Assembly (NCBI GenBank): GCA_033584155.1
Contig: CP138355.1
Coordinates: forward strand, 3,233,826 to 3,297,825
Source: Candidatus Electrothrix scaldis
Lineage (GTDB): Bacteria; Desulfobacterota; Desulfobulbia; Desulfobulbales; Desulfobulbaceae
Direction of reading: 5' to 3'
Length of the DNA: 64,000 nt
Shown here: piece after piece, positions 1-64,000 of the stretch
How the letters are laid out: each line of letters opens with the position of its first letter
Position numbering within the stretch: the first letter of the stretch is position 1
Position numbers and translations under genes: made by a program
The notes under the pieces: model-generated
What the model was told of the DNA's origin: nothing
What the model saw: the letters and a program-made list of their open reading frames with translations, nothing else
Database searches by the model: none

Positions 1-638
1 GTAATATCCCGTAAATTGTTCAATCCTGAAAAAAGGCTCACTTTGCTGAATTTACTCACTCCGGTAAGCAAGGCGAAGCGGATATCTGCGTCAGCGCTTT
101 TAATAACCGAATAGAGATTTCTCAGGCCATCGCGGATTTCAGTTGCCTGCTGCGGATGGGTCAGGTTATCCAGAATAGGTTTATCATATTCATCCACCAA
201 TACGACCGCCTGCTCGCCAAAGCGAAGGTGAGCCTCGTGAATGAGCCCATGAAAACGCCCGGAAATACTCTTGTGCGGACTTTTTACGCCCAGGCGATTC
301 TCATTGTCGGTAAGGATTTCACGGATTTTTTCATCCAACTCTGCACGGCTTGCCAACACGCCGTCGCCGAAGCTGATGCGAATCACCGGGTGACAACGCT
401 GCCAATCCCATTTGTCGTGAATGAAAAGTCCCTGAAAAAGATCTTCCTGCCCACTGAACAGGGCGTCCAGGGTGTCCACAAACAGGGATTTGCCAAAGCG
501 ACGCGGGCGGGACAAAAAATAATATTTCCCCTGCTCAATCAGGCGCTGAGCAAAACCAGTTTTATCCACGTAGTAGGCATTGCGTTCACGAATTTCCCGG
601 AAACTTTGTATACCGATGGGCAAAAGGCGACGTGGCAT
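1..638 (-). CDS. AAA-ATPase / PD-(D/E)XK nuclease family protein (DUF1703 type), partial at window edge
   Basis: This is the N-terminal 212 codons of a second copy of the gene at 678..2228; the C-terminal part lies outside the window. It starts at the ATG on 638..636 and reads MPRRLLPIG. It aligns with the neighbouring copy base for base without a gap (offset 1590), and the frame stays open to the edge. Visible are the Walker A region (RPRRFGKS, around residues 44-51) and the Walker B-like VLVDEYDKP. Both copies lie on the minus strand, separated by only 39 bases, so this is a recent tandem duplication. In this family the N-terminal half is an AAA-like ATPase and the C-terminal half a PD-(D/E)XK nuclease fold. 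The cellular role is not established; a mobile-element or defence role is only a guess. Confidence 0.85.
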   Translation of the reverse strand, partial: MPRRLLPIGIQSFREIRERNAYYVDKTGFAQRLIEQGKYYFLSRPRRFGKSLFVDTLDALFSGQEDLFQGLFIHDKWDWQRCHPVIRISFGDGVLASRAELDEKIREILTDNENRLGVKSPHKSISGRFHGLIHEAHLRFGEQAVVLVDEYDKPILDNLTHPQQATEIRDGLRNLYSVIKSADADIRFALLTGVSKFSKVSLFSGLNNLRDI

Positions 639-677
639 AATATCTTAATCGTGTTATCAAGTTGTTAAGCAGAATTA

Positions 678-2228
678 TTAAGCAGTTATGGTTTCCACTT
701 CAAATCCTGTTACTGTACGCTGTTCACGGCTGAATTCCACGCCAATCATATAAATCGGCTGACCTTGTCCACGATATTTATCAGCATAGCCGCGTTCCTT
801 AATTTGTTGTAAAGCGCCGCCTTCGGGTTCCAACTCGATGACCTTGAATTCAAAAAGATAAACTTGTTGATTGAAACGCACCGCCATATCCAACCGGCCT
901 TTATTGCTGCTTTCTTCAGGAACAATATCCAGTCCTAAAGAGGCAAAATAGGCGTAGAAAACGCTGGCGTAATACCCTTCATAACGGGCGATAGGGTTCT
1001 TACGGTACCAGTCATTGGGTATGCTGTCAAAGAAAGCTGTCATCAGGTGGCGCATGGCGTCAAAATCATTGGCCTGAAGTACTTGCCCCAATCGCCGCTT
1101 ATTGTCCAGCGGCGACGTCTGCGACGGGGTCCAGGATTTCAACAGTTGCGTGTTCAGACTCTGATACACCTCGTTATTTGGATAACGCAGCCGATACCAG
1201 TATTCGCCAAAACTTTGTTCTTCCCGCTCAATGGTCAAGTACCCGCTTTGAAACAGCAAAGCCTCAATACTGATGTGGTCCGTATCAAAGGCTGACAGTA
1301 ACGAAGCATCGGTTTCCAGGTGATTCAAACTTGGCAGCCAGACTTGCCGTTTTGTGAGCAAATCCACCAGAAAAGTAGGAGTGGCTGTCTCAAACCACCA
1401 CGGACGAAACTGGCGCTTTTGAAACAGCAGCAGCACATCAAAGGGATTATAAACCCCTTCTCCTGTCCAGTTATAGCCGTTATACCAGTGCCTGATTTGT
1501 TCCCGGTCCAGACCGTCCAGTTCTGGGGCAAACACCTCGTCCAAGTCTTGCTCAGTATACCCGCAGATCGCTGAGTATTGCGGGTCAATGGTTATATCGT
1601 TCAAATTATTCAGACCGGAAAACAGACTCACTTTGCTGAATTTACTCACTCCGGTGAGCAAGGCGAAGCGGATGTCTGCGTCAGCGCTTTTGATAACCGA
1701 ATAGAGATTTCTCAGGCCATCACGGAGTTCAGTTGCCTGCACCGGATGTGTCAGGTTGTCCAGAATCGGTTTATCGTACTCATCCACCAACACAACGGCC
1801 TGTTCACCGAAACGGAGATGAGCCTCGTGAATTAAACCACGAAAACGCCCGGAAATACTCTTATGCGGACTTTTTACGCCCAGACGCTTTTCATTGTCAG
1901 TGAGGAGTTCATGAATTTTTTCATCCAACTCGCTGCGGCTTGCCAACACACCGTCGCCGAAGCTGATGCGAATTATAGGGTGGCAACGTTGCCAATCCCA
2001 TTTATCGTGAATAAAAAGTCCCTGAAAAAGATCTTCCTGCCCGCTGAACAGAGCGTCCAGGGTGTCCACAAACAGGGATTTTCCAAAGCGACGCGGCCGG
2101 GACAGAAAATAATATTTACCCTGCTCAATCAGGTGTTGCGCAAAACCGGTTTTATCCACGTAGTAGGCATTGCGTTCACGAATTTCCCGGAAACTTTGTA
2201 TACCGATGGGCAAGAGGCGACGAGGCAT
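678..2228 (-). CDS. AAA-ATPase / PD-(D/E)XK nuclease family protein (DUF1703 type)
   Basis: The complete 516-residue member of the tandem pair. The N-terminal ATPase region holds Walker A (RRFGKS, residues 46-51) and Walker B (VVLVDEYD, near 145-152). It also has the family-typical opening in which the protein recognises YVDKTGF about 25 residues in. The C-terminal domain carries a PD-(D/E)XK signature: GRLDMAV followed by YLFEFKV, giving the Asp and the E-x-K expected for a nuclease core. Proteins of this architecture are often present in many copies per genome in Bacteroidetes, Chlorobi and Desulfobulbales. Their function is unproven. The ATG at 2228 is conserved at the same place in the truncated copy, which supports the start. 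Confidence 0.88.
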   Translation of the reverse strand: MPRRLLPIGIQSFREIRERNAYYVDKTGFAQHLIEQGKYYFLSRPRRFGKSLFVDTLDALFSGQEDLFQGLFIHDKWDWQRCHPIIRISFGDGVLASRSELDEKIHELLTDNEKRLGVKSPHKSISGRFRGLIHEAHLRFGEQAVVLVDEYDKPILDNLTHPVQATELRDGLRNLYSVIKSADADIRFALLTGVSKFSKVSLFSGLNNLNDITIDPQYSAICGYTEQDLDEVFAPELDGLDREQIRHWYNGYNWTGEGVYNPFDVLLLFQKRQFRPWWFETATPTFLVDLLTKRQVWLPSLNHLETDASLLSAFDTDHISIEALLFQSGYLTIEREEQSFGEYWYRLRYPNNEVYQSLNTQLLKSWTPSQTSPLDNKRRLGQVLQANDFDAMRHLMTAFFDSIPNDWYRKNPIARYEGYYASVFYAYFASLGLDIVPEESSNKGRLDMAVRFNQQVYLFEFKVIELEPEGGALQQIKERGYADKYRGQGQPIYMIGVEFSREQRTVTGFEVETITA

Positions 2229-2270
2229 AATATTTTTATCGCTTTTTCAGTTAGTGTGTTTCCATGATAC

Positions 2271-3122
2271 TCATTCCTTTCGCCTTCCTACAGCGCACCA
2301 AAACGGTGCATTGTCAGAAAACTGGATATCGACAAGCCCTGCATTCTGCATCATTGTGCTGATCTTCTGTTGAGTAAAGCGTTGCTCTAACGGCGTACCG
2401 AATCGATCTCGTGCATCTGTTCGCATGGTATAGAGACTATGATGGCGGTAATAGGACAGAGGAATGCTACCCACCTGTAAGCCGCAACGATCAGCTAATA
2501 AACTCATTTTTGCTAGAGGCCAGTAAAGCAGGATTGCTATGATATCGGTAAAAAACTGTTTTATCCTTGTCGGGAGACGAAAAATAAACCTCCTTCCGAG
2601 ATCCGATATCCGCCATATCAAACGGAACCACCAAGGACGGTTATCAAAGGCGTAGTAAAGATAAAGCAACAAGGGAGCACCGGGCTTCAACAGCTCTACG
2701 CAAGATCGAATTGCCGTAGCTGTATCCGGGACATGGTGCAGTACACCAAGCGAATAACCGAAGTCCTGACTGTTCGGGGAGATATTCGGTTTATCAACAG
2801 TTCCCCGATGAAATCGTACATTTTTATGTTCGGCCAAATTCCTTCGAGCCACCTCTATGGCCTCGGAAGGATCAATGCAGTGCAGTAGCCTGACACGGGG
2901 TGCTACCAAACGTGCCCAGCGTCCGCTACCACAGCCCATATCAAACCCTTCTGGCTTGGTCGGCAAGTTGCTCCAGGGAAACACTGCAAAATACTCATCG
3001 AACACCTTACGGGTCTCGCCTTCTGTCATTCCGGTTTGATCAAAACGAGACCACTCGTCGCTAAAACTTGTTACTGTTGCTTGATCAATGTTCCCATTAC
3101 GCACCATGCATCTGCCTATCAA
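2271..3122 (-). CDS. Class I SAM-dependent methyltransferase
   Basis: A 283-residue protein with a Rossmann methyltransferase core. Motif I is FDMGCGSGRW near residue 60, the acidic end of strand 2 is in LLHCIDPSEA, and the post-I region reads YSLGVLHHVPD. This is a Methyltransf_11-like domain. The C-terminal part is hydrophobic around FRLPTRIKQFFTDIIAILLYWPLA and may contact the membrane. It is the last gene of the polysaccharide operon; its start overlaps the 3' end of the upstream glycosyltransferase by 26 bases. An alternative in-frame ATG at 3107 would cut the overlap to 11. In this context a role in methylating a sugar or lipid-linked glycan is likely, but the acceptor cannot be read from sequence. 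Confidence 0.85.
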   Translation of the reverse strand: MIGRCMVRNGNIDQATVTSFSDEWSRFDQTGMTEGETRKVFDEYFAVFPWSNLPTKPEGFDMGCGSGRWARLVAPRVRLLHCIDPSEAIEVARRNLAEHKNVRFHRGTVDKPNISPNSQDFGYSLGVLHHVPDTATAIRSCVELLKPGAPLLLYLYYAFDNRPWWFRLIWRISDLGRRFIFRLPTRIKQFFTDIIAILLYWPLAKMSLLADRCGLQVGSIPLSYYRHHSLYTMRTDARDRFGTPLEQRFTQQKISTMMQNAGLVDIQFSDNAPFWCAVGRRKE

Positions 3123-4167
3123 TTACATTGTTAATTATTCCAGCTAACAATGGTACATTACGCTGTAGCGAATATTTATCTTCAATACGTCTACGACCCG
3201 CCCTCCCCATCTGTTGTCGCATTAGGGGTTGATTTCGCATTTTTCGCAATGCCTTAATCCATTCATCTTCAGTCCTCACCAATACTCCGTTATCAGATTG
3301 CACCACATCAATATTTGCTCCTACCCGGGAGGCTATAACCGGCACTCCGCAAGCCATGTATTGGATTAATTTAAAAGCACATTTCCCACGAGCCCATTCG
3401 TCGTCCGCAAGAGGCATAAGTCCCACATCAAAGCTATTAATGTAAGCAATCTCTTTTTCCTCCTCCCATTCTACTTGAATCACCTCAATATTTTCTATTT
3501 TCGGCGCAATACCACCGACAACAATAAGGCGAACTGGCCCCTCACTTCCTAAAACAGAAAGCGGGCGCACAAGCTCAGGAAGGTATTTTGATGTAGATGG
3601 AGACCCTATCCAGCCAACTGTGAAAGCTGCACCTTCACTCTTCTTAACATTATGATATCTTTGAACATCAACAACTGTTGGTAATACATGCGAATTGGTG
3701 TTTATCTGTTGGGCATATGTATTTAAACCTCTGTTACCTGCCGTTACTGCTGCTGCTCCTGCTATAACCGTATTAAATTTATTGCCAAGCAATGGACGTA
3801 ACGCCCTTAAATTGCCTATTCTATATTTCAGATAAAATGCATCATCGAAATCATAGATATATGGTTTTACCAGCAGCAATCGCTCTAACCAACCTGGAAT
3901 TAGAGGAAAAAGTTCACAATGCACTATATACGCATCAAATTGATGTCGGCGAAATATGTGAGACAATCGTTTACATCCGGCTTGAATCACAGTTGCTAGA
4001 GGTATTTTTTTACCTTGAAAACGAGAGCGTAGGTATTCGTCACCAAGTAAATGATGAACCTGAAGATCAATGCCGCATTCGGATAAGCCGGGGATATATT
4101 GTTCAAGCCGATATCGTGTACTTGCGGCTAACGGGCCGTAAAGGGACAGTCCAAGTATTTTGAGCAT
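3097..4167 (-). CDS. Glycosyltransferase, GT4/GT1-like (GT-B fold)
   Basis: A 356-residue GT-B type glycosyltransferase. The N-terminus MLKILGLSLYGPLAASTRYR is an acceptor-domain start. The C-terminal half shows the usual order: TVGWIGSPSTSKYL, then IEVIQVEWEEE, then FDVGLMPLADDEWARGKCAFKLIQYMACGVPVIAS. The last stretch holds the conserved acidic residue and Gly-Val-Pro of the donor-binding domain. It is predicted to transfer a nucleotide-sugar residue to a growing glycan at the inner membrane. It sits 13 bases after the preceding methyltransferase and overlaps the following one, so it is translationally linked to the operon. Donor and linkage are unknown. Confidence 0.88.
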   Translation of the reverse strand: MLKILGLSLYGPLAASTRYRLEQYIPGLSECGIDLQVHHLLGDEYLRSRFQGKKIPLATVIQAGCKRLSHIFRRHQFDAYIVHCELFPLIPGWLERLLLVKPYIYDFDDAFYLKYRIGNLRALRPLLGNKFNTVIAGAAAVTAGNRGLNTYAQQINTNSHVLPTVVDVQRYHNVKKSEGAAFTVGWIGSPSTSKYLPELVRPLSVLGSEGPVRLIVVGGIAPKIENIEVIQVEWEEEKEIAYINSFDVGLMPLADDEWARGKCAFKLIQYMACGVPVIASRVGANIDVVQSDNGVLVRTEDEWIKALRKMRNQPLMRQQMGRAGRRRIEDKYSLQRNVPLLAGIINNVIDRQMHGA

Positions 4168-4180
4168 GAAAGATGAACAA

Positions 4181-5107
4181 TCAAGTGTTTTTTCTCAACC
4201 AAACTTTAAGCTGCATACCTCTATTATATTTTTTCATATACCAAGCTAATAATGGTTGTATAAATTTCGGCATATATGGTTGTCTACAAACATAATATTG
4301 GTAATGAGCAAGGTTATACCCATTTTTCTTTCCATTTTCCTTAAATGATTTTAAAGAGAATTCATACAAATGAAATGGGCTATGCATTGGTGATAAGTTT
4401 GTCACAAAATTACTGCCTGTCAACCGATAGGCCAAATTGATAAGTTTAGCTATCAGCCAGTCGGAAGACGGAACTTCTATATGTATTACTCCGTCTTCTT
4501 TTAACCAATGTAATGCCTTGTGAAGAGCCTTATCTGGATCATACAAATGCTCCAGAACAGCACCAAAAGTAATAAAATTAAAATAATTAGGAGGATAATC
4601 TAGTTCTTCTATAGTACCCAACTTTAACTTCTCTGGGCTTAATTCTGTATTATTCTCAAGGGCTTTATCACGAAACAACCTTGACGGTTCAAAGCCCTCA
4701 ACATCAAAACCTGCATAAGACATGGCTAACATGCACTTACCTAATCCAGCCCCAATATCCAACGCCTTCATGCCTGATTGATAATCCAGCAGTTCTTTTG
4801 CCTGAGCAAGCTCATCTAAAAAATATGATGGGTCTACTTTAAATTCATCATGAATCCAATATTCCTCGGGAGGAAGACCATAATGGTCTTCGATATCCAA
4901 TGGAATAGGCAAAGGATTTGGATAGATAAGTCCACACTGAGAGCACTTAATAATTGTAGTAGAGATTCCCGTTTTATTAAGCGGTCTTAATCCTTGTGAT
5001 TGATTGAGACGTAATCCAATAATTTCATTGCCAGAGGATTTTTGATGGCACATATTACAGCTAGGGACATCAATAAAATAATATCCTTTCTTATCATTGC
5101 TAACCAT
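4181..5107 (-). CDS. Class I SAM methyltransferase with N-terminal zinc-binding-like cysteine pairs
   Basis: A 308-residue protein. Near the N-terminus it has C-x2-C (CNMC, residues ~16-19) and C-x2-C (CSQCG, ~55-58), typical of the small zinc-binding module of sugar C- and N-methyltransferases and of uncharacterised methyltransferases in O-antigen clusters. The core follows: ALDIGAGLGKCML (motif I), EGFEPS, and ITFGAVLEHLYDPDKAL. The C-terminus ends in a basic stretch. It lies in the polysaccharide operon between a glycosyltransferase and the N-acetyl sugar amidotransferase gene. A glycan-modifying role is inferred from neighbours only. Confidence 0.85.
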   Translation of the reverse strand: MVSNDKKGYYFIDVPSCNMCHQKSSGNEIIGLRLNQSQGLRPLNKTGISTTIIKCSQCGLIYPNPLPIPLDIEDHYGLPPEEYWIHDEFKVDPSYFLDELAQAKELLDYQSGMKALDIGAGLGKCMLAMSYAGFDVEGFEPSRLFRDKALENNTELSPEKLKLGTIEELDYPPNYFNFITFGAVLEHLYDPDKALHKALHWLKEDGVIHIEVPSSDWLIAKLINLAYRLTGSNFVTNLSPMHSPFHLYEFSLKSFKENGKKNGYNLAHYQYYVCRQPYMPKFIQPLLAWYMKKYNRGMQLKVWLRKNT

Positions 5108-5174
5108 TTTAATTCCAGCAAATCAGACGATAACGAACAACCATCCCGATAGAGACAGTGAAAATTCTCTCAAA

Positions 5175-6332
5175 CTATGACGAAGAATCGTAGCCAGCAT
5201 TATGATACGACCGCTCATCCCCCCAAAAACGACGATACGTACTGTAAAGAAAATCCAGGAGCTTTTCATTATTCGGGTAATCCCGATAAGACTTGGGCGG
5301 TAATGATAATATTTTCTCAAACTCCGCTAAACTCAAGCCAAATTTCTTAGCAACGTAGGCTTTTTCCTCCTGAATCTTATCAGGATCATATGACAAGTTT
5401 TCCAGTTGGGCAAGTGCTTCCTTTCGACTTATTATTCCGTTACAAATTTGCGCTGAAAGCGTACACTTTCGATAATCAACCTGGAATTTAGTGGGCTGCA
5501 AGTAACTTAGAACGATTCTTGTGAACATAGACTCATGATGTACTCCTCCGTACTTAACCCATCCAAGCTTTTCTTCGAGCGTTTTCATCGCATCGGGCTT
5601 GGAATATGGTACGTAATTTAACGGATAGAGTATCCTGATGCCCTTTATAAATTTGTAGTAAATTTCGTCCAAATAATCAAATGTTGGATATGTAGATATT
5701 TTTTTTGTACCATACTTACGATGAATAGACTTCAACAGTTTTGAATCCTTTGGATAGTAAAACCAAGTTCTCGGCAGGATAGCCTCACCCGCCATATTCC
5801 CTCCACTCAAAATATACTTGACTCCATTCTCAGCTGCCACCTTATGCAAAGCATACTGGATGGCCACATCGGTCGGAATTTCCATTTCTACGATTGATGC
5901 TTTTAAAAAAGCAAGCTGAAGATCTTTAAACTCCTCCCAGTTAAGAACATGGCTCACATAATCTATTTCTAAACTGTTACATATGGTTTTTATATTTTTA
6001 ACTGCTTCCCTTGAATTCCAGCCATTATCCATATGGACAGCCAAGGGACGTAAACCAAGTCTTTTTGCAAGATAACATGTGTAGGAACTATCAACTCCCC
6101 CACTTACCCCAATAACACAATCATAAGAAGCCGTTTTACCATCTATTTTAACCTGCTCAGTTAGCAGCTTAAAATCATGGTCCGAAGCTTTCCCCTGATA
6201 GGTCAGCTTGTGAACTTTTTGCTGATAAGAACGACAATGATGACATTGCCCTTTTTCATCAAAAACAATTTCTGGATCAGTTGTGTCCATAACGCAATAA
6301 GTACACTGCTGATAAACTCGCTGGCTCCACAT
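5175..6332 (-). CDS. N-acetyl sugar amidotransferase (WbpG/PseA/LfnA family)
   Basis: A 385-residue PP-loop ATPase of the family that turns an acetamido sugar into an acetamidino sugar with ammonia supplied by a HisH-like glutaminase. Two cysteine pairs open the protein (CTYC at residues 10-13, CHHC at 30-33), followed by the PP-loop GVSGGVDSSYTCYLAK around residue 80 and LAVHMDNGWNS. Downstream NYVPYSKPDAMKTL and GVHHESMFTR are family-like. The two genes immediately upstream in the operon encode the HisF-like and HisH-like partners expected for this enzyme. Because a UDP-GlcNAc dehydratase and a 2-epimerase are also in the operon, an L-FucNAm-like product (as made by LfnA in Pseudomonas) is plausible. 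WbpG or PseA substrates cannot be excluded. Confidence 0.9.
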   Translation of the reverse strand: MWSQRVYQQCTYCVMDTTDPEIVFDEKGQCHHCRSYQQKVHKLTYQGKASDHDFKLLTEQVKIDGKTASYDCVIGVSGGVDSSYTCYLAKRLGLRPLAVHMDNGWNSREAVKNIKTICNSLEIDYVSHVLNWEEFKDLQLAFLKASIVEMEIPTDVAIQYALHKVAAENGVKYILSGGNMAGEAILPRTWFYYPKDSKLLKSIHRKYGTKKISTYPTFDYLDEIYYKFIKGIRILYPLNYVPYSKPDAMKTLEEKLGWVKYGGVHHESMFTRIVLSYLQPTKFQVDYRKCTLSAQICNGIISRKEALAQLENLSYDPDKIQEEKAYVAKKFGLSLAEFEKILSLPPKSYRDYPNNEKLLDFLYSTYRRFWGDERSYHNAGYDSSS

Positions 6333-6348
6333 CTTTACTTACCTTCCG

Positions 6349-7110
6349 TTATTGAAAACAATTTATAATTTCTGAACGTTGAGGGTAATTAATTAATACC
6401 CCTCGTTTTGATCCTTGATAGACAAAAAAGCTTCCGGCACCGACAGCACTCGCAAAACCTTCTGTGTAGGCATGCTTAAAATGCTCAAGGGTTCCGGCAC
6501 CCCCCAGTGCGACGACTGGTATTGAAACCGCCTCAGATATTTCTTTTATCAATGGAATGTCGTAGCCCTGCATCTGGCCGTCGTTAGTAATGGACTGAAG
6601 AATGAGCTCGCCTGCGCCTTTATCTTCCATTATCCTTGCGAAATCTATCGGGCTATACCTTGATGACCTGTTTCCAGAAAACTTCCAAATCCTTGGGCCC
6701 TTGAATAGCGCATTTTTTACATCCATGCAAACTGTAATCGTTGAAGAACCAAAGTTACGAGATGCTTGCTGAATAAACTCAGGAAATTCAACGGCAAAAC
6801 TATTAATAACAACTTTTTCGGCACCCGCAGAAATAATTTTTCTAACATCTTCTAAAGTTCGAATACCTCCTCCAACAGCAAAAGGCATATTGGCCTCTGC
6901 TCCAACATCTTGTACAAACTGTAAAGAGACAGTCCTCCGTTCTTTAGTCGCAAGTATATCAAGGAATACAAGTTCATCTGCCTCAAGATCATTAAAAATT
7001 TTTACTGCATTAATCGGATCACCAATATAACGCTCATTTTTAAAGGAGATCGTTTTAACTAAACTTTGCCCCTTTAGAAGCAAAACTGGAATAACTCTCG
7101 GTCTGAACAT
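6349..7110 (-). CDS. hisF: HisF-like cyclase/ammonia-channel subunit of the sugar amidotransferase
   Basis: A 253-residue TIM barrel of the imidazole glycerol phosphate synthase HisF family. Recognisable parts are GDPINAVKIFNDLEADELVFLDI, PFAVGGGIRTLEDV, AEKVVINS, GAGELILQSITNDG and PVVALGGAG. The opening RVIPVLLLKGQSLVK differs from the Cys-Leu-Asp-Val opening of histidine-pathway HisF and fits the paralogues (WbuZ-type) found in polysaccharide loci. Only one base separates it from the HisH-like gene and 16 bases from the amidotransferase gene, so the three form one functional unit. In this setting the barrel probably channels ammonia rather than making histidine; a housekeeping hisF would be expected elsewhere. 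Confidence 0.9.
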   Translation of the reverse strand: MFRPRVIPVLLLKGQSLVKTISFKNERYIGDPINAVKIFNDLEADELVFLDILATKERRTVSLQFVQDVGAEANMPFAVGGGIRTLEDVRKIISAGAEKVVINSFAVEFPEFIQQASRNFGSSTITVCMDVKNALFKGPRIWKFSGNRSSRYSPIDFARIMEDKGAGELILQSITNDGQMQGYDIPLIKEISEAVSIPVVALGGAGTLEHFKHAYTEGFASAVGAGSFFVYQGSKRGVLINYPQRSEIINCFQ

Positions 7111-7111
7111 A

Positions 7112-7729
7112 TTATATCTTAATAAAATTATTCAAGAGTATCCTCCCTGCACTATGACTCTTTTCTGGATGAAACTGCACTCCGTAAATATTTTCCCGTT
7201 CAACAGCAGAGGTAAATTCACATGAATATGATGTTTCACTAAGTACATCATTCTGCTCTGCCATTAAATGATAACTATGGAGAAAATAAAACTCTGAGGT
7301 ACCAGAAATTCCCTCTAGCAATTTACTTTTCTTTTGTTTTCTAATCTGATTCCATCCCATATGCGGAACTTTAAAACGCAACGTGTCTTTGACTTGAAGC
7401 CTTCTAACCTTACCAAAAATCCATCCCAAGCCATCTGTATTTCCCTCTTCACTATAGTCAGCCATAAGTTGCATTCCTAAGCAAATACCCAAAATTGGTA
7501 TTTTTTTATGCATAACTAATTCATTCAACACATCTACCAAGCCCTGTTGCTCCAAATTTTCCATAGCTTGACCAAAATGACCAACGCCTGGAAGAATCAG
7601 CTTGCTTGCTTTCAAAATTTCCTGTGGTTTCGCTGAAACAGCGCACTCGACACCAAAACTAGTGAGGTGCTTCCAAACAGAATGCATATTACCCATTCCG
7701 TAATCGACTATTATTATGGAGGTACTCAT
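7112..7729 (-). CDS. hisH: HisH-like glutamine amidotransferase subunit
   Basis: A class I glutaminase of the HisH type, 205 residues from the chosen start. Family landmarks are IIIVDYGMGNMHSV at the N-terminus, LILPGVGHFGQAM, the nucleophile elbow ILGICLGMQL and the His-Glu end GVQFHPEKSH. I prefer the ATG at 7729 because it places the family's opening strand right after the start. An in-frame ATG at 7771 would add 14 residues and overlap the upstream glycosyltransferase by 14 bases. It should release ammonia from glutamine for the HisF-like partner and the amidotransferase downstream. Confidence 0.9.
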   Translation of the reverse strand: MSTSIIIVDYGMGNMHSVWKHLTSFGVECAVSAKPQEILKASKLILPGVGHFGQAMENLEQQGLVDVLNELVMHKKIPILGICLGMQLMADYSEEGNTDGLGWIFGKVRRLQVKDTLRFKVPHMGWNQIRKQKKSKLLEGISGTSEFYFLHSYHLMAEQNDVLSETSYSCEFTSAVERENIYGVQFHPEKSHSAGRILLNNFIKI

Positions 7730-7757
7730 CCCGGCATCTCTCTTCTTATTCACTTGT

Positions 7758-9002
7758 CTAGGAGGAAGCACTGTTCTCAGTAAGCAGCTCTTTAAAAAGA
7801 TTAACTAATCTTCTTGCATTGTAGCTGGCCTCATACTCGAGCAGTATTTCTCTTTCGTTAAAATAAGCTGTTCCTCTGGATGCCAAAAGCCACAACAAAT
7901 GCTCTTTAATATTTTCTGTATGATGGCGCTCAATACAGGTTCCCAGTTGATTCGATGTAATAACAAATTCAGTTTCACTCCCTTTATCGACAAGAGCCAT
8001 AATAGGTTTTTTTGCAATAAGATAGTCCAAAATTTTTGAAGGGAAAAAAACCCTCAGTTCTGGCTGTTCAACCGGCATATCAATCAATAACAACACATCT
8101 GCTGAACGCTGATATTCCAACGCGTCGGAATATTCGACAACTCCATAATAAGATATAGAATCACATTTGTAACGATCCATTATTTCTTTGTTTTTTGCAT
8201 CACATGCTCCTATAAAAACAACCTCTATTTCCTTTTGTTGCTCTGGAGGAAGCTGGGAAAAAGCCTTTAAAAACGGCTCTGGCGATCTATCACCAGCCAT
8301 ACTTCCCGTGTGAACAATTTTTAACTTCCTGCCGTGCTCTGCCTTCTTCTCAAGCACAGGTCTTATATCCTCAGAATCAAACACATTGGGAAAAAACTTC
8401 ACACGACCATTTAAGTGTTTGTATTTTTTTATATAAAAATCCAATGTCTTTTGCGAGGTAACGCAAAGTGCATCGGCAGTATTAATACATCTCTCTTCCA
8501 GACTCTGATTAAATATCATGGATCGGCCTTTATACCGTGCTTCAGGACAATCAGCCCAGATATCACTCAGGTGCATAACCCAAGGTGTCTTATAATATTT
8601 TTTCAACTTGCACGCCATTACAGCAGAACTTGCCGGGAACGATCTGGAATATATTAAATCAGGAGCATTAGATAGCAATTTGGGAATCCGGAATGCCTGA
8701 TGGTGGAAACTGAATTTAGAATCAGGACGTTGAACCACCCACGGTATCAATTTTCTAAGTATAAAATTACTGTACTTATTCTCAAAAATTGGAAGCTCTA
8801 TTCTCTGGCGTATACCGATTGAGGCAGATTCAAGTGATGGGTCATAGGACATATTTAAAGTGGGCATCCGGGAGGTCACAACATCTATATCAAAATGACT
8901 CCCTCCTTCACGAAGTAAATACTTTAAATATTTTGCTACTTGAAGTCCCTCAGCATCAAATTTAGGGGGGAAAGCAATGCTAACGAATAAGATGCTTTTC
9001 AT
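7758..9002 (-). CDS. Glycosyltransferase family 4-like protein
   Basis: A 414-residue GT-B glycosyltransferase. The N-terminal acceptor domain opens with ILFVSIAFPPKFDAEGLQVAKYL. The donor domain has VKFFPNVFDSEDI, KIVHTGSMAGDRSP, then VDVLLLIDMP and FFPSKILDYLIAKKPIMALV. It overlaps the 2-epimerase gene by four bases (ATGA), a classic translational coupling. It is part of the polysaccharide operon and is probably cytoplasmic and membrane-associated; the sugar donor is unknown. Confidence 0.88.
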   Translation of the reverse strand: MKSILFVSIAFPPKFDAEGLQVAKYLKYLLREGGSHFDIDVVTSRMPTLNMSYDPSLESASIGIRQRIELPIFENKYSNFILRKLIPWVVQRPDSKFSFHHQAFRIPKLLSNAPDLIYSRSFPASSAVMACKLKKYYKTPWVMHLSDIWADCPEARYKGRSMIFNQSLEERCINTADALCVTSQKTLDFYIKKYKHLNGRVKFFPNVFDSEDIRPVLEKKAEHGRKLKIVHTGSMAGDRSPEPFLKAFSQLPPEQQKEIEVVFIGACDAKNKEIMDRYKCDSISYYGVVEYSDALEYQRSADVLLLIDMPVEQPELRVFFPSKILDYLIAKKPIMALVDKGSETEFVITSNQLGTCIERHHTENIKEHLLWLLASRGTAYFNEREILLEYEASYNARRLVNLFKELLTENSASS

Positions 9003-10132
9003 TTTTCAATAGCTAACTGACTTTCTAAAAAATTTACAATTCTTGCGGAAGACTTGCCGTCGCCATAAGGATTGTTTACATCAGCCATGCGCTGATACAA
9101 CTCTGATGAATTGCTAATGCCCTCAAATTCTGCATAAATACTTTCCGCATTAACACCGCCTAAAACACAACAGCCTGCCTCTATTCCTTCACGTCGCTCT
9201 GTTGTCTCCCGCATTACAATAGTAGGCTTGTTCAATGAAGGAGCTTCCTCCTGAATTCCTCCTGAATCTGTCAAAATAATCCATGATTTCTGCATTAAAT
9301 AAACCATCTGATCATACGGAACAGGGTTAATCAGTTTAATATTATTATAGTTGTTAAGCAGCTTATATACTATATTTCTAACATTTGGGTTAAGGTGAAC
9401 TGGGTATACAATTAGTTTATCCTTATGGCGCTCAGCAATACGTGAAATCGCTCTGCAAATTTGTTCAAAACCTTCTCCAAAACTCTCACGCCTATGCCCC
9501 GTCACCAAAATTATTTTTTTATTATCAGTAGTTAAATCAGTATATATTTTATCATAAAAATCAATTTTACTTTTTACTTTTTCCAGTATAAATAGCAAGC
9601 TGTCAACAATGGTATTTCCTACTTTAATTACTCCTGTAGTAATCCCCTCTCGCGCAAGAGCCTTTGATGCTGCTTCAGTAGGAGTAAAATGAAAATCAGC
9701 AATAGAAGTTATCATGCGCCTATTACTCTCTTCTGGAAAAGGTGCCCACTTATTGTAGGTTCTTAATCCAGCCTCGACGTGGGCAACCGGGATCTTATGA
9801 TAGTGACCAACAATTGCAGCAACAAGAGCAGTTGTAGTATCACCCTGAACGAAAACAGCCTTATACCTGTCATCACAAAAAAAATTACCCACACTTGCAA
9901 ATAACCTTGACGACAGTTCTGAAAGCGTCTGATTATCTTGCATAACATCAAGTTCAATATCAGGTTCTACCTCAAAAATATCAAAAACTTCTTTTAGCAT
10001 TTCCTTATGCTGACCTGTTGAGATAAGTCTAGGATAATACTCATTGCACTTTAGAAATTCTTTGTATAAAGGGATCAGTTTTATAGCTTCAGGTCGTGTA
10101 CCTAATACGATAGCTACTTTTTCTTTTCTCAT
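8999..10132 (-). CDS. wecB: UDP-N-acetylglucosamine 2-epimerase, non-hydrolysing (WecB/WbjD/FnlC family)
   Basis: A 377-residue enzyme of the non-hydrolysing UDP-HexNAc 2-epimerase family. Landmarks are VAIVLGTRPEAIKL at the start, VQGDTTTALVAA, VAHVEAGLRTY, FPEESNRRMI, VTGHRRESFGEGF and SGGIQEEAPSLNKPTIVMR. The ATG at 10132 is chosen over an upstream in-frame start at 10201. It puts the family's first strand directly after MRKEK and makes an ATGA overlap with the stop of the upstream dehydratase gene. In a WecB role the product is UDP-ManNAc. In a WbjD/FnlC role, next to a WbjB-like dehydratase, it would give a 2-epimerised 6-deoxy sugar such as UDP-L-FucNAc. The operon context favours the second. 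Confidence 0.9.
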   Translation of the reverse strand: MRKEKVAIVLGTRPEAIKLIPLYKEFLKCNEYYPRLISTGQHKEMLKEVFDIFEVEPDIELDVMQDNQTLSELSSRLFASVGNFFCDDRYKAVFVQGDTTTALVAAIVGHYHKIPVAHVEAGLRTYNKWAPFPEESNRRMITSIADFHFTPTEAASKALAREGITTGVIKVGNTIVDSLLFILEKVKSKIDFYDKIYTDLTTDNKKIILVTGHRRESFGEGFEQICRAISRIAERHKDKLIVYPVHLNPNVRNIVYKLLNNYNNIKLINPVPYDQMVYLMQKSWIILTDSGGIQEEAPSLNKPTIVMRETTERREGIEAGCCVLGGVNAESIYAEFEGISNSSELYQRMADVNNPYGDGKSSARIVNFLESQLAIEK

Positions 10133-11136
10133 AATATTCCAAAAGGTTGTTCCTGATAAACACCTGATATAAATCTTCGAATCTGTTCTACAGACAACCA
10201 CTCATCATTGCCGATTGATTCGTACTCAAACTCGCCCTCAACTCGTACCGCTCCGGTCTCCAAACAGTACTGTTCAACATCCCATCCGCTAGTATTAGAG
10301 CTCAAAATATATTTATTATCCAAACGAACAGTCTGTGTTGATTCATAACGCCCTATCATGGTTTCATGCAGCTTTTCTCCAGGTCGAATTCCGACAATCC
10401 GTTTCTCTATTCCAGGTGCAACAGCCTCAGCCACGTCAAGAATACGATAAGAAGGCGATATAGGAACAATAATCTCTCCTCCCCATCCATTCTCTATAGC
10501 AAATAAGATCAATTCAAGACTTTCTTGCATGGTGATGCTGAACCGGGTCATTTCGGGGTGAGTAATAGGAAGGAATCCATGTTTTTTTTGTTCGAAAAAA
10601 AACGGAACCACAGACCCCTTGCTGCCAAATACATTGGCATAGCGCACAATTGAAAACTTTGCTTCATATTTTCGGTCTGCATCCAGCACAAGCCGTTCAA
10701 GATAAAGCTTAGACGCGCCGTAGGCATTAATAGGAGAGACAGCCTTATCTGAAGAAAGAGCAATCACTCGTTCTACCCCGTTTAATACGGCAGCATCAAT
10801 CACATTTTGCGTCCCAAGAATATTTGTTTTGGCGCACTCGATAGGATTATGCTCAGAGACAGGAACATGCTTCATGGCCGCTATATGAATAACGGCATCG
10901 ATCCCCCTGCATGCCATCATGATGCGCTCTCTGTCCCTCACATCACCCAGCATAAATTGTACAGGGTATTTCTCTGGTGAAAACTGCGTAGCCATTGAGA
11001 AGTGTTTTTGCTCATCACGGGAATAAATAACTATTTTTCCGAGATTTGGATATCTACTCAATAACTGAGCAACAAGAGCTTTACCGACTGTGCCGGTGCC
11101 GCCAGTAATGAGTATTCGTTTCAAATTCATTATCAT
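10129..11136 (-). CDS. UDP-GlcNAc 4,6-dehydratase family protein (WbjB/FnlA/CapE-like)
   Basis: A 335-residue extended short-chain dehydrogenase/reductase of the polysaccharide biosynthesis (CapD/FlaA1-like) group. The NAD-binding loop is TGGTGTVGKAL near residue 11. LGDVRDRERI and AAMKHVPVSEHNPIE are family signatures, and the catalytic Tyr-x3-Lys is in INAYGASKL. RPGEKLHETMI is the C-terminal substrate loop. It is the likely first step of a 2,6-dideoxy-2-acetamido sugar nucleotide pathway. It is coupled by a 4-base overlap to the 2-epimerase. No separate FnlB-type 4-reductase is seen in the window, so the pathway is incomplete here. An ATG six bases inside (11130) is an equally good start. 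Confidence 0.88.
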   Translation of the reverse strand: MIMNLKRILITGGTGTVGKALVAQLLSRYPNLGKIVIYSRDEQKHFSMATQFSPEKYPVQFMLGDVRDRERIMMACRGIDAVIHIAAMKHVPVSEHNPIECAKTNILGTQNVIDAAVLNGVERVIALSSDKAVSPINAYGASKLYLERLVLDADRKYEAKFSIVRYANVFGSKGSVVPFFFEQKKHGFLPITHPEMTRFSITMQESLELILFAIENGWGGEIIVPISPSYRILDVAEAVAPGIEKRIVGIRPGEKLHETMIGRYESTQTVRLDNKYILSSNTSGWDVEQYCLETGAVRVEGEFEYESIGNDEWLSVEQIRRFISGVYQEQPFGIL

Positions 11137-11141
11137 TATAT

Positions 11142-12017
11142 CTAGGGCAAGGATTCTTCTATACTGAATGGAAGTTGTTTGTTTTTCAGTGAATTAGGAG
11201 AAAAAAGGTACTCACACCAATCTAAATTCGAATGAATTCCAAATTCGTTCAGCGAGAGTAAGCCCAACATCTGCCCTTCTGGATCTTTTTTAATTCGATA
11301 AATACTGTAATCAAGTGTTTCTAATAACCTCTGAATGGCGTTTTGTCTATTTAGCCGTTCACTGTTTTCTGTGCTATAAACTGGAAGTATCTCGCACAAC
11401 ACATAAGGTCTCTGAGTCATAAGAATCGCTTGCAATCCTGTGAGTATTTCTAGCTCTCCACCCTCTACATCGATTTTTATACAACTAATACATTGCGGCA
11501 CAAAGCGTTCAATATCTGTGAAGGAATAACATGGAACATAGCTAGTTCCATACAAAGAGTCTGAGTTTCGAAAATTTGAAATGATGGATGCAGATGAGTC
11601 CGTGTCGGATTCATTATATTGATATAACTCTGTCAATCCGCTTTCTCTACTGATCGCGACCGGAAAAATTGTCGTACCATTCCATTTATTAACTTTAATT
11701 AACTTGTCTAGATAATACACACAAGTTGGATTCGGTTCAAAGCCCAGGTATGGCATGTATGGGTAAGTGGTTTTGAGTTTGATTAAGGTTTGTCCGATGT
11801 TGGCTCCAAAATCGATAAATGTACCTGTTTGATTCAAACGCACTCCACTTAACAAATCGCTCATCCAAGGTTCAGAAAAAGTCAGATTATCTAAGCCTAA
11901 CTCGCCGAGAATAGGTATTCGCAGAGAATTTGATTCAATTTTTACGGAACCAGTAAGGTTGATAAAATTTAGTATTCCTAACTTCCGCAAGCCACGGTAC
12001 AAATATGGAATTTCCAT
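11142..12017 (-). CDS. FkbM family methyltransferase
   Basis: A 291-residue protein with the FkbM-type methyltransferase core: FIDFGANIGQTLIKL (SAM-binding motif), YLGFEPNPTCV, and the signature CIKIDVEGGELEILTGL, followed by RPYVLCEILPVY. FkbM proteins O-methylate small molecules and glycans. The start overlaps the stop of the preceding glycosyltransferase by one base (TAATG). It probably decorates a residue of the polymer made by this operon; the acceptor is unknown. Confidence 0.9.
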   Translation of the reverse strand: MEIPYLYRGLRKLGILNFINLTGSVKIESNSLRIPILGELGLDNLTFSEPWMSDLLSGVRLNQTGTFIDFGANIGQTLIKLKTTYPYMPYLGFEPNPTCVYYLDKLIKVNKWNGTTIFPVAISRESGLTELYQYNESDTDSSASIISNFRNSDSLYGTSYVPCYSFTDIERFVPQCISCIKIDVEGGELEILTGLQAILMTQRPYVLCEILPVYSTENSERLNRQNAIQRLLETLDYSIYRIKKDPEGQMLGLLSLNEFGIHSNLDWCEYLFSPNSLKNKQLPFSIEESLP

Positions 12018-13261
12018 TACGATACTGCCTTATTTGAAGTGAGATGTGTTATCGCTGCCTTAAACACAGGATTCAGACTATCAAAGCCTCGGTAATCCAC
12101 CCCAACCTTACGACAATGGGCGCGCCGTTCATCAGGATTCATTTCCAGATATTTTTTAATTTGCGGCCATGCCCCTTTGATATCCTGTTCCTTGAAATCA
12201 TCTACTACCACTCCGACCTCCTTTTCCTCTGCGTAAACATAATCTTCTGAAACTCCGCGAGTTATGAGGAATGGCAGTCCAGCACAGAGATACTCACCAA
12301 CTTTAATATTGGATATGAATTGTTTTGATGGTCCGGGAGGTACAGCAATCACAGCAAAATCAGCGGCAAAATAATAGGAGTGGATATCAACATAGTCACT
12401 ATGACAAATAGAATATGTTCCACGCTCAACCCCTGCATTATCAAATATTGCCAACACCTCCTTATCTTCATGAGGAGTAACGATTAAAAAATGCAGTCTC
12501 GGCTCTAATTCGTGTAGCCAACGATACATCCAAGCTGTTTCTTCATAGTAATAGAGACTGCCAAACTTTCCCGGATAAAACAGTACCCATTGTTCTGGTC
12601 GTATCCCTAATTTTTTACGTGTGTCATCCCGTAGTTGTTGATCAAAAGTGAATTTTTGATCATTAGCAACGGTTGCGATTTTAAAGAACTTCGCATGAAC
12701 CTTCCACTCTTGTTCAAGGCGTTCCTGCATAAATCGGGTACCAGATGCAATCACTATGGCAAATCCAGCAGCACGCCGTTCAAGAAAATGGGCAATTTTA
12801 TACTGAAGGCTCGTTTGGGCCCACATCCCGTTATCAATGGCATATTCGCTATGCGGTTCAAATTGATACATAAACAACTTCATACCGAGCAAACGACAAA
12901 AAAGATACGCATAGCTTCCAGCCACAGAGGCAAGAGAAACAACATGTCGGTATCCTTTTCGTCTCAAAGAGGCAAAAGTCAACAAGCCAGACCAGACATC
13001 GACAAACTTGCTGGTTAAGCTGGTACCAGGATGCCACTGTAACCGGGTCCATTCAAGTCCCTGCTGCTGCCATTGCTCAACTTTTACCGACTGCTCCTGA
13101 GTCAAGGGAAAACGATCATCCTCATAGGTTACTAGGTGAAAACGGATTGTATTGTCCGGGTCTTTAAGGTAATTATCAATATAGAGCCAGAAATTACCTT
13201 GAATAAGGGGATCAAAAAAACGGTTATACAGGTAAATAACGACTTTCTTGTCATATGCCAT
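12017..13261 (-). CDS. Glycosyltransferase, GT-B fold
   Basis: A 414-residue protein opening with VVIYLYNRFFDPLIQGNFWLYI. It has a glycosyltransferase-like donor domain: WVLFYPGKFGSLYYYEE, FLIVTPHEDKE, FAVIAVPPGPSKQFISNIKVGEYLCAGLPFLIT. The last segment corresponds to the nucleotide-sugar-binding helix of GT4-type enzymes. It is coupled to the FkbM gene downstream and six bases from the next glycosyltransferase upstream. Family assignment within GT-B is uncertain because the sequence is divergent. Confidence 0.82.
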   Translation of the reverse strand: MAYDKKVVIYLYNRFFDPLIQGNFWLYIDNYLKDPDNTIRFHLVTYEDDRFPLTQEQSVKVEQWQQQGLEWTRLQWHPGTSLTSKFVDVWSGLLTFASLRRKGYRHVVSLASVAGSYAYLFCRLLGMKLFMYQFEPHSEYAIDNGMWAQTSLQYKIAHFLERRAAGFAIVIASGTRFMQERLEQEWKVHAKFFKIATVANDQKFTFDQQLRDDTRKKLGIRPEQWVLFYPGKFGSLYYYEETAWMYRWLHELEPRLHFLIVTPHEDKEVLAIFDNAGVERGTYSICHSDYVDIHSYYFAADFAVIAVPPGPSKQFISNIKVGEYLCAGLPFLITRGVSEDYVYAEEKEVGVVVDDFKEQDIKGAWPQIKKYLEMNPDERRAHCRKVGVDYRGFDSLNPVFKAAITHLTSNKAVS

Positions 13262-13266
13262 ACAGA

Positions 13267-14376
13267 TTACTTTTCTCTACTATTGTGATATAAATCGTGT
13301 TTTTTCAGCAAGGTAAAAATTTTATCTAACTGTTTATCATAGGTATTTTGGCGGGCAAATTCAATGCGAGCTTCCTGCCGCTCAGGGCCGTTATATTTCT
13401 CTAGGTTTGTGACAATTTTTCCGAATGTATCAGGAAAATCATCATTTCGCTCGACCATTTCCAGCAGGTGAAGCTTATCCTTATATTCGTCAGTATATGT
13501 GGAGGCGATTACTTTGCCACTGGCTAGGTATTCCATAAACTTATGTGGGCTTGCTTGGTCCTTATGATGTTCAGTTTGGTATGTAACCAAAAGGACATCA
13601 CCATGATCAAGAATGGCAGGAATCATCCTGTGACCCACTTTTCCCCACCATGTTACATTGGGCAGCCCTCCAGTTAGTCTCCAAAGTATCCCGTCTTTTC
13701 TATATCCGCCAATAAAATGAAACTGAACCTGTTGGAATTGCACTGCAACACTAGCAAGTAACTCTGCATCCAGATACAACATATCTAAATTACCGATATA
13801 CACGGCATGAGTGCAATCTGGCTTAAATCTCGCTTCCTGATCGGTCGTTAATGACTCTTTATTCTTAACGATGGCTGTTCCATGATGAATCTTGTACGTC
13901 CTACTGTTAAACGGGATTAGCCGTTCTTTAATAAAATCGGTGGTGCAGAAACAGATATCCGCTGTGGATGCAGCGATTTTAGGATTAAAGTCCTGGTTCA
14001 AATCCACCTGATGATAAATCTTTAAGCGATCACCCGCGAAACGCATATCAAAAAAACGGGAGTTTTCAAACAACCAGATAATATCAATTTTGGTTCTAAT
14101 AGAATCTTCCAAACGAGCCAGCCATCTTTTCTCCAACCAACGGCGCACGATAGCTGGGTAAAAACGCAAGCCAGATGCAACTTTTGGTGCTGCAATAATG
14201 TACAGATCCGGTGTAGATTCTTCTTGTTGTACACTTAAACGGTTTAGAGAATTATCAGGTGGATTCAAAAAAAAGACGACAGCTCCCCGTTCGGCAAGAG
14301 TTCTTGCGTAATGGTGTTTACTTACATCATGTTCATGCCAGTTCTCGGGAGAAATAACGAGAATACCACTAACCAT
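13267..14376 (-). CDS. Glycosyltransferase, GT-B fold
   Basis: A 369-residue protein. The N-terminus, GILVISPENWHEHDVSKHHYARTLAERGAVVFFLNPPD, resembles glycosyltransferases of capsule and O-antigen loci that begin with a Trp-x3-Ser-like loop and a 'kin of GT1' acceptor domain. Later parts are CFCTTDFIKERLIPFNS, VYIGNLDMLYLDAELL, FHFIGGYRKDG and SPHKFMEYLASGKVIASTY, the typical donor-binding C-terminus. It overlaps the GT2 gene by eight bases. The specific linkage is unknown. Confidence 0.83.
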   Translation of the reverse strand: MVSGILVISPENWHEHDVSKHHYARTLAERGAVVFFLNPPDNSLNRLSVQQEESTPDLYIIAAPKVASGLRFYPAIVRRWLEKRWLARLEDSIRTKIDIIWLFENSRFFDMRFAGDRLKIYHQVDLNQDFNPKIAASTADICFCTTDFIKERLIPFNSRTYKIHHGTAIVKNKESLTTDQEARFKPDCTHAVYIGNLDMLYLDAELLASVAVQFQQVQFHFIGGYRKDGILWRLTGGLPNVTWWGKVGHRMIPAILDHGDVLLVTYQTEHHKDQASPHKFMEYLASGKVIASTYTDEYKDKLHLLEMVERNDDFPDTFGKIVTNLEKYNGPERQEARIEFARQNTYDKQLDKIFTLLKKHDLYHNSREK

Positions 14377-15310
14377 TCCTCAACACTTTATAAAGCAATT
14401 CAGGATAGTTAGCCAGTACCCTTAAAATATTTATAATTTTTTTTCCTTTAGTAGTTGCATCAGCTGCACGAAGCAATAAATATAAATAAACATTTCTGTT
14501 TAAGGATTTGCAGAGCGCATACTTTATCCAATATTCCCAGTCAACAACAGTGTTAGGCTTAGCAGCAACAATAGACTGGTTTAAAATCCGATTTGTGTTA
14601 TGCACTCTTCTGATCGAAACCGGTGACTTTGAGACTATCCCGATAAGTTTTTTTTCACATGCTAGTCTATTAATAAATTCAGAATCCTCACCTACACAAT
14701 TATCATTAAAAAGAGGGAAATTTAACAATGAGTTTCTTCTCACTGTAAGCCCATTCAAATGTATCCAGCCTCTATCTGTCTTCAACAAATGTAAGAATAA
14801 GTGATTTGAAGACGTTTCAAACTCAATTCCTGTATAACCTATTGGTAAAGATTTGTTTGATATATTTCTCTTCGCATTGCTCATACGCATGAGATGTTTT
14901 TGCTTTGCACCCTCATTATCATATCTTACACCAACCACCTCATACACTCCGTCAATATCTTGATACCTAAGAAAAAGATCAACAGTTTTTACAAACCTAT
15001 CTTCTAAAAAAAAATCATCGGCATCTAAAAAAGAAATCAACTCCCCGGTTGCTTTGCTTATTCCTAAATTCCTAGATCTCCCAGCGCCGCAATTTTCTCC
15101 CTCACTATGCAAATATAATGAAACCTTATCATATGTTGTCTCTAGCTGCTGACAAAAGTCTCGGGATCTATCTGAAGAACCATCTTCAACTAAAATCACC
15201 TCGTATACATAAGGTTGCCTTAGTACTGAATGCACGCACTTATATATGTACTCTTGTGCATTGTAAACAGGAATAATCACCGATACTTTTATGTTAGCTG
15301 TCATAATCAT
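14369..15310 (-). CDS. Glycosyltransferase family 2
   Basis: A 313-residue GT-A fold enzyme. The opening SVIIPVYNAQEYIYKCVHSVL is followed by VILVEDGSSDRSRDFC, GAGRSRNLGISKATGELISFLDADDFF (D-x-D metal site in LDADD) and GEDSEFINRLA. The protein should be an inverting glycosyltransferase acting at the cytoplasmic face of the inner membrane. It is in the middle of the polysaccharide operon. The surrounding 14.4-17 kb is visibly more AT-rich than the flanks, as is usual for exchanged O-antigen or capsule segments. Confidence 0.9.
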   Translation of the reverse strand: MIMTANIKVSVIIPVYNAQEYIYKCVHSVLRQPYVYEVILVEDGSSDRSRDFCQQLETTYDKVSLYLHSEGENCGAGRSRNLGISKATGELISFLDADDFFLEDRFVKTVDLFLRYQDIDGVYEVVGVRYDNEGAKQKHLMRMSNAKRNISNKSLPIGYTGIEFETSSNHLFLHLLKTDRGWIHLNGLTVRRNSLLNFPLFNDNCVGEDSEFINRLACEKKLIGIVSKSPVSIRRVHNTNRILNQSIVAAKPNTVVDWEYWIKYALCKSLNRNVYLYLLLRAADATTKGKKIINILRVLANYPELLYKVLRNG

Positions 15311-15437
15311 AAGTTCTCATAATCCATGGGCAGTATTTTAGGTGCTCCCATCACAGACATCAAACGGCACCTTCATAAATATAGTTATTAATGCAAGTTA
15401 CTTACTGCAAAGTAATTACTTACATGCGACGCGCATT

Positions 15438-16373
15438 TCACCTAGAGCACTTCAATAATATTTTTTGGATTAGTAAGTTAACTAAGGAAAACGGATTAAT
15501 ATTTTTTAAGCAGACCAATCTTAATCGGATTAAATTATAAAAGACGCTAACGGTCAGATCCCACTCATAAAGAAAATAATATTCTCCTTTCCAATAAAAG
15601 TAACGATAAAATTCCAAAGAAGGCTTTTGGGGGAAAATATTCTCATTTCTTTTTAGCCATTGTGCTAAGAAAAATCTGGCTTTCATTTTTTGATCGCCAT
15701 CATCTACTTGGGATGAAATATTAATGCCACTCTGCCTAAATCCAAACCAAGCATTTTGAAGGCAACATATTTTTTTACTGGCACTCACATTAAGAATGGT
15801 GGCATGATCGCTTCCCCATCCTTTAGGAAAGGAGACAAAACCTCCAGAGTTAATCAATATTTTTTTCCTAAAAATATTATCACCAAGCGAAATACCCCTT
15901 TCTGATTTTAAAATACTCAGATAAAACTCATAATTATCTTGATAAAATGGGGAGATAGCATCTTTTTTTACTATTTCACCTTCAGAGTTTATAATTCGCA
16001 ATGGAATGTTGAATGTATTAACTTCATCAGATTTTTTAATTTTATAAAGTATCTTATAAAATTCTTCTACGCAGTTAGGTGAAGGTAAATCATCGTCAGG
16101 GAGCATCCATACCCACGTTTCATCTTGAAGCATCTCAAGGCATCTATTCCAGTGAGAAACTAAGTTGTCACCACCTAAGTTAGGTGAAAACCTCTTATAT
16201 TCAATATCAAGGAATTTATTATATTTTTTTATAGTATCATGTGGTGAATCTGGCGAAAAATCATCGCCAATATAGAGTCTAAATTTTTTATTTGTTTGCC
16301 TGGATAGCTGGCATAACAGATGATCTAAATAGGTTATTTTATAGTATGGAATTATAATTGCTAATTCAATCAT
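15438..16373 (-). CDS. Glycosyltransferase family 2
   Basis: A 311-residue GT-A glycosyltransferase. It has IELAIIIPYYKITYLDHLLCQL, RLYIGDDFSPDSP, HWNRCLEMLQDETWVWMLPDDDLPSPNCVEEFY (aspartate cluster PDDD as the metal site), and GWGSDHATILNVSAS. Start ATG and the stop of the upstream methyltransferase overlap by four bases. The coding sequence is very AT-rich with poly-T tracts on the plus strand, unlike the genes at 19-30 kb, which supports recent acquisition of this part of the cluster. Confidence 0.88.
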   Translation of the reverse strand: MIELAIIIPYYKITYLDHLLCQLSRQTNKKFRLYIGDDFSPDSPHDTIKKYNKFLDIEYKRFSPNLGGDNLVSHWNRCLEMLQDETWVWMLPDDDLPSPNCVEEFYKILYKIKKSDEVNTFNIPLRIINSEGEIVKKDAISPFYQDNYEFYLSILKSERGISLGDNIFRKKILINSGGFVSFPKGWGSDHATILNVSASKKICCLQNAWFGFRQSGINISSQVDDGDQKMKARFFLAQWLKRNENIFPQKPSLEFYRYFYWKGEYYFLYEWDLTVSVFYNLIRLRLVCLKNINPFSLVNLLIQKILLKCSR

Positions 16374-16969
16374 GTCCTTCTAAGTTGAAAATATATCTCA
16401 TCAACAAAAAAAAGTTTGGCAAAATATTTCTCATAAATCTCTTGTGTATGTGAATTAAAATTAATTACTTTCATTAATACCCTTGAAAAAAAAGAGGGAT
16501 CACCTTTATTCGGTCTAAATAAAAGTAGGTTTTTCTCTAGAATCAAATTGTTATCTTGGTAAAAGTTAGGAACTTTCCTCTTGTATATTTCATTTTTAGT
16601 AAAGTAAGAAAAAGTATAGAGACCAAAAAAAGTTTTATGAGTTGGATCGCTGTAGTAATATGGATTGCTCCAATGAGGAACCCAACCTTCTATGATCCCT
16701 CCGGACTTTAAAACCCTTGCAATTTCAGAAAAAAGATATGAAATGTCATCTATATGCTCTAAAAAATGTTTAGAATATATTTTAATTATCGAGTTATCTG
16801 GTATAAACCCAAGTCCTTTATTGATATCTGCGATAAAGTCAACTCCAGGTAAACTCAATTTATCGATTCCAATGACACCATCAATACTTTTTTTTTCACC
16901 GCAGCCTAATTCTAATATAATTTCTTCTTTGTTAGAAATTAATTCCAACCATTTTTTTTGATCGTCCAT
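16370..16969 (-). CDS. SAM-dependent methyltransferase-like protein
   Basis: A 199-residue protein with a short methyltransferase core: IILELGCGEKKSIDGVIGIDKL, then IYSKHFLEHIDDISYLFSEIARVLKSGGIIEGWVPH. The pattern (glycine motif, LEHI, LKSGG) matches small methyltransferases common in polysaccharide clusters. It overlaps the GT2 gene downstream by four bases. It is the first gene after a 234-base gap that separates it from the ABC transporter gene. Confidence 0.82.
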   Translation of the reverse strand: MDDQKKWLELISNKEEIILELGCGEKKSIDGVIGIDKLSLPGVDFIADINKGLGFIPDNSIIKIYSKHFLEHIDDISYLFSEIARVLKSGGIIEGWVPHWSNPYYYSDPTHKTFFGLYTFSYFTKNEIYKRKVPNFYQDNNLILEKNLLLFRPNKGDPSFFSRVLMKVINFNSHTQEIYEKYFAKLFFVDEIYFQLRRT

Positions 16970-17203
16970 AACACTATAACACTGTTAGACCCTGTTGAAT
17001 AACTATTTATATTGATTCACAGTATTTACTTGATTAATGCCATATAAACTATGGTTTCGACTGATTGCGCCTGTCGTTCATAGTCAAGTTTGCCACCGTT
17101 TTCAACCATAGGTGTTTCGCGCGAAGATGTGTTGCCTCACTACTTCGGGTTCCCTGGCCACCTGGCTATCTGACTGCTTTCATGCTAAATACTCCTTAGC
17201 TGA
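16970..17203. other. Gene-free spacer with a possible gene scrap
   Basis: No complete gene. On the minus strand a short frame ends at the stop on 17028..17026 and reads ETPMVENGGKLDYERQAQS before it, with an upstream in-frame stop about 37 codons back. The half from about 17,090 to 17,180 is more GC-rich than the genes to its left. It looks like a degraded insert (mobile-element or intron debris), but I cannot name the source. Confidence 0.35.
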
Positions 17204-18991
17204 TTACCCTGTGCTGCCACCGATCATCTCATGAAATATTCCTGTCCTGATTATTCCCCACTGCGCAAGCTCAGTAACGGTATCACACCCTGCCAAAGTC
17301 GAAAGCCGATGAGCAATCATCAAAACTGTCAGGTCATCACCTAAGCTATCAATCGCCGCCATAACATCCTGTTCAGTGGTATTATCAAGGGCACTGGTCG
17401 CCTCGTCCAGCACAAGGACATTCGCCTTCTTATACAGGGCGCGAGCAATTCCGATACGTTGACGTTGGCCCCCGGAAAGCCGCACACCCCGCTCACCGAC
17501 CAAGGTTTGATAGCCATTTGGTAAGGACTCTATAAAATCATGAATATGAGCTAGTCGAGCAGCTTCCTCAACTCGGTTTTCATCAATCTTCTTAACCGGT
17601 ACCCCAAAAGCTATATTTTCCAACATGGATCCATCAGACAAAAAAATCGCTTGTGAAACATGGGCAATATTCTGTTGCCAAGCTTTCACATTAGAGGAAT
17701 CAATTTTTATATCATCAACCCGTAATTCACCTCGCGTCGGGACCAATAATCCCATCACGATATCCAGCAAGGTACTCTTCCCGCTGCCCGTCTCACCGAT
17801 AAACCCAACCCTTGAACCTTTGGGAATAGTCAATCGAATATCGGACAGCACCTCTTTCTCGGTACCAGCATAGCAAAAGCTAACATCTTGCAACTCTATC
17901 TTTTCACAAAACTCCAGAGACTGAACAAGAGCAGCCTTGCTTTTTGCTGCACGGTCATGCTCAACAGCCAACCACGATGCTACATCCGCCAATATCGCAT
18001 GGGTTCCATTAATTATGGACCAGGAAAAATAGATCTGCTGGAGTCCTGGTAAAAGGCGTTGAGCCCCCAAGGCAAAGGCACCCAACAAGGGCAAGGTATT
18101 CTGACCGGAGGAGCCTGCCTGCATGGAATAGGCCAAGAGGGCTATCAGGGTAATACCAAGGACCTCCAATAGATTTTTCGGCAAAATGCTTAAAAAGCTG
18201 TTCTGAACAAGAGCAAATTGAATTCTTTGAACCGTCCCTGCGTACCCCTGGCAAAAGACCGACTGACTATTATCCAGAATGACATCCCGGATTCCCCCAA
18301 GGCCCTCCTGCATGCATTTCACTGACTGAGGCTGGTTCTCTCGTATAATCTCGCTGTTTCTTTTAACCTTTTTCCGAACAAGACGCGCAATAAGAATATA
18401 ACCACCTCCCCAACTGATAAAGGCAATCAACGCAACAAGAGGGTTAATAGAAATCAGCGTAGCAATAATGGCAAGACACAGAACCAGAGCGGTCGATAAT
18501 GAAAGTACCTGCAGAATCCCAGCACTAATGGCTGCGCCTACCTTTTCTGTGGTAAGACTAATCAGATCACTGCTGTTATGGGCCACATGAAACTCATAAG
18601 GTTTATTCAAGGCCATTGCATAGATATCATGGCGCAGCTGTGTTCCCATTTCTGCGGTTAATCGGTTATTATACCAGAGTTGAGCAATCCGCACGCCTGA
18701 CGAAAAAAGAGCAATAAGGATAAAGAGAAGGGTAAGAGGAAGAAGGAGCTCATCCGCAGTCTCAACCTGCAAAGTTTGTATAACAGGTTGCAGCCAGGAA
18801 AGAGAAAAAAGATGTTCAGGAGAGGTTAACGCTCCAAGAAAAGGGATAACAGCCCCTATGGTTATAACCTCGGCAAAGATTGAGACAAGCATCAATATAA
18901 AAAGAACGACGAATTGAGCTCGTCGCCTTTTCCCCAGATACCTCCACAGGATAATTATATTTTTAACTAGCTCAGAATCACTCAGTATCAT
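17204..18991 (-). CDS. ABC transporter, fused permease and ATPase (MsbA/PglK-like glycan flippase)
   Basis: A 595-residue half-transporter. The first ~330 residues hold about six membrane segments (FVVLFILMLVSIFAEVITIG, LTLLFILIALFSSGV, LSTALVLCLAIIATLISI, LVALIAFISWGGGYILIA, LEVLGITLIALLAYSM). The ATPase domain has Walker A GETGSGKSTLL, Q-loop HVSQAIFLSD, signature LSGGQRQRIGIARAL, Walker B VLVLDEATSALD and the H-loop IAHRLS. It is the promoter-proximal gene of the polysaccharide operon, and no Wzx-type flippase is seen. I infer that it flips a lipid-linked oligosaccharide, as PglK does, or exports the polymer. Confidence 0.88.
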   Translation of the reverse strand: MILSDSELVKNIIILWRYLGKRRRAQFVVLFILMLVSIFAEVITIGAVIPFLGALTSPEHLFSLSWLQPVIQTLQVETADELLLPLTLLFILIALFSSGVRIAQLWYNNRLTAEMGTQLRHDIYAMALNKPYEFHVAHNSSDLISLTTEKVGAAISAGILQVLSLSTALVLCLAIIATLISINPLVALIAFISWGGGYILIARLVRKKVKRNSEIIRENQPQSVKCMQEGLGGIRDVILDNSQSVFCQGYAGTVQRIQFALVQNSFLSILPKNLLEVLGITLIALLAYSMQAGSSGQNTLPLLGAFALGAQRLLPGLQQIYFSWSIINGTHAILADVASWLAVEHDRAAKSKAALVQSLEFCEKIELQDVSFCYAGTEKEVLSDIRLTIPKGSRVGFIGETGSGKSTLLDIVMGLLVPTRGELRVDDIKIDSSNVKAWQQNIAHVSQAIFLSDGSMLENIAFGVPVKKIDENRVEEAARLAHIHDFIESLPNGYQTLVGERGVRLSGGQRQRIGIARALYKKANVLVLDEATSALDNTTEQDVMAAIDSLGDDLTVLMIAHRLSTLAGCDTVTELAQWGIIRTGIFHEMIGGSTG

Positions 18992-19404
18992 AAAACTTCA
19001 ATCATCAGCCAATGACTTCTAAAGAACTACTAAAAAGTATACCCCTCTAAGGGTTCATGAGGTCATAAGGTAACTCACCCTGCATACGTCATTCTGTAAA
19101 TTTTTGAAGCTACAAAAATGGGGGGGGGAACCAATAATAAACATCGCCTTGAACGAATAATCACAAAATTTTCCAAACTCTACCCTACCCTACCTCATCC
19201 TGATTCGCAAGGTTTTCTTTTCCCACGCATCGTACTCCATTATGGTCCCACTGAAGAACTCCTCAAACGACAATCAGACACTCATTCTACGAAAAAACTC
19301 TTTGAAAAAAAAGAAAAGAAACATATAGTGTAATCTTTACTCAGAGGCACAACTATCCCCTATAAAGACAACTCACTGATTTTTCGCTACCATAACAGAA
19401 CACT
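18992..19404. other. Divergent intergenic region between polysaccharide operon and glgB
   Basis: The 413-base spacer must contain the start of the minus-strand polysaccharide operon and of the plus-strand glgB gene. I see no convincing promoter boxes, no JUMPstart/ops element and no RNA gene. A run of nine G occurs near 19,120. A 71-codon frame at 19118..19333 has no ribosome-binding site or recognisable motif, so I do not call it a gene. Confidence 0.5.
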
Positions 19405-21330
19405 ATGAAACCAAATCACTCGCAAGGAATCGCCGCTCCAGCAAGCTGGCTCGGAGATCTGGACAAATATCTGTTCGGTGAAGGCACCCATGAACGGGCC
19501 TATGAAAAACTCGGAGCTCATCTTGTCACCTTTGATAACCAGGAAGGCACCGTCTTTTCAGTTTGGGCGCCCAATGCCCAAAAGGTATCTGTAATAGGTA
19601 ATTTTAATGAATGGGACGGCGATGCCAACCCTATGCAAGCCAGTAATTCTGGAATCTGGACGATTTTTATTCCAGGGGTAACAGAGCATACCGTCTATAA
19701 GTACAGAATCACCACCAAACATAATGAGCAGTTTGACAAGTCTGACCCCTACGGCTTTGCAATGGAGTTTCGTCCTGCTACTGGTTCCATTGTGACCAAC
19801 CTGGACAACTATCAATGGCAGGATGGAGATTGGGTAGAAAACCGCGCCAAACGACAACCGCTGGATGGCCCTATCTCTATCTACGAAGTTCATGCAGGTT
19901 CTTGGCGGATGGAACCGGATAAAGAATGGGGCCAGCGCTATCTCACCTATCGTGAGCTGGCAGACCAACTGATTCCCTATGTGCTGGAAATGGGCTATAC
20001 CCATATCGAGCTGTTGCCCATTGCCGAGCATCCCTTTGATGGCTCCTGGGGCTACCAGGTCATAGGCTTTTTTGCTCCGACCAGCCGTTTCGGTACGCCG
20101 CAGGATTTCATGTATTTTATAGATCAATGTCATCAGCATAATATCGGGGTGATCCTGGATTGGGTACCGGCGCATTTCCCAAAAGATGGGGCCGGGCTCA
20201 ACTACTTTGACGGCACCCATCTCTACGCCCATGAAGACCCCCGCCAGGGCGAACACCAGGACTGGGGCACCATGATCTTTAATTATGGTCGCAATGAAGT
20301 TCGCTCCTTTCTGATTTCAAATGCCCTGTTCTGGATTGATAAATACCATATTGATGGACTGCGGGTTGACGCAGTAGCCTCTATGCTCTATCTGGATTAC
20401 TCCCGCGAAGAGGGTCAGTGGATTCCCAATGAACACGGTGGGAGGGAAAACCTGGCCGCCATCAGCTTTCTCCAGAAAACCAACGAGGTTGTGCATGGTA
20501 TATACCCTGGAGTGCTCACCGTTGCTGAGGAATCCACCTCCTGGCCGATGGTCTCCCGACCAACCTGGCTGGGCGGTTTAGGCTTCAGCTTGAAATGGAA
20601 CATGGGCTGGATGCACGACACCCTGAGTTACATGGCCCATGATTCTATTCACCGCCGTTTTCATCATAACGAGATGACCTTTGGTATGCTCTACGCCTTT
20701 CAGGAAAACTTCACTTTGCCCATTTCTCATGATGAGGTAGTTCATGGGAAAGGTTCTCTGATCAATAAGATGTCCGGTGATGAATGGCAAAAATTTGCTA
20801 GCCTCCGTACCTATCTTGGCTTTATGTGGAGTTATTCCGGAAAAAAACTCCTTTTCATGGGCTGCGAATTCGGGCAATGGCAGGAGTGGAATAACGAAAA
20901 AGGTCTGGAATGGGATGCCCTGACAGCAAATACCCATCAGGGGGTACAGCGCTATGTTGCTGACCTGAATAAGGTGTACAGAAGTGAGCCTGCTCTCTAT
21001 GAAAATGATTATGAATGGTCCGGTTTTTCCTGGATTAATGCCAATGACTCAGACAATTCAGTTTTTTCATTTATACGTAAGGCAAAAAAAACTGATGACT
21101 TTCTTGTTGTAATCTGTAATTTTACACCGGTAATTCGTGAAGAATATCGCATCGGCGTCCCCAAAGGAGGACAATACCGAGAAATCATCAACAGCGACCT
21201 GGCAGTATATCAGGGCAGCGGTGTGTGCAATAGTGAACTACGCACGATTCCCGAGCAATCCTATGGTATGGATCACTCTCTTATGCTTACCTTGCCGCCT
21301 CTGGCAACCCTGATTTTAAAACCAGAATAA
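19405..21330 (+). CDS. glgB: 1,4-alpha-glucan branching enzyme
   Basis: A 641-residue GH13 branching enzyme. An N-terminal CBM48 ([22 protein letters not shown]) is followed by the catalytic barrel. YEVHAGSW and [22 protein letters not shown] come first; then [14 protein letters not shown], the nucleophile region [16 protein letters not shown] (Asp near residue 322) and the acid/base region [10 protein letters not shown] (Glu near 375). The transition-state stabiliser follows in [15 protein letters not shown]. The usual C-terminal beta domain closes the chain. It introduces alpha-1,6 branches in glycogen. No glgA, glgC or glgX is adjacent, so it stands alone here. The start has only a weak Shine-Dalgarno sequence, but the first strand begins shortly after. 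Confidence 0.96.
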
Positions 21331-21401
21331 GGTATCAGGCATCAGGTATCTTCTCACCTTCAAACCTCATAACGAACGATAACGAATAGATAGGCTCTGC
21401 T

Positions 21402-24400
21402 ATGAAACTCATGCAAAAAGTAACACCGCGCTTAGCGCTTTATATCTCGCTCGGTATCCTGCTCTATATTGCTCTTGCAGGGTATCATGCTCAGAGCAAA
21501 AAAAAACATGAAGAACAGGCGGCTACGGCCCAGACTCAGGAAAAAATTCACACGCTACAAAGCCAGGTCTCTGAATACAAGCAAGACCTCGTTGATGCCA
21601 AGGCCGAATTAAATAAAATAAAACAAGAGAAAAAAGCCGTTGCCAAGGTCGCACCAAAAGCAGCTCCCTCTGGAGAGAAGAGCAGAGTTTCTGCTGAACA
21701 ATTACAAAAAGCTGAAGCCCGCATTCAGCAGCTGCAAGAACAGCTGGAGAGTGCCAATAAAAAATTAAGCGAGAAAGTCGGAAAAGAAAACAGCGCCAGC
21801 AAACAACTCCTGCAAAAACTCAAAGAGACTGAGCAGGAACTGCAAAACCAAAAAACATTGCTCGTTCAGATGCAGGAACGACGCCGGGCCGACCTGCAAC
21901 AAATTTCCCAACTTGAAGAAGCGCAGCAGGAGAAAGCTGATCACATCAAAGAAACAGAGCAACTCGTTGCAGAGCTCTCTGGCCGCCTGGAGCAGTCTAA
22001 GGCCCAGCTGACGGAGGCCACCACCAGACTTTCTCTTGCGAGCAACGCCGCACAAAAGGCCCAGCTTAAAGCTGAGGCCATGCTCCAGTACGGAAAAGAA
22101 AAAGACCGTATGCTGGCTCCTTCTGAGCAAAAAGCAGCTACCCTGGAAAAACAGCTTAGTGATCAGCAAACGCAGATTGAACAGCTGACAGCCACCCTTG
22201 AGACAGCGAAAAAAGAGCTGGAAACTGCCAAGAAGAATAACCAGCAACTTGCCGAGCAGGTCACCACCTTAAGCGCGACCGGAACTGCTCAGCAGCAGGA
22301 ACTTGCAACCCTGAAAGAACAATTGCAAAAGGCTGGTCGTGAACAACGGGAAAAGCAGATCGCCTATGATGATCAAGAGGCTGCCTTGGCTGAAGCACGA
22401 ACACAGCTGGAAACGTTGAGCGCTGAGAAGAAAACGCTTACTGAAAAACTGGATGAACTTTCCCTGGTTGTTCAGGAAAAAGAGGCTCAGCAGGCCCTAC
22501 TCACTAACGCACAGGCTCAGCTGGAAAAACTGGCCGCAGAAAAGGAAAGCCTTGCTGGCAAAGTAGAAGAGTTCTCTCAGCTTGTTCAGGAAAAAGAAGC
22601 ACAGCAAGCTCGACTCACTGAAGCGCAGGCTCAGCTGGAAAAACTGGCCGCAGAAAAGGAAAGCCTTACCGGTAAAGTAGACGAACTCTCTGAACTGCTG
22701 AAAGCACAAAAGACCCTGCATCAGGCTGAACTGGAAAAAGAGAAACTGGCTCTGCATAGCAATATCGGACAGCTGACAGAGCGGCTCACTGCCAAAGAAA
22801 AAGAATTGGCGCAGCAAAAAGAGCTTCTGCTCGAAGCAGCCTCCCAAATAACAGCCCTCCATGCAACAGAGAAAAGATCCAAACTCAAAATCGAGGCCTT
22901 GCTCAAGTACGGCAAAGAAAAAGAACGCCTCCTCGCCCCTTCCCAGGAAGAGATTACAGCGTTGCAAAAACAGCTGGAAGAAAAACAGCAAGAGCTTGCA
23001 ACTGCACAAAAAGAACTGGCAGAACGCACGGCCAGTGGCAAAGAATTAGTCAATCAGGTTGCCAGCCTGACAGAATCCACCCTTGTTCGTAATAAGGAAA
23101 CAGAAAAGTTAAACCAGGAACTTGCTGAGGCAAAGGCCTCTATTGAGCAACTGACAGGCGAACTTACTGAAACCAAGGCAGCTCTGGAGACTGCTGAGAC
23201 AAATTACGCAACCTCCCAGGAAAAAGAACAGGCCTTACAGCAAAGTCTTGCTGGTAAGGATGAAGAGCTGACTGTTGTCCGGGCAGAAATTGAGCGTTTA
23301 ACCACTGAGCTTGAGGACCAAAAGTCCAGGACGCAGGAGTTAACCCAAGAGCGGGAGCGCCTCACTGCTGAGCTTGAAGCAGCAAAAGCAAAAGAAACTG
23401 AGCTTAGCCAGCAAGTAGAAGTAAAGACTGAAGAGCTGAGTGCTGCAACAACCGCTGTAGAGGAGGCAAAAAACTCTGTTGCCTCTGCCCAGGAAAAGGT
23501 TACAAATCTGGAAACACAGCTGGCTGATAAGGAAGCAAGTCAGACGGCTGCTCAAGAAAAAATCAGCGCTTTGGAAGCACAGGTTGCTGACCTCCTGCCC
23601 TTACAGGAGCAGCTCCAGTCTGCGCAGGAGCAGGTTGCAACTCTGGAGGCCGAGTTGGCCAATATGGAAGGCTTGCAGGCACAGCTGGCTACGAATCAGG
23701 AAAAAATAACCTCTTTGGAAACACAGCTCTCCGAGTTACCCACTACGGTTGAAGAATTCAACGCAGTGCAGGAAAAAGTCGCAAGCCTGGAGGCTCAACT
23801 TACTCAGACAGAAACACAGGCTGCTGAACTTGTTGCTGCTCAGGAGAAAGCCGCGACCCTGGAGGCACAGGTTACAGAACTCCAGCAGGAGGCTGCCAAA
23901 ATTACTGAGGCCCAGGAAAAGATTGCTGAGCTCGAAAAGCAGTTAGCTGAAGCAGGTACTCTGGCAGAACAACTAGCAACAGAGCAGAAGAAAACTGCTG
24001 CTCTGGAAGCAAAGCTGACCGAGCTCCAGGCAGTTGAACAGCAGTCTACAGAAACCGAAGAAAAAATAGCAGCCTTGACAGCTGAGCTGGATCAAGCCAA
24101 GGCCCAGATTACTGAACTCAGTGCGGCTGGGGAGGAAAAAGAAAAGCTGGCAACAGAGCTTGCTGATGCTCAGGCAAAACTGACCGAGCTGACCAAAACC
24201 CAGGAAGAAGCTGGCAGCAAGGCAACAGCTCTTGAGGAAGAGCTGAACACCCTGAAAGCGAGCCTGGAAGAAAAAGACCAGGCCCTGACCGCCCAGACTG
24301 AGGCTCTGGCCCAAGCGCAGACAACTTTGGCTGCACAGGCTGCAACAGCTGACCAGACTGATGCAATCAAGAAAAGCGCAGAAGAATCTCAGGCCGAGCT

Positions 24401-25148
24401 GGCAAATGCAAAAGAGGAACTCAGCGCCTTGCAGGCACGGGTAAAAGAGCTGGAAGAAGAAATAATCCGCCTCAAGGAACAGCTGAGCCAGCAGAGCAAT
24501 GCAGAGCCTGTGCAAGAGGTTGCGCAGGAAACTATGGCAGCGCAGGTTGCTGCTCCTGCTGAAGCAGAGCAGGAAACTGTACAGCAACAGAACGAACAAG
24601 AAGAGGAAGTACAGGAAGAGGAAGCAGATGCAGCAACAGAGAATCCTGCAGAACAAGAGCAGGTAGCTCCTGTTGAACAGGAAGAACAAGCAGAAGCAGT
24701 TAATGCAGAAGATACAGAAGAAGAAACTGCCGAGTCTCCTGCCCAACAAGAAACCGAAGACGCTACCAGCCTAGATAGCGATAATGATGGCAATGTGGAC
24801 GCCACCATCGTTCTGTCCGGTGTGAATTTTACAACAGGTACTGCCAAGCTGACGGATGAGGCCGTAAGCAGTCTAAAAAAAACAGCAAAGCTACTGAAAA
24901 CGCATGCTGCTGGAAAACGTTTTGAAGTAGCCGGGTATACTGACAGCGTGGGCAGCCCGAAAAGGAATCAGCAGATATCTGAGCAACGGGCACAATCTGT
25001 ACGCAAATTTCTGGTCGAGCAAGGTATAGACGGAGCACTCCTTGTCAGTAAAGGGTACGGCCAGGAAAACCCCATTGCAGACAACAACACTGCGGAAGGC
25101 CGGGCCATGAATCGAAGAGTTGAGCTCCATCAAATAACCGCGGAGTAA
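21402..25148 (+). CDS. Long coiled-coil OmpA-family peptidoglycan-binding protein
   Basis: A 1248-residue protein with an N-terminal membrane anchor (LALYISLGILLYIALAGY, residues ~10-28). About 1000 residues of Gln/Glu/Lys/Ala-rich heptad coiled coil follow. Then comes an acidic Glu/Gln tail (about 1035-1120) and a C-terminal OmpA-like domain. That domain has FTTGTAKLTDEAVSSL, the diaminopimelate-binding signature VAGYTDSVGSPKRNQQISEQRAQSVR, and GYGQENPIADNNTAEGRAMNRRVEL. A DSDNDGNVD calcium-type loop precedes the domain. The architecture suggests a rod anchored in the inner membrane that reaches to the peptidoglycan. The coiled coil contains internal duplications; KYGKEKERLLAPS recurs as QYGKEKDRMLAPS. 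It sits 71 bases after glgB and is closed by a terminator. Confidence 0.9.
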   Translation: MKLMQKVTPRLALYISLGILLYIALAGYHAQSKKKHEEQAATAQTQEKIHTLQSQVSEYKQDLVDAKAELNKIKQEKKAVAKVAPKAAPSGEKSRVSAEQLQKAEARIQQLQEQLESANKKLSEKVGKENSASKQLLQKLKETEQELQNQKTLLVQMQERRRADLQQISQLEEAQQEKADHIKETEQLVAELSGRLEQSKAQLTEATTRLSLASNAAQKAQLKAEAMLQYGKEKDRMLAPSEQKAATLEKQLSDQQTQIEQLTATLETAKKELETAKKNNQQLAEQVTTLSATGTAQQQELATLKEQLQKAGREQREKQIAYDDQEAALAEARTQLETLSAEKKTLTEKLDELSLVVQEKEAQQALLTNAQAQLEKLAAEKESLAGKVEEFSQLVQEKEAQQARLTEAQAQLEKLAAEKESLTGKVDELSELLKAQKTLHQAELEKEKLALHSNIGQLTERLTAKEKELAQQKELLLEAASQITALHATEKRSKLKIEALLKYGKEKERLLAPSQEEITALQKQLEEKQQELATAQKELAERTASGKELVNQVASLTESTLVRNKETEKLNQELAEAKASIEQLTGELTETKAALETAETNYATSQEKEQALQQSLAGKDEELTVVRAEIERLTTELEDQKSRTQELTQERERLTAELEAAKAKETELSQQVEVKTEELSAATTAVEEAKNSVASAQEKVTNLETQLADKEASQTAAQEKISALEAQVADLLPLQEQLQSAQEQVATLEAELANMEGLQAQLATNQEKITSLETQLSELPTTVEEFNAVQEKVASLEAQLTQTETQAAELVAAQEKAATLEAQVTELQQEAAKITEAQEKIAELEKQLAEAGTLAEQLATEQKKTAALEAKLTELQAVEQQSTETEEKIAALTAELDQAKAQITELSAAGEEKEKLATELADAQAKLTELTKTQEEAGSKATALEEELNTLKASLEEKDQALTAQTEALAQAQTTLAAQAATADQTDAIKKSAEESQAELANAKEELSALQARVKELEEEIIRLKEQLSQQSNAEPVQEVAQETMAAQVAAPAEAEQETVQQQNEQEEEVQEEEADAATENPAEQEQVAPVEQEEQAEAVNAEDTEEETAESPAQQETEDATSLDSDNDGNVDATIVLSGVNFTTGTAKLTDEAVSSLKKTAKLLKTHAAGKRFEVAGYTDSVGSPKRNQQISEQRAQSVRKFLVEQGIDGALLVSKGYGQENPIADNNTAEGRAMNRRVELHQITAE
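22473..22700 (+). repeat. 114-base tandem duplication inside the coiled-coil gene
   Basis: Two consecutive 114-base (38-codon) units start at 22473 and 22587. Both encode QEKEAQQA, then AQAQLEKLAAEKESL, then GKV, differing at few positions. The central 40 bases are identical. This is a recent in-frame duplication that lengthens the coiled coil by about five heptads. Confidence 0.85.
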
Positions 25149-25201
25149 GCTCGTCTTCATTCGTCCCTTTTCGTTACGGGAAAAATTACATCTTCTTTCA
25201 T

Positions 25202-25237
25202 AAAGCCCGGTGCTCCTGCATCGGGCTTTTTTGTTTT
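25202..25237 (+). terminator. Rho-independent terminator after the OmpA-family gene
   Basis: An 8-bp perfect stem AAAGCCCG/CGGGCTTT with a 12-base loop is followed by TTTGTTTT. It lies 54 bases past the stop of the coiled-coil gene and separates it from the SNF2 gene. Confidence 0.9.
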
Positions 25238-25361
25238 CATCCACTAATCTTCTTGCAGTCATCTTTACAAAAACTCTTGCCTCTCACAGAAAAATACTAT
25301 AGAAACAGACGAAATAGAAAATTATGCCCTTCCCTTTTCTCCTTGATTCGTATCGTTATTC

Positions 25362-28300
25362 ATGAGCACCACACAAAAAATATCCTCAGACCTGGAAGCA
25401 AAGTATCTGGCCTTAGATCCTCCTCAAAAGGCTATGGTGCGTATCCTTGCAATTAATGTTGAACCTTGTGCAACAAAACGAGTGCTCAACTGTTTAAAGG
25501 ATCTTGGCTTCACCTGCCATGCAACCAATGCACCATATCGGGCACAGGATGTTCAACCTCTCTTGAAAGAGTTGGTCAGCAAGGGCCTGTTAGACAAATC
25601 CAATAAGGGACTTGCATGCCCTGATTCCATCCGTCAGACGGTGGTGCGGGATTGCTTAGCTCATAACGAGTTCTCTCGCATTGCTGAGGCGGTTCAGACC
25701 CATATGATGGATGGCCGAGCTCCTTACCAGACTTATTTAACTCACTATAAACAGTACGCCCGCAGCATGCAGATGGCCCTGTTTCATGGGAATTCTATAG
25801 AGGAAGTCTATTCTGTGCTTGATAAGGTTGACAGGTATCTTCCCGATACCCCTCCTGAAGAGAGTATCTTTCTCCACCTGCTGGCCCGACCTTTTTCTCC
25901 CCAGGTCATTGAAGCAATCAAGCCTGAAATGCGCCTTTCGGTTCTTGGCCTTCTGCTCCATGCCACTAAAATTCGTCTGGAACCAGCAGGAGAACTCATT
26001 GACTATATACAGAGTTCCTTTGGTGATTCGCTCTATAATAAACCAGAATCAATCAGCCTTATTGATTATTTCCTCCTCTGCGGCAAGACGGATAATGCTC
26101 GCGCATTGATTGAAAAATTACCACAAAAAGGGGAGCTGGAACGACTCAGTCGCACAGGCTGGCTCAGTTTTCTCAACGGACAATACGAAGAGGCTCGGAC
26201 GTATTTTGCGGAAAACCTCCAGCTGTTCAAGAAAATGAGTCGAAAGAAAAAGGTCTTTTTTCAAAATGAAGTGGGCCTGATTCATCTGCTCAGCCTCTTA
26301 GAGGGGAATGACAGCACCCTGCTCCACCAGGGCATTGAATATATTGATATCGTCATAAAAAACCATTACCGCTATGCCCCCTTAGCAGAGACAATGAAGT
26401 CGGTATTTCAACAGCAACTCGGGCTGGATGATACTGACACATACCGAGGTGCCCTGAATATCTTTGATGACAACCCGCTTCAATTCCTCATTTTCATGCT
26501 CATTCTATCCTGGACTGACAAGGCCAAGGTGAAAGGCGAAAACGCATATCTTGCTGACATCAGGGACAAGGCAAAAAAAAATGGCTATCTCTGGCTGGCT
26601 GCTGAATTATCTTCTCTCCTGGCAGAATTGAATATCAACAAGAACAGCAATACGAATCAGGCCAAAGAACTGCATAGTTCCTGCGGCACAACAACCTGTA
26701 TCGGACTCGTCAGGAAGGTCCCCCAGTGGGAGAAAAAACTCAATGGATTACTCTCTCTAAGCGATCCAAGTATATCTCAGCCTGTTTCGGCAGAACAACG
26801 CTTGATTTGGTTATTTAAATATCGCCCGCATTCACACAGCTGCTCCCTGACCCCTAAGCTACAAAAAATAACTAAAAAGGGAACCTGGACCAAAGGACGC
26901 CAAGTAGGACTCAAAAATCTGCATAACAATCATCTCACGTTGGATGGACTGACAGATCAGGACCATCGAATATGCCAGGCAATCCATCAGGAATACTATT
27001 CTTCTGGCTGGTATGGCTATTCCAGTGAATATGAATTTAATTATGACCAGGCCCTGCCAGCTTTAGTCGGACATCCCCTGCTTTTCCTTGAAGACAAGCC
27101 CGATATCCAGGTGGAACTGGTTCTGTCTGAACCAAAACTAGAGATCAATGAGGAAAAGGGAAAGTTGCGCCTCGCCCTTTCTCCTCCTCCCCCTTCTGCA
27201 CAGGATGAGACGACAAAGCTGATTAAAGATACGCCGACACGTTTCAAACTCTACCGCTTTACTGAGCAACACCGAGAAATTGGGAAATACCTTGGCAAGG
27301 GCATGAGCATCCCAAAGTCCGGGGCTAAAAAGGCCCAGCAGGTTGTTGAATCACTCTCCTCTATGGTCACGGTTCTCTCCGACCTTGATGGCGCCACCGA
27401 AGCTGAAACCCGCGAGGCTGATTCCCGGCCCCATGCCCATATCCTCCCCTGTCATGATGGGGTGCAGGTTGAATTTCTGGTCAAACCCTGTGGTGATGAA
27501 GGGTCTAGCTTCAGGGCTGGCCGAGGCAGCAAAAATGTCCTGACCGAGATTGACGGGAAAAAGATCCAGACCGTCCGTGATTTTGCAGAAGAAAAAAAGC
27601 AGCTTAATGATATAATCTCTGCCTGCCCCACATTGAATCGTATCAAACCTGTGGATAATCAATGGCAGGTTGAAGACCCCGAATATGCTCTGGAACTCCT
27701 TCTGGAGTTGAAGAACTGCGACGAGGCCCTGATCCTAGAATGGCCCCAGGGCGAGAAATTCTCTGTCCGCAAAGAGACACCTTCCACGGCCTTTTCCCTC
27801 CAGATTAAAAAAGAACGGGACTGGTTCAAGGCCACCGGCTCTCTGGAGATTAACGACGAACTTTCCCTGGATCTGCAAAAGCTCCTCAGTATGCTTGACC
27901 AGGGGACAGGCCGCTTTATTCAGCTGGACGATGGCACCTTTCTCAGCATCACCAAGGCCCTGCGTAAACGCCTGGAGGATCTGGCTGCCTTTTCCGAAAA
28001 ACACGGGAAAGGGGTGCGTTTTTCTCCCCTTGCAGCCCTGGCCCTGGATGATCTCACCGAGGAAGCGGGTCAGGTTAAATCTGACAAGGCATGGAAACAG
28101 CATTGCAAACAGCTCAAGGAAGTAGTCCAACCCGAGGTCCCGGGTACCTTGCAGGCCGGGTTGCGAGACTACCAGAAACAGGGCTTTCACTGGCTGGCGC
28201 AGCTCTCCCATTGGGAGGTAGGTGGCTGTCTGGCCGATGACATGGGCCTGGGAAAGACCGTGCAGGCCCTAGCAGCAATCCTGCTTCGGGCAGCCCAGGG

Positions 28301-29540
28301 ACCAACCCTGGTGGTTGCACCCTTATCGGTGACCTCCAACTGGGTGGAAGAGGCCCGGCGCTTTGCTCCAACCCTGAACGTGCTTCTGTTTGGATCTGGT
28401 AACCGCCAAGAGATGATTGATAATCTCCAGCCCTTTGACCTGGTGATTGTCAGCTATGGTTTGCTCCCCCTGGAGGCAGAGCTCCTGACTGAGCCGGACT
28501 GGCAGACCGTAGTTCTGGACGAGGCCCAGGCCATTAAGAACATGCAGACCAAGCGCTCTAAGGCAGCTATGCAGCTCAAGGCACAATTTCGCCTGATCAC
28601 CACAGGTACGCCCGTAGAGAACCATCTCGGCGAACTCTGGACTCTGTTCCATTTCCTCAATCCTGGGCTGCTCGGCCCCTTTAAGCGTTTTCAAGAAAGA
28701 TTTGCAGGCCCCATCGAACGGGACCAGGATGGCGCAGCCCGCAGTCGACTTCGTAAGCTCATCCGCCCCTTTATTCTCCGCCGCCTGAAAAGCGATGTTC
28801 TCCAGGAGTTACCGCCCAAGACTGAAATCAATCTTGAGGTGGAAATGAGTAAGGATGAGTTGGTGCTCTACGAGGCCCAGCGCATCAAGGCCCTGGAAAA
28901 CATCAGCAATCATGCTGATGATGAGGGTGCAGGCCAGCAGCATCTCCGTATCCTGGCCGAGATCATGAAGCTGCGTCGCCTCTGCTGTAATCCCTCCTTA
29001 GTCCTGCCGGACTGCGGGATCAGTAGCTCTAAGCTGAAGGTCTTTGCCGACACCCTGGAAGAGTTGCTCTCTAATAACCACAAGGCACTGATCTTTAGCC
29101 AGTTTGTCGATCATCTCCAGATCATTAGGGAGTTCCTTGAGACAAAGGGAATCAGCTACCAGTACCTTGATGGCTCCACCCCGGTGAAAAAGAGAAAGGA
29201 GAGGATCGCCAGTTTTCAGAATGGTGAAGGGGATGTCTTTCTGATCAGCCTCAAGGCTGGCGGGGCTGGCCTCAACCTGACAGCAGCAGATTATGTCATC
29301 CATATGGATCCCTGGTGGAACCCGGCTGTGGAAGATCAGGCATCAGACCGTGCGCACAGGATTGGACAGGAGCGGCCAGTCACGGTTTATCGGTTGGTGG
29401 TGAAGGATTCCATAGAGGAGCAGATTGTGGCCCTGCATAAGGAGAAAAGGGATCTGGCAGACAGCCTGCTGGAGGGCACGGATTCCGCTGGCAAGATTTC
29501 TGCCAAGGAGTTGTTGGGCTTGTTGCAGGGGCATCAGTGA
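25362..29540 (+). CDS. SNF2/RapA-family helicase (DEAD/DEAH superfamily 2)
   Basis: A 1392-residue protein. The C-terminal ~480 residues are a full Swi2/Snf2 ATPase. It has LRDYQKQGFHWLAQL, Walker A DDMGLGKTVQAL (near residue 960), the DEAQ box VVLDEAQAIKN and TGTPVENHLGELWTLFHFLNPG. These are followed by ALIFSQFVDHLQI, SLKAGGAGLNLTAADYVIHMDPWWNPAVEDQA and DRAHRIGQ. The ~900-residue N-terminal part has helical repeat-like segments (ARTYFAENLQLFKKM) and an internal region resembling the SNF2 accessory domain of bacterial homologues. Such proteins translocate on double-stranded DNA and displace bound protein, often RNA polymerase. A scrap of a related gene lies at 36,030. A convergent PP-loop gene ends 15 bases beyond its stop. 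Confidence 0.92.
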   Translation: MSTTQKISSDLEAKYLALDPPQKAMVRILAINVEPCATKRVLNCLKDLGFTCHATNAPYRAQDVQPLLKELVSKGLLDKSNKGLACPDSIRQTVVRDCLAHNEFSRIAEAVQTHMMDGRAPYQTYLTHYKQYARSMQMALFHGNSIEEVYSVLDKVDRYLPDTPPEESIFLHLLARPFSPQVIEAIKPEMRLSVLGLLLHATKIRLEPAGELIDYIQSSFGDSLYNKPESISLIDYFLLCGKTDNARALIEKLPQKGELERLSRTGWLSFLNGQYEEARTYFAENLQLFKKMSRKKKVFFQNEVGLIHLLSLLEGNDSTLLHQGIEYIDIVIKNHYRYAPLAETMKSVFQQQLGLDDTDTYRGALNIFDDNPLQFLIFMLILSWTDKAKVKGENAYLADIRDKAKKNGYLWLAAELSSLLAELNINKNSNTNQAKELHSSCGTTTCIGLVRKVPQWEKKLNGLLSLSDPSISQPVSAEQRLIWLFKYRPHSHSCSLTPKLQKITKKGTWTKGRQVGLKNLHNNHLTLDGLTDQDHRICQAIHQEYYSSGWYGYSSEYEFNYDQALPALVGHPLLFLEDKPDIQVELVLSEPKLEINEEKGKLRLALSPPPPSAQDETTKLIKDTPTRFKLYRFTEQHREIGKYLGKGMSIPKSGAKKAQQVVESLSSMVTVLSDLDGATEAETREADSRPHAHILPCHDGVQVEFLVKPCGDEGSSFRAGRGSKNVLTEIDGKKIQTVRDFAEEKKQLNDIISACPTLNRIKPVDNQWQVEDPEYALELLLELKNCDEALILEWPQGEKFSVRKETPSTAFSLQIKKERDWFKATGSLEINDELSLDLQKLLSMLDQGTGRFIQLDDGTFLSITKALRKRLEDLAAFSEKHGKGVRFSPLAALALDDLTEEAGQVKSDKAWKQHCKQLKEVVQPEVPGTLQAGLRDYQKQGFHWLAQLSHWEVGGCLADDMGLGKTVQALAAILLRAAQGPTLVVAPLSVTSNWVEEARRFAPTLNVLLFGSGNRQEMIDNLQPFDLVIVSYGLLPLEAELLTEPDWQTVVLDEAQAIKNMQTKRSKAAMQLKAQFRLITTGTPVENHLGELWTLFHFLNPGLLGPFKRFQERFAGPIERDQDGAARSRLRKLIRPFILRRLKSDVLQELPPKTEINLEVEMSKDELVLYEAQRIKALENISNHADDEGAGQQHLRILAEIMKLRRLCCNPSLVLPDCGISSSKLKVFADTLEELLSNNHKALIFSQFVDHLQIIREFLETKGISYQYLDGSTPVKKRKERIASFQNGEGDVFLISLKAGGAGLNLTAADYVIHMDPWWNPAVEDQASDRAHRIGQERPVTVYRLVVKDSIEEQIVALHKEKRDLADSLLEGTDSAGKISAKELLGLLQGHQ

Positions 29541-29555
29541 CGGCTCTGCCCCCAG

Positions 29556-30989
29556 CTATTTCGGCTCCAGTACAATGGCAAGTTCCCGCTTTGCCTCTCG
29601 GCTTTTTGCATGCAGGACAGTCAATAATTTTACTGACAGCACCGCCGGAATCGCCGACTCCTCATCATATACCGCAAGGTATTTATCCAGCACCTTTTTC
29701 CAGTCAAGAGGCTCGCATTCGTTTATAAAGGTCTGCATGGCCGCTCCCTCAAGCCCTTTACGACGGCACAGCTCAAAGGCCAGCTTGGCCTCATCCGTCT
29801 GGCCTATACATTCAAAGGGAGTATGCGCCTCCAATCCCAGCATCTGCCGGAAAGCCAGTTGGTTTTCCGGCAGATCAAAAAGATTGCACTGAAAAATACG
29901 CTCAACTTTCTGCGTGGGAAGATAAGCCATATAATTCAGCCAGACATACGCACATTTTGGACAACGTTTACACCAAGGTTTTTCGACATTACAGGAATGC
30001 GTTGCAGCGACCGCCTCCACATCGTCCTGCAATAAAGTAAATATCAGAACATCGTGTATCGGCTTGAGCAGGCTGAAGTAACTGACGTTCTTGATCAGCT
30101 CGGATCGGATATATGCATTGATCAGCTGTTCCGCTTCATAGGACTTGCCCCACTGATGATTGACCTCCTCACCGGTCTGTTCCCAGATCAGATTCCCTGT
30201 ATCCGCACTACGTTCATGCGCAAGTCCGATATACTGATATCCATGCTGCAGGACAAGTGGTAACACCCCGAAAACAGAACTTGGAGTTTCCGCAGCGGTA
30301 AGGGTACTGACCCCCAGTTCAGGGTGCAGGTCAAGGACGGGTGCATCCATAAAGTCGTCGTAGATCCAGTGCCTGTGCCGTTGTTCAGGGTGCAGATGGT
30401 CCAGAAGCTGATCAATCAGTGCATGTTGCCGAGGTGCTGTACCGTAAATGGAATGCGAATAGACATAGCTGGCATACGGAATCTCAGCCCGTTCAAGCAG
30501 ACGTAGAGAAACCAGACTGTCTTTGCCGCCCCCGCAGAAGGCGAGTAGCGGAATTGATCCGGGACTGCCCTCTACAGCTGCCGGTGAATGCTCCGCAACA
30601 GGCTGGACAGGAACAGGCCCTGCATAATCGGGCAGGTCATTTTCATAGCGCCACTGGGCCCAGACATGCTGATAGATCGTCTGCCAGAGCCGGACAAAGG
30701 AGTCAGTTTGGAGGTCGCTGAACGATCCTGTATCAAAATGCTTCGGTTTTAGGCTGATCAGCTTGTTGGCCTCAAAGGCCATAATATGAAAATAGAGCTT
30801 CCGCATGAACTCTCTGCCGAAACGGGTTTCAAGGACGTAAAAATCAACGTCTCCGTACCAGAGAGAGGTGGAAAAATGCAGATCATCCAGTCCGAAGCGA
30901 AAGGTAAGCTGTCGCCTGGACCGAGTGCAATCAAGAAATCTGAGCGTCTCTGTTCCAAGGGAATCAGTATTGTTTACAAGACCAGGCAT
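29556..30989 (-). CDS. PP-loop ATPase-like protein, possibly MurL-type epimerase, cotranscribed with the ergothioneine synthase fusion
   Basis: A 477-residue protein with a PP-loop (LLAFCGGGKDSLVSLRLL, around residue 150) of the adenine nucleotide alpha-hydrolase superfamily. Next come FGVLPLVLQHGYQYIGLAHERSAD and GEEVNHQWGKSYEAEQLI. A cysteine cluster CNVEKPWCKRCPKCAYVWL follows. This pattern reminds me of MurL (UDP-MurNAc-L-Ala-L-Glu epimerase), but I cannot confirm that by eye. A strong AAGGAG lies nine bases before the ATG. The gene starts 13 bases after the molybdopterin/desulfurase fusion gene ends, so the two are almost certainly one transcript. Alternative reading: a sulfur-transfer or nucleotide-activating partner of the fusion protein. 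Function should be treated as open. Confidence 0.75.
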   Translation of the reverse strand: MPGLVNNTDSLGTETLRFLDCTRSRRQLTFRFGLDDLHFSTSLWYGDVDFYVLETRFGREFMRKLYFHIMAFEANKLISLKPKHFDTGSFSDLQTDSFVRLWQTIYQHVWAQWRYENDLPDYAGPVPVQPVAEHSPAAVEGSPGSIPLLAFCGGGKDSLVSLRLLERAEIPYASYVYSHSIYGTAPRQHALIDQLLDHLHPEQRHRHWIYDDFMDAPVLDLHPELGVSTLTAAETPSSVFGVLPLVLQHGYQYIGLAHERSADTGNLIWEQTGEEVNHQWGKSYEAEQLINAYIRSELIKNVSYFSLLKPIHDVLIFTLLQDDVEAVAATHSCNVEKPWCKRCPKCAYVWLNYMAYLPTQKVERIFQCNLFDLPENQLAFRQMLGLEAHTPFECIGQTDEAKLAFELCRRKGLEGAAMQTFINECEPLDWKKVLDKYLAVYDEESAIPAVLSVKLLTVLHAKSREAKRELAIVLEPK

Positions 30990-31002
30990 ACCGGAACTCC
31001 TT

Positions 31003-34000
31003 TTATTTACAGGAAAGAAAGCGGATCGTGTTCTTCATTTCTTCAAGAACCTGAGCAAGTTCCTCAAGAACGGCATCAATCTCCTCTTCACCGGTCTGTT
31101 GCGACAGCGAAAAGCGGAGCGAACAATGTGCTTCATCTGCACTTTTGCCCATGGCGGTCAGCACATGCGTGGGTTCCGGCGAACCAGCCTTGCAGGCCGA
31201 TCCTGAAGAAATGGAGATCCCGTGCTGGTCCAAAGCAATAACAAGCGATTCCCCCCGAATTCCGGGAAAAATCATGTTTAAGGTATTGGGAAGCCTGTGC
31301 TCTGGATGCCCGTTCAGTTGCGCGTCCGGGACAAGCTTTTTGATACCCGCTTCGAGACGGTCTCTGAGCACGCACATTTTTTCAGAATCCTGCAGTCCAT
31401 ATGCAGTCAGTTCCGCTGCCTTGCCGAGACCGACTAGGGCGGCAACATTTTCTGTTCCAGCCCGAAGCCCACTTTCCTGCTTGCCTCCGTGAATCAGCGG
31501 TTCCAGCCGAACTCCCTTTTTCACATATAGCGCACCCACTCCCTTGGGGCCGTGAAATTTATGCCCTGACAGACTGAGCAGATCAACATCAAGCTCCTCC
31601 ACGTTCACCGGTATTTTGCCGATTGCCTGAACCGCATCTGTATGGAAAAGAATATTGCGCTGATGGGCAATTGCAGCCAGCTCCCTGATCGGCAGAATGG
31701 TTCCCACCTCGTTATTCGCCATCATGACAGAAACAAGGATGGTCTCATCTGTGATGGCCCTTCTCAGTTGTTCAGGGTCAAGCATGCCGAAAGCATCTAC
31801 AGGAAGAAACGTGACGCGGAAGCCGCAACGTTCTAAAAATCTGCACGTCTCCAGCACTGCCGGGTGCTCCACAGCCGAGGTGATGATATGTTTGCCCTGT
31901 TCCTGACAGGCAAATGCCGCTCCTTTCAGGGCCAGATTGTCAGCCTCGGACCCGCCGCCTGTAAAGATAATACGTTTGGGTTTGGTATGGAGCAGTCCTG
32001 CAAGCTGTCGTCGGGCCTTTTCCATAGCATCTCGAGCAGTACGGCCAGCCCGGTAAATACTGGACGGGTTGCCGTGGCTACGTTCCAGAAAGGGCTGCAT
32101 GGCCTCATGCACTGAAGAGGCAAGGTCTGTGGTTGCGTTGTTGTCAAGATAAATCTGCCTGGATTCAGACCGCTCCTGCTGAGGGGCGGAACTGTCTAAA
32201 TGCAGTTTTTTCTCCGCACTCTTCCGACTTGCCGCTGTTCCCTGCTCAATTCTGACAACTTCGCAGAGCAGGGCCTTGTACACGGGAAAACCGGAAATTT
32301 CGTCATAGTTGGAGAGATCTGTCAGCTCATTGACATTCGCCTGCTGCCAGGCCGCAGGGCCGACCGGAGTACCGCCTCCCATATTGGCCTCAACAGCTCC
32401 CTGCACAATATCCTCGCTCACCACAGCACGAAACTGCACACTGCCGCGAAGGGTACGTACTTCTACAAGGTCGCCGGTTTGGATTCCCCGGTCTTCCGCA
32501 TCAACCCTGTTGAGTTCCACACAGGGTTCGGGATTGTCCTTCAGGAGTCCGGGAATACCGTGATGCTGCGAACGGAAGTCTGTATGGGTTCTTGCGCCGG
32601 AGTTGAAAACCAGGGGAAAGGAACGGGCAAGGTCCGGCGCAGCCAGAGGCCCTTCCCTGGGTTCGGTATATTTCGGGAGCGGCTCATAGCCGTATTCGGA
32701 CAGCAATGAGGAGTGTATCTCGAATTTGCAGGTGGGCGTATCAAAACCCGGCCTGCCGTCCGACCGCAGGCTGCCTTTTTCCCATTTTCGGTACTCCATG
32801 GCCGGTGCAGGTAACTGCGCAATTCCTCCGGCTGCCCGGATCTCCTCCAGGGTAAAACCCGATCCCTGCAGGGCGAAACGGATCATGGCCTCTTCGGACT
32901 GCGGGAAAAGTTCCCCGTATCCCAGCCGTTCCGCAAGCTCCGCCATAATCAGGTAGTCGTTTCTTGCTTCTCCGACCGGCTCAATCAGTTTTTCCCGCAG
33001 GCGGAAGATCGGGCCGTAAACCACGTAGGAGTCTATCTCGAACATGGTGGTTGCCGGCAGGACAATATCCGCATAGGCCGCATCTGCGGTAAGCTGCCGG
33101 TCAATACAGACCAGGAAGTCCAGTTTGGATAGGGTTTCTCGCCAAAGCGGTGTCTGCGGCCAGGAGGTAAGGATGGACCCGCCGTCAATGAGCAGCCCGC
33201 GAATGCGATAGGGGTCTCCTTTGAGCACAGAGTCCACCAGTCCGATAGCATGGGACTCTCCCCGATATTTGCTGTACAAGGGAAAGGTATCCCTCGCAAC
33301 CGCACGGTCAAGGTTCGGATTCGCTTGGTTACAGGAACGGTTGATCGGGAAATGGCTGTTGAGCATAGCCAGCCCTATGCCGCCGGGAACATCCAGCTGC
33401 CCTGCTAGGGCCCAGGCAGTCAGCACGGCGCGGATCGCCTGGATGCCGCTGTTCGAGTATTCAAGTCCGGTGTACATCACCGGAGCACATCCTGCGGCCT
33501 GGACAATGTTGCGGGCAAGTTCCCGGACTGTATCGGCAGGCACCCCGGTGATCTCCGCAACCCTCTCCGGCGGAAAATGCTGAACATAGGTTCTGAGTTC
33601 ATCAAAACCGTGACACCAGTGCTGCACAAAATCTTCGTTCAGCAGCTCCTCCTCAATCAGCACCTCAATAATCCCCAGAGCCAGTGCCCCGTCAGTTCCC
33701 GGACGAATGGGAATCCAGCGGGCACCTGTGCGCAGAACCGTTTCTGTCCGACGCGGATCAATCACCACAATATCGGCTCCGCGCTTTGCTGCCGCTTCAA
33801 GCCGGAACATGTCAAGCGGCGGCGAATCCGTCGCCGGATTTGCCCCCCAGACAACAATCATCTCGGCATGTTCCAGATCGGTAAACATGTTGATGAGCAT
33901 GCGGCCCATGGTGACATGCGGCGCGATCATGGCAAAGGACACATAACAAAGCGCGCCCACGCCCATGGTATTGGGTGAACCAAAGGGGAAGAGGATATTT

Positions 34001-34398
34001 GATGCCGAGGAAACTGCTATATCCCTGGGCTGGTACATGTCGCAAAGCGACAGTTCAAAGGCACCGCGTCCGGTATAGATTGAGACAGCTTCCGGCCCTG
34101 ATTCTTCCTTGATCCGCTGGAGCTGCTCAACAATATGAGAATAGGCTTCATCCCAGGAGATACGCTCAAAGTTATATGTACCCTTAGGTCCGGTCCGGCG
34201 TAGAGGGTATTTCAGCCGATGTTCCGAGTAGACAATCTCGGCAGCATGCTCTCCTTTTTTGCAGATCATGCCCAGAGGATGGGATTCATCCGCCTGCATG
34301 CTGACGATTTTGCCGTTCTGCCGTCCGACTTTCACCCAGCATCCCGCAGGACAGATGCCGCAGATGCCTTTTCGATACTCAACCTGTTGCTCTTCCAA
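31003..34398 (-). CDS. Molybdopterin oxidoreductase fused to a cysteine desulfurase; probable metallopterin-dependent ergothioneine synthase
   Basis: A 1131-residue fusion. Residues 1 to ~725 are a DMSO-reductase-family subunit. A [4Fe-4S] site is formed by Cys13, Cys16, Cys20 and Cys46; GSPNTMGVGALC places a probable Mo/W ligand at Cys151; VVWGANPATD and VVIDPRRTET bind the pterin. Residues 749-1131 are a complete NifS/IscS-type desulfurase (IYLDNNATT, PLP lysine in SGHKFHGPKG near 947, catalytic cysteine in SSGSACKAG near 1069). It begins with TTG, preceded by GGGAG at the right distance; no ATG precedes the iron-sulfur motif. From memory, a fusion like this from Caldithrix abyssi inserts sulfur into trimethylhistidine without oxygen. 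The divergent EgtD-like gene, which would make the substrate, supports the same job here. No signal peptide, so cytoplasmic. Confidence 0.88.
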   Translation of the reverse strand: MEEQQVEYRKGICGICPAGCWVKVGRQNGKIVSMQADESHPLGMICKKGEHAAEIVYSEHRLKYPLRRTGPKGTYNFERISWDEAYSHIVEQLQRIKEESGPEAVSIYTGRGAFELSLCDMYQPRDIAVSSASNILFPFGSPNTMGVGALCYVSFAMIAPHVTMGRMLINMFTDLEHAEMIVVWGANPATDSPPLDMFRLEAAAKRGADIVVIDPRRTETVLRTGARWIPIRPGTDGALALGIIEVLIEEELLNEDFVQHWCHGFDELRTYVQHFPPERVAEITGVPADTVRELARNIVQAAGCAPVMYTGLEYSNSGIQAIRAVLTAWALAGQLDVPGGIGLAMLNSHFPINRSCNQANPNLDRAVARDTFPLYSKYRGESHAIGLVDSVLKGDPYRIRGLLIDGGSILTSWPQTPLWRETLSKLDFLVCIDRQLTADAAYADIVLPATTMFEIDSYVVYGPIFRLREKLIEPVGEARNDYLIMAELAERLGYGELFPQSEEAMIRFALQGSGFTLEEIRAAGGIAQLPAPAMEYRKWEKGSLRSDGRPGFDTPTCKFEIHSSLLSEYGYEPLPKYTEPREGPLAAPDLARSFPLVFNSGARTHTDFRSQHHGIPGLLKDNPEPCVELNRVDAEDRGIQTGDLVEVRTLRGSVQFRAVVSEDIVQGAVEANMGGGTPVGPAAWQQANVNELTDLSNYDEISGFPVYKALLCEVVRIEQGTAASRKSAEKKLHLDSSAPQQERSESRQIYLDNNATTDLASSVHEAMQPFLERSHGNPSSIYRAGRTARDAMEKARRQLAGLLHTKPKRIIFTGGGSEADNLALKGAAFACQEQGKHIITSAVEHPAVLETCRFLERCGFRVTFLPVDAFGMLDPEQLRRAITDETILVSVMMANNEVGTILPIRELAAIAHQRNILFHTDAVQAIGKIPVNVEELDVDLLSLSGHKFHGPKGVGALYVKKGVRLEPLIHGGKQESGLRAGTENVAALVGLGKAAELTAYGLQDSEKMCVLRDRLEAGIKKLVPDAQLNGHPEHRLPNTLNMIFPGIRGESLVIALDQHGISISSGSACKAGSPEPTHVLTAMGKSADEAHCSLRFSLSQQTGEEEIDAVLEELAQVLEEMKNTIRFLSCK

Positions 34399-34516
34399 GA
34401 AATGCTCCCTTTCACCTTATTTTTATCAATCACTTGACAAACAAAGCTCTTCGTGCTTGTTTCGTATATTTTCTATAAAAAAACAACTATAACGTATCAA
34501 GGAGGTCGCGACAACT

Positions 34517-35518
34517 ATGAAGAATATGAAGGAATATCTCAAAGAGGACCAACTTAATTTTTTCAGCTTGGAAGAATTCGCACCCCATGACGATCTGAAA
34601 AAACAGGTAAAGAAAGGATTCTCATCTCTTCATAAGTCGTTGTGTAGCGGCTGTTTCTATAATTATGAAGGTTCCCTGCTGTTTGACAAGATTTGTGAAT
34701 TGCCTGAATATTACCTCACAAGGACAGAGCTTGCAGTTCTTGAAGACAACATGGGAGATATTATCGCCGAGATACCGGAACAAGCCATTATCACGGAATT
34801 AGGTAACGGAAACCCTGTCAAAATCAAACTTTTTTTCGAGGCACTTTTTCAACGGCAGAACAGGGTGCAATATACGCCCATAGATATCTCCATACAATAT
34901 ATGGCTCAAAGTATGCGCAGGCTGATTGAACAGTATCCGAACCTTCAGATTACGGCAATCGGAGGTAGGTATGAGGATGGCATACACTTTCTGCAAAAAA
35001 CAGATGCTCCGAAATGCATCCTGTGGTTAGGATCGAGTATCGGCAACCTGACTGATAACAAAGCCGTCGATTTTCTTTCAAAGATCAGCAGAATGATGCA
35101 GCCGGAAGACAGTCTGCTTATCGGTATGGATATGATCAAGGACTGGGAAATCATAGATGCCGCATATAATGACGCCCAAGGTATTACGGCGGCATTCAAT
35201 ATGAACCTTCTCAGGAGAATCAATAACAATTTGGACGCAGACTTCAACCTTGCTCAATTTCGGCACGAACCGGTCTGTAACAAAGCTGAATCCCGGATGG
35301 AATCGTATATTACCAGCTGTAAGGATCAGCAGGTATCTATTCGGGATCTGGATATGGAGGTTTCCTTCAAAGAAAACGAACGCATCCATGTAGAAGTATC
35401 CTGTAAATATTCAGAGGAAAAAATTGCAACAATAGCGGATCGATCCGGTCTGCGTCTAAAATCCCGCTGGTTTGATACCAGAAAATGGTTTAGCCTCAAC
35501 CTCTTCAGCCCTGCCTGA
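34517..35518 (+). CDS. egtD: L-histidine N-alpha-methyltransferase (EgtD-like)
   Basis: A 333-residue SAM methyltransferase of the EgtD family. It has LFDKICELPEYYLTRTELAVLEDN (the family's substrate-loop region), ITELGNGNPVKIKLFFEAL in place of the usual ELGSGSSRKT, YTPIDIS, and the signature CILWLGSSIGNL. EgtD trimethylates histidine to hercynine, the precursor of ergothioneine. A good AAGGAGG stands 12 bases before the ATG. It is divergent from the molybdopterin/desulfurase fusion gene, with 118 bases between them, so both could be controlled together. The SAM loop deviates from actinobacterial EgtD, as in anaerobe homologues. Confidence 0.85.
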   Translation: MKNMKEYLKEDQLNFFSLEEFAPHDDLKKQVKKGFSSLHKSLCSGCFYNYEGSLLFDKICELPEYYLTRTELAVLEDNMGDIIAEIPEQAIITELGNGNPVKIKLFFEALFQRQNRVQYTPIDISIQYMAQSMRRLIEQYPNLQITAIGGRYEDGIHFLQKTDAPKCILWLGSSIGNLTDNKAVDFLSKISRMMQPEDSLLIGMDMIKDWEIIDAAYNDAQGITAAFNMNLLRRINNNLDADFNLAQFRHEPVCNKAESRMESYITSCKDQQVSIRDLDMEVSFKENERIHVEVSCKYSEEKIATIADRSGLRLKSRWFDTRKWFSLNLFSPA

Positions 35519-35525
35519 TCAGAAT

Positions 35526-35545
35526 AGCAGCTGCCGCTGCTTTCT
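35526..35545 (+). terminator. Weak hairpin after egtD
   Basis: A 6-bp perfect stem AGCAGC/GCTGCT with a TGCC loop and a short TTCTC tail starts eight bases after the egtD stop. The tail is poor, so termination here is only possible. Confidence 0.35.
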
Positions 35546-35576
35546 CATAGAAACTACAGATATAAACTTTTGCGCT

Positions 35577-35705
35577 ACCAACTTAAGCTGGGACAAAAGT
35601 TCGGGCTCTGAAGTTTCCAAACTCGGCAAAAGCCCCGTGAGGAATAGCCTCGCGACGGTCTTTGCAATTGCTTAATTTTGCAGGCTGTTCCACCTTAAGT
35701 TGGTA
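35577..35705. repeat. MITE-like inverted-repeat element 1
   Basis: A 129-base segment is bounded by a perfect 12-bp inverted repeat, TACCAACTTAAG/CTTAAGTTGGTA. Pairing continues inwards with two mismatches through TGGxACA, about 20 bp in all. The interior has no coding potential. The size and long terminal inverted repeats fit a non-autonomous element, but I see no clear target duplication. Confidence 0.6.
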
Positions 35706-35773
35706 ATTGTATCTTTATACTAATCGTTACACCTTGTAGTTATGTTGTGCAAATCAAAATTCATAGGATCTTC

Positions 35774-35883
35774 CTAGTGCTCCGTCATGGCTAAATTTTA
35801 GAGTTGCTGTTTCCATTTCAGGCCCGCAGATTGACCAGTTGCAATATACTCAACCCTAAATCTTAGATTTTACAAAGCACTAG
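35774..35883. repeat. Possible inverted-repeat element 2
   Basis: The ends pair as CTAGTGCT/AGCACTAG (8 bp perfect), and inside them TTTTAGAGTTG-like sequence faces CAACCCTAAA. It abuts and slightly overlaps the next element. The evidence is weaker than for its two neighbours. Confidence 0.4.
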
Positions 35884-35991
35884 TACACTCCGGCGTAAAT
35901 TATCCTATTCTTTTTAAGAGCCGCCTTTCCGCTCTTTGCAAAGAATTTCGCTTTAAAAAGCAGCGTGAAACTTACGCCGCAGTGTACTAGT
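35879..35991. repeat. MITE-like inverted-repeat element 3
   Basis: A 113-base segment has 20-bp terminal inverted repeats with one mismatch (ACTAGTACACTCCGGCGTAA at 35879-35898; reverse complement at 35972-35991). Inside, CTTTTTAAGAGC faces GCTTTAAAAAG, so almost the whole unit can fold into one long hairpin. It contains no gene and is a strong candidate for a small non-autonomous mobile repeat. Confidence 0.75.
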
Positions 35992-36029
35992 ATTCAGTCA
36001 TGCTATTTTTTAGGGTTGATGGCTCCAAA

Positions 36030-36093
36030 AAGAGCGCCCGGTCACGGTTTATCGCCTAGTGGTGAAGGGTTCCATTGAGGAACAGCTTGTTGC
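36030..36093 (+). pseudogene. Scrap of a SNF2 helicase gene
   Basis: About 62 bases read as ERPVTVYRLVVKGSIEEQLVA, the C-terminal end of a Swi2/Snf2 ATPase. They match the helicase gene at 25362..29540 (region near 29370) at about 84% of bases, by my count. Nothing upstream or downstream continues the homology. It is the decayed remnant of a paralogue or of a duplicated copy, next to the hairpin elements. Confidence 0.75.
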
Positions 36094-36222
36094 AGGGGGA
36101 GAAGTAGGTAGTGGTTATGCTAACCACTCTTTACTAGCCTGCTCAACCTTTTACCATTCCAGTGCTTTATCTAAAAAAACAGGCAGTTCTACATAATTAA
36201 AAACTGAAGGAGAATAACAATC

Positions 36223-36747
36223 ATGTCGGTCAGTGAATTAACTCAAGAGCAATTGCGGCGATTAAATACATTCACAGATGATTTAGTAAATATGGATTTA
36301 TCTGAAGAACAGCTCTTTTCCCTATTGGAAAAAATGACATCTCCAGAAGAACTTTATTATTTGCCGTGGTTAATAAACTGGGACGATGAACTCGCAGAGA
36401 AAACAATTGATTGGATATTAGAAAGCCCCTTGTGTGATGCGGGCACAGCTCTATCAATTTACTGGTTAAACCAACCCGTAGACTCAGCTGGGAAAAAAAT
36501 AGCAGATGCATACGATGACTGGGAACGACGGAAGATATCACTGCATCTTTCCATAGAACAGCGTATAAAATCTATGAGTTTTCCAAGCGCAAAAATACAA
36601 TACGATCCCAAATGGCACTGGGCGTACTGGAATGATGAAGATGTGGAAGACGAAGATATAGCAGGTATTCCAGAGTATATGAGAGCACCAACACCAGGGA
36701 GAAAGATTGCTGATATTCGGGAGTTACCCTGGAACGACATTGCCTGA
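36223..36747 (+). CDS. Hypothetical protein, DUF4274-like
   Basis: A 174-residue acidic protein. The segment YYLPWLINWDDELAEKTIDWILESPLCDAGTALSIYWLNQP resembles DUF4274, in which an Asn-Trp-Asp-Asp and a Cys-Asp-x-Gly-Thr-Ala-Leu are conserved; these small proteins are often near toxin-immunity genes. No signal peptide or membrane segment. AAGGAG lies ten bases before the ATG. It stands alone downstream of the repeat cluster and converges on the cobalamin operon. A role as immunity or accessory protein is speculation. Confidence 0.7.
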   Translation: MSVSELTQEQLRRLNTFTDDLVNMDLSEEQLFSLLEKMTSPEELYYLPWLINWDDELAEKTIDWILESPLCDAGTALSIYWLNQPVDSAGKKIADAYDDWERRKISLHLSIEQRIKSMSFPSAKIQYDPKWHWAYWNDEDVEDEDIAGIPEYMRAPTPGRKIADIRELPWNDIA

Positions 36748-36811
36748 TCGAAAATACATCGAAGAAACAGACTCTCTGTTTGAAAAAGTGAATCAGCGAT
36801 CAAAAAAAACA

Positions 36812-37594
36812 CTACGTACTGCTCCTCCGATACTCATGGCTAAAGCCCGCATCATAGAGCTTGGACGCAGCCGTCGGATCATCGGATAAGGCCCGGCCCA
36901 CCACGATCATGGCGGTCTTACGGATGGCAGAGGCCTTGATCTTCTCGGCAATATCCGCCAAGGTGCCCCGAACTATCTGCTGATCCGGCCAGGAGGCCTT
37001 TTCCACCACCGCGATAGGGGTGTCTTCAGGATACCCTCCAGCCATAAGCTCCGCCACCACCTTGTCTATCATAGAGACAGAGAGAAAGATACACATGGAG
37101 GCCTGGATCGCGGCCAGATTGCGCAGGGACTCCTGCTCAGGGACTGAGGTTCGACCAGCCTGACGGGTGAAAATGACGGTCTGGGTGACCTCGGGCACAG
37201 TAAGTTCTACCTGTAGAGCCGCAGAGGCAGCGAGTGCTGAGCTCACTCCAGGTACCACCTCATAGGGAATATCCTGTGCATTCAGCCGCTGCATCTGCTC
37301 CCGGATTGCTCCGTAAATAGCAGGATCACCGGTGTGGAGGCGGACTGCCTTCCTGCCTGTACGCCAAGCATCGGTGAGCACAGCCAGCACTTCATCCAGG
37401 GTCATGGAGGCAGAATTATGGATCTCTGCCTGCACGCCATCCAGCAGGGCCGGATTCACTAAGCTACCAGCATAAACGATAACATCGGCTTCATCCAGCA
37501 GACGCCGTCCCTTAACAGTGATGAGCTCAGGATCGCCAGGTCCGGCCCCGAGAAAGACAACAGGGATGTTCGTTGTGTTACTCGCTGTGTTCAT
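36812..37594 (-). CDS. cobM: Precorrin-4/cobalt-precorrin-4 C11-methyltransferase
   Basis: A 260-residue tetrapyrrole methylase. PVVFLGAGPGDPELITVKGRRLLDEADVIVYAGSLV at the N-terminus and VRLHTGDPAIYGAIREQM form the SAM and substrate sites. VVPGVSSALAASAALQVELTVPEVTQTVIFTRQAGRT is diagnostic for CobM/CbiF. It methylates C11 of the corrin precursor. Its start overlaps the stop of the C20-methyltransferase gene by four bases, so translation is coupled. It is the last gene of a short minus-strand cobalamin operon. The CbiF name would apply if the pathway is the oxygen-independent one, which the organism's apparent lifestyle favours. Confidence 0.93.
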   Translation of the reverse strand: MNTASNTTNIPVVFLGAGPGDPELITVKGRRLLDEADVIVYAGSLVNPALLDGVQAEIHNSASMTLDEVLAVLTDAWRTGRKAVRLHTGDPAIYGAIREQMQRLNAQDIPYEVVPGVSSALAASAALQVELTVPEVTQTVIFTRQAGRTSVPEQESLRNLAAIQASMCIFLSVSMIDKVVAELMAGGYPEDTPIAVVEKASWPDQQIVRGTLADIAEKIKASAIRKTAMIVVGRALSDDPTAASKLYDAGFSHEYRRSST

Positions 37595-38352
37595 GCTGCG
37601 ACCTTACTTATCTGTTTTTTCCGAACCAGCAGGGTGGAGAAATAATGGAGCTCTTTCTCTGCTGCTTCGCGTATATCAGTATAGATGTGTTGTCCTTCCA
37701 TGCCGCAACGCTCCAGCAGCACCGCTTTGTCCGTCAGGCCCAACTCGTCCAGCACCTCAATCACCGCAGGTAAACGGCGAAAAACCTTCATCAGCACCAC
37801 AGCATCAGAGTTCTGGAGAATATCACGCAGGCGCGCATCATCAAAGGCAGCTGGTACAACAGAAAGCACATCATCTCCCAGTCCTAAAGGCGCATTAACC
37901 TGGGCAGAGCAGGCGGACATGGCGGTGATGCCTGGGATAATCGTCACCGGCAGCTCCTGACGAGCTTCCTGCAAGGTGTTGAGCAGGTAAAAAGAGGTGG
38001 AATAGAGCCCCGGATCGCCCAGAGTGGGAAAGGCAACATCCTCGCCCTGGTCAAGGCGCTCCAGCACAATCCGGGCAGCCTCCTGCCAGCCCTGCTGCAC
38101 CTCAGGGTCATGCTCCTGCTCCAGGCGAATCTTCTTCATGGGAAAGCGGACCTCCAGGACCTCCTTGTCTGCAAGCCCCACCATAGCCGAGGCAATCTGC
38201 AAGGCAGCACTGGCGCCATCGGCCTTTGCCTTGGGTGCCACCCAGACCTTGGTCTGCTCAAGGACCCGCACGGCCTTATAGGTCATAAGTTCCGGGTCAC
38301 CAGGTCCAACACCGACCAGATAAAGCCGTCCCTGCGATTTTCCTTGTTTCAT
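37591..38352 (-). CDS. cobI: Precorrin-2/cobalt-factor II C20-methyltransferase
   Basis: A 253-residue tetrapyrrole methylase. It has RLYLVGVGPGDPELMTYKAVRVLEQTKVWVAPKAKADGAS, VAFPTLGDPGLYSTSFYLL and IIPGITAMSACSAQVNAPLGLGDD, the pattern of CobI/CbiL. It adds the C20 methyl group early in corrin ring synthesis. It lies 94 bases after the CbiE-CbiT fusion gene and overlaps cobM by four bases. The anaerobic name cbiL is equally suitable. Confidence 0.93.
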   Translation of the reverse strand: MKQGKSQGRLYLVGVGPGDPELMTYKAVRVLEQTKVWVAPKAKADGASAALQIASAMVGLADKEVLEVRFPMKKIRLEQEHDPEVQQGWQEAARIVLERLDQGEDVAFPTLGDPGLYSTSFYLLNTLQEARQELPVTIIPGITAMSACSAQVNAPLGLGDDVLSVVPAAFDDARLRDILQNSDAVVLMKVFRRLPAVIEVLDELGLTDKAVLLERCGMEGQHIYTDIREAAEKELHYFSTLLVRKKQISKVAA

Positions 38353-38446
38353 GCAAAGCTCCGGGTCTGATACGCCGCAGCCTGCGGCATATCAGCAAAA
38401 CAGTTTCTTTATATCGTCACAGATATCCCTCCTCTGGGCGAGATAT

Positions 38447-39691
38447 CTATTTTTTTCCAGTTATTATGGTAATGGGATTGAGCAGGAGCCCCGGCTCCCC
38501 ATAATTGGTATAGCGTATTTCTTCACGGGTGACCGCCACAGTACGCGCGTCCACGTCCAGGCCATTGGATGACATCAGTAAGGGGGCCTGTTCCGCTGTC
38601 TTTTTCAAGACAGCACTGGCCACCATCCGGCCCTTTGGCGTCAGTCTTTTGGCACAGCGAGGAATAATCTCCACCAGCAAGCCCTTGCTGCCACCAATAA
38701 AGACCCGATCAGGATCAGGTAATTGAGGGAAGACATCCGGGGCCTGACCGCAGATCAGCTTAATATTATAAAGACCATAGCGAACAATATTGGCGCGGAT
38801 ATTCTCCCAGCCCTCTTCTTTCTGCTCAATAATATAGATGGTCAGATCCGGGCAAAGCCGGGCCGCCTCCACTGAGACAGAACCGGAACCACCGCCCACA
38901 TCCCAAAGAACCCCGCTTCGTGGTAAACGTAAGCGATGGAGAATCACAGCCCGGATCTCATCCTTGGTGATCAAGCCTCGGGAATGGGCAATCTCATCTT
39001 CCTGAAGGCCGAGGATAAAATCATCAGCGGTCTCCGCCCCCTCTGCCTCAGGTGCCTGCTGTTGTTCAATCAGCAACATATTGAGCGGTGAAAACTTCTG
39101 TCCAGCAATATCAGCCAAGGTACCGCTGCATATACGTTCGTCTTTCAACCCCAGGTTCTCGGCAACCCGAACCCGAATTCTCTTTTTCCGGACATTATCC
39201 TTATGCTCTTCCAGGACCGTCAGCAATTCCTGGGCTATTCGGTCAGGACTATTGCGATGATCTGTAAAGAGCATCACCTTGGGCTTACCCAAAATCTTGC
39301 CAGCAATGTCCTTGGCCGAGCGACCATGCAAACTGATCAGAGGCAGGTCGTCCCAAGGCAGCTTGAAGCGGGTACAGGCCAGCTGCACAGCAGACAGGGC
39401 CGGAGTGATATGTACCAGCTCAGGACCGAAACGTTCCAGTAGGGTCCGGCCTATACCGAAAAAGAGCGGATCACCAGAGGCCAGCACCGCGACATCGCCC
39501 TCATTCAGGGCCACTGCCAGTTCAAAGACCATCTCTTCCACCGGCGCAACAGGGATCCGGTGGATCTCCATGCCCTTGAGCAGAGCCTGATGGCGTGAGG
39601 ACACCACCACAGCACTGCATGACGCTATCTTGCGCAGCTGCTCCTTGGGTAACTCTTCACCACTGACACCAAATATGAAAACTTCAGACAT
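38447..39691 (-). CDS. cobL: Precorrin-6Y C5,15-methyltransferase / decarboxylase (CbiE-CbiT fusion)
   Basis: A 414-residue fusion. Residues 1-~205 are a CbiE tetrapyrrole methylase (VSGEELPKEQLRKIASCSAVVVSSRHQALL, VAVLASGDPLFFGIGRTLLERF, PALSAVQLACTRFKLPWDD). Residues ~215-414 are CbiT, a Rossmann methyltransferase (ITKDEIRAVILHRLRLPRSGVLWDVGGGSGSVSVEAARL, VFIGGSKGLLVEII). Together they methylate C5 and C15 and remove the C12 acetate carboxyl. It heads the three-gene cobalamin operon. Other steps of the pathway are not in the window. Confidence 0.93.
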   Translation of the reverse strand: MSEVFIFGVSGEELPKEQLRKIASCSAVVVSSRHQALLKGMEIHRIPVAPVEEMVFELAVALNEGDVAVLASGDPLFFGIGRTLLERFGPELVHITPALSAVQLACTRFKLPWDDLPLISLHGRSAKDIAGKILGKPKVMLFTDHRNSPDRIAQELLTVLEEHKDNVRKKRIRVRVAENLGLKDERICSGTLADIAGQKFSPLNMLLIEQQQAPEAEGAETADDFILGLQEDEIAHSRGLITKDEIRAVILHRLRLPRSGVLWDVGGGSGSVSVEAARLCPDLTIYIIEQKEEGWENIRANIVRYGLYNIKLICGQAPDVFPQLPDPDRVFIGGSKGLLVEIIPRCAKRLTPKGRMVASAVLKKTAEQAPLLMSSNGLDVDARTVAVTREEIRYTNYGEPGLLLNPITIITGKK

Positions 39692-40144
39692 TCTTTCTCA
39701 CTCCTTCCTCCGAGGTTCGTGATTCCTGAACTCCTGCACCCGCCATTGTCTTCTGAAGCGTAAAATACGGGGCAGTATAGAGGAAAAGAGCTCATTTGTC
39801 ATTAAGTTCTGTTAGATGCATCGAGTTCTGCCTGCCAGAATCGAGCTCGGGTTCCTGCATGCGGTGGGCAGAGGAGAAGTTCTTTACAGACTATCTATTA
39901 CTTGCGCATTGAAAAATTTGGAGTATTCTTGGTCCCTGATACTCTCCTGTCCCAAGGATTCTTGGCAAAAGAGGGTACCATAAAGTACAAAATTGTACAA
40001 CCTGCAACTACCACGCTACGCATACGGAACAAAGCCCGGAACATATAAGCAAAAATGTAAGTTACGCCAGGCAGGTTTGATATAAAGGCAAATAAAAACC
40101 TCCTCCTTTGGGATTACTTAAAAAGGTTCTGCTGTTACGCCGCA
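39692..40144. other. Gene-free region upstream of the cobalamin operon
   Basis: The 453-base spacer shows no coding frame with a ribosome-binding site. It contains a perfect operator-like palindrome GTACAA-AA-TTGTAC at 39985-39998 and a hairpin-forming segment near 39,830. I looked for a cobalamin riboswitch on the minus strand and found no credible aptamer. Confidence 0.45.
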
Positions 40145-40408
40145 ATGAATGCTCAACAGATCAAAGAAAAAGCAAAGGCCCTTGGGCTCAACTGTGATGT
40201 TCCAACCAAGCGCAGCTTGATCCATGCTATTCAAATTACCGAAGGGAATTTTCCCTGCTTTGACACCGCAAGGGAGTATTGCGATCAGGACCTTTGCTGC
40301 TGGCGTACTGACTGTCTTGCCCCAAGATGGTATGACCAGGCTCATCTTGAGGTAATAAAAGAAGAATTGCAACGGCTCACAAAAATTACCATTCTTTCTC
40401 ATGCGTAG
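40145..40408 (+). CDS. Small SAP-like, cysteine-rich protein
   Basis: An 87-residue protein. The N-terminal part (MNAQQIKEKAKALGLNCDVPTKRSLIHAIQ) looks like a short SAP-type helix-extension-helix, which usually binds nucleic acid. It is followed by a conserved-looking cysteine block, CFDTAREYCDQDLCCWRTDC. The latter resembles small proteins seen in Desulfobacterota and gammaproteobacteria; a metal site is possible. The Shine-Dalgarno region is weak. It is a single gene with no functional neighbour. Confidence 0.7.
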   Translation: MNAQQIKEKAKALGLNCDVPTKRSLIHAIQITEGNFPCFDTAREYCDQDLCCWRTDCLAPRWYDQAHLEVIKEELQRLTKITILSHA

Positions 40409-40655
40409 AGCTGGAACCTACCTGCCCCGAACTGAATAATATTTTCAATTCACCAAGCACTTATCAGGACATTCTTCCTGTCATTCCGTTTAATTACCCT
40501 GCATACTAGCTTACTTCTCGCCTGTTCCTGAGTGTGCAAAAAACTCCCTTCTCCTTTCCTTGTGTATCATTTGCTTTCGCTTTTATTGAAATGCGGTCAA
40601 AGACAGAGTAATCTGCAAAGAATACTCAATAAATGATGACAACCGGAGAAATATC

Positions 40656-41132
40656 ATGAACGACGAGATCAAGATATACCTGGAGCTTGCTCCTGAGCTG
40701 CAACAGGCATTGGACGATAATGGAATCAGCATTAGCGATATTTTGCGTGAAGCTGGCATTGACGCTCGCCTCAGCCATGATGTCTTACCGCTGCAAAATG
40801 AGGCTGGTGTACAGAGCCGTGACCTCAAACAGGTCATCACTCTGCTGGTAGGCGGCGCTCTCGCAGGAAGTGCCCTTATTGGAACTATTGGTTTCACAGT
40901 CAGCAAGACACTCAATACTGTGTATAACAAACCGATTCATGTGGAATATCAGGAACCAGTGGAGCTACGCAATGCGGACGGCAACGTGGTCCTGGACAAA
41001 CAGGGCAATCCGGTCTTTAAGCTGGTAACCAGACACCAAATCCTCCAGCCACAGCAGAGTAACAAAGATGCCTTTATGGCAGATTTGAAAAAGATGGTGC
41101 TAAGTATTTCCTCCGAAAAAAATGCACAATGA
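40656..41132 (+). CDS. Small membrane-spanning partner of the caspase-NTPase protein
   Basis: A 158-residue protein I do not recognise. Residues 1-~65 are a hydrophilic alpha-helical segment (IKIYLELAPELQQALDDNGISISDILREAG). A single membrane helix follows (ITLLVGGALAGSALIGTIGFTV, about 68-90), then a C-terminal domain with a strand-turn motif (ELRNADGNVVLDKQGNPVFKLV). A GGAG lies eight bases before the ATG. Its stop overlaps the caspase gene start (ATGA), so the two are made together. By analogy with bacterial conflict systems, it could be a membrane effector, an adaptor domain carrier or a substrate of the protease. None of these is shown by sequence. Confidence 0.8.
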   Translation: MNDEIKIYLELAPELQQALDDNGISISDILREAGIDARLSHDVLPLQNEAGVQSRDLKQVITLLVGGALAGSALIGTIGFTVSKTLNTVYNKPIHVEYQEPVELRNADGNVVLDKQGNPVFKLVTRHQILQPQQSNKDAFMADLKKMVLSISSEKNAQ

Positions 41133-44100
41133 GCGATAAAGCCTATATCCTGGGAATCAACAGAAAGGGCTTGGAGTTTGCGGAAAAAGACGCTGACTCT
41201 ATTGAACAAATTCTGTCACGCTCCGGCTATCATGCCAACCGCCTGAAGGCAGACAAGGCAAGCATTCAGACGGCGCTTGATGAGATGGTGGATAACAGCG
41301 GCCCAAATGATCGGGTGATTTTCTATTACTCCGGCCACGGATTACTGGATGACGGCATCCTCCATCTGCTCTTAGGCGAAGACAGCGAGCGGCAGAGCAG
41401 CAAGCTCTCTATTACCACGATTTACGAAAATTTGACAAAATGCCGAGCTCAGTGGAAATTACTGATACTCGACTGTTGCCATGCCAAAGCTGAACCTCAA
41501 GAGTGGGCAGCGCGTCGTTCGGAAAAGTTTTTGGTACTCACGGCAAGTAAACGGCTGGAGAGCGCCAAGGAGTTCGAAAACCTCCAAGCAGGTTTCCTCA
41601 CCTACCACCTCTGTCAGGCTTTGGAAAAGCCAACAGAGGACATGTTGGACAAGGACCGCACCCTACGGATTAATGCGGTTTATGATTACCTGCAAGAGCA
41701 AGCACGGATATATCGCAGTCAAGCCGATAGCACAGAAGTATCCATGCCTGATCTTACTGGTGATCGCAGCTATGATTTTCCCCTGATCAACTTCTCTGAC
41801 AAGGAACAGATACTGGTTCCGCCCTTACATCTCCCTGACAAACGATGGAAAGTTGGCAGCGGCATGGCTGAGAGCCAGTTATTGCGAGCCGAAGAGGCCC
41901 AAGTTCCGTTCGATCTTGCCTGTCAGTCCGAACTTCAGGAGGTGGAAGACTGGCTGGACAGCCCGGAATTTCCGCAGACTGTTCGTCTGATTATCGGTGC
42001 AGGCGGCCTGGGCAAGACTCGTTTGGCCCTTGAGCTGTGCCGAAAAAGATTCAGCGATGACTGGCAAGCGGGCTTTCTGAACAGGGAATGCAGCACTGAG
42101 TCAATGGCGAAAGATTGGCAAAACTTGCGGGATGCAAAACAGCCTCTCCTGATCGTGATTGATTACGCCGAGACCCGTCAGGAAATCTTGCTAGCCTTGG
42201 TCAGGGCCATGCTGAAAAATCCCGCAAAAGAACCTGTCCGGGTGCTCCTGTTGGCGAGAAACGGCGGGGAGTGGTGGGATAATTTACCGGGAATGGATGC
42301 TGATTGCGAGCCCTTGCTGAGTGGCTACGCCACCTCTGGCCCCTTTCGCCTGCCTCCACTCTATCTGGCTGTTGAGGATCGAAGCACTGCTTACCAAGAA
42401 GCTGTGCAGGCCTTTGCCAAAACATTGGAAATGACGCCGCCGGATCTTATTCCCGACTTGTCGGGTGAACATTTCGGCCGCCCCTTGTACTTGCAAATGG
42501 CTGCTCTGCTGGCTCTGCATGATGAACGCCCCACTACTGCCGAGGGGTTGACCACTGCCCTCTTGAACCATGAACGCCGCTATTGGAAGGGTTCATTAAC
42601 AAACTCCAACCTGACAACTCCTGAATATCGTGCCCAGAAGTTGCTGGCTCTTGCCACCCTGGCAGGTGGATTCACCAGTCCTAATCAGGCCCATTCTTAT
42701 TGGATGGCGGCCAATGGAAGCATGGGGAAGGCAGAAGAACTTGAAATCCTGTTTTATTCCCTCATACCTCTGTATCCTGGGAAACAGGGCTTGCAAGCCG
42801 TTCGGCCTGATCTGTTGGGTGAGGCCTTAGTCGGTGTGGCCTTACGTCGTAGCGACGCAGACAAGCTGCTTGATGCCGTACTCTCCCATGATGTTGACAA
42901 AGCTGTTCGTTATCATGCCCTGACCGTTTTAGCGCGTTTGTCTGACCAGCGAGAAAATCTGCACGAAACGTTGATAGAAGCCTTAAGTCGCCATTTTGTG
43001 CATTGTTATCGTGAAATTTTGCAGGTGGCGGTTGAAACTGGGGGTGAGTTATCAGAATTAGCAGAAGCAGCCTTTAACCGATTATCTCAAGCTGCCAAAA
43101 GCCAGCTTGCCGGATTGCTTGAGCCCTTGCTTCGTGAGGAGTCAGTGCAGCTTGCCAGCTTAACCTGCACAATGAGCGATTTTATAGTTGAAAAAATTCG
43201 AAGAAAATTTGCTAAGAAAAAAAAGGATGCTAAGCTAATGACGGAGTATGCCGGTGCTTTGATGAACAATGCTATGCATCTTTACTTCGCAGGACGTTAT
43301 GAACAGGGCCTTTCCTCTGCTCAAAAATCTTTATTCTTTTACAAGCAGTTATATTGTAAAGATAAGAAAAACTATGCCTCGAACTATGCTCGGTCTTTAT
43401 CCAATGCAGCCAGTTACTTGAGCAATGCTGACCAATACGACAAAGCACTCTGGTACGCCAAACAGAACCTTGAAATCCATCAGCAGTTGGCCGAAAAAAG
43501 CCCTGATCTTTATGAAGTGGACCTCGCCATTTCGCTAAGTAATACCTCAAATTATTTGTCAAAACTAGAGAAACCAGAAGAAGCATTTAGTTATGCTAAA
43601 CAGTCTCTGGAAATTTGTCGTGGCTTGGCTCAAAAGAATCCAGATCGATACAAACAACACTACGCTATGTCATTAAATAATATTTCTAATCGATTAAGCG
43701 AGATAGGGCTATACAGGGACGCTCTAAGTTATTCTAAGCAAGCTCTGGATATCTATAAGACTTTGGTCGACAATAAACCAGATCGTTATGAACCGGACTA
43801 TGCTACAGTACTGAGTAGCAAGAGTATTCGTTTAAGCGAAATAGGGGAATATAATAATGCCTTAAGACTTACTGAACAAAAGTTAAAAATTTTTGCTCGA
43901 CTAGCAGCCAAGTGTCCAGAGCGTTTTGCAGAAAACAAATTTGCTACCACTTGCGAAGTGCTTTATTGCAAATGGCTGATCAATTCCGGCAACATTGAAA
44001 ACTTTCTGGAACTTCCTAATATACCAACAAAAAAATCATATCGACACCAAGAGTTACAATTCTACAAAAATTTTCTTCTAGCCTGTTGCACTGACGAGCA

Positions 44101-44347
44101 ATCAACACGAAGCGAACAATTTCCCCAGGCCATTGTCTGCTGGAACCAACTGTCTTCAGCTAACAAAATCAAAAATCAAGCCTGTTGGCTATGCACCGCT
44201 GCTTGGTGCGCAACCTTTGCCCCGGAAACCATCGCAGACACAGACTGGCTGGCAAGCTGGAAGCAATTCAAGGAACAACGACAAGGGCGTATTCCCGCCT
44301 GGATGGAAAGAACCGCCGAAAACTTGTCTTTTCAATGGCCGGAGTAA
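41129..44347 (+). CDS. Caspase-like protease fused to a STAND-type NTPase and TPR repeats
   Basis: A 1072-residue protein with three parts. Residues 1-~220 are a peptidase C14 (caspase/metacaspase) domain with the dyad His70 (FYYSGHGL) and Cys117 (LLILDCCHA). Residues ~255-640 are a P-loop NTPase of the NB-ARC/STAND kind: Walker A IIGAGGLGKTRLAL (290-300), Walker B LLIVIDYAETR, then VRVLLLARNGGEWW. Residues ~690-930 hold about five TPR units of ~43 residues (YAMSLNNISNRLSEIGLYRDALSYSKQALDIY and relatives). This is the architecture of bacterial sensors that trigger abortive infection or cell death. It is coupled to the small membrane protein upstream. The trigger and the protease target are unknown. 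Confidence 0.9.
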   Translation: MSDKAYILGINRKGLEFAEKDADSIEQILSRSGYHANRLKADKASIQTALDEMVDNSGPNDRVIFYYSGHGLLDDGILHLLLGEDSERQSSKLSITTIYENLTKCRAQWKLLILDCCHAKAEPQEWAARRSEKFLVLTASKRLESAKEFENLQAGFLTYHLCQALEKPTEDMLDKDRTLRINAVYDYLQEQARIYRSQADSTEVSMPDLTGDRSYDFPLINFSDKEQILVPPLHLPDKRWKVGSGMAESQLLRAEEAQVPFDLACQSELQEVEDWLDSPEFPQTVRLIIGAGGLGKTRLALELCRKRFSDDWQAGFLNRECSTESMAKDWQNLRDAKQPLLIVIDYAETRQEILLALVRAMLKNPAKEPVRVLLLARNGGEWWDNLPGMDADCEPLLSGYATSGPFRLPPLYLAVEDRSTAYQEAVQAFAKTLEMTPPDLIPDLSGEHFGRPLYLQMAALLALHDERPTTAEGLTTALLNHERRYWKGSLTNSNLTTPEYRAQKLLALATLAGGFTSPNQAHSYWMAANGSMGKAEELEILFYSLIPLYPGKQGLQAVRPDLLGEALVGVALRRSDADKLLDAVLSHDVDKAVRYHALTVLARLSDQRENLHETLIEALSRHFVHCYREILQVAVETGGELSELAEAAFNRLSQAAKSQLAGLLEPLLREESVQLASLTCTMSDFIVEKIRRKFAKKKKDAKLMTEYAGALMNNAMHLYFAGRYEQGLSSAQKSLFFYKQLYCKDKKNYASNYARSLSNAASYLSNADQYDKALWYAKQNLEIHQQLAEKSPDLYEVDLAISLSNTSNYLSKLEKPEEAFSYAKQSLEICRGLAQKNPDRYKQHYAMSLNNISNRLSEIGLYRDALSYSKQALDIYKTLVDNKPDRYEPDYATVLSSKSIRLSEIGEYNNALRLTEQKLKIFARLAAKCPERFAENKFATTCEVLYCKWLINSGNIENFLELPNIPTKKSYRHQELQFYKNFLLACCTDEQSTRSEQFPQAIVCWNQLSSANKIKNQACWLCTAAWCATFAPETIADTDWLASWKQFKEQRQGRIPAWMERTAENLSFQWPE

Positions 44348-44407
44348 TCAAAAAAACAAGTAATTAGACGTTGAGTAACGAATCACACCATACGACAGGA
44401 GGGTACC

Positions 44408-45088
44408 ATGAGCAGTATATTTAAGCGGGTGAGCGACATCATCAATGCCAATCTGAACGACCTGATTGATCGACTGGAGGATCCTGAACGAGTCATCAAG
44501 CAGATCATTCGGGAAATGGAGGACAATATTCGTCAGGCCAAAGAAGGGGTTGTTAATGCCATAGCCAGTGAAAAACAGCTATTTCACGAACTGGAAAAGC
44601 ATCGTAATAGCTCGCAGGAGTGGCTGAGTAAGGCGGAAACAGCCTTACAGGCAGACAAGGAGGATCTGGCCCGCTCTGCCCTGGCCCGAAAAAAAGAAAT
44701 AGATCTGATCATCACCAGCCTGGAACCTGCCTGGGCATCAGCCAAGGCGACCAGCGATCGCCTGAAGGCGCAACTGCTTCAGCTTGAAAACAAACTGGAA
44801 GAAACCAAGCGCAAGCGCACCACCTTATTGGCCCGCCAACGGGCGACTGAGGCCCGGCAGCAGATGGACAGCACCATGAACACCTTTCATGCCGGTCTGG
44901 ATGCTCAAGCCCGCTTTGACCGCATGGAAGACAAGGTGGAAGAAATGGAAGCGCGTGCTGAGGCTATGGACGAGCTGCATAACGATATGTCAGCCTTGGA
45001 AAATGAATTTCTACAATTAGAGACAGATAATGATGTAGAAACAGAACTGAATGCTCTCAAAATGAAGATGCAAAAAAACGCTGGCTAA
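44408..45088 (+). CDS. pspA: PspA/IM30 family membrane-stress protein
   Basis: A 226-residue, almost entirely helical protein matching PspA/Vipp1: SIFKRVSDIINANLNDLIDRLEDPERVIKQIIREMEDNI at the N-terminus, then long coiled-coil helices ending in LHNDMSALENEFLQLE. These ESCRT-III-like proteins assemble on damaged inner membranes. AGGAGG lies five bases before the ATG. It is 60 bases downstream of the caspase gene and could be cotranscribed with it; a membrane-repair protein beside a putative membrane-targeting death module is suggestive. It is followed by a terminator-like hairpin, so the giant membrane protein is probably separate. No sigma-54 promoter is seen. Confidence 0.92.
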   Translation: MSSIFKRVSDIINANLNDLIDRLEDPERVIKQIIREMEDNIRQAKEGVVNAIASEKQLFHELEKHRNSSQEWLSKAETALQADKEDLARSALARKKEIDLIITSLEPAWASAKATSDRLKAQLLQLENKLEETKRKRTTLLARQRATEARQQMDSTMNTFHAGLDAQARFDRMEDKVEEMEARAEAMDELHNDMSALENEFLQLETDNDVETELNALKMKMQKNAG

Positions 45089-45123
45089 AAGGCCTGTTCA
45101 TTGCAAAAAGCCTTGTGCCTGAC

Positions 45124-45150
45124 ACCCCGCTACTAGGACGGCGGGGTTAT
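45124..45150 (+). terminator. Probable terminator after pspA
   Basis: A 7-bp perfect stem ACCCCGC/GCGGGGT with a 10-base loop is followed by TATTTATTA, 35 bases past the pspA stop. Confidence 0.6.
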
Positions 45151-45165
45151 TTATTACCAAAAACT

Positions 45166-45232
45166 CCGGGGGAATCCCCGGTTGCTTGCAGTGCAAGGGT
45201 GTTTTTTTACCTCCGCTCGCAAAGGCGGAGGT
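45166..45232. repeat. Cluster of three short palindromes
   Basis: Three perfect hairpins stand side by side: CCGGGG-GAAT-CCCCGG (45166-45181), CTTGCA-G-TGCAAG (45185-45197, followed by GGTGTTTTTTT), and ACCTCCGC/GCGGAGGT (45209-45232). With the terminator just upstream, four stem-loops lie within about 110 bases. They may form a composite terminator or an RNA processing or attenuation region in front of the giant membrane protein gene. Confidence 0.5.
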
Positions 45233-45285
45233 GTTTAATCGGAACAGAAAAAAAACTTCGTTCTTGAGTCAAAGGGAGACGCGCA

Positions 45286-48200
45286 GTGAGCTGGATACTG
45301 ATAGCCATTTTTACACTTGTCTTTCTTGGACAATTTTCTTTTATAACGACAATCATTCTTCTCGGCATGCTGTTCCTGTTAATAAAAATCAGGGAAGCAA
45401 AAGCTGTCGAAGAAAAGCGCACCCAAAGTGCAGGGGAAGAAGAACTAGCTGATTTGACCCTGCTACACCTCAAACTGGCACAACTCCGTGAGGATGGACA
45501 ACTTGATCCATCGGTATATGAACGTCTGAATCGCCAGCTCATCAAGCGCTTTACGTACCTCTGCGAAAGACAGCGATATAACCGAGGGGAACGGCGCAGG
45601 CGCCTGGAATCAGCCTGGACCCTGCTGGAAAAAAACATGGGCCAAACACTTGGCCCGCCCCCTTGGCAGCAGCCCCCCTCTGAAAAAATCCCGGAAAAAC
45701 CAAATATAAATAAGGGTAAAGCGGCGCAACAAGATACGGCTGAATTCATACCCGTATCCGAAGTTACACCAGTTGCCGCAAAAACTCCGGTGCAGATGTC
45801 GGAACAGACCGTCCCCTCTCTTGCTAAAAAGACAGCCCAAAAGGACATTACTGCCCAGAGGCCCCCTGCTGACAAGCCACCAACCTCAGAACCAAGTCCC
45901 TCTCCAGTGCTCTCCCCTGTCAAAAAACAGGAAAGAGAGACCTTCACTGCAAGCCCCCCCAAAGAAAGAGCACCTGGGCCGAAAAAAAATCCCTCTCCTC
46001 CTGTTGCCCAACCGATAGCGGCAAAGAACACGCTACCCGAACAGACAAAACCGCCATTGCCCCGGCAAACACCGGCTCCCAAAAAGAAAGACAGGTACAA
46101 GCCAGAGAAACCCAGCGCCCTGGAAGCATTTATGTCCGGTTGGGTCAAACAGATATACCGTCACCGACCGACCCGCGCCTTTTTGTACCAGATCATGGTG
46201 CCCTTCTTCTTGCAAAATATTGGCTGGTTCATTGCTGGAATCTGCGGTATTTCTGGTTCCATTTACCTGCTGGCCGCGACCACAGGCTATTGGAAGGCCT
46301 TTGCCGTGGTTATCTCCCTTGTCGGCTATACGAGCATCCTGCTGGGGGGAGGATATCTCCTGCGGCGAAAACGGCCAGAGCTGATCACCTCAAGCGGAAT
46401 CCTGCTGGCTTTGGGTGTCTTACTGGTCCCCTTAAATCTGACCGCCTGTGTCCGCCTGCTCGCGGCTGCGGGCTCCAATGGAATATTCCTCGCTCTTGCA
46501 GCAATACTTGCTGTTCTCCTCCTGAGTAGCTTTAGCCTGGCGGTCCGGCTGGCCTCCGGTCTCATCGACCGAAGCCTGAGCAAGGAACATCCGCTTTTAT
46601 TTATGGGACTGGCTAGCCTGCAATTTTTTGTTCCCGTGCTCAACTCTTCGGTTCACTGGCTTTGGCTGGCAGGCCTGCATCTCATCCTGCTGGCAGGCTT
46701 GGGCTATGCCTTACAGCGCTTCACCCACCACTGGCTTCGCTCCATTTTCCTCGATAAACGCAAAATAGCCTATTACGCGGCAGGCACTCTGGTCTATGCC
46801 GCCTTAGTGTCCTTTATCCACCTGACCTCAGGTTCGGGTATGGCCCTGCCGCAAGGCTATGCCGGACCCTTTCTTATGATTCTGAGCGCCTTGCTGTTTT
46901 CTGTGGATATTCATTTGAAAAACTGGGTGCAAAGCTATGCCCCGCTCAGCCGTTTTACCTTTGTTATCTATTCCCTATCCGTATTGGCCCTGCTGCTTTC
47001 CCTGCCCGGCGGAACAGGGGGGGATCATCTTTTCACCCTTCCCCTCTTCCTGAGCCTGGTCATGGGCGTCCTGTTGTACGGGGGGATGGTATGGAAATAT
47101 CTCACCCTCCCGCCGCTCTATCTCCTCCTGGCCTGTTTTTCCGCCTTATACGCACAAGCCGTCTTGCAATTTTTTCCCGCTCACTGGCATTTCCTTCTTT
47201 CTCTGCCCGGATTCTCCGCCATAATGGGCCTGCATCGTCTGGCACAACGACGAAATTCAAAGGCATTGGGCTTGGTGGCTCAGAGAACCATGCTGGGCTT
47301 GATACCGATGCTGGTTCTCTGGAGCCTATGGCACAGCCCCTTTCCTGCCCAGGGTGTCATCCCCATGCTCACCCCCCTGGCAGGCGCTGCTCTGGTGCTG
47401 TACATCCTGGGGTTAACCCTAGCAAACCTCTTCCAGGCTGACAAGAGTACATCTTCCAAGGGGTATTATATGCTGACAGGTCTGCTTTGGCTGACCTTGG
47501 CCTACGCGCCTCTGCTCATGGAACGTTGGTCGGAACAATTCAGTAGTGGACTCATTGCCTTGGCCTATATGTGGACAGGCTGGGGGCTCCGCAGTCTGCG
47601 GCAAAAAATCCTGGGTGCTTGCGAGGCATTAATTAACTCTGCCTTATTGAGCCTTGCCTTCGGCCTTTTTGTCATAACAGGAAGCTGGCTGATTACTTCA
47701 GATCTTAGCTTTTCGGCCCTCCTTGCTGCTCCTCTGATTTCCTGCCTGTTGATCGCGGCAGGTGGGGGCATACTCTGGCTCAGCCTGAGCCTGCGTATCC
47801 GTACTTTATTCTATGGGGCAATGCTTATTGGTGGGACCGGGCTTGCTCTTCTGAAATTACGATACATACCGGTTTCCAGCGGGAAAGGAATCCTGCTTGC
47901 AGCCCTCGCCCTCTGGGTCTTGCAGTGGCATCTGCAACGACGTTTCGTCCTAAAAAGCGCCATTACAAATAAACTCAATGAAACCAATAAACTCAGTGCC
48001 GCAGCTTCAATTTCATCAACTTCATCAGCTGCTTTAGTTAATGAAACTGATAAGACTGATAAAGCTGAGTCTGCAAATACGACAACATGTCCCAATGCAA
48101 CATCCTCGTTTCGGTTATTCGGGCTATTCACGGTACCGAGAAAGAGTTTCTCTAGCCGCAACCAGATGGTTATCCCTCCTTTGCGGCAGTTTTTTTATCT

Positions 48201-51200
48201 CTTATGGTTTATAGGCTTTTGTAGGATTTGCCCTGGTATCTTCCTCCCTCATCCTGATTTTTCCTGGGCAATTCTCGCCCTACTGGGCGCGCTGACCACC
48301 CTGCTGGCCGCTGGCCAAAGAAAAACATCCCCTGATATCCAGGTCGTCAGCCTGACCTGCCTCTTGCCCTTGGTCGTGATCCTGCTCATAAAGGCCCTGC
48401 TGTTCCTCATCCCGCTTTCCACCCTCTGGCACCCCTGTCTGATTATGGGGGCTGCTCTGCTGCTCTGGCGATGCAGCTTCTTCCTGCGCACAACATTATC
48501 TCTTCGACTTATCAAAATACTGGGTTGGCAGGGCGGATACGGAACCCTCAGTGGCAGCAAGCTCAGCGAGCAAAGCCTGCATTGGACGGCCTTTTTCTTT
48601 GCTTTTTTCAGCACTGGCCTTGCTTGCAGGTCTGTCATCACAGCAGCCCAGGGCGGCATCTCTTTCCGGGATATACCTCTTCCCTTTATCGCCTTACTCA
48701 TAACCCTGATCCTGGTTCTGCTTTTTCTCTGGCAGAGCGGACGACATTATACCCTGCGCCTGCACAGCTACCTGTTCATCGACTGTGCCGCTTTAATGGA
48801 ATGCACCCTGTACATCTGGCTTGCCAACCTTTCTTTACCAACCCTGCCCCAGGTCGGCCATGCCGCTCCCATGCTGACCCTGATAGCAACAGTACTTGCC
48901 CCAACAGCCTATCTGCTCAAGAATTCTGATGAGAGTCTCTATCGTCGACCTGCACAACATCACGCTATCCTGCTCTTTTTCTGGGCCTTGGCCTACGATA
49001 TCTTGTTATTTGGGCAAAACCTGAACATCGGAAACAGCGTGCTCAGCTTGCCCTGGTGCTTCCTGGCCCTGGCCTTCTCTGGCAGCTGCATCCTGCCGAC
49101 CTTCCCGGATACAGTTCGTCTCCGCAATGTTGGCAGCATTGCTACAGCCCTCTTGTTGTCCTTGGCCCTGATCAGTTTCTTTACCGACAATGCCTATCTC
49201 TTCCCCTATATCCTCACAGCGTGGAGTTTCGTCCTGCTGGGAACTGGAATTTTGCTACTGCCGAGATTTACTACCGGTTTTCCTTCCTGTTTCCTCTCTC
49301 CAGGCCCTTGGCCCGTCTTAGGGCTGGCCCTGGTTTTAGGCACTCTGTTTACTACCTTATTTGCAAGATTGCTTTCCCCAGAGCTTTCGAGCCTGCCTTT
49401 TTGGCCTATATTGGTCGGGACGACCGTTTATCTGCTCCTGATGTCCTTAACTGTGGAATGGGCATGGCTGCCCTGGCTGACCGGACTGGCTCTCACTCTG
49501 AGTGGTCTCAGCCTGCTGCTTACTTTTCTTCCCCAAGAACAATATGTTTTCGCTCTTACCAATCCGCCTTTTCTGATCAGCTCGGCAGTCTGGCTCAACT
49601 TGGCCATAGAAATCATGCCCCTTATCCTGCGGATCAGGGGTAAAGATAAGCCATCTTCTATAACGCTGCATCGCCTACAAAAGGCCCTCTTTGTCTGGCC
49701 TTCTTTGCTCCTCTGCGCTTTCCTTGTCCTGTTTCCGTTGGTTATTACGGTTTCCCTACACAGCCAGCCAACAGTATACATCGCCCTCGCAATAGTACAG
49801 ATCGTTTCGTTCTTTCATCTCTTCATCATATCTTCTCGTTTTTCTCTGCGATGGAGATTTCTCTTTGCCCACCTTCTGTTGCTCGCCCTGACAGACAGTG
49901 CGCTGCTCTTGAAAACAGCAGTAGATATATTCGAGGTGCCGCTCCTCTTCGTGCTATGGGCCGCCCTGCTGCAAACGATCCTTTTCCTGTCTCCATCCAG
50001 AGCAGAGGAAGAAGAGGCACTATCTCTCAAAAAAATATTTAAAAAGATTACCTGGAAATGGCTGCCGTTTTTATATACTGCTGCCTTATTAACTTTGCCA
50101 TTTACGGATCTTTCCCCGCAGGCGCGCCTGCTTACCCTTGTCCTGTTGAGCGGTCTAAGCATTGCCTTGCTCTTCCAGAAGAGGTGGAAAGAGGAAACAG
50201 CTGAGCTGGGCACTGGAGGAACATGGCTTCTGTTGACTCTGCCGTTTCTGAGCTATTGCTGGGCAGCAGGAGAAAGCCTATACCTGCTGCTGGCAAAGTG
50301 GCCACAGACAGTACCAGTCTGGCTGCCAGCAGTATTCGTTCTCCTGGCTCTGGGCCAAATCCCCCTACTGAGTCGTTCATCAGAAACCTCCCGGATACTC
50401 AGAGGTGTTGCAGTACCGTTGCTCTTGACACTTGCCTTTGTCAGCTTATTCAACCTGCTCCCCTTTGCTGCGGAGAGAACGGAGTTTCTTGCCCTGGCCG
50501 TAACAGCCTGGGCATTCATCCTCTGGGGTGCAGGGACCTCTGCCTTTCCCCGTTTTAATGAGCGTTGGCCGCAATGGGCTATTTCACCGGATTTTTCTTT
50601 AACATTGAGTTTTATCCTGTTATTGGGCTCTGTTGGAACATATACCCTGATAACTCACCATCTATCATGGCCCCTGCTGACGCTTGCAACCCTATACCTC
50701 TTCCTGCTGCAAGGCAATGCGGGCTGGCAATGGGTAGCTTGGCTGTCCTCGTTCTCCTTGACTTTGACCGGTGCCTTGCTCTTATTGAAACTCTTTCCCC
50801 TCCTGCCTTTTCAAACAGCGGGCAGGAGGAGTGTTGTGAGTGAGTTTATGCAGCTACTGCCCGGATATCCTTCAGTGGGATATGGGGCAGGACTCTTGAT
50901 CTGGCTCAACCTCCTTCTTCTCCTCCCGGTCTGGCTGAAAAATCGTCTGAAGCAAACTCTACCTTTTCTTACCTGGCCGTTTTTACTCTTCAACTGTGGC
51001 CTGTTTACTCTTGTTCTCCTGATAGGGTATGCCTTTCTCTATTATGCGGGCCTTGTTCATGTGCCGATCGGGGTGGATGGGCGAGTCATGGTCCTGGGGG
51101 GAGCCCTGGCCCTGTCTTTTGGACACGCCTTCAAGCTGCGTCCGCGACTCTGGACTGCGCACCTGTTGATTGTTGCCGGACAGTCCTCATTAATCCTCCT

Positions 51201-52707
51201 GCTTATTAACGCTCTCAGCCTTCCGCTTATCTTCAGTCTGAGCGTTCTTTTCCTCTTACTTTTGATAAAGGGTGTCTTGCCACCCTCATTACATCTTCAT
51301 GAAAAACTGCATACGGCGGCCTACAACTATTTGCCTATAAATTTCAGCCTAGCCTTATTCGCTCTGTTCCTGATGCCGAATCTTAGTCCGGGCGAACAGC
51401 TGCTCAGCTTGCTCCTGTTAGGGGGATCAGGCGTGGCCTTAGGCATCTTAGGACTATCAGGATCACAAAAAACAGCACAACAATGGCAGATAGGAGGTGT
51501 GCTTCTGCTGATCCTGGCCTTACACATCCAGTGGAAAATCTGGCTACCCCAGGCACAATGGACCACCGTACTTCCCTGGAATGCCCTGCAGTTTGCCGTA
51601 CTGAGCTGTTTACTTGTATGGATACAAGCAAGAGGAATACTGTCAGCATCAACAGCATCAGTCTCTCCAGAGAACAGATCGATATTCCGTTGGTTAATAC
51701 CGGTCTTATCGATCGTGGCTACTCTGGAATGGCTGGGACATGTCCTGTTTTTTTTAACAGCAATCATGCCCACATCTGCTGGCAGTGGAAAAGCAATTCA
51801 GCTCCTGGGGTATTGGGATAATGTAGCCGCAATTATCGCCGGAATACTCCTGACCGGTTTATGGACGCACAGGATGAAAAACCATAACCGGTTGGTCTAT
51901 AGTTTGACGGTGGCAAGCATGCTGCTGATGAGCTATGTCCGTTTGCTTTGGGTAGGCCTGACTCCCTTTACCCTCTGGGATACGACTGCCTTAATGAGTA
52001 TTGGTTTTATCTTCTTGCTTCTGCAACGTATCGCACCAGCCTCTCTTGCTCTTTACCGGATGACACTGATTTTTCCTCTGTTGGCCTTATGCACAGTGCC
52101 TTGGCAGGTTGGCTCTCTCTACGCTGGCAGCAACCTTTTTGCTGCGACTGCTATTTTTTTACTGATCCAGCGTAATGAGAAGAGCAGTCTGCCCGTCTAT
52201 TTGGCCTTATTAGCCTTGAATACAGGGATCTACCTCTGGATTCCCGACCTCTACAACACCTATAGATTAGTACAGATTTATACCGTGCCAATATCTATCA
52301 CGGTCTTGCTCATGCTTCAATTACATATGCTGGAACTGAAGCCCAGCGTACATAGTGCCGTACGTCTCACCGCCCTGGCCGCCTTATACGCTGGCACGGC
52401 CTTGGATGTATTTCTGCGTCCAGAATTTTACATATTCGCTCTCGCTCTTGGCCTCAGTTTAGTTGGCATTCTCCTGGGGATTGCCTTACACATACGCGCT
52501 TTCCTGTTTACCGGTGTCATTTTTTTTATTTTGAATATCACTGGTCAGCTGATCAATTTTTATCCGCAAGACCGCTTAAGCAAAGCGATTCTCTTAATGG
52601 TATCAGGCGGGCTGATTGCAGGCGGGATGATTTGGTTCAGTATTCAGCGTGAGGCTATCATCCGCCAGATCAGGATGATACGAGCTGATCTGGCAAAATG
52701 GGAATAA
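45286..52707 (+). CDS. Giant polytopic membrane protein of unknown function (2473 residues)
   Basis: It starts with GTG, eight bases after AGGGAG. One N-terminal membrane helix (WILIAIFTLVFLGQFSFI) is followed by a basic helical segment (HLKLAQLREDGQLDPSVYERLNRQLIKRF). A Pro/Lys-rich linker follows to about residue 280. Then come about 2150 residues of near-continuous hydrophobic helices, by rough count over sixty membrane segments. A polar Ser/Thr/Asn-rich insert (TNKLNETNKLSAAASISSTSS) interrupts them around residue 900. The organisation resembles very large DUF2157/DUF2339-type membrane proteins, but I recognise no signature and do not assign a function. Similar helical blocks recur, so internal duplication is likely. 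It sits between pspA and grpE without obvious partners. Confidence 0.85.
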   Translation: MSWILIAIFTLVFLGQFSFITTIILLGMLFLLIKIREAKAVEEKRTQSAGEEELADLTLLHLKLAQLREDGQLDPSVYERLNRQLIKRFTYLCERQRYNRGERRRRLESAWTLLEKNMGQTLGPPPWQQPPSEKIPEKPNINKGKAAQQDTAEFIPVSEVTPVAAKTPVQMSEQTVPSLAKKTAQKDITAQRPPADKPPTSEPSPSPVLSPVKKQERETFTASPPKERAPGPKKNPSPPVAQPIAAKNTLPEQTKPPLPRQTPAPKKKDRYKPEKPSALEAFMSGWVKQIYRHRPTRAFLYQIMVPFFLQNIGWFIAGICGISGSIYLLAATTGYWKAFAVVISLVGYTSILLGGGYLLRRKRPELITSSGILLALGVLLVPLNLTACVRLLAAAGSNGIFLALAAILAVLLLSSFSLAVRLASGLIDRSLSKEHPLLFMGLASLQFFVPVLNSSVHWLWLAGLHLILLAGLGYALQRFTHHWLRSIFLDKRKIAYYAAGTLVYAALVSFIHLTSGSGMALPQGYAGPFLMILSALLFSVDIHLKNWVQSYAPLSRFTFVIYSLSVLALLLSLPGGTGGDHLFTLPLFLSLVMGVLLYGGMVWKYLTLPPLYLLLACFSALYAQAVLQFFPAHWHFLLSLPGFSAIMGLHRLAQRRNSKALGLVAQRTMLGLIPMLVLWSLWHSPFPAQGVIPMLTPLAGAALVLYILGLTLANLFQADKSTSSKGYYMLTGLLWLTLAYAPLLMERWSEQFSSGLIALAYMWTGWGLRSLRQKILGACEALINSALLSLAFGLFVITGSWLITSDLSFSALLAAPLISCLLIAAGGGILWLSLSLRIRTLFYGAMLIGGTGLALLKLRYIPVSSGKGILLAALALWVLQWHLQRRFVLKSAITNKLNETNKLSAAASISSTSSAALVNETDKTDKAESANTTTCPNATSSFRLFGLFTVPRKSFSSRNQMVIPPLRQFFYLLWFIGFCRICPGIFLPHPDFSWAILALLGALTTLLAAGQRKTSPDIQVVSLTCLLPLVVILLIKALLFLIPLSTLWHPCLIMGAALLLWRCSFFLRTTLSLRLIKILGWQGGYGTLSGSKLSEQSLHWTAFFFAFFSTGLACRSVITAAQGGISFRDIPLPFIALLITLILVLLFLWQSGRHYTLRLHSYLFIDCAALMECTLYIWLANLSLPTLPQVGHAAPMLTLIATVLAPTAYLLKNSDESLYRRPAQHHAILLFFWALAYDILLFGQNLNIGNSVLSLPWCFLALAFSGSCILPTFPDTVRLRNVGSIATALLLSLALISFFTDNAYLFPYILTAWSFVLLGTGILLLPRFTTGFPSCFLSPGPWPVLGLALVLGTLFTTLFARLLSPELSSLPFWPILVGTTVYLLLMSLTVEWAWLPWLTGLALTLSGLSLLLTFLPQEQYVFALTNPPFLISSAVWLNLAIEIMPLILRIRGKDKPSSITLHRLQKALFVWPSLLLCAFLVLFPLVITVSLHSQPTVYIALAIVQIVSFFHLFIISSRFSLRWRFLFAHLLLLALTDSALLLKTAVDIFEVPLLFVLWAALLQTILFLSPSRAEEEEALSLKKIFKKITWKWLPFLYTAALLTLPFTDLSPQARLLTLVLLSGLSIALLFQKRWKEETAELGTGGTWLLLTLPFLSYCWAAGESLYLLLAKWPQTVPVWLPAVFVLLALGQIPLLSRSSETSRILRGVAVPLLLTLAFVSLFNLLPFAAERTEFLALAVTAWAFILWGAGTSAFPRFNERWPQWAISPDFSLTLSFILLLGSVGTYTLITHHLSWPLLTLATLYLFLLQGNAGWQWVAWLSSFSLTLTGALLLLKLFPLLPFQTAGRRSVVSEFMQLLPGYPSVGYGAGLLIWLNLLLLLPVWLKNRLKQTLPFLTWPFLLFNCGLFTLVLLIGYAFLYYAGLVHVPIGVDGRVMVLGGALALSFGHAFKLRPRLWTAHLLIVAGQSSLILLLINALSLPLIFSLSVLFLLLLIKGVLPPSLHLHEKLHTAAYNYLPINFSLALFALFLMPNLSPGEQLLSLLLLGGSGVALGILGLSGSQKTAQQWQIGGVLLLILALHIQWKIWLPQAQWTTVLPWNALQFAVLSCLLVWIQARGILSASTASVSPENRSIFRWLIPVLSIVATLEWLGHVLFFLTAIMPTSAGSGKAIQLLGYWDNVAAIIAGILLTGLWTHRMKNHNRLVYSLTVASMLLMSYVRLLWVGLTPFTLWDTTALMSIGFIFLLLQRIAPASLALYRMTLIFPLLALCTVPWQVGSLYAGSNLFAATAIFLLIQRNEKSSLPVYLALLALNTGIYLWIPDLYNTYRLVQIYTVPISITVLLMLQLHMLELKPSVHSAVRLTALAALYAGTALDVFLRPEFYIFALALGLSLVGILLGIALHIRAFLFTGVIFFILNITGQLINFYPQDRLSKAILLMVSGGLIAGGMIWFSIQREAIIRQIRMIRADLAKWE

Positions 52708-52824
52708 AAGAACGAAAGCATCTCCACCGGAAAAAGCAGGCGGCTTTATATCCTCCCGGCCTTTTCTCGTTCGAAAAAATATCTTCTCTCCTCCTCCAGA
52801 AGACAAGATCATCCTTTTCTCGCC

Positions 52825-52853
52825 TTGACACGAAAAATACCCATACTTATTGT
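52825..52853 (+). promoter_or_regulatory. grpE promoter
   Basis: TTGACA (52825-52830), a 17-base spacer and TATTGT (52848-52853) form a good sigma-70-type promoter about 80 bases before the grpE GTG. It overlaps a possible upstream ATG-less extension of the reading frame, which argues for the downstream start. CCCATACT within the spacer also resembles a heat-shock sigma -10, but its distance to the -35 is too short. Confidence 0.6.
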
Positions 52854-52932
52854 TGCATCTGATTCAAACCGAGAGAGCAATCTTTTGTACTATTATCCGG
52901 GTATCCGGATGATTATCCAAGGAGAGAGATAC

Positions 52933-53532
52933 GTGACTGAAGAACATAAAATTGAAGAAGAGATAAGCGAAGAGGAAAAGGACGAGCTCCAGGAAGAGAC
53001 GACTGACTCTGCTGAGGAAGTGGAGGTAGCTGACGAAGAAATAGTGGAAGAACAGATCTCTGTAGAAACGCTTACCCAGGAGCTGGAAGAAACCCGCTCA
53101 AAGATGCTACGCGTTGCGGCAGATGCTGAGAATTTCAAAAAACGGATGGAACGTGACAAGGCCAAGTTGCTCAAGTACGCTGGCGAAAACATCCTCCGCG
53201 AAGTGCTGACCTCAGTAGATAATCTTGATCGGGCCATCGAACAGGGTGGCGTTGAGGGCGGTGATCCCGCACAAAAACTTGAGGCACTGCTGGCAGGTGT
53301 TGAACTGACCCGCAAAGGTCTCCATACCATGCTGGAACGCTTCGAGGTCACTCCCCTGGAATCTGTAGGTCAACCCTTTAATCCAGACCAAATGGATGCC
53401 TTGACGATGGAAGCCAGTGATGAAATACCGACCAACCATGTGGTCACTGAATTCGCCAAGGGCTACAACTTTAAAGACAAGGTATTGCGCCATGCGCAAG
53501 TCGTTGTTTCCAGTGGTCCAGCTTCCGAATAA
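52933..53532 (+). CDS. grpE: GrpE, nucleotide exchange factor of DnaK
   Basis: A 199-residue protein. The acidic, disordered N-terminus (HKIEEEISEEEKDELQEE) leads into the dimerisation helix (ETRSKMLRVAADAENFKKRMERDKAKLLKYAGENILREVLTSVDNLDRAIE). The beta domain holds MDALTMEASDEIPTNHVVTEFAKGYNFKDKVLRHAQVVVS. I chose the GTG at 52933 because AAGGAGAG precedes it and an extension to 52825 would run through the promoter. It exchanges ADP for ATP on DnaK, whose gene follows after 198 bases. No hrcA or dnaJ gene and no CIRCE element are in the window. Confidence 0.95.
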   Translation: MTEEHKIEEEISEEEKDELQEETTDSAEEVEVADEEIVEEQISVETLTQELEETRSKMLRVAADAENFKKRMERDKAKLLKYAGENILREVLTSVDNLDRAIEQGGVEGGDPAQKLEALLAGVELTRKGLHTMLERFEVTPLESVGQPFNPDQMDALTMEASDEIPTNHVVTEFAKGYNFKDKVLRHAQVVVSSGPASE

Positions 53533-53604
53533 ACAGCAAACAGCCATCCCATTATCTGTTTGCTATTTTCTCAACAGATAATGCAAGAAATTATCATCCT
53601 CTGC

Positions 53605-53632
53605 TTGACAAGATCGTTTTAATGCGCATTGT
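53605..53632 (+). promoter_or_regulatory. Possible dnaK promoter
   Basis: TTGACA at 53605-53610 is followed 16 bases later by CATTGT. The layout repeats that of the grpE promoter (TTGACA...ATTGT), which hints at common control, but the -10 box is poor. It lies about 100 bases before the dnaK start. Confidence 0.4.
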
Positions 53633-53730
53633 AACAAAGCAAGAGAAAGGATGTATTCATAAAAAAAGATCCAGAGATAAAGAACAGCCTGGGAGCTGTT
53701 TTCAGGATAACGAGAGAAAGGAGAGAAATC

Positions 53731-55656
53731 ATGAGTAAAATAATTGGAATTGACTTGGGAACCACCAACTCTTGTATTGCCATCATGGATGGCGGTGATC
53801 CAAAAGTCATTGAAAACAGCGAAGGAACACGAACCACTCCGTCAATTGTTGCTTTTTCTGACAACGGCGAGCGTCTTGTCGGTCAGGTTGCAAAACGTCA
53901 GGCTGTTACCAACCCAACCAAAACTCTGTTTGCTATCAAGCGTCTCATTGGTCGTAAATTTGGCGACCCTGAGGTCAAAAAGTCTATCGAACTGAGCCCG
54001 TTTCAGATCGTCGAGGCCCCGAACGGCGATGCCATGGTAGAGGTAGACGGCAAATCTTACTCAGCAGCTGAGATTTCAGCTATGATCCTGGGCAAGATGA
54101 AAAAGACCGCTGAAGAGTACCTGGGCGAGACCGTTACTGAGGCTGTTGTTACTGTACCGGCTTACTTTAACGATGCACAGCGTCAGGCAACCAAGGATGC
54201 TGGTAAGATTGCTGGTCTGAACGTACAACGTATCATCAACGAGCCCACAGCAGCCTCTCTGGCCTATGGTCTGGATAAAAAGGGCGAAGAAAAAATCGCG
54301 GTCTTTGACTTGGGTGGCGGTACCTTTGACGTATCCATCCTGGAGATCGGCGACGGTGTATTTGAGGTAAAATCCACCAACGGTGACACCTTCCTCGGTG
54401 GTGAAGATTTTGATATGCGCATCGTTAACTGGCTGGCTGATGAGTTCAAGCGTGATCAGGGCGTTGATCTGCGCAGCGACAAAATGGCTCTTCAACGCCT
54501 GAAAGAGGAAGCTGAAAAGGCCAAGAAAGAGCTGTCCAGCTCTATGGAGACCGATATCAATCTGCCTTTTATCACAGCAGATGCCACAGGCCCCAAACAT
54601 CTCAACGTGAAGCTGTCTCGGGCAAAACTGGAGTCTCTGGTTGCTGATCTGATTGATCGCTGTGCAGGTCCCTGTCTGACCGCATTGAAAGATGCTGGCC
54701 TGTCAGCATCTGAAATTGACGAGGTTATTCTGGTTGGTGGTATGACCCGTATGCCTAAAGTGCAGGAAAAGGTAAAAGAAATCTTTGGTAAGGATCCGCA
54801 TAAGGGTGTTAACCCGGATGAAGTTGTCGCTATTGGTGCGGCAATCCAGGGTGGTGTTCTGCGCGGTGATGTAAAAGACGTTCTCCTGCTTGATGTTACC
54901 CCGCTTTCTCTAGGTATCGAGACCTTGGGTGGCGTTATGACCAAGCTGATTGAGAAGAACACCACTGTTCCAACCAAGAAGAGCCAGGTCTTCTCCACCG
55001 CAGCAGACAATCAGCCCGCTGTTTCTATCCATGTGCTCCAGGGTGAGCGTGAGATGGCTGATGCGAACAAGACCATTGGTCGCTTTGAGCTGGCTGATAT
55101 CCCGCCTGCACCGCGTGGCGTACCCCAGATTGAAGTAACCTTTGATCTGGATGCCAACGGTATCCTCCACGTCTCTGCGAAGGACATGGGGACCGGCAAA
55201 GAGCAGTCCATCCGCATCACCGCCTCTTCCGGTCTGAGCGAGGAAGAGATTGAGAAGATGAAAAAGGATGCTGAACTGCACGCCGATGAGGACAAAAAGC
55301 GCAAGGAAATGGTTGAGGCCAAAAATAATGGCGACTCCATGATCCACATGACCGAGAAGAGCCTGAACGAGCTGGGCGATAAGGTTGATGCGGAGACCAA
55401 AGCCAATGTAGAACGCGAGATTGAGAACCTGAAAAAGGCTCTGGAAGGCGATGACCTTGAGGCTATCAAGTCTGCCACAGAGGCTTTGACCCAGGCTTCG
55501 CATAAACTGGCAGAGTTGATGTATGCCCAAGCTTCTCAGGGTCAGGGTGATGCAGGAGCTGCTGGTGGCGCTGCTGGAGCAGATGCTGCTGGCGGATCTT
55601 CAAAGAAAAACGACGATGATGACGTTGTTGATGCTGATTTTGAAGAAGTAAAATAA
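53731..55656 (+). CDS. dnaK: Chaperone DnaK (Hsp70)
   Basis: A 641-residue Hsp70. The three family signatures are present ([23 protein letters not shown] as [28 protein letters not shown]). So are the ATPase interdomain linker [19 protein letters not shown] and the substrate-binding domain with its helical lid. A Gly/Ala-rich tail ends in [14 protein letters not shown], typical of bacterial DnaK. AAGGAGAG lies eight bases before the ATG. With GrpE upstream it forms the usual chaperone pair; the DnaJ partner must be elsewhere. A strong terminator follows. Confidence 0.98.
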
Positions 55657-55686
55657 GCTTTTTCAAGCTGAGCTTGTTACGCAAAG

Positions 55687-55717
55687 GGGGGAACGGAGTT
55701 ATCCGTTCCCCCTTTTT
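55687..55717 (+). terminator. Rho-independent terminator after dnaK
   Basis: An 11-bp perfect stem GGGGGAACGGA/TCCGTTCCCCC with a GTTA loop is followed by TTTTTGTTTG, about 30 bases after the dnaK stop. The 280 bases that follow, up to the next gene, hold no gene that I can support. Confidence 0.95.
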
Positions 55718-55997
55718 GTTTGCCCGGCATGTTGCCATATCACCCCTGTTACCAGGATCGGATTTATTCCGTCTCCGTTATCGATGTAGAAGGCTGGTTT
55801 CCCGGGTATTGCCCATTCTGGTCCAAGAGGATTTCATTGTGTTTGGTAGTCAGCAAGATCGCGACGCACAGATATTTATAGAAAAATAAGTAGAAGTACG
55901 TATTGTGCCCCGCCGAATGATGAAGTAGATTGTTTTTTTGATATATCGTTACTAGAGACCGAAATCAGATAGAACATCTTAAAAAGATTGGTGAATT

Positions 55998-57263
55998 ATG
56001 CACATCATCAGAATTCAAAAAATCTGTATAGGGTTATTTTTGGTTAGCCTATTTATTAATAGTTCGATCATGGCTGAGATAGATACTACAAAGGTCCAAA
56101 AACTGCTGGGAGATGCAGGCGATGCATCTGATTGGTTTGGAGTTAGTGTCTCAGTATATGATAATACAGCGCTAGTAGGAACATGGCCTGGCGCTGTTTA
56201 TGTATTTACTCGCAATACTCAAGGTGCTTGGACCCAGCAAGAGAAACTCACATTACCCCCGGAAGAAGGTGATAAATTAGGAAGCAGCGTTTCGTTATAT
56301 GGTAACACGGCCTTAATCGGGTCTCATTTTGACGTTGAAGGAAGTTACATTCGGCATAGAGCTGCCTATGTTTTTGTGAGAGATAGCGGGGGAAACTGGA
56401 GTCAGCAAGCCAAACTATCAATCGATGATTACGCTGAAGGAGACTGGTTTGGTGTCTCTGTTTCACTATCGGGCGATACAGCAGCAATAGGAGCTATGGG
56501 GGACGATGGCACAGGTGCTGTATATATCTTTACCCGGAATAGCGATGGGGTTTGGAGTCAACAGGCCAAGCTTACATCAACTAACTCTGCTGATTTTGAT
56601 TTATTTGGCATTGCGGTGTCTCTCTACCAGGATACCGTTCTTATAGGCGCACGGCAAAATGGAGTTGATGGGTTAGAATGGGCAGGTTCTGCTTATGTCT
56701 TTACCAGGTCCGGTGTTACATGGACTCAACAGCAAAAACTCACTCCATCTGATGAAATAAAGTGGGGTTATTTCGGGAACGCAGTTTCAGTCTATGGAGA
56801 CACCGCGTTAATAGGAGCAAGGCGAGACCAAGGTTTGTTTACTCCCGGAGCGGCATATATCTTTGTTCGTGACATATCTGGACATTGGAGTGAAGCGCAG
56901 AAACTCATGGCGAGTGACGCTGCTCTCCAAGATCATGATAATTTTGGAGGCGCCGTATCAGTATACGGCAACACGGCTCTGATAGGAGCTTCACAGAGCC
57001 AAGAAAATTCAATCATGACAGGTGCTACTTACGTCTTTCAACGGGATAACTCAGGAAACTGGACACAGCAAAAAAAGATTGTTGCATTTGATGCTGCAGC
57101 GAATGATCGTTTTGGTTATTCAGTGTCTCTATCCAAAAACAACGCCTTGACCGGAGCGATTGAGGATAACTCCACCGGTTCAGCATACTGCTATGGCTCG
57201 AAAGAGACAGGGAATTTTCCGATCTTATATTTACCTGCAATTTTACGTCGCATTCATCCATAA
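55998..57263 (+). CDS. Secreted FG-GAP (integrin-type) seven-bladed propeller protein
   Basis: A 421-residue protein with a signal peptide (ICIGLFLVSLFINSSIMA, cleavage near residue 26). Seven repeats follow of the form (D)xFGxxVSxYxxTALIGA...GAxYVFxRxxxGxWxQQxKL, at about 50-residue spacing. The last repeat is shorter, and the protein ends in FPILYLPAILRRIHP. FG-GAP repeats make a beta propeller, as in integrin alpha chains, and in bacteria often serve adhesion or ligand binding at the cell surface. It is a single gene between dnaK and the serC region, read in the opposite direction from the latter. No anchor motif is seen, so it is probably exported to the periplasm or outside. Confidence 0.88.
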   Translation: MHIIRIQKICIGLFLVSLFINSSIMAEIDTTKVQKLLGDAGDASDWFGVSVSVYDNTALVGTWPGAVYVFTRNTQGAWTQQEKLTLPPEEGDKLGSSVSLYGNTALIGSHFDVEGSYIRHRAAYVFVRDSGGNWSQQAKLSIDDYAEGDWFGVSVSLSGDTAAIGAMGDDGTGAVYIFTRNSDGVWSQQAKLTSTNSADFDLFGIAVSLYQDTVLIGARQNGVDGLEWAGSAYVFTRSGVTWTQQQKLTPSDEIKWGYFGNAVSVYGDTALIGARRDQGLFTPGAAYIFVRDISGHWSEAQKLMASDAALQDHDNFGGAVSVYGNTALIGASQSQENSIMTGATYVFQRDNSGNWTQQKKIVAFDAAANDRFGYSVSLSKNNALTGAIEDNSTGSAYCYGSKETGNFPILYLPAILRRIHP

Positions 57264-57403
57264 TCAAACAAACGGTACTGGGCTCGCACTATTCTGACAT
57301 ACATCATATCGTCCCGAAAAGTACCAAAACAATACAGCCGGTTGAGCTTTCTGAGGGGGGTGAAATGGTAGGAGCCCAGTGCCGGATAATTTCTGTTTCG
57401 CGG

Positions 57404-57725
57404 CTACAGAAAGTTATAAATCACCGGCAAGGTGAAAAAGGCACAAGCAATACCATAGGCCGCCATTGCCGAACTTAGCCGAGGTTGTACGCCTGAAACT
57501 GAGGCGAGTACACTGGTCATGATTATAGGCGGCATAGCTGTCTCCAGCAAGGCAACCTGAACAGCGCTCCCGAAAAAATGCAGCTCTGGTACCTGACGGA
57601 GAATCAGAGCTGGTAGGGCAATGTAAATAACATAGAGACTCAGGCTCTTGTCAGCCCCCTGGAGGAAAGAGCTTCAGATAATCCAGGAGCCGACCAAGAG
57701 CCAGCAGAAGAAGAACAAAGGGCAA
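57404..57725 (-). pseudogene. AEC-family (auxin efflux carrier) transporter remnant with internal deletion and frameshift
   Basis: Reading from a TTG at 57725, just after the serC stop, gives LPFVLLLLALGRLLDYLKLFPPG. A one-base excess in a five-G run then shifts the frame, which continues as ADKSLSLYVIYIALPALILRQVPEL, the N-terminus of an AEC permease. The frame passes directly into LLETAMPPIIMTSVLASVSG and AYGIACAFFTLPVIYNFL, the family's C-terminus, and stops at 57404. About six central membrane segments are missing. The gene was thus internally deleted and then frameshifted. Its position right after serC suggests it was once in that operon. Confidence 0.75.
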
Positions 57726-57727
57726 GA

Positions 57728-58810
57728 TCAGGCGTTCTTGGCAGCAAACTCTGCCATAAAAGCAACCAGTTTTTCTACGCCTTCCTTAGGAAAGGCATTA
57801 TAAATGGACGCCCGGCAACCGCCGATAGAGCGATGGCCTTTCAAACCATCTAAGCCAATGGCAGCAGCCTCTGCAATGAACTGAGCTTCCAGCTCAGGGG
57901 TCGGCAGATTAAAGGTTACGTTCATCAGAGAACGGGAAGCCTTCTCAGCATGACCACGGTAGAAGTCATTGCTATCAATGGCCTCGTACAGTAGCGCTGC
58001 TTTTTCTTCATTGAGCTTTTGCATGGCTGCAACACCACCCTGCTCTTTTAACCAGTTCAGAACCCGGCCCACGCAGTAGATAGCAAAGGTCGGCGGAGTG
58101 TTGAACATGGAGCCTTTATCGGCATGGGTCTTATAGCGGAGCATGGTGGGAACATTATCCGGGGTGCTGTCCAGCAGATCTTCCCGGATGATAACCAGAG
58201 TTACACCGGCAGGTCCCATATTCTTCTGCGCACCGGCAAAGATGATACCAAAGCGAGAGACATCAAGCGGGCGTGAAAAGATATCCGAAGACATATCACA
58301 GACCAGCATCTTGTCCTTTTCCGGGAAATCAGCAAACTGGGTCCCATAGATAGTGTTGTTAGAGCAGAGGTACAGGTACTCAGATGCCTCATCAACGCTG
58401 TACTCCCCCGCTTCCGGGACCCTGTTAAAGCTGCTCTCTTCGCTGGTATAAGCGATATCAATATCACCTAACATCTTGGCCTCTTTAATGGCCTTCTTGG
58501 TCCAGGTACCAGTGTTTAGATAAGTGGCCTTTTTACCTGCGCCGAGCAGGTTCATGGGTATCATGAAAAACTGAGATGACGCGCCACCTTGCAGGAAAAG
58601 CACCTTGTAATTTTCAGGCACCTCAAGCAACTCACGAACCAAGGCCTCGGCTTCATCAGCCACAGCCATGAATTCCTTAGAGCGATGGCTCATTTCAATG
58701 AGACCAATGCCCTTATCCTTGAAATTAACAATATCCTTTGCTGCTTCTTCAAGAACGGCATAAGGAAGGGTTGCTGGTCCGGGGCTGAAATTATAAATTC
58801 TTGCTGGCAT
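57728..58810 (-). CDS. serC: Phosphoserine aminotransferase
   Basis: A 360-residue class V aminotransferase. It has YNFSPGPATLPYAVLEEA at the start, GIGLIEMSHRSKEF, VLFLQGGASSQFFMIPMNLL, CDMSSDIFSRPLDV, and the PLP lysine in IFAGAQKNMGPAGVTLVII. GLDGLKGHRSIGGCRASIYNAFP closes the family signature. It converts 3-phosphohydroxypyruvate to phosphoserine, and also serves pyridoxal phosphate synthesis. It shares an operon with trmL 37 bases upstream. Confidence 0.97.
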   Translation of the reverse strand: MPARIYNFSPGPATLPYAVLEEAAKDIVNFKDKGIGLIEMSHRSKEFMAVADEAEALVRELLEVPENYKVLFLQGGASSQFFMIPMNLLGAGKKATYLNTGTWTKKAIKEAKMLGDIDIAYTSEESSFNRVPEAGEYSVDEASEYLYLCSNNTIYGTQFADFPEKDKMLVCDMSSDIFSRPLDVSRFGIIFAGAQKNMGPAGVTLVIIREDLLDSTPDNVPTMLRYKTHADKGSMFNTPPTFAIYCVGRVLNWLKEQGGVAAMQKLNEEKAALLYEAIDSNDFYRGHAEKASRSLMNVTFNLPTPELEAQFIAEAAAIGLDGLKGHRSIGGCRASIYNAFPKEGVEKLVAFMAEFAAKNA

Positions 58811-58847
58811 TGTATATCACACTCCTTTGTATAAAGAGATAAATGGG

Positions 58848-59315
58848 TTAACGAGGTTGTATCTGACGCAGAGCCTCATACAGGACGATCCCGGCACTCA
58901 TGGCCAGATTAAGGCTGCGGATATGCGGATTTGTCATGGGAATGGTATAACAACGGTCAGGATAGAGCGCAAGGGTTTCTTCCGGTAATCCCTTTGTCTC
59001 CCGGCCAAAAACCAGGTAATCACCCGGTTGGAAATCAGCCTGATAATAGGGGCTATCGCTCTTGGTCGTAAAAAAATAGAGCCTCCGCTCATCATGCTGC
59101 TCTAGAAATTCCTCAAAGCTCGGCCAATGATGAATATTGACATGGGGCCAATAATCAAGCCCTGCCCGCTTCAAATGCTTGTCATCGGTGCTGAACCCCA
59201 AAGGGTGTACCAAATCCAACACAGAATCTGTTGCCCCGCAGAGGCGGGCAATTGACCCGGTATTGGGAGGTATTTCCGGTTCGACCAAGACGATATGAAG
59301 GGGTGATGCTTGCAT
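58848..59315 (-). CDS. trmL: tRNA (cytidine/uridine-34 2'-O)-methyltransferase TrmL
   Basis: A 155-residue SPOUT methyltransferase. It has HIVLVEPEIPPNTGSIARLCGATDSVLDLVHPLGFS, DYLVFGRETKGLPEETLA and TIPMTNPHIRSLNLAMSAGIVLYEALRQ, which make the trefoil-knot SAM site. It 2'-O-methylates the wobble base of tRNA-Leu. It is the first gene of a two-gene operon with serC. Confidence 0.95.
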   Translation of the reverse strand: MQASPLHIVLVEPEIPPNTGSIARLCGATDSVLDLVHPLGFSTDDKHLKRAGLDYWPHVNIHHWPSFEEFLEQHDERRLYFFTTKSDSPYYQADFQPGDYLVFGRETKGLPEETLALYPDRCYTIPMTNPHIRSLNLAMSAGIVLYEALRQIQPR

Positions 59316-59437
59316 GAGTAAAGACTTCTTTGTTCTGGCATTAACAATATGGTTTCATTCCGCCGAAAGGATATACAGCAAACGAAAGGGAAAGGCAAAT
59401 TATTCATGACTGGAGCACGAACGAAGCACAAACAAGA

Positions 59438-59469
59438 AAGGGACGGCCTTTATGAGAAGGCCGTCCCTT
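59438..59469 (-). terminator. Terminator for the riboswitch-controlled secreted-protein gene
   Basis: A 13-bp perfect stem AAGGGACGGCCTT/AAGGCCGTCCCTT with a 6-base loop. On the minus strand it is followed by TCTTGTTTGTG. It lies about 100 bases beyond the stop of the 59566..60108 gene. Confidence 0.8.
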
Positions 59470-59565
59470 GAGAGAGCAGAAGAGAAGCAAGAAGAAAAAA
59501 TATATTCTTACGCTATAGAACCGAGAGACAATGTAGTTCTGCGCTTGCACGAAGCGCGGTCATTC

Positions 59566-60108
59566 TTACTTACATTTAAAAAAGAGACCCTCTGTATCAA
59601 TAACTTCGACCTCTGAGGCAGCTTTTCTCTCTGAGACCGCATCTACCTCTCCTGTTGAACGAGCTCCGGTATCGCAATCATAGGTCCCTGGGGCTAATTG
59701 AAAGGATCCTTCCCAACCAACCCGTTTACCACCATCCACAACCCAGGAGAAATCAGAAATTTTTCCATTTTTGCTCAAATCAATCGGCATGTTTTGCCCA
59801 AGCGTATAGATGTTGACGATTGGTTTGCTTCTCCCATCTTGCATGAAGCCATTCTGCAAGACAAGAACAAAGACAGTATTGGTTATACTGTCATAACGTA
59901 GGTAGACATTCGGTGTACTTTCTCCAGTGCAGTTGCTGCCGGAACGCATGGGCGTTGAACAATCCTTGTCCAAATCCCATTCTTCGTACCGGCCATCGAC
60001 AATGACAGCTGACTGCCTCCCAGCTTGCGCAGCAAGTGGAAAAACGATAAAAAGAAATACCGCTAGTCCTGTCATGTGTCCGCAAAGTAGAGAATGCCTT
60101 ACTTTCAT
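59566..60108 (-). CDS. Small secreted protein of unknown function, under a GEMM-type riboswitch
   Basis: A 180-residue protein with a signal peptide (HMTGLAVFLFIVFPLAAQAG, cleavage near residue 30). The mature part starts SAVIVDGRYEEWDLDKDCSTP, reminiscent of the opening strand of secreted carbohydrate-binding-like beta domains (VDGxxxEW). It contains four cysteines (CSTP, NCTG, YDCDTG, FKCK), so two disulfides are possible. No family is recognised. GGAGGTGG lies just before the ATG. Its leader contains a cyclic dinucleotide riboswitch motif and it has its own promoter and terminator, so it is a single-gene, second-messenger-regulated unit. A surface or matrix role is inferred from that regulation only. 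Confidence 0.82.
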   Translation of the reverse strand: MKVRHSLLCGHMTGLAVFLFIVFPLAAQAGRQSAVIVDGRYEEWDLDKDCSTPMRSGSNCTGESTPNVYLRYDSITNTVFVLVLQNGFMQDGRSKPIVNIYTLGQNMPIDLSKNGKISDFSWVVDGGKRVGWEGSFQLAPGTYDCDTGARSTGEVDAVSERKAASEVEVIDTEGLFFKCK

Positions 60109-60137
60109 TACACCACCTCCTGGTATTGGGAACTAAA

Positions 60138-60225
60138 AGCAGGTAACCCGGCTATCTCCCCCATCAGAGACCCGTGGCTTTCCGACACCGCCTCGCGACG
60201 GCTGTGGCTTTATCAACTTTCCGGC
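60138..60225 (-). promoter_or_regulatory. GEMM-I-like cyclic dinucleotide riboswitch
   Basis: On the minus strand the leader reads GATAAAGCCACAGCC, a GCGAGG-type hairpin loop, GGAAAGCCACGGGTCT, and then AGCCGGGTTACC. The GxAAAGCCACGGGTC segment and the closing AGCCGGGTTxCC tetraloop-receptor segment match what I remember of Geobacter-type GEMM-I aptamers, in the right order and spacing. It lies 30-120 bases before the start of the secreted-protein gene. The Shine-Dalgarno sequence follows directly without a terminator hairpin, so control is probably translational. Whether it binds c-di-GMP or cGAMP cannot be decided by eye. Confidence 0.72.
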
Positions 60226-60307
60226 ACAGGAATGATAAGCTCCTGCTATCCTGCTCCGCCCAGAAAGTCAGGTACCCGCTGTGTGAGCTTAGAGGCACTT
60301 GAAGAAC

Positions 60308-60336
60308 AACTTAAAAATTTTAATCTTTCTTGTCAA
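60308..60336 (-). promoter_or_regulatory. Promoter of the riboswitch leader
   Basis: On the minus strand a perfect TTGACA (60336-60331) is followed after 17 bases by TAAGTT (60313-60308). The -10 is weak, but the position, about 85 bases before the aptamer, is what the riboswitch transcript needs. Confidence 0.5.
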
Positions 60337-60868
60337 CTTTTTTAATCAAACGAGGATGATAGAAAAAAAAGTGAAATTTTTTCTTTAACTCTTTTCCTAT
60401 CGAACATGAAGTATTTCCTGGAAATATTAGCTCAATAAATACAGCAGGATGAGAAGCGGTCATAATAAAATAAAAATTTTTTCTATAACACCTTGTGGCA
60501 ACAGGATGCTTTTTTCTTTAACACATTTTTTTTTCACAACTTTTCTTATTCCTGCAGAAGACGAAGCAAGACCTGTGAAACGCCTTTTTCTCCCTTCGTT
60601 TTTGCGAGCTCCTTTCTGTCAGGGTCTTACTTTTTTCTTTCCTAATACACTTTTTCATTGCCATGCTTTCAAAAAAATAGTAATTAGGCGCGCCCTTTTT
60701 TTCTTGAGCAACAGGACCGACATAAATATCTTAATAACAAGAAGATATGAACTCTCCTGCCCCGCAGAAAAAAAATATGCGTTGACCACACTCTACTGCT
60801 TTCGATTTCACACAGGGTGACTTGCGAGCAGCCATTGCCAAACTCTCTTTAAAAGGAGCCTGTAGGTC
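60337..60868. other. AT-rich gene-free region
   Basis: The 530 bases between the riboswitch promoter and the SET-domain gene are AT-rich, with long A and T runs. A 123-codon frame at 60449..60820 lacks a ribosome-binding site and any recognisable pattern. I see no RNA gene or repeat. The region probably holds only divergent promoters. Confidence 0.5.
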
Positions 60869-61363
60869 ATGATTTATCCAAAAAAATTCGGGATTAACCC
60901 TCTGTATCCACAAGCTGCTGACTTTGAAGTTATCTACAAAGATACACTTTCAGGTTCAGGAGTTATTACAAAAAGATACTTTGCTCAGGGAGATCTCTTG
61001 GCAATGGTAGCAGGGGAAGAAATGTCGGAGATACTTCAGCACACTCTCCAGATCACACCAGACCGGCACATGTATGACCCATATTTTACAGGGTACTTCC
61101 TCCATTCTTGTTCACCCAATGTCTCTCTTGATATGAGCAGAAGGACAGTAACCGCCCTTTGCGACATCGAAGCGGGAAGCTTTCTCTCTATGGATTACGC
61201 TGAAACAGAAGATGTCCTTTTTAAACAATTCCCCTGCTCCTGCGGCAGCCCAAACTGTCGTTTATGGATTACAGGCCGTAAGGAAACAGCGACTGCGCCT
61301 TATGTAGCCGCACTGACCGGTCCTGCCGGGATCATGGCGACACAGCTGGCAGGCGAGTGTTAA
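60869..61363 (+). CDS. SET-domain protein with post-SET cysteines
   Basis: A 164-residue protein with a compact SET fold. GSGVITKRYFAQGDLLAMVAGEE forms the N-terminal SET part. GYFLHSCSPNVSLDMSRRTVTALCDIEAGSFLSMDYAETED carries the pseudoknot motifs (NHxCxPN-like HSCSPN, and the D-Y of MDYAETED). CSCGSPNCRLWITG is a post-SET zinc motif. Eukaryotic relatives methylate protein lysines; short bacterial ones are poorly known. AAAAGGAG precedes the ATG. The stop overlaps the start of the PLP decarboxylase (TAATG), so the two act together, perhaps on a lysine- or ornithine-related substrate. That is an inference. Confidence 0.85.
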   Translation: MIYPKKFGINPLYPQAADFEVIYKDTLSGSGVITKRYFAQGDLLAMVAGEEMSEILQHTLQITPDRHMYDPYFTGYFLHSCSPNVSLDMSRRTVTALCDIEAGSFLSMDYAETEDVLFKQFPCSCGSPNCRLWITGRKETATAPYVAALTGPAGIMATQLAGEC

Positions 61364-62577
61364 TGGATAGCAGGCAGTACTACGCCTGGTGGCAGAGAGA
61401 GGATCTCTGCTATCAGGCCGGGCAACTTCATTTTGCTGGCAGGGCAGTTAAACAACTGGCTGCCCAATTCGGTTCACGGAGTTTTGTCTACTCCTTTGCC
61501 AGGATCCGGGAGAATCTGAGCCGACTTTATCAGGCCCTGGAAGAGGCTGAACTGCGCGCTGGTTTCTCGGTTCTCTATGCCATGAAGGCCAACCGCTTTG
61601 TCCCCCTCCTGACCCGGCTTCAGGAAACCGGACGCTGCGGCATTGACGCCTGTTCTCCCAATGAGGTGGAACTGGCTGTGAGTTGTGGCTTTTCCCCCAG
61701 TGATATTTCCTTTACTGCGGGCAATCTCTCCCGTGCTGATTATGAGCAGCTCGCCCGTTATGCGGGCCTGTTCATGGACTGTGATTCCCTGCACGCTATC
61801 AGGACCTGGGCACAGTATAAACCAGGGGCAAAGATCGGCATCCGCATCAACCCGGCTGCCGGGGTAAGCCGTGAGGCCAACAGCACCCTGCAATATGCCG
61901 GCAATAAGGTCACCAAGTTCGGCATCTATCAGGAACAGTTTGACGAGGCCCTGGCCACGGCTGCGGACTGCGGACTGACGGTTGCGAAGATTCATTTTCA
62001 TACGGGTTGCGGCTACCTCACGCCCCAGCTGAACCAGCTGGACGAGGTGATAGAACGCTGCATGTGGTTTATCAAGCGTTGTGACACGCTGGAAAAGGTC
62101 AATATGGGAGGAGGCCTCGGTGTTCCTCATAATGCCTTTGACCAGCCCCTTGATCTCTCGCAATGGGCCGCTGTCCTGAAAAAACACTTCAGCGAAACAG
62201 GACTGCATCTGGAGGTTGAGCCGGGAGAATACCTGCTCAAGGATGCGGGCATTCTGCTGCTGGAGAAAACAATGGTCGAGAAAAAGAAAGACATAGTCTT
62301 TCTTGGGCTTGATGCGGGCTTTAACCTGGCACCGGAGCCAGCCTATTATCAACTACCCTTACAACCGGTCCCTCTGGAGCTGCGTGATGAGGTGTTTTCT
62401 CCTATGCGGGTTGTCGGTAATATCAACGAGGCCATTGATGTCTGGTATGATCAATCCTGGATGCCCGATATGGATGGACAGGAATATCTGGCCCTGATCA
62501 ATGCCGGGGCATATTCTTCTTCTATGGCCTCGAATCATTGTATGCGGGGACAATTCAAGGAGTTTCTGCTGCCGTAG
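61363..62577 (+). CDS. PLP-dependent amino acid decarboxylase (Orn/Lys/DAP decarboxylase family, type III fold)
   Basis: A 404-residue alanine-racemase-fold enzyme. The PLP lysine is in FSVLYAMKANRF. It is followed by GIDACSPNEVELAVSCGFSPSDISFTAGN, KIGIRINPAAG, KFGIYQEQF, KIHFHTGCGY and NMGGGLGVP (phosphate-binding glycines). LHLEVEPGEYLLKDAG and the C-terminal DAGAYSSSMAS equivalent (LINAGAYSSSMASNHCMRG) complete the barrel and beta domains. It resembles diaminopimelate decarboxylase but lacks the usual C-x-E-S-x-D cysteine pattern near the C-terminus, so the substrate is uncertain. I start at the ATG at 61363 (TAATG overlap); a GTG two codons upstream is possible. It is coupled to the SET-domain gene. 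Confidence 0.88.
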   Translation: MDSRQYYAWWQREDLCYQAGQLHFAGRAVKQLAAQFGSRSFVYSFARIRENLSRLYQALEEAELRAGFSVLYAMKANRFVPLLTRLQETGRCGIDACSPNEVELAVSCGFSPSDISFTAGNLSRADYEQLARYAGLFMDCDSLHAIRTWAQYKPGAKIGIRINPAAGVSREANSTLQYAGNKVTKFGIYQEQFDEALATAADCGLTVAKIHFHTGCGYLTPQLNQLDEVIERCMWFIKRCDTLEKVNMGGGLGVPHNAFDQPLDLSQWAAVLKKHFSETGLHLEVEPGEYLLKDAGILLLEKTMVEKKKDIVFLGLDAGFNLAPEPAYYQLPLQPVPLELRDEVFSPMRVVGNINEAIDVWYDQSWMPDMDGQEYLALINAGAYSSSMASNHCMRGQFKEFLLP

Positions 62578-62729
62578 TTTTTCTTTTTCCCGGTAGCTCC
62601 TCCGACCGGAGACAGCTTTTCTGCTGCGCTAACTGCTCTTGCCGAGCATTCCGGTTGCACTTTTTGCCTTGCTGATGTTTTATTGCCTGTTGGAACGGTG
62701 ATGGGATGAATCAGCAACGTTTCTTTTTG

Positions 62730-62754
62730 AGCACAGGAGTTCTTCTCCTGTGCT
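62730..62754 (+). terminator. Possible terminator after the decarboxylase gene
   Basis: A 10-bp perfect stem AGCACAGGAG/CTCCTGTGCT with a TTCTT loop is followed by TATATCTACCC. It lies about 150 bases past the decarboxylase stop. The stem is strong but the T tail is weak. The bases between the stop and this hairpin hold nothing else that I can name. Confidence 0.5.
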
Positions 62755-62859
62755 TATATCTACCCTTTGCACAAAAATACGCTGTACGTTTCTTGTTCAC
62801 TGCGCCTGATTTTGCATTACAGCAGGCACGAAGGAAAAATCGAGCTATCCTCTTTTAAT

Positions 62860-63145
62860 ATCGAGCGTTCCATTTAAAGAGCGGAGACGTGCGAGTAGAG
62901 AATTGCCTGGTGCGTTAAGAAAAAGAAGAGGTGCTTTTTTAAAACCCCGTCATCCTTTTTCTTTAAGTGTCGCTCCTTTCTTAAAACGGACAACTGCGAG
63001 ATGAACAAGTGGGGGTTCTATAGGAAAAGTAACCTCTCCTTTTTTAAAAAGTGGTCGTCCGTTTTCTTCTCGCAGCTCTTGATTTTTAAAATGGAAGAGC
63101 ACGAAGAGAGACGTGAGCTGGTGTTTTTTTAGACTGACGGTCTGT
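62860..63145 (+). ncRNA. Candidate structured non-coding RNA upstream of the reverse transcriptase
   Basis: This gene-free stretch is dense in complementary segments. TAAGAAAAAG (62926-62935) pairs with CTTTTTCTTTA (62955-62965). AAAACGGAC (62983-62991) pairs with GTCCGTTTT (63057-63065). CTGCGAG (62994-63000) pairs with CTCGCAG (63069-63075). The last two interleave, so they would make a pseudoknot or alternate. TTCCATTTAAA (62868-62878) can pair with TTTAAAATGGAA (63085-63096), enclosing all of these, and GCTCTT...AAGAGC forms a local hairpin at 63075-63100. GAGACGTG occurs at both ends of the region. Retrons and several DRT defence systems carry a structured RNA before the reverse transcriptase gene; this fits, but no family is recognised. 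Confidence 0.5.
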
Positions 63146-63267
63146 TTTTACGAAATGAGAGCTACAAAGAAAAACAGAGACTGAACGTTGAATGAAGCAA
63201 GGGCTAATTTTATTGTCAGGATAGGAAAAAAATAATCTCGCAATGGTAAAATTGACAGGAAAGTTTT

Positions 63268-64000
63268 ATGAATATGCATGATGCTATTAAAGCGGCTGTT
63301 AAAAATATTGCCTCACACGGTGATACCGACATCTTTCCGTTTCCGTTCGAGTGCCATCTTTTCCACGATAGCCCTCAAAAATGTGTGGAACTTATCGAAA
63401 AGATACATTCGGAATTCGATGATTATATGGCATCCTACGGCCCGGATATTATTGAGACCCTCAGTCAAGTTGGATACACAGGATTTCGCTGGGCAGCCCA
63501 GATTGAACCATTCTGGAATGCATACTACCTTGCCTGTGTGATCAAACTCGCAGATGCAATTGAGGCTGTCAGATTGCCGGAAAATGTGCAGAGCATATTT
63601 TCGTATCGATTTTCTTGGCAGGAAGACACAGGGAAGCTCTTCAAAGACTCAACGTGGAGAGATTATAAAAACAGATGTATAGCTCTTTCCCACGCGCATC
63701 CTTTCGTGATCGTAACTGATATCGCTGATTTTTATCCACGAATTTATCATCATCGGATAGAAAATGCCCTCAAGCGATTAGAATCAGCTGGCGACCTGCC
63801 TGGACGAATCATGAAAATGCTCTCTGCTTTTTCACAAATTCATGTTTCATACGGCCTGCCTATCGGTGGGCCTGCCTCTCGTATTTTGGCGGAATTGGCA
63901 CTGATAAACGTAGACCGATATCTCAAAACTAAACAAACTGTATTTTGTAGATACGCTGACGATTTTTGTATATTTTGCTCTGATCGTTCTTCGGCCTATA
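63268..64000 (+). CDS. Reverse transcriptase, defence-associated (DRT/unknown-group-like), partial at window end
   Basis: The first 244 residues of an RNA-directed DNA polymerase; the rest is beyond the window. The N-terminal extension begins MNMHDAIKAAVKNIASHGDTDIFPFPFE. The palm has motif A FVIVTDIADFYPRI (Asp151, Asp154), motif B YGLPIGGPASRILAEL, and the catalytic box FCRYADDFCIF (YADD at 229-232). AGGAAAG precedes the ATG. The motif B form and the N-terminal extension resemble the stand-alone reverse transcriptases of antiphage DRT systems more than group II intron or classical retron enzymes. No VTG or NAxxH retron hallmark can be checked because the C-terminus is missing. The structured region upstream is a possible partner RNA. 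Confidence 0.88.
   Translation, partial: MNMHDAIKAAVKNIASHGDTDIFPFPFECHLFHDSPQKCVELIEKIHSEFDDYMASYGPDIIETLSQVGYTGFRWAAQIEPFWNAYYLACVIKLADAIEAVRLPENVQSIFSYRFSWQEDTGKLFKDSTWRDYKNRCIALSHAHPFVIVTDIADFYPRIYHHRIENALKRLESAGDLPGRIMKMLSAFSQIHVSYGLPIGGPASRILAELALINVDRYLKTKQTVFCRYADDFCIFCSDRSSAY

Follow-up and report, generated by a model that had tools for sequence, protein, structure and literature searches.

A locus of Candidatus Electrothrix scaldis very probably makes the antioxidant ergothioneine without oxygen, as judged from its genes, through the histidine methyltransferase EgtD and the metallopterin-dependent ergothioneine synthase MES. The EgtD/MES pathway has been described before (Beliaeva & Seebeck 2022, PMC9516567); what is new here is a MurL-like gene that lies 13 bases behind MES. 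In the window, which is the whole 64,000-nucleotide stretch that was analysed, EgtD on the forward strand is divergent from MES on the reverse strand, and the MurL-like gene stands directly behind MES:

29556..30989, reverse strand: MurL-superfamily enzyme with a PP-loop-like motif, 477 aa, proposed accessory gene of the ergothioneine locus
30990..31002, reverse strand: spacer from the MES stop codon to the ATG of the third gene, 13 bases, with a ribosome-site-like AAGGAG
31003..34398, reverse strand: MES, 1131 aa, recognised by its Pfam and NCBIfam domains
34399..34516, no strand: intergenic stretch from which MES and EgtD diverge, 118 bases
34517..35518, forward strand: EgtD, histidine N-alpha-methyltransferase, 333 aa, TIGR03438

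The fusion gene, the EgtD-like gene, their divergent orientation and the 118-base gap are all where a preliminary description of this DNA had put them. MES starts with TTG, preceded by AAAGGGAG. Compared with genome G005, dN/dS is 0.105 for MES, 0.081 for EgtD and 0.187 for the MurL-like gene: all three are under purifying selection, and the locus is more than a product of chance. Between 29000 and 36300, promoter-like sites are no more frequent than in shuffled sequences, and a terminator scan of the locus returned about chance numbers. The interval covered by the preliminary description, 29556-35518, also spans the intact third gene at 29556-30989 on the reverse strand, absent from its text.

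Pfam recognises Fe4S4, molybdopterin oxidoreductase, dinucleotide-binding and class-V aminotransferase (desulfurase) domains in the one MES chain. An N-terminal Fe4S4 and bis-MGD (Mo/W) module is thus fused to a C-terminal NifS-type cysteine desulfurase, as expected of MES. The conservation of its residues was counted in an alignment of 87 full-length frames, the window's own included:

31009..31011, reverse strand: Cys1130, relay cysteine at the penultimate position (Cys1135 in C. abyssi), 84 of 87
31069..32154, reverse strand: cysteine desulfurase module, Aminotran_5, residues 749-1110, Pfam E 1.6e-85
31192..31194, reverse strand: Cys1069, catalytic cysteine of the desulfurase (Cys1074 in C. 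abyssi), 86 of 87
31558..31560, reverse strand: Lys947, PLP lysine (C. abyssi Lys952), 86 of 87, the remaining row being X
33946..33948, reverse strand: Cys151, probable ligand of Mo/W (Cys153 in C. abyssi), 87 of 87, with a matching number in L157
34042..34044, reverse strand: Cys119 (L157 Cys121), suggested acceptor thiol close to the metal, 86 of 87 fused proteins
34261..34362, reverse strand: [4Fe-4S] cysteines C13, C16, C20 and C46, 86, 86, 86 and 87 of 87

The earlier reading of a single 1131-residue chain with a [4Fe-4S] site, Cys151, a PLP lysine and a catalytic cysteine is thereby confirmed. One of the three frames that lack the terminal cysteine (L150) stops at a contig end. The position of Cys119 holds a cysteine in 86 of 87 fused MES proteins, versus 1 of 14 unfused relatives; Cys119 is therefore typical of the fused enzyme and may serve as an acceptor thiol, a candidate step of the sulfur relay that can be tested.

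Against the NifS model TIGR03402 the desulfurase part reaches 523.9 bits, just below the cut-off of 530.75. Modelling of the whole fusion, suggested in the preliminary description, recovered both halves in a single prediction: the best Foldseek match is acetylene hydratase (2e7z), and the IscS/Nfs1 folds are matched by the same model. Acetylene hydratase is named as a relative of the N-terminal part of MES in the available text of PMC9516567; unlike MES, it has no desulfurase and hydrates acetylene. The model has a mean pLDDT of 76.6 and a pTM of 0.64, and its pLDDT falls below 50 at Cys151, at Cys1069, at the C-terminus and beside Cys119; we therefore claim no relay geometry.

The enzyme of Caldithrix abyssi (CaMES), mentioned in the preliminary description, is in print as a fusion that makes ergothioneine from trimethylhistidine. 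CaMES has the same domain order and 1136 residues instead of 1131, with EgtD in its genome, and the nine residues named for it in the available part of the paper all occur in the window's MES. It is for C. abyssi only that ergothioneine production, essential residues and in-chain sulfur transfer are reported there. Lys952, Cys1074 and Cys1135 are each essential (PMC9516567), and all three have counterparts here: Lys947, Cys1069 and Cys1130. Among the relatives of MES from a genome-collection scan is L157, a 1136-residue protein from a record labelled Caldithrix abyssi, which is 62% identical to MES over 1127 alignment columns and carries the nine residues at their published numbers. In the genome of L157, MES lies at the end of one contig and EgtD on a different one, whereas in the window the two are neighbours; the MurL-like gene behind MES is a further difference from CaMES.

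EgtD scores 323.7 bits with TIGR03438 (cut-off 290.9) and so belongs to this curated equivalog family. The solved structures 4uy5, 4uy6 and 4pim, which we take to be EgtD of M. smegmatis, are of the same family. Nine of eleven checked pocket positions are identical to the 4uy6 chain (Y48, F56, Y65, N177, A216, Y217, T224, E293 and S295), and the lack of histidine-binding residues that would have refuted the preliminary reading is not seen; Ser174 replaces Thr163 and Ser263 replaces Met252, and the partner enzyme here is of the oxygen-independent kind. The histidine-pocket residues listed for M. tuberculosis EgtD in the available text of PMC8593015, namely Tyr56, Asn166, Tyr206, Glu282 and Ser284, correspond to Tyr65, Asn177, Tyr217, Glu293 and Ser295.

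In the proposed pathway, EgtD would methylate histidine three times to give trimethylhistidine. The desulfurase module of MES would take sulfur from cysteine with the help of PLP on Lys947 and hold it as a persulfide on Cys1069. Sulfur would then move within the same chain through Cys1130, and through the proposed Cys119, to the Mo/W site bound by Cys151; this site would place it on the imidazole ring. The oxygen-dependent EgtB/EgtD and the rhodanese-type EanB pathways share the EgtD first step and the end product (PMC9516567, as far as its available text goes). EgtB was the one other sulfurising enzyme checked, and the genome has none over the cut-off. The preliminary proposal of oxygen-free synthesis is thus supported at gene level, by the MES residues, the EgtD score and pocket, co-occurrence and linkage, all read directly from the genomes; from these we infer that the pathway is active in Candidatus Electrothrix scaldis.

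A metallopterin module that acts as a plain reductase or dehydrogenase, with a fused desulfurase serving only to mature the module's own cofactor and with EgtD beside it by coincidence, is very improbable. Models of formate dehydrogenase alpha and of thiosulfate reductase are indeed among the NCBIfam matches of MES, and unfused, more distant relatives exist (44-51% identity) with no EgtD within the stretches fetched around them. However, MES is far below both cut-offs, with 290.2 bits for the formate dehydrogenase model (cut-off 666.25) and 249.8 bits for the thiosulfate reductase model (cut-off 694), and in the best 80 of 404 relatives from a genome-collection scan the desulfurase sequence follows in frame in all 80 loci, so that the closest relatives are other MES-type fusions and the formate dehydrogenase or thiosulfate reductase alternative raised earlier is not borne out. 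EgtD, moreover, tracks MES: of 57 genomes (own genome included), the 6 with MES are exactly the 6 with EgtD over the cut-off, and each of the 16 fused loci retrieved has EgtD adjoining MES, which upholds a conserved link. The flanking sequence retrieved for 48 of the best 80 named MES loci contains no EgtD; when 30 of those 48 genomes, many of them MAGs, were searched whole, 4 were without EgtD and 1 had a partial match only. Nor do we favour a locus that mainly remodels imported ergothioneine, with MES exchanging sulfur or running in reverse and net synthesis minor: the C. abyssi enzyme does swap sulfur between ergothioneine and trimethylhistidine in E. coli (PMC9516567, available text), but the intact desulfurase residues and the adjacent EgtD with its conserved pocket make this very unlikely.

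Across 96 MES loci and the window, we found no convincing common partner besides MES and EgtD; the remaining clusters present in at least 4 loci reach at most 10 loci each and look common, as judged by eye. Viral contigs gave no MES relatives. Transfer of EgtD and MES as a single cassette is not supported, because their trees disagree (SH-aLRT support only).

The third protein is a member of the MurL superfamily, represented here by an alignment of 10 proteins, one of them a Xanthomonas MurL, with two invariant groups:

29952..29993, reverse strand: C333, C340, C343 and C346, metal-site-like, invariant in 10 of 10
30516..30533, reverse strand: GGGKDS, residues 153-158; all 10 of the aligned MurL-superfamily proteins keep G-x-G-K-D-S unchanged

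GGGKDS is presumably a PP-loop. The protein shares with Xanthomonas MurL the motifs G-x-G-K-D-S, E-x-S-A, H-Q-x-x-K, S-C-N...W-C-x-x-C-x-K-C and E-C-x-G, at 24% identity. A PDB sequence search found no match at E up to 1, and a single-sequence model (mean pLDDT 34.3) was useless for the fold, about which nothing is claimed.

This enzyme probably acts on ergothioneine or trimethylhistidine, most likely by adenylating the carboxylate with ATP. Tentatively, and with somewhat less than even confidence, we propose that it represents a new family of enzymes that tailor ergothioneine, in which adenylation of the carboxylate of ergothioneine (or trimethylhistidine) would be followed by epimerisation or conjugation to an ergothioneine derivative; both the oxygen-dependent EgtB route and the oxygen-free MES route would have recruited it, in a probable cable bacterium and in members of the order to which Thiotrichaceae belong. 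A passenger gene or a cell-wall epimerase, foreign to ergothioneine metabolism, is a distinctly possible if rather doubtful alternative. Xanthomonas MurL is a peptidoglycan enzyme (PMC8788868, available text), yet the protein scores 129.5 bits with the NCBIfam MurL model against a cut-off of 700, and together with its close copies it branches separately from MurL (98/99 support). The neighbours of its gene are MES and an SNF2 helicase, not murD2, and the genome has a glutamate racemase over the cut-off. The gene is rare: 55 of 57 relatives have no match, and of 63 further genomes with MES just 1 carries a close copy. Seven genomes hold close copies, namely its own, one near-identical genome and five others (53-60% identity), all five from one order and one of them labelled Thiotrichaceae. 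Against the passenger or epimerase reading, all 7 copies, including the 5 in other genomes, lie at most 5 kb from EgtD, and they accompany two unrelated sulfur-insertion enzymes and two separate EgtD lineages, the five others comprising 4 loci with oxygen-dependent EgtB and 1 MES locus. Remote homologues, in contrast, have EgtD in 0 of 10 available flanks, mostly of about 1-2 kb, and no hit to a Xanthomonas MurD2 query turned up in the mostly short flanks of MurL-type homologues.

With this MES/EgtD pair, the recently published oxygen-free pathway reaches a sulfur bacterium that is probably a cable bacterium. Filaments of cable bacteria bridge oxic and anoxic sediment; ergothioneine may therefore be of use to cells exposed to both conditions. 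The association of the MurL-like enzyme with two unrelated sulfur-insertion chemistries suggests further processing of ergothioneine in some bacteria, and for the long-standing question of its cellular use the locus offers a small, testable gene set. The MurL-like protein has no relatives on viral contigs; four plasmid records contain MurL-superfamily matches at 27-30% identity, one of them annotated murL.

The probable ergothioneine locus of Candidatus Electrothrix scaldis, whose genome is a single contig of 5,089,909 bases, comprises three genes:

29556-30989, minus strand: MurL-like protein (the third gene), 477 residues
31003-34398, minus strand: metallopterin-dependent ergothioneine synthase (MES), 1131 residues
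34517-35518, plus strand: histidine N-α-methyltransferase EgtD

The preliminary description read the divergent pair as EgtD and a Caldithrix-type, ergothioneine-forming fusion, and identified it correctly. By Pfam, MES contains Fe4S4, molybdopterin oxidoreductase, dinucleotide-binding and class-V aminotransferase domains, in this order. The proposed search against the Caldithrix enzyme gave 62% identity over a 1127-column alignment with a 1136-residue protein (L157) whose contig carries the title Caldithrix abyssi HyVt-577. In this protein Cys14, 17, 21, 48, 153, 1074, 1097, 1135 and Lys952 agree with the numbering in excerpts of PMC9516567, which makes it either the enzyme of that study or a close twin of it. 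According to these excerpts, Caldithrix-type MES proteins yield ergothioneine in E. coli. In the C. abyssi enzyme Lys952, Cys1074, Cys1135 and Cys153 are required, loss of Cys1097 carries an about two-fold cost, and sulfur moves inside a single chain. Modelling, likewise suggested beforehand, used 33 sequences (mean pLDDT 76.6); the best structural match of the model is acetylene hydratase (E 5.3e-47) and its desulfurase part matches Nfs1/IscS, a predicted architecture in agreement with the same excerpts.

EgtD reaches 323.7 bits, above its cut-off of 290.9. Compared with the 4uy6 chain (4uy6 numbering), Tyr39, Phe47, Tyr56, Asn166, Ala205, Tyr206, Thr213, Glu282 and Ser284 of its pocket are identical, while Thr163 and Met252 are both replaced by Ser. 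A single offset fits all 11 pocket letters onto that chain. Ten of the 11 positions checked are named for M. tuberculosis EgtD in excerpts of PMC8593015. The MES/EgtD pair is a new member of an already published enzyme class. After EgtD come a DUF4274 protein (36223-36747, plus strand) and, at 36812-39691 (minus strand), genes that look cobalamin (precorrin methylase)-like by eye, with 36812-37594 a TP_methylase by Pfam.

MES and EgtD co-occur. The full fusion is present in 6 of 57 genomes, the present one included, and EgtD exceeds its cut-off in the identical six; the chance of this overlap is 2.8e-8 if genomes are taken as independent, which they are not fully. One further genome (G040) has an EgtD match below cut-off and no fusion. 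EgtD adjoins MES in all 16 fused loci with flanks (L052-L067). A scan of a named collection gave 404 relatives; in each of the best 80 of these, same-frame desulfurase sequence follows by tblastn, some frames running off the contig or being interrupted, and EgtD lies within the retrieved flank in 32 of the 80. Thirty genomes of the other 48 loci, searched whole, gave 25 with EgtD over cut-off, one partial and four without; a 31st genome included in this search, that of L136, has EgtD in its flank.

Comparison with a genome of the same family but a different genus (G034) gives 83% identity for MES, and the scan recovered MES from the cable bacterium Candidatus Electronema sp. KV (L082). The word ergothioneine is absent from the main text of the Ca. 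Electrothrix scaldis genome paper (PMC10926707). Within the literature library searched, no paper paired ergothioneine with cable bacteria, MurL or Thiotrichales, and the sole match with 'Desulfobulb' concerned a different subject. Fused MES also occurs in records titled Rhodospirillaceae (L103), Alteromonadaceae (L121), Thiohalomonas denitrificans (L148) and Thiodiazotropha (L122); taken at face value, these titles, which may mislead for MAGs, are hard to reconcile with the published claim that only anaerobes encode MES.

An 86-row MES tree with SH-aLRT values unites the window's sequence with those of G005 and Ca. Electronema (100), inside a 60-row clade (100) covering many phyla; all 16 other rows of the window's phylum, among them G017 of the same family, fall outside it. 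In the EgtD tree, the window and Ca. Electronema group (99) with anammox bacteria (Scalindua, Brocadiaceae), a Fermentibacteria and a Calditrichota bin. Because these placements disagree, MES and EgtD look assembled from different sources, likely by horizontal transfer, which bin contamination and sampling can mimic. Genes resembling hisG and engB by eye, and grouped together by clustering of the loci's genes, adjoin MES in Ca. Electronema (L065, 6778-8273) and, in a different genome, a MES-like gene that is unfused (L073, 4036-5566).

Of the 99 fused candidates used to assess residue conservation, the scan supplied 80 and genome and locus searches 19, one of them the window's own, with some redundancy (L065 and L082 share a genome, L150 and L161 a MAG). 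Frames of expected length were obtained for 87; 7 short, 3 over-long and 2 without a captured frame were excluded. Cys46 and Cys151 are kept in 87/87, Cys13, Cys16, Cys20, Cys119 and Cys1069 each in 86/87, Lys947 in 86/87 (X in the remaining row), Cys1130 in 84/87 (exceptions L054, L114 and L150, the last reaching its contig end), Cys712 in 83/87 and Cys1092 in 82/87. Among 14 unfused relatives, Cys151 and Cys712 are retained throughout, and position 119 is Cys in only one. Near-universal in the fused enzyme and rare in these unfused relatives, Cys119 is a candidate acceptor thiol for sulfur beside the metal; its equivalent is not among the tested residues of C. abyssi MES in the excerpts of PMC9516567. 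What the analysis adds is this prediction and the neighbouring MurL-like gene, by whose linkage the locus counts as a variant.

Six genomes (L068-L073; G435, G091, G301, G088, G258, G184) encode unfused MES-like metallopterin proteins of 735-741 residues, 48-51% identical to the N-terminal part of MES, with the metal Cys retained, Lys for Cys119 and no desulfurase. Directly adjoining in 6/6 is a related protein of 313-318 residues; the three analysed by Pfam have SAM-methyltransferase domains and a Trm112p match, below cut-off in one. This is possibly a new methyltransferase/Mo-W enzyme pair.

The third gene starts 13 bases past the MES stop, with AAGGAG ahead, so the two are likely in one operon. 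Its only curated NCBIfam match is MurL, at 129.5 bits versus a cut-off of 700. A G-x-G-K-D-S motif, which we take to be a PP-loop, and a four-cysteine motif are invariant in ten aligned proteins (the window's, Xanthomonas MurL and eight more). The seven copies linked to ergothioneine genes fall in a clade of their own (98/99), separate from MurL (100/100), and one genome, G513, carries both kinds (L192, L203). Glutamate racemase exceeds its cut-off in the window's genome; cell-wall D-Glu therefore needs no MurL there.

EgtD would supply trimethylhistidine and MES would put sulfur onto it; since these steps would suffice, the MurL-like enzyme would not be needed for synthesis itself, and its more likely target is the substrate or the product. 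Excerpts of PMC8788868 describe MurL as consuming ATP and producing AMP, and propose that it adenylates its substrate's α-carboxylate. By homology, the MurL-like enzyme may adenylate a carboxylate; the next step could then be either epimerisation of the α-carbon or transfer to an amine.

The third gene is rare: it matches in 2 of 57 relatives (its own genome and G005), in 1 of 297 genomes of the phylum sample (its own) and in 2 of 63 other MES genomes, namely G471, the genome of L136 (57%; record titled Thiotrichaceae), and a remote one (32%). In the order of G471, 12 of 42 genomes match, five of them closely (53-60%, G471 included); the sample of its class at E <= 1e-40 gave 1/369, G471 itself. 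EgtD lies 69 to 4826 bases from all five close copies, in varying gene order. Four of these loci have EgtB, of the oxygen-dependent route, over cut-off, and MES was not seen in their genomes at E <= 1e-50; the fifth (L136/L210) has MES inside the locus, its genome having been discovered through MES. None of the 10 remote homologues, whose flanks mostly span only 1-2 kb, has EgtD nearby. The partner EgtD proteins belong to two distinct clades, indicating that the association arose at least twice or outlasted a change of EgtD, in a sample where five of the seven close-copy genomes belong to one order and the other two are near-identical.

In the Thiotrichaceae MAG (L190/L210, 13815-15056), a TGA lies in the matched stretch upstream of the open frame of the MurL-like gene, leaving its N-terminus uncertain. 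Three of the four EgtB/EgtD/MurL-like loci encode radical SAM proteins (Pfam; below cut-off in L205) of 501-575 residues, 73-76% identical (L204, 4793-6397; L205, 9977-11482; L206, 5433-7004 and 7113-8840); L207, L210 and the window yielded none. P-type ATPase genes occur in L205 (6563-8569, Pfam) and, by eye, similarly in L206 and L210.
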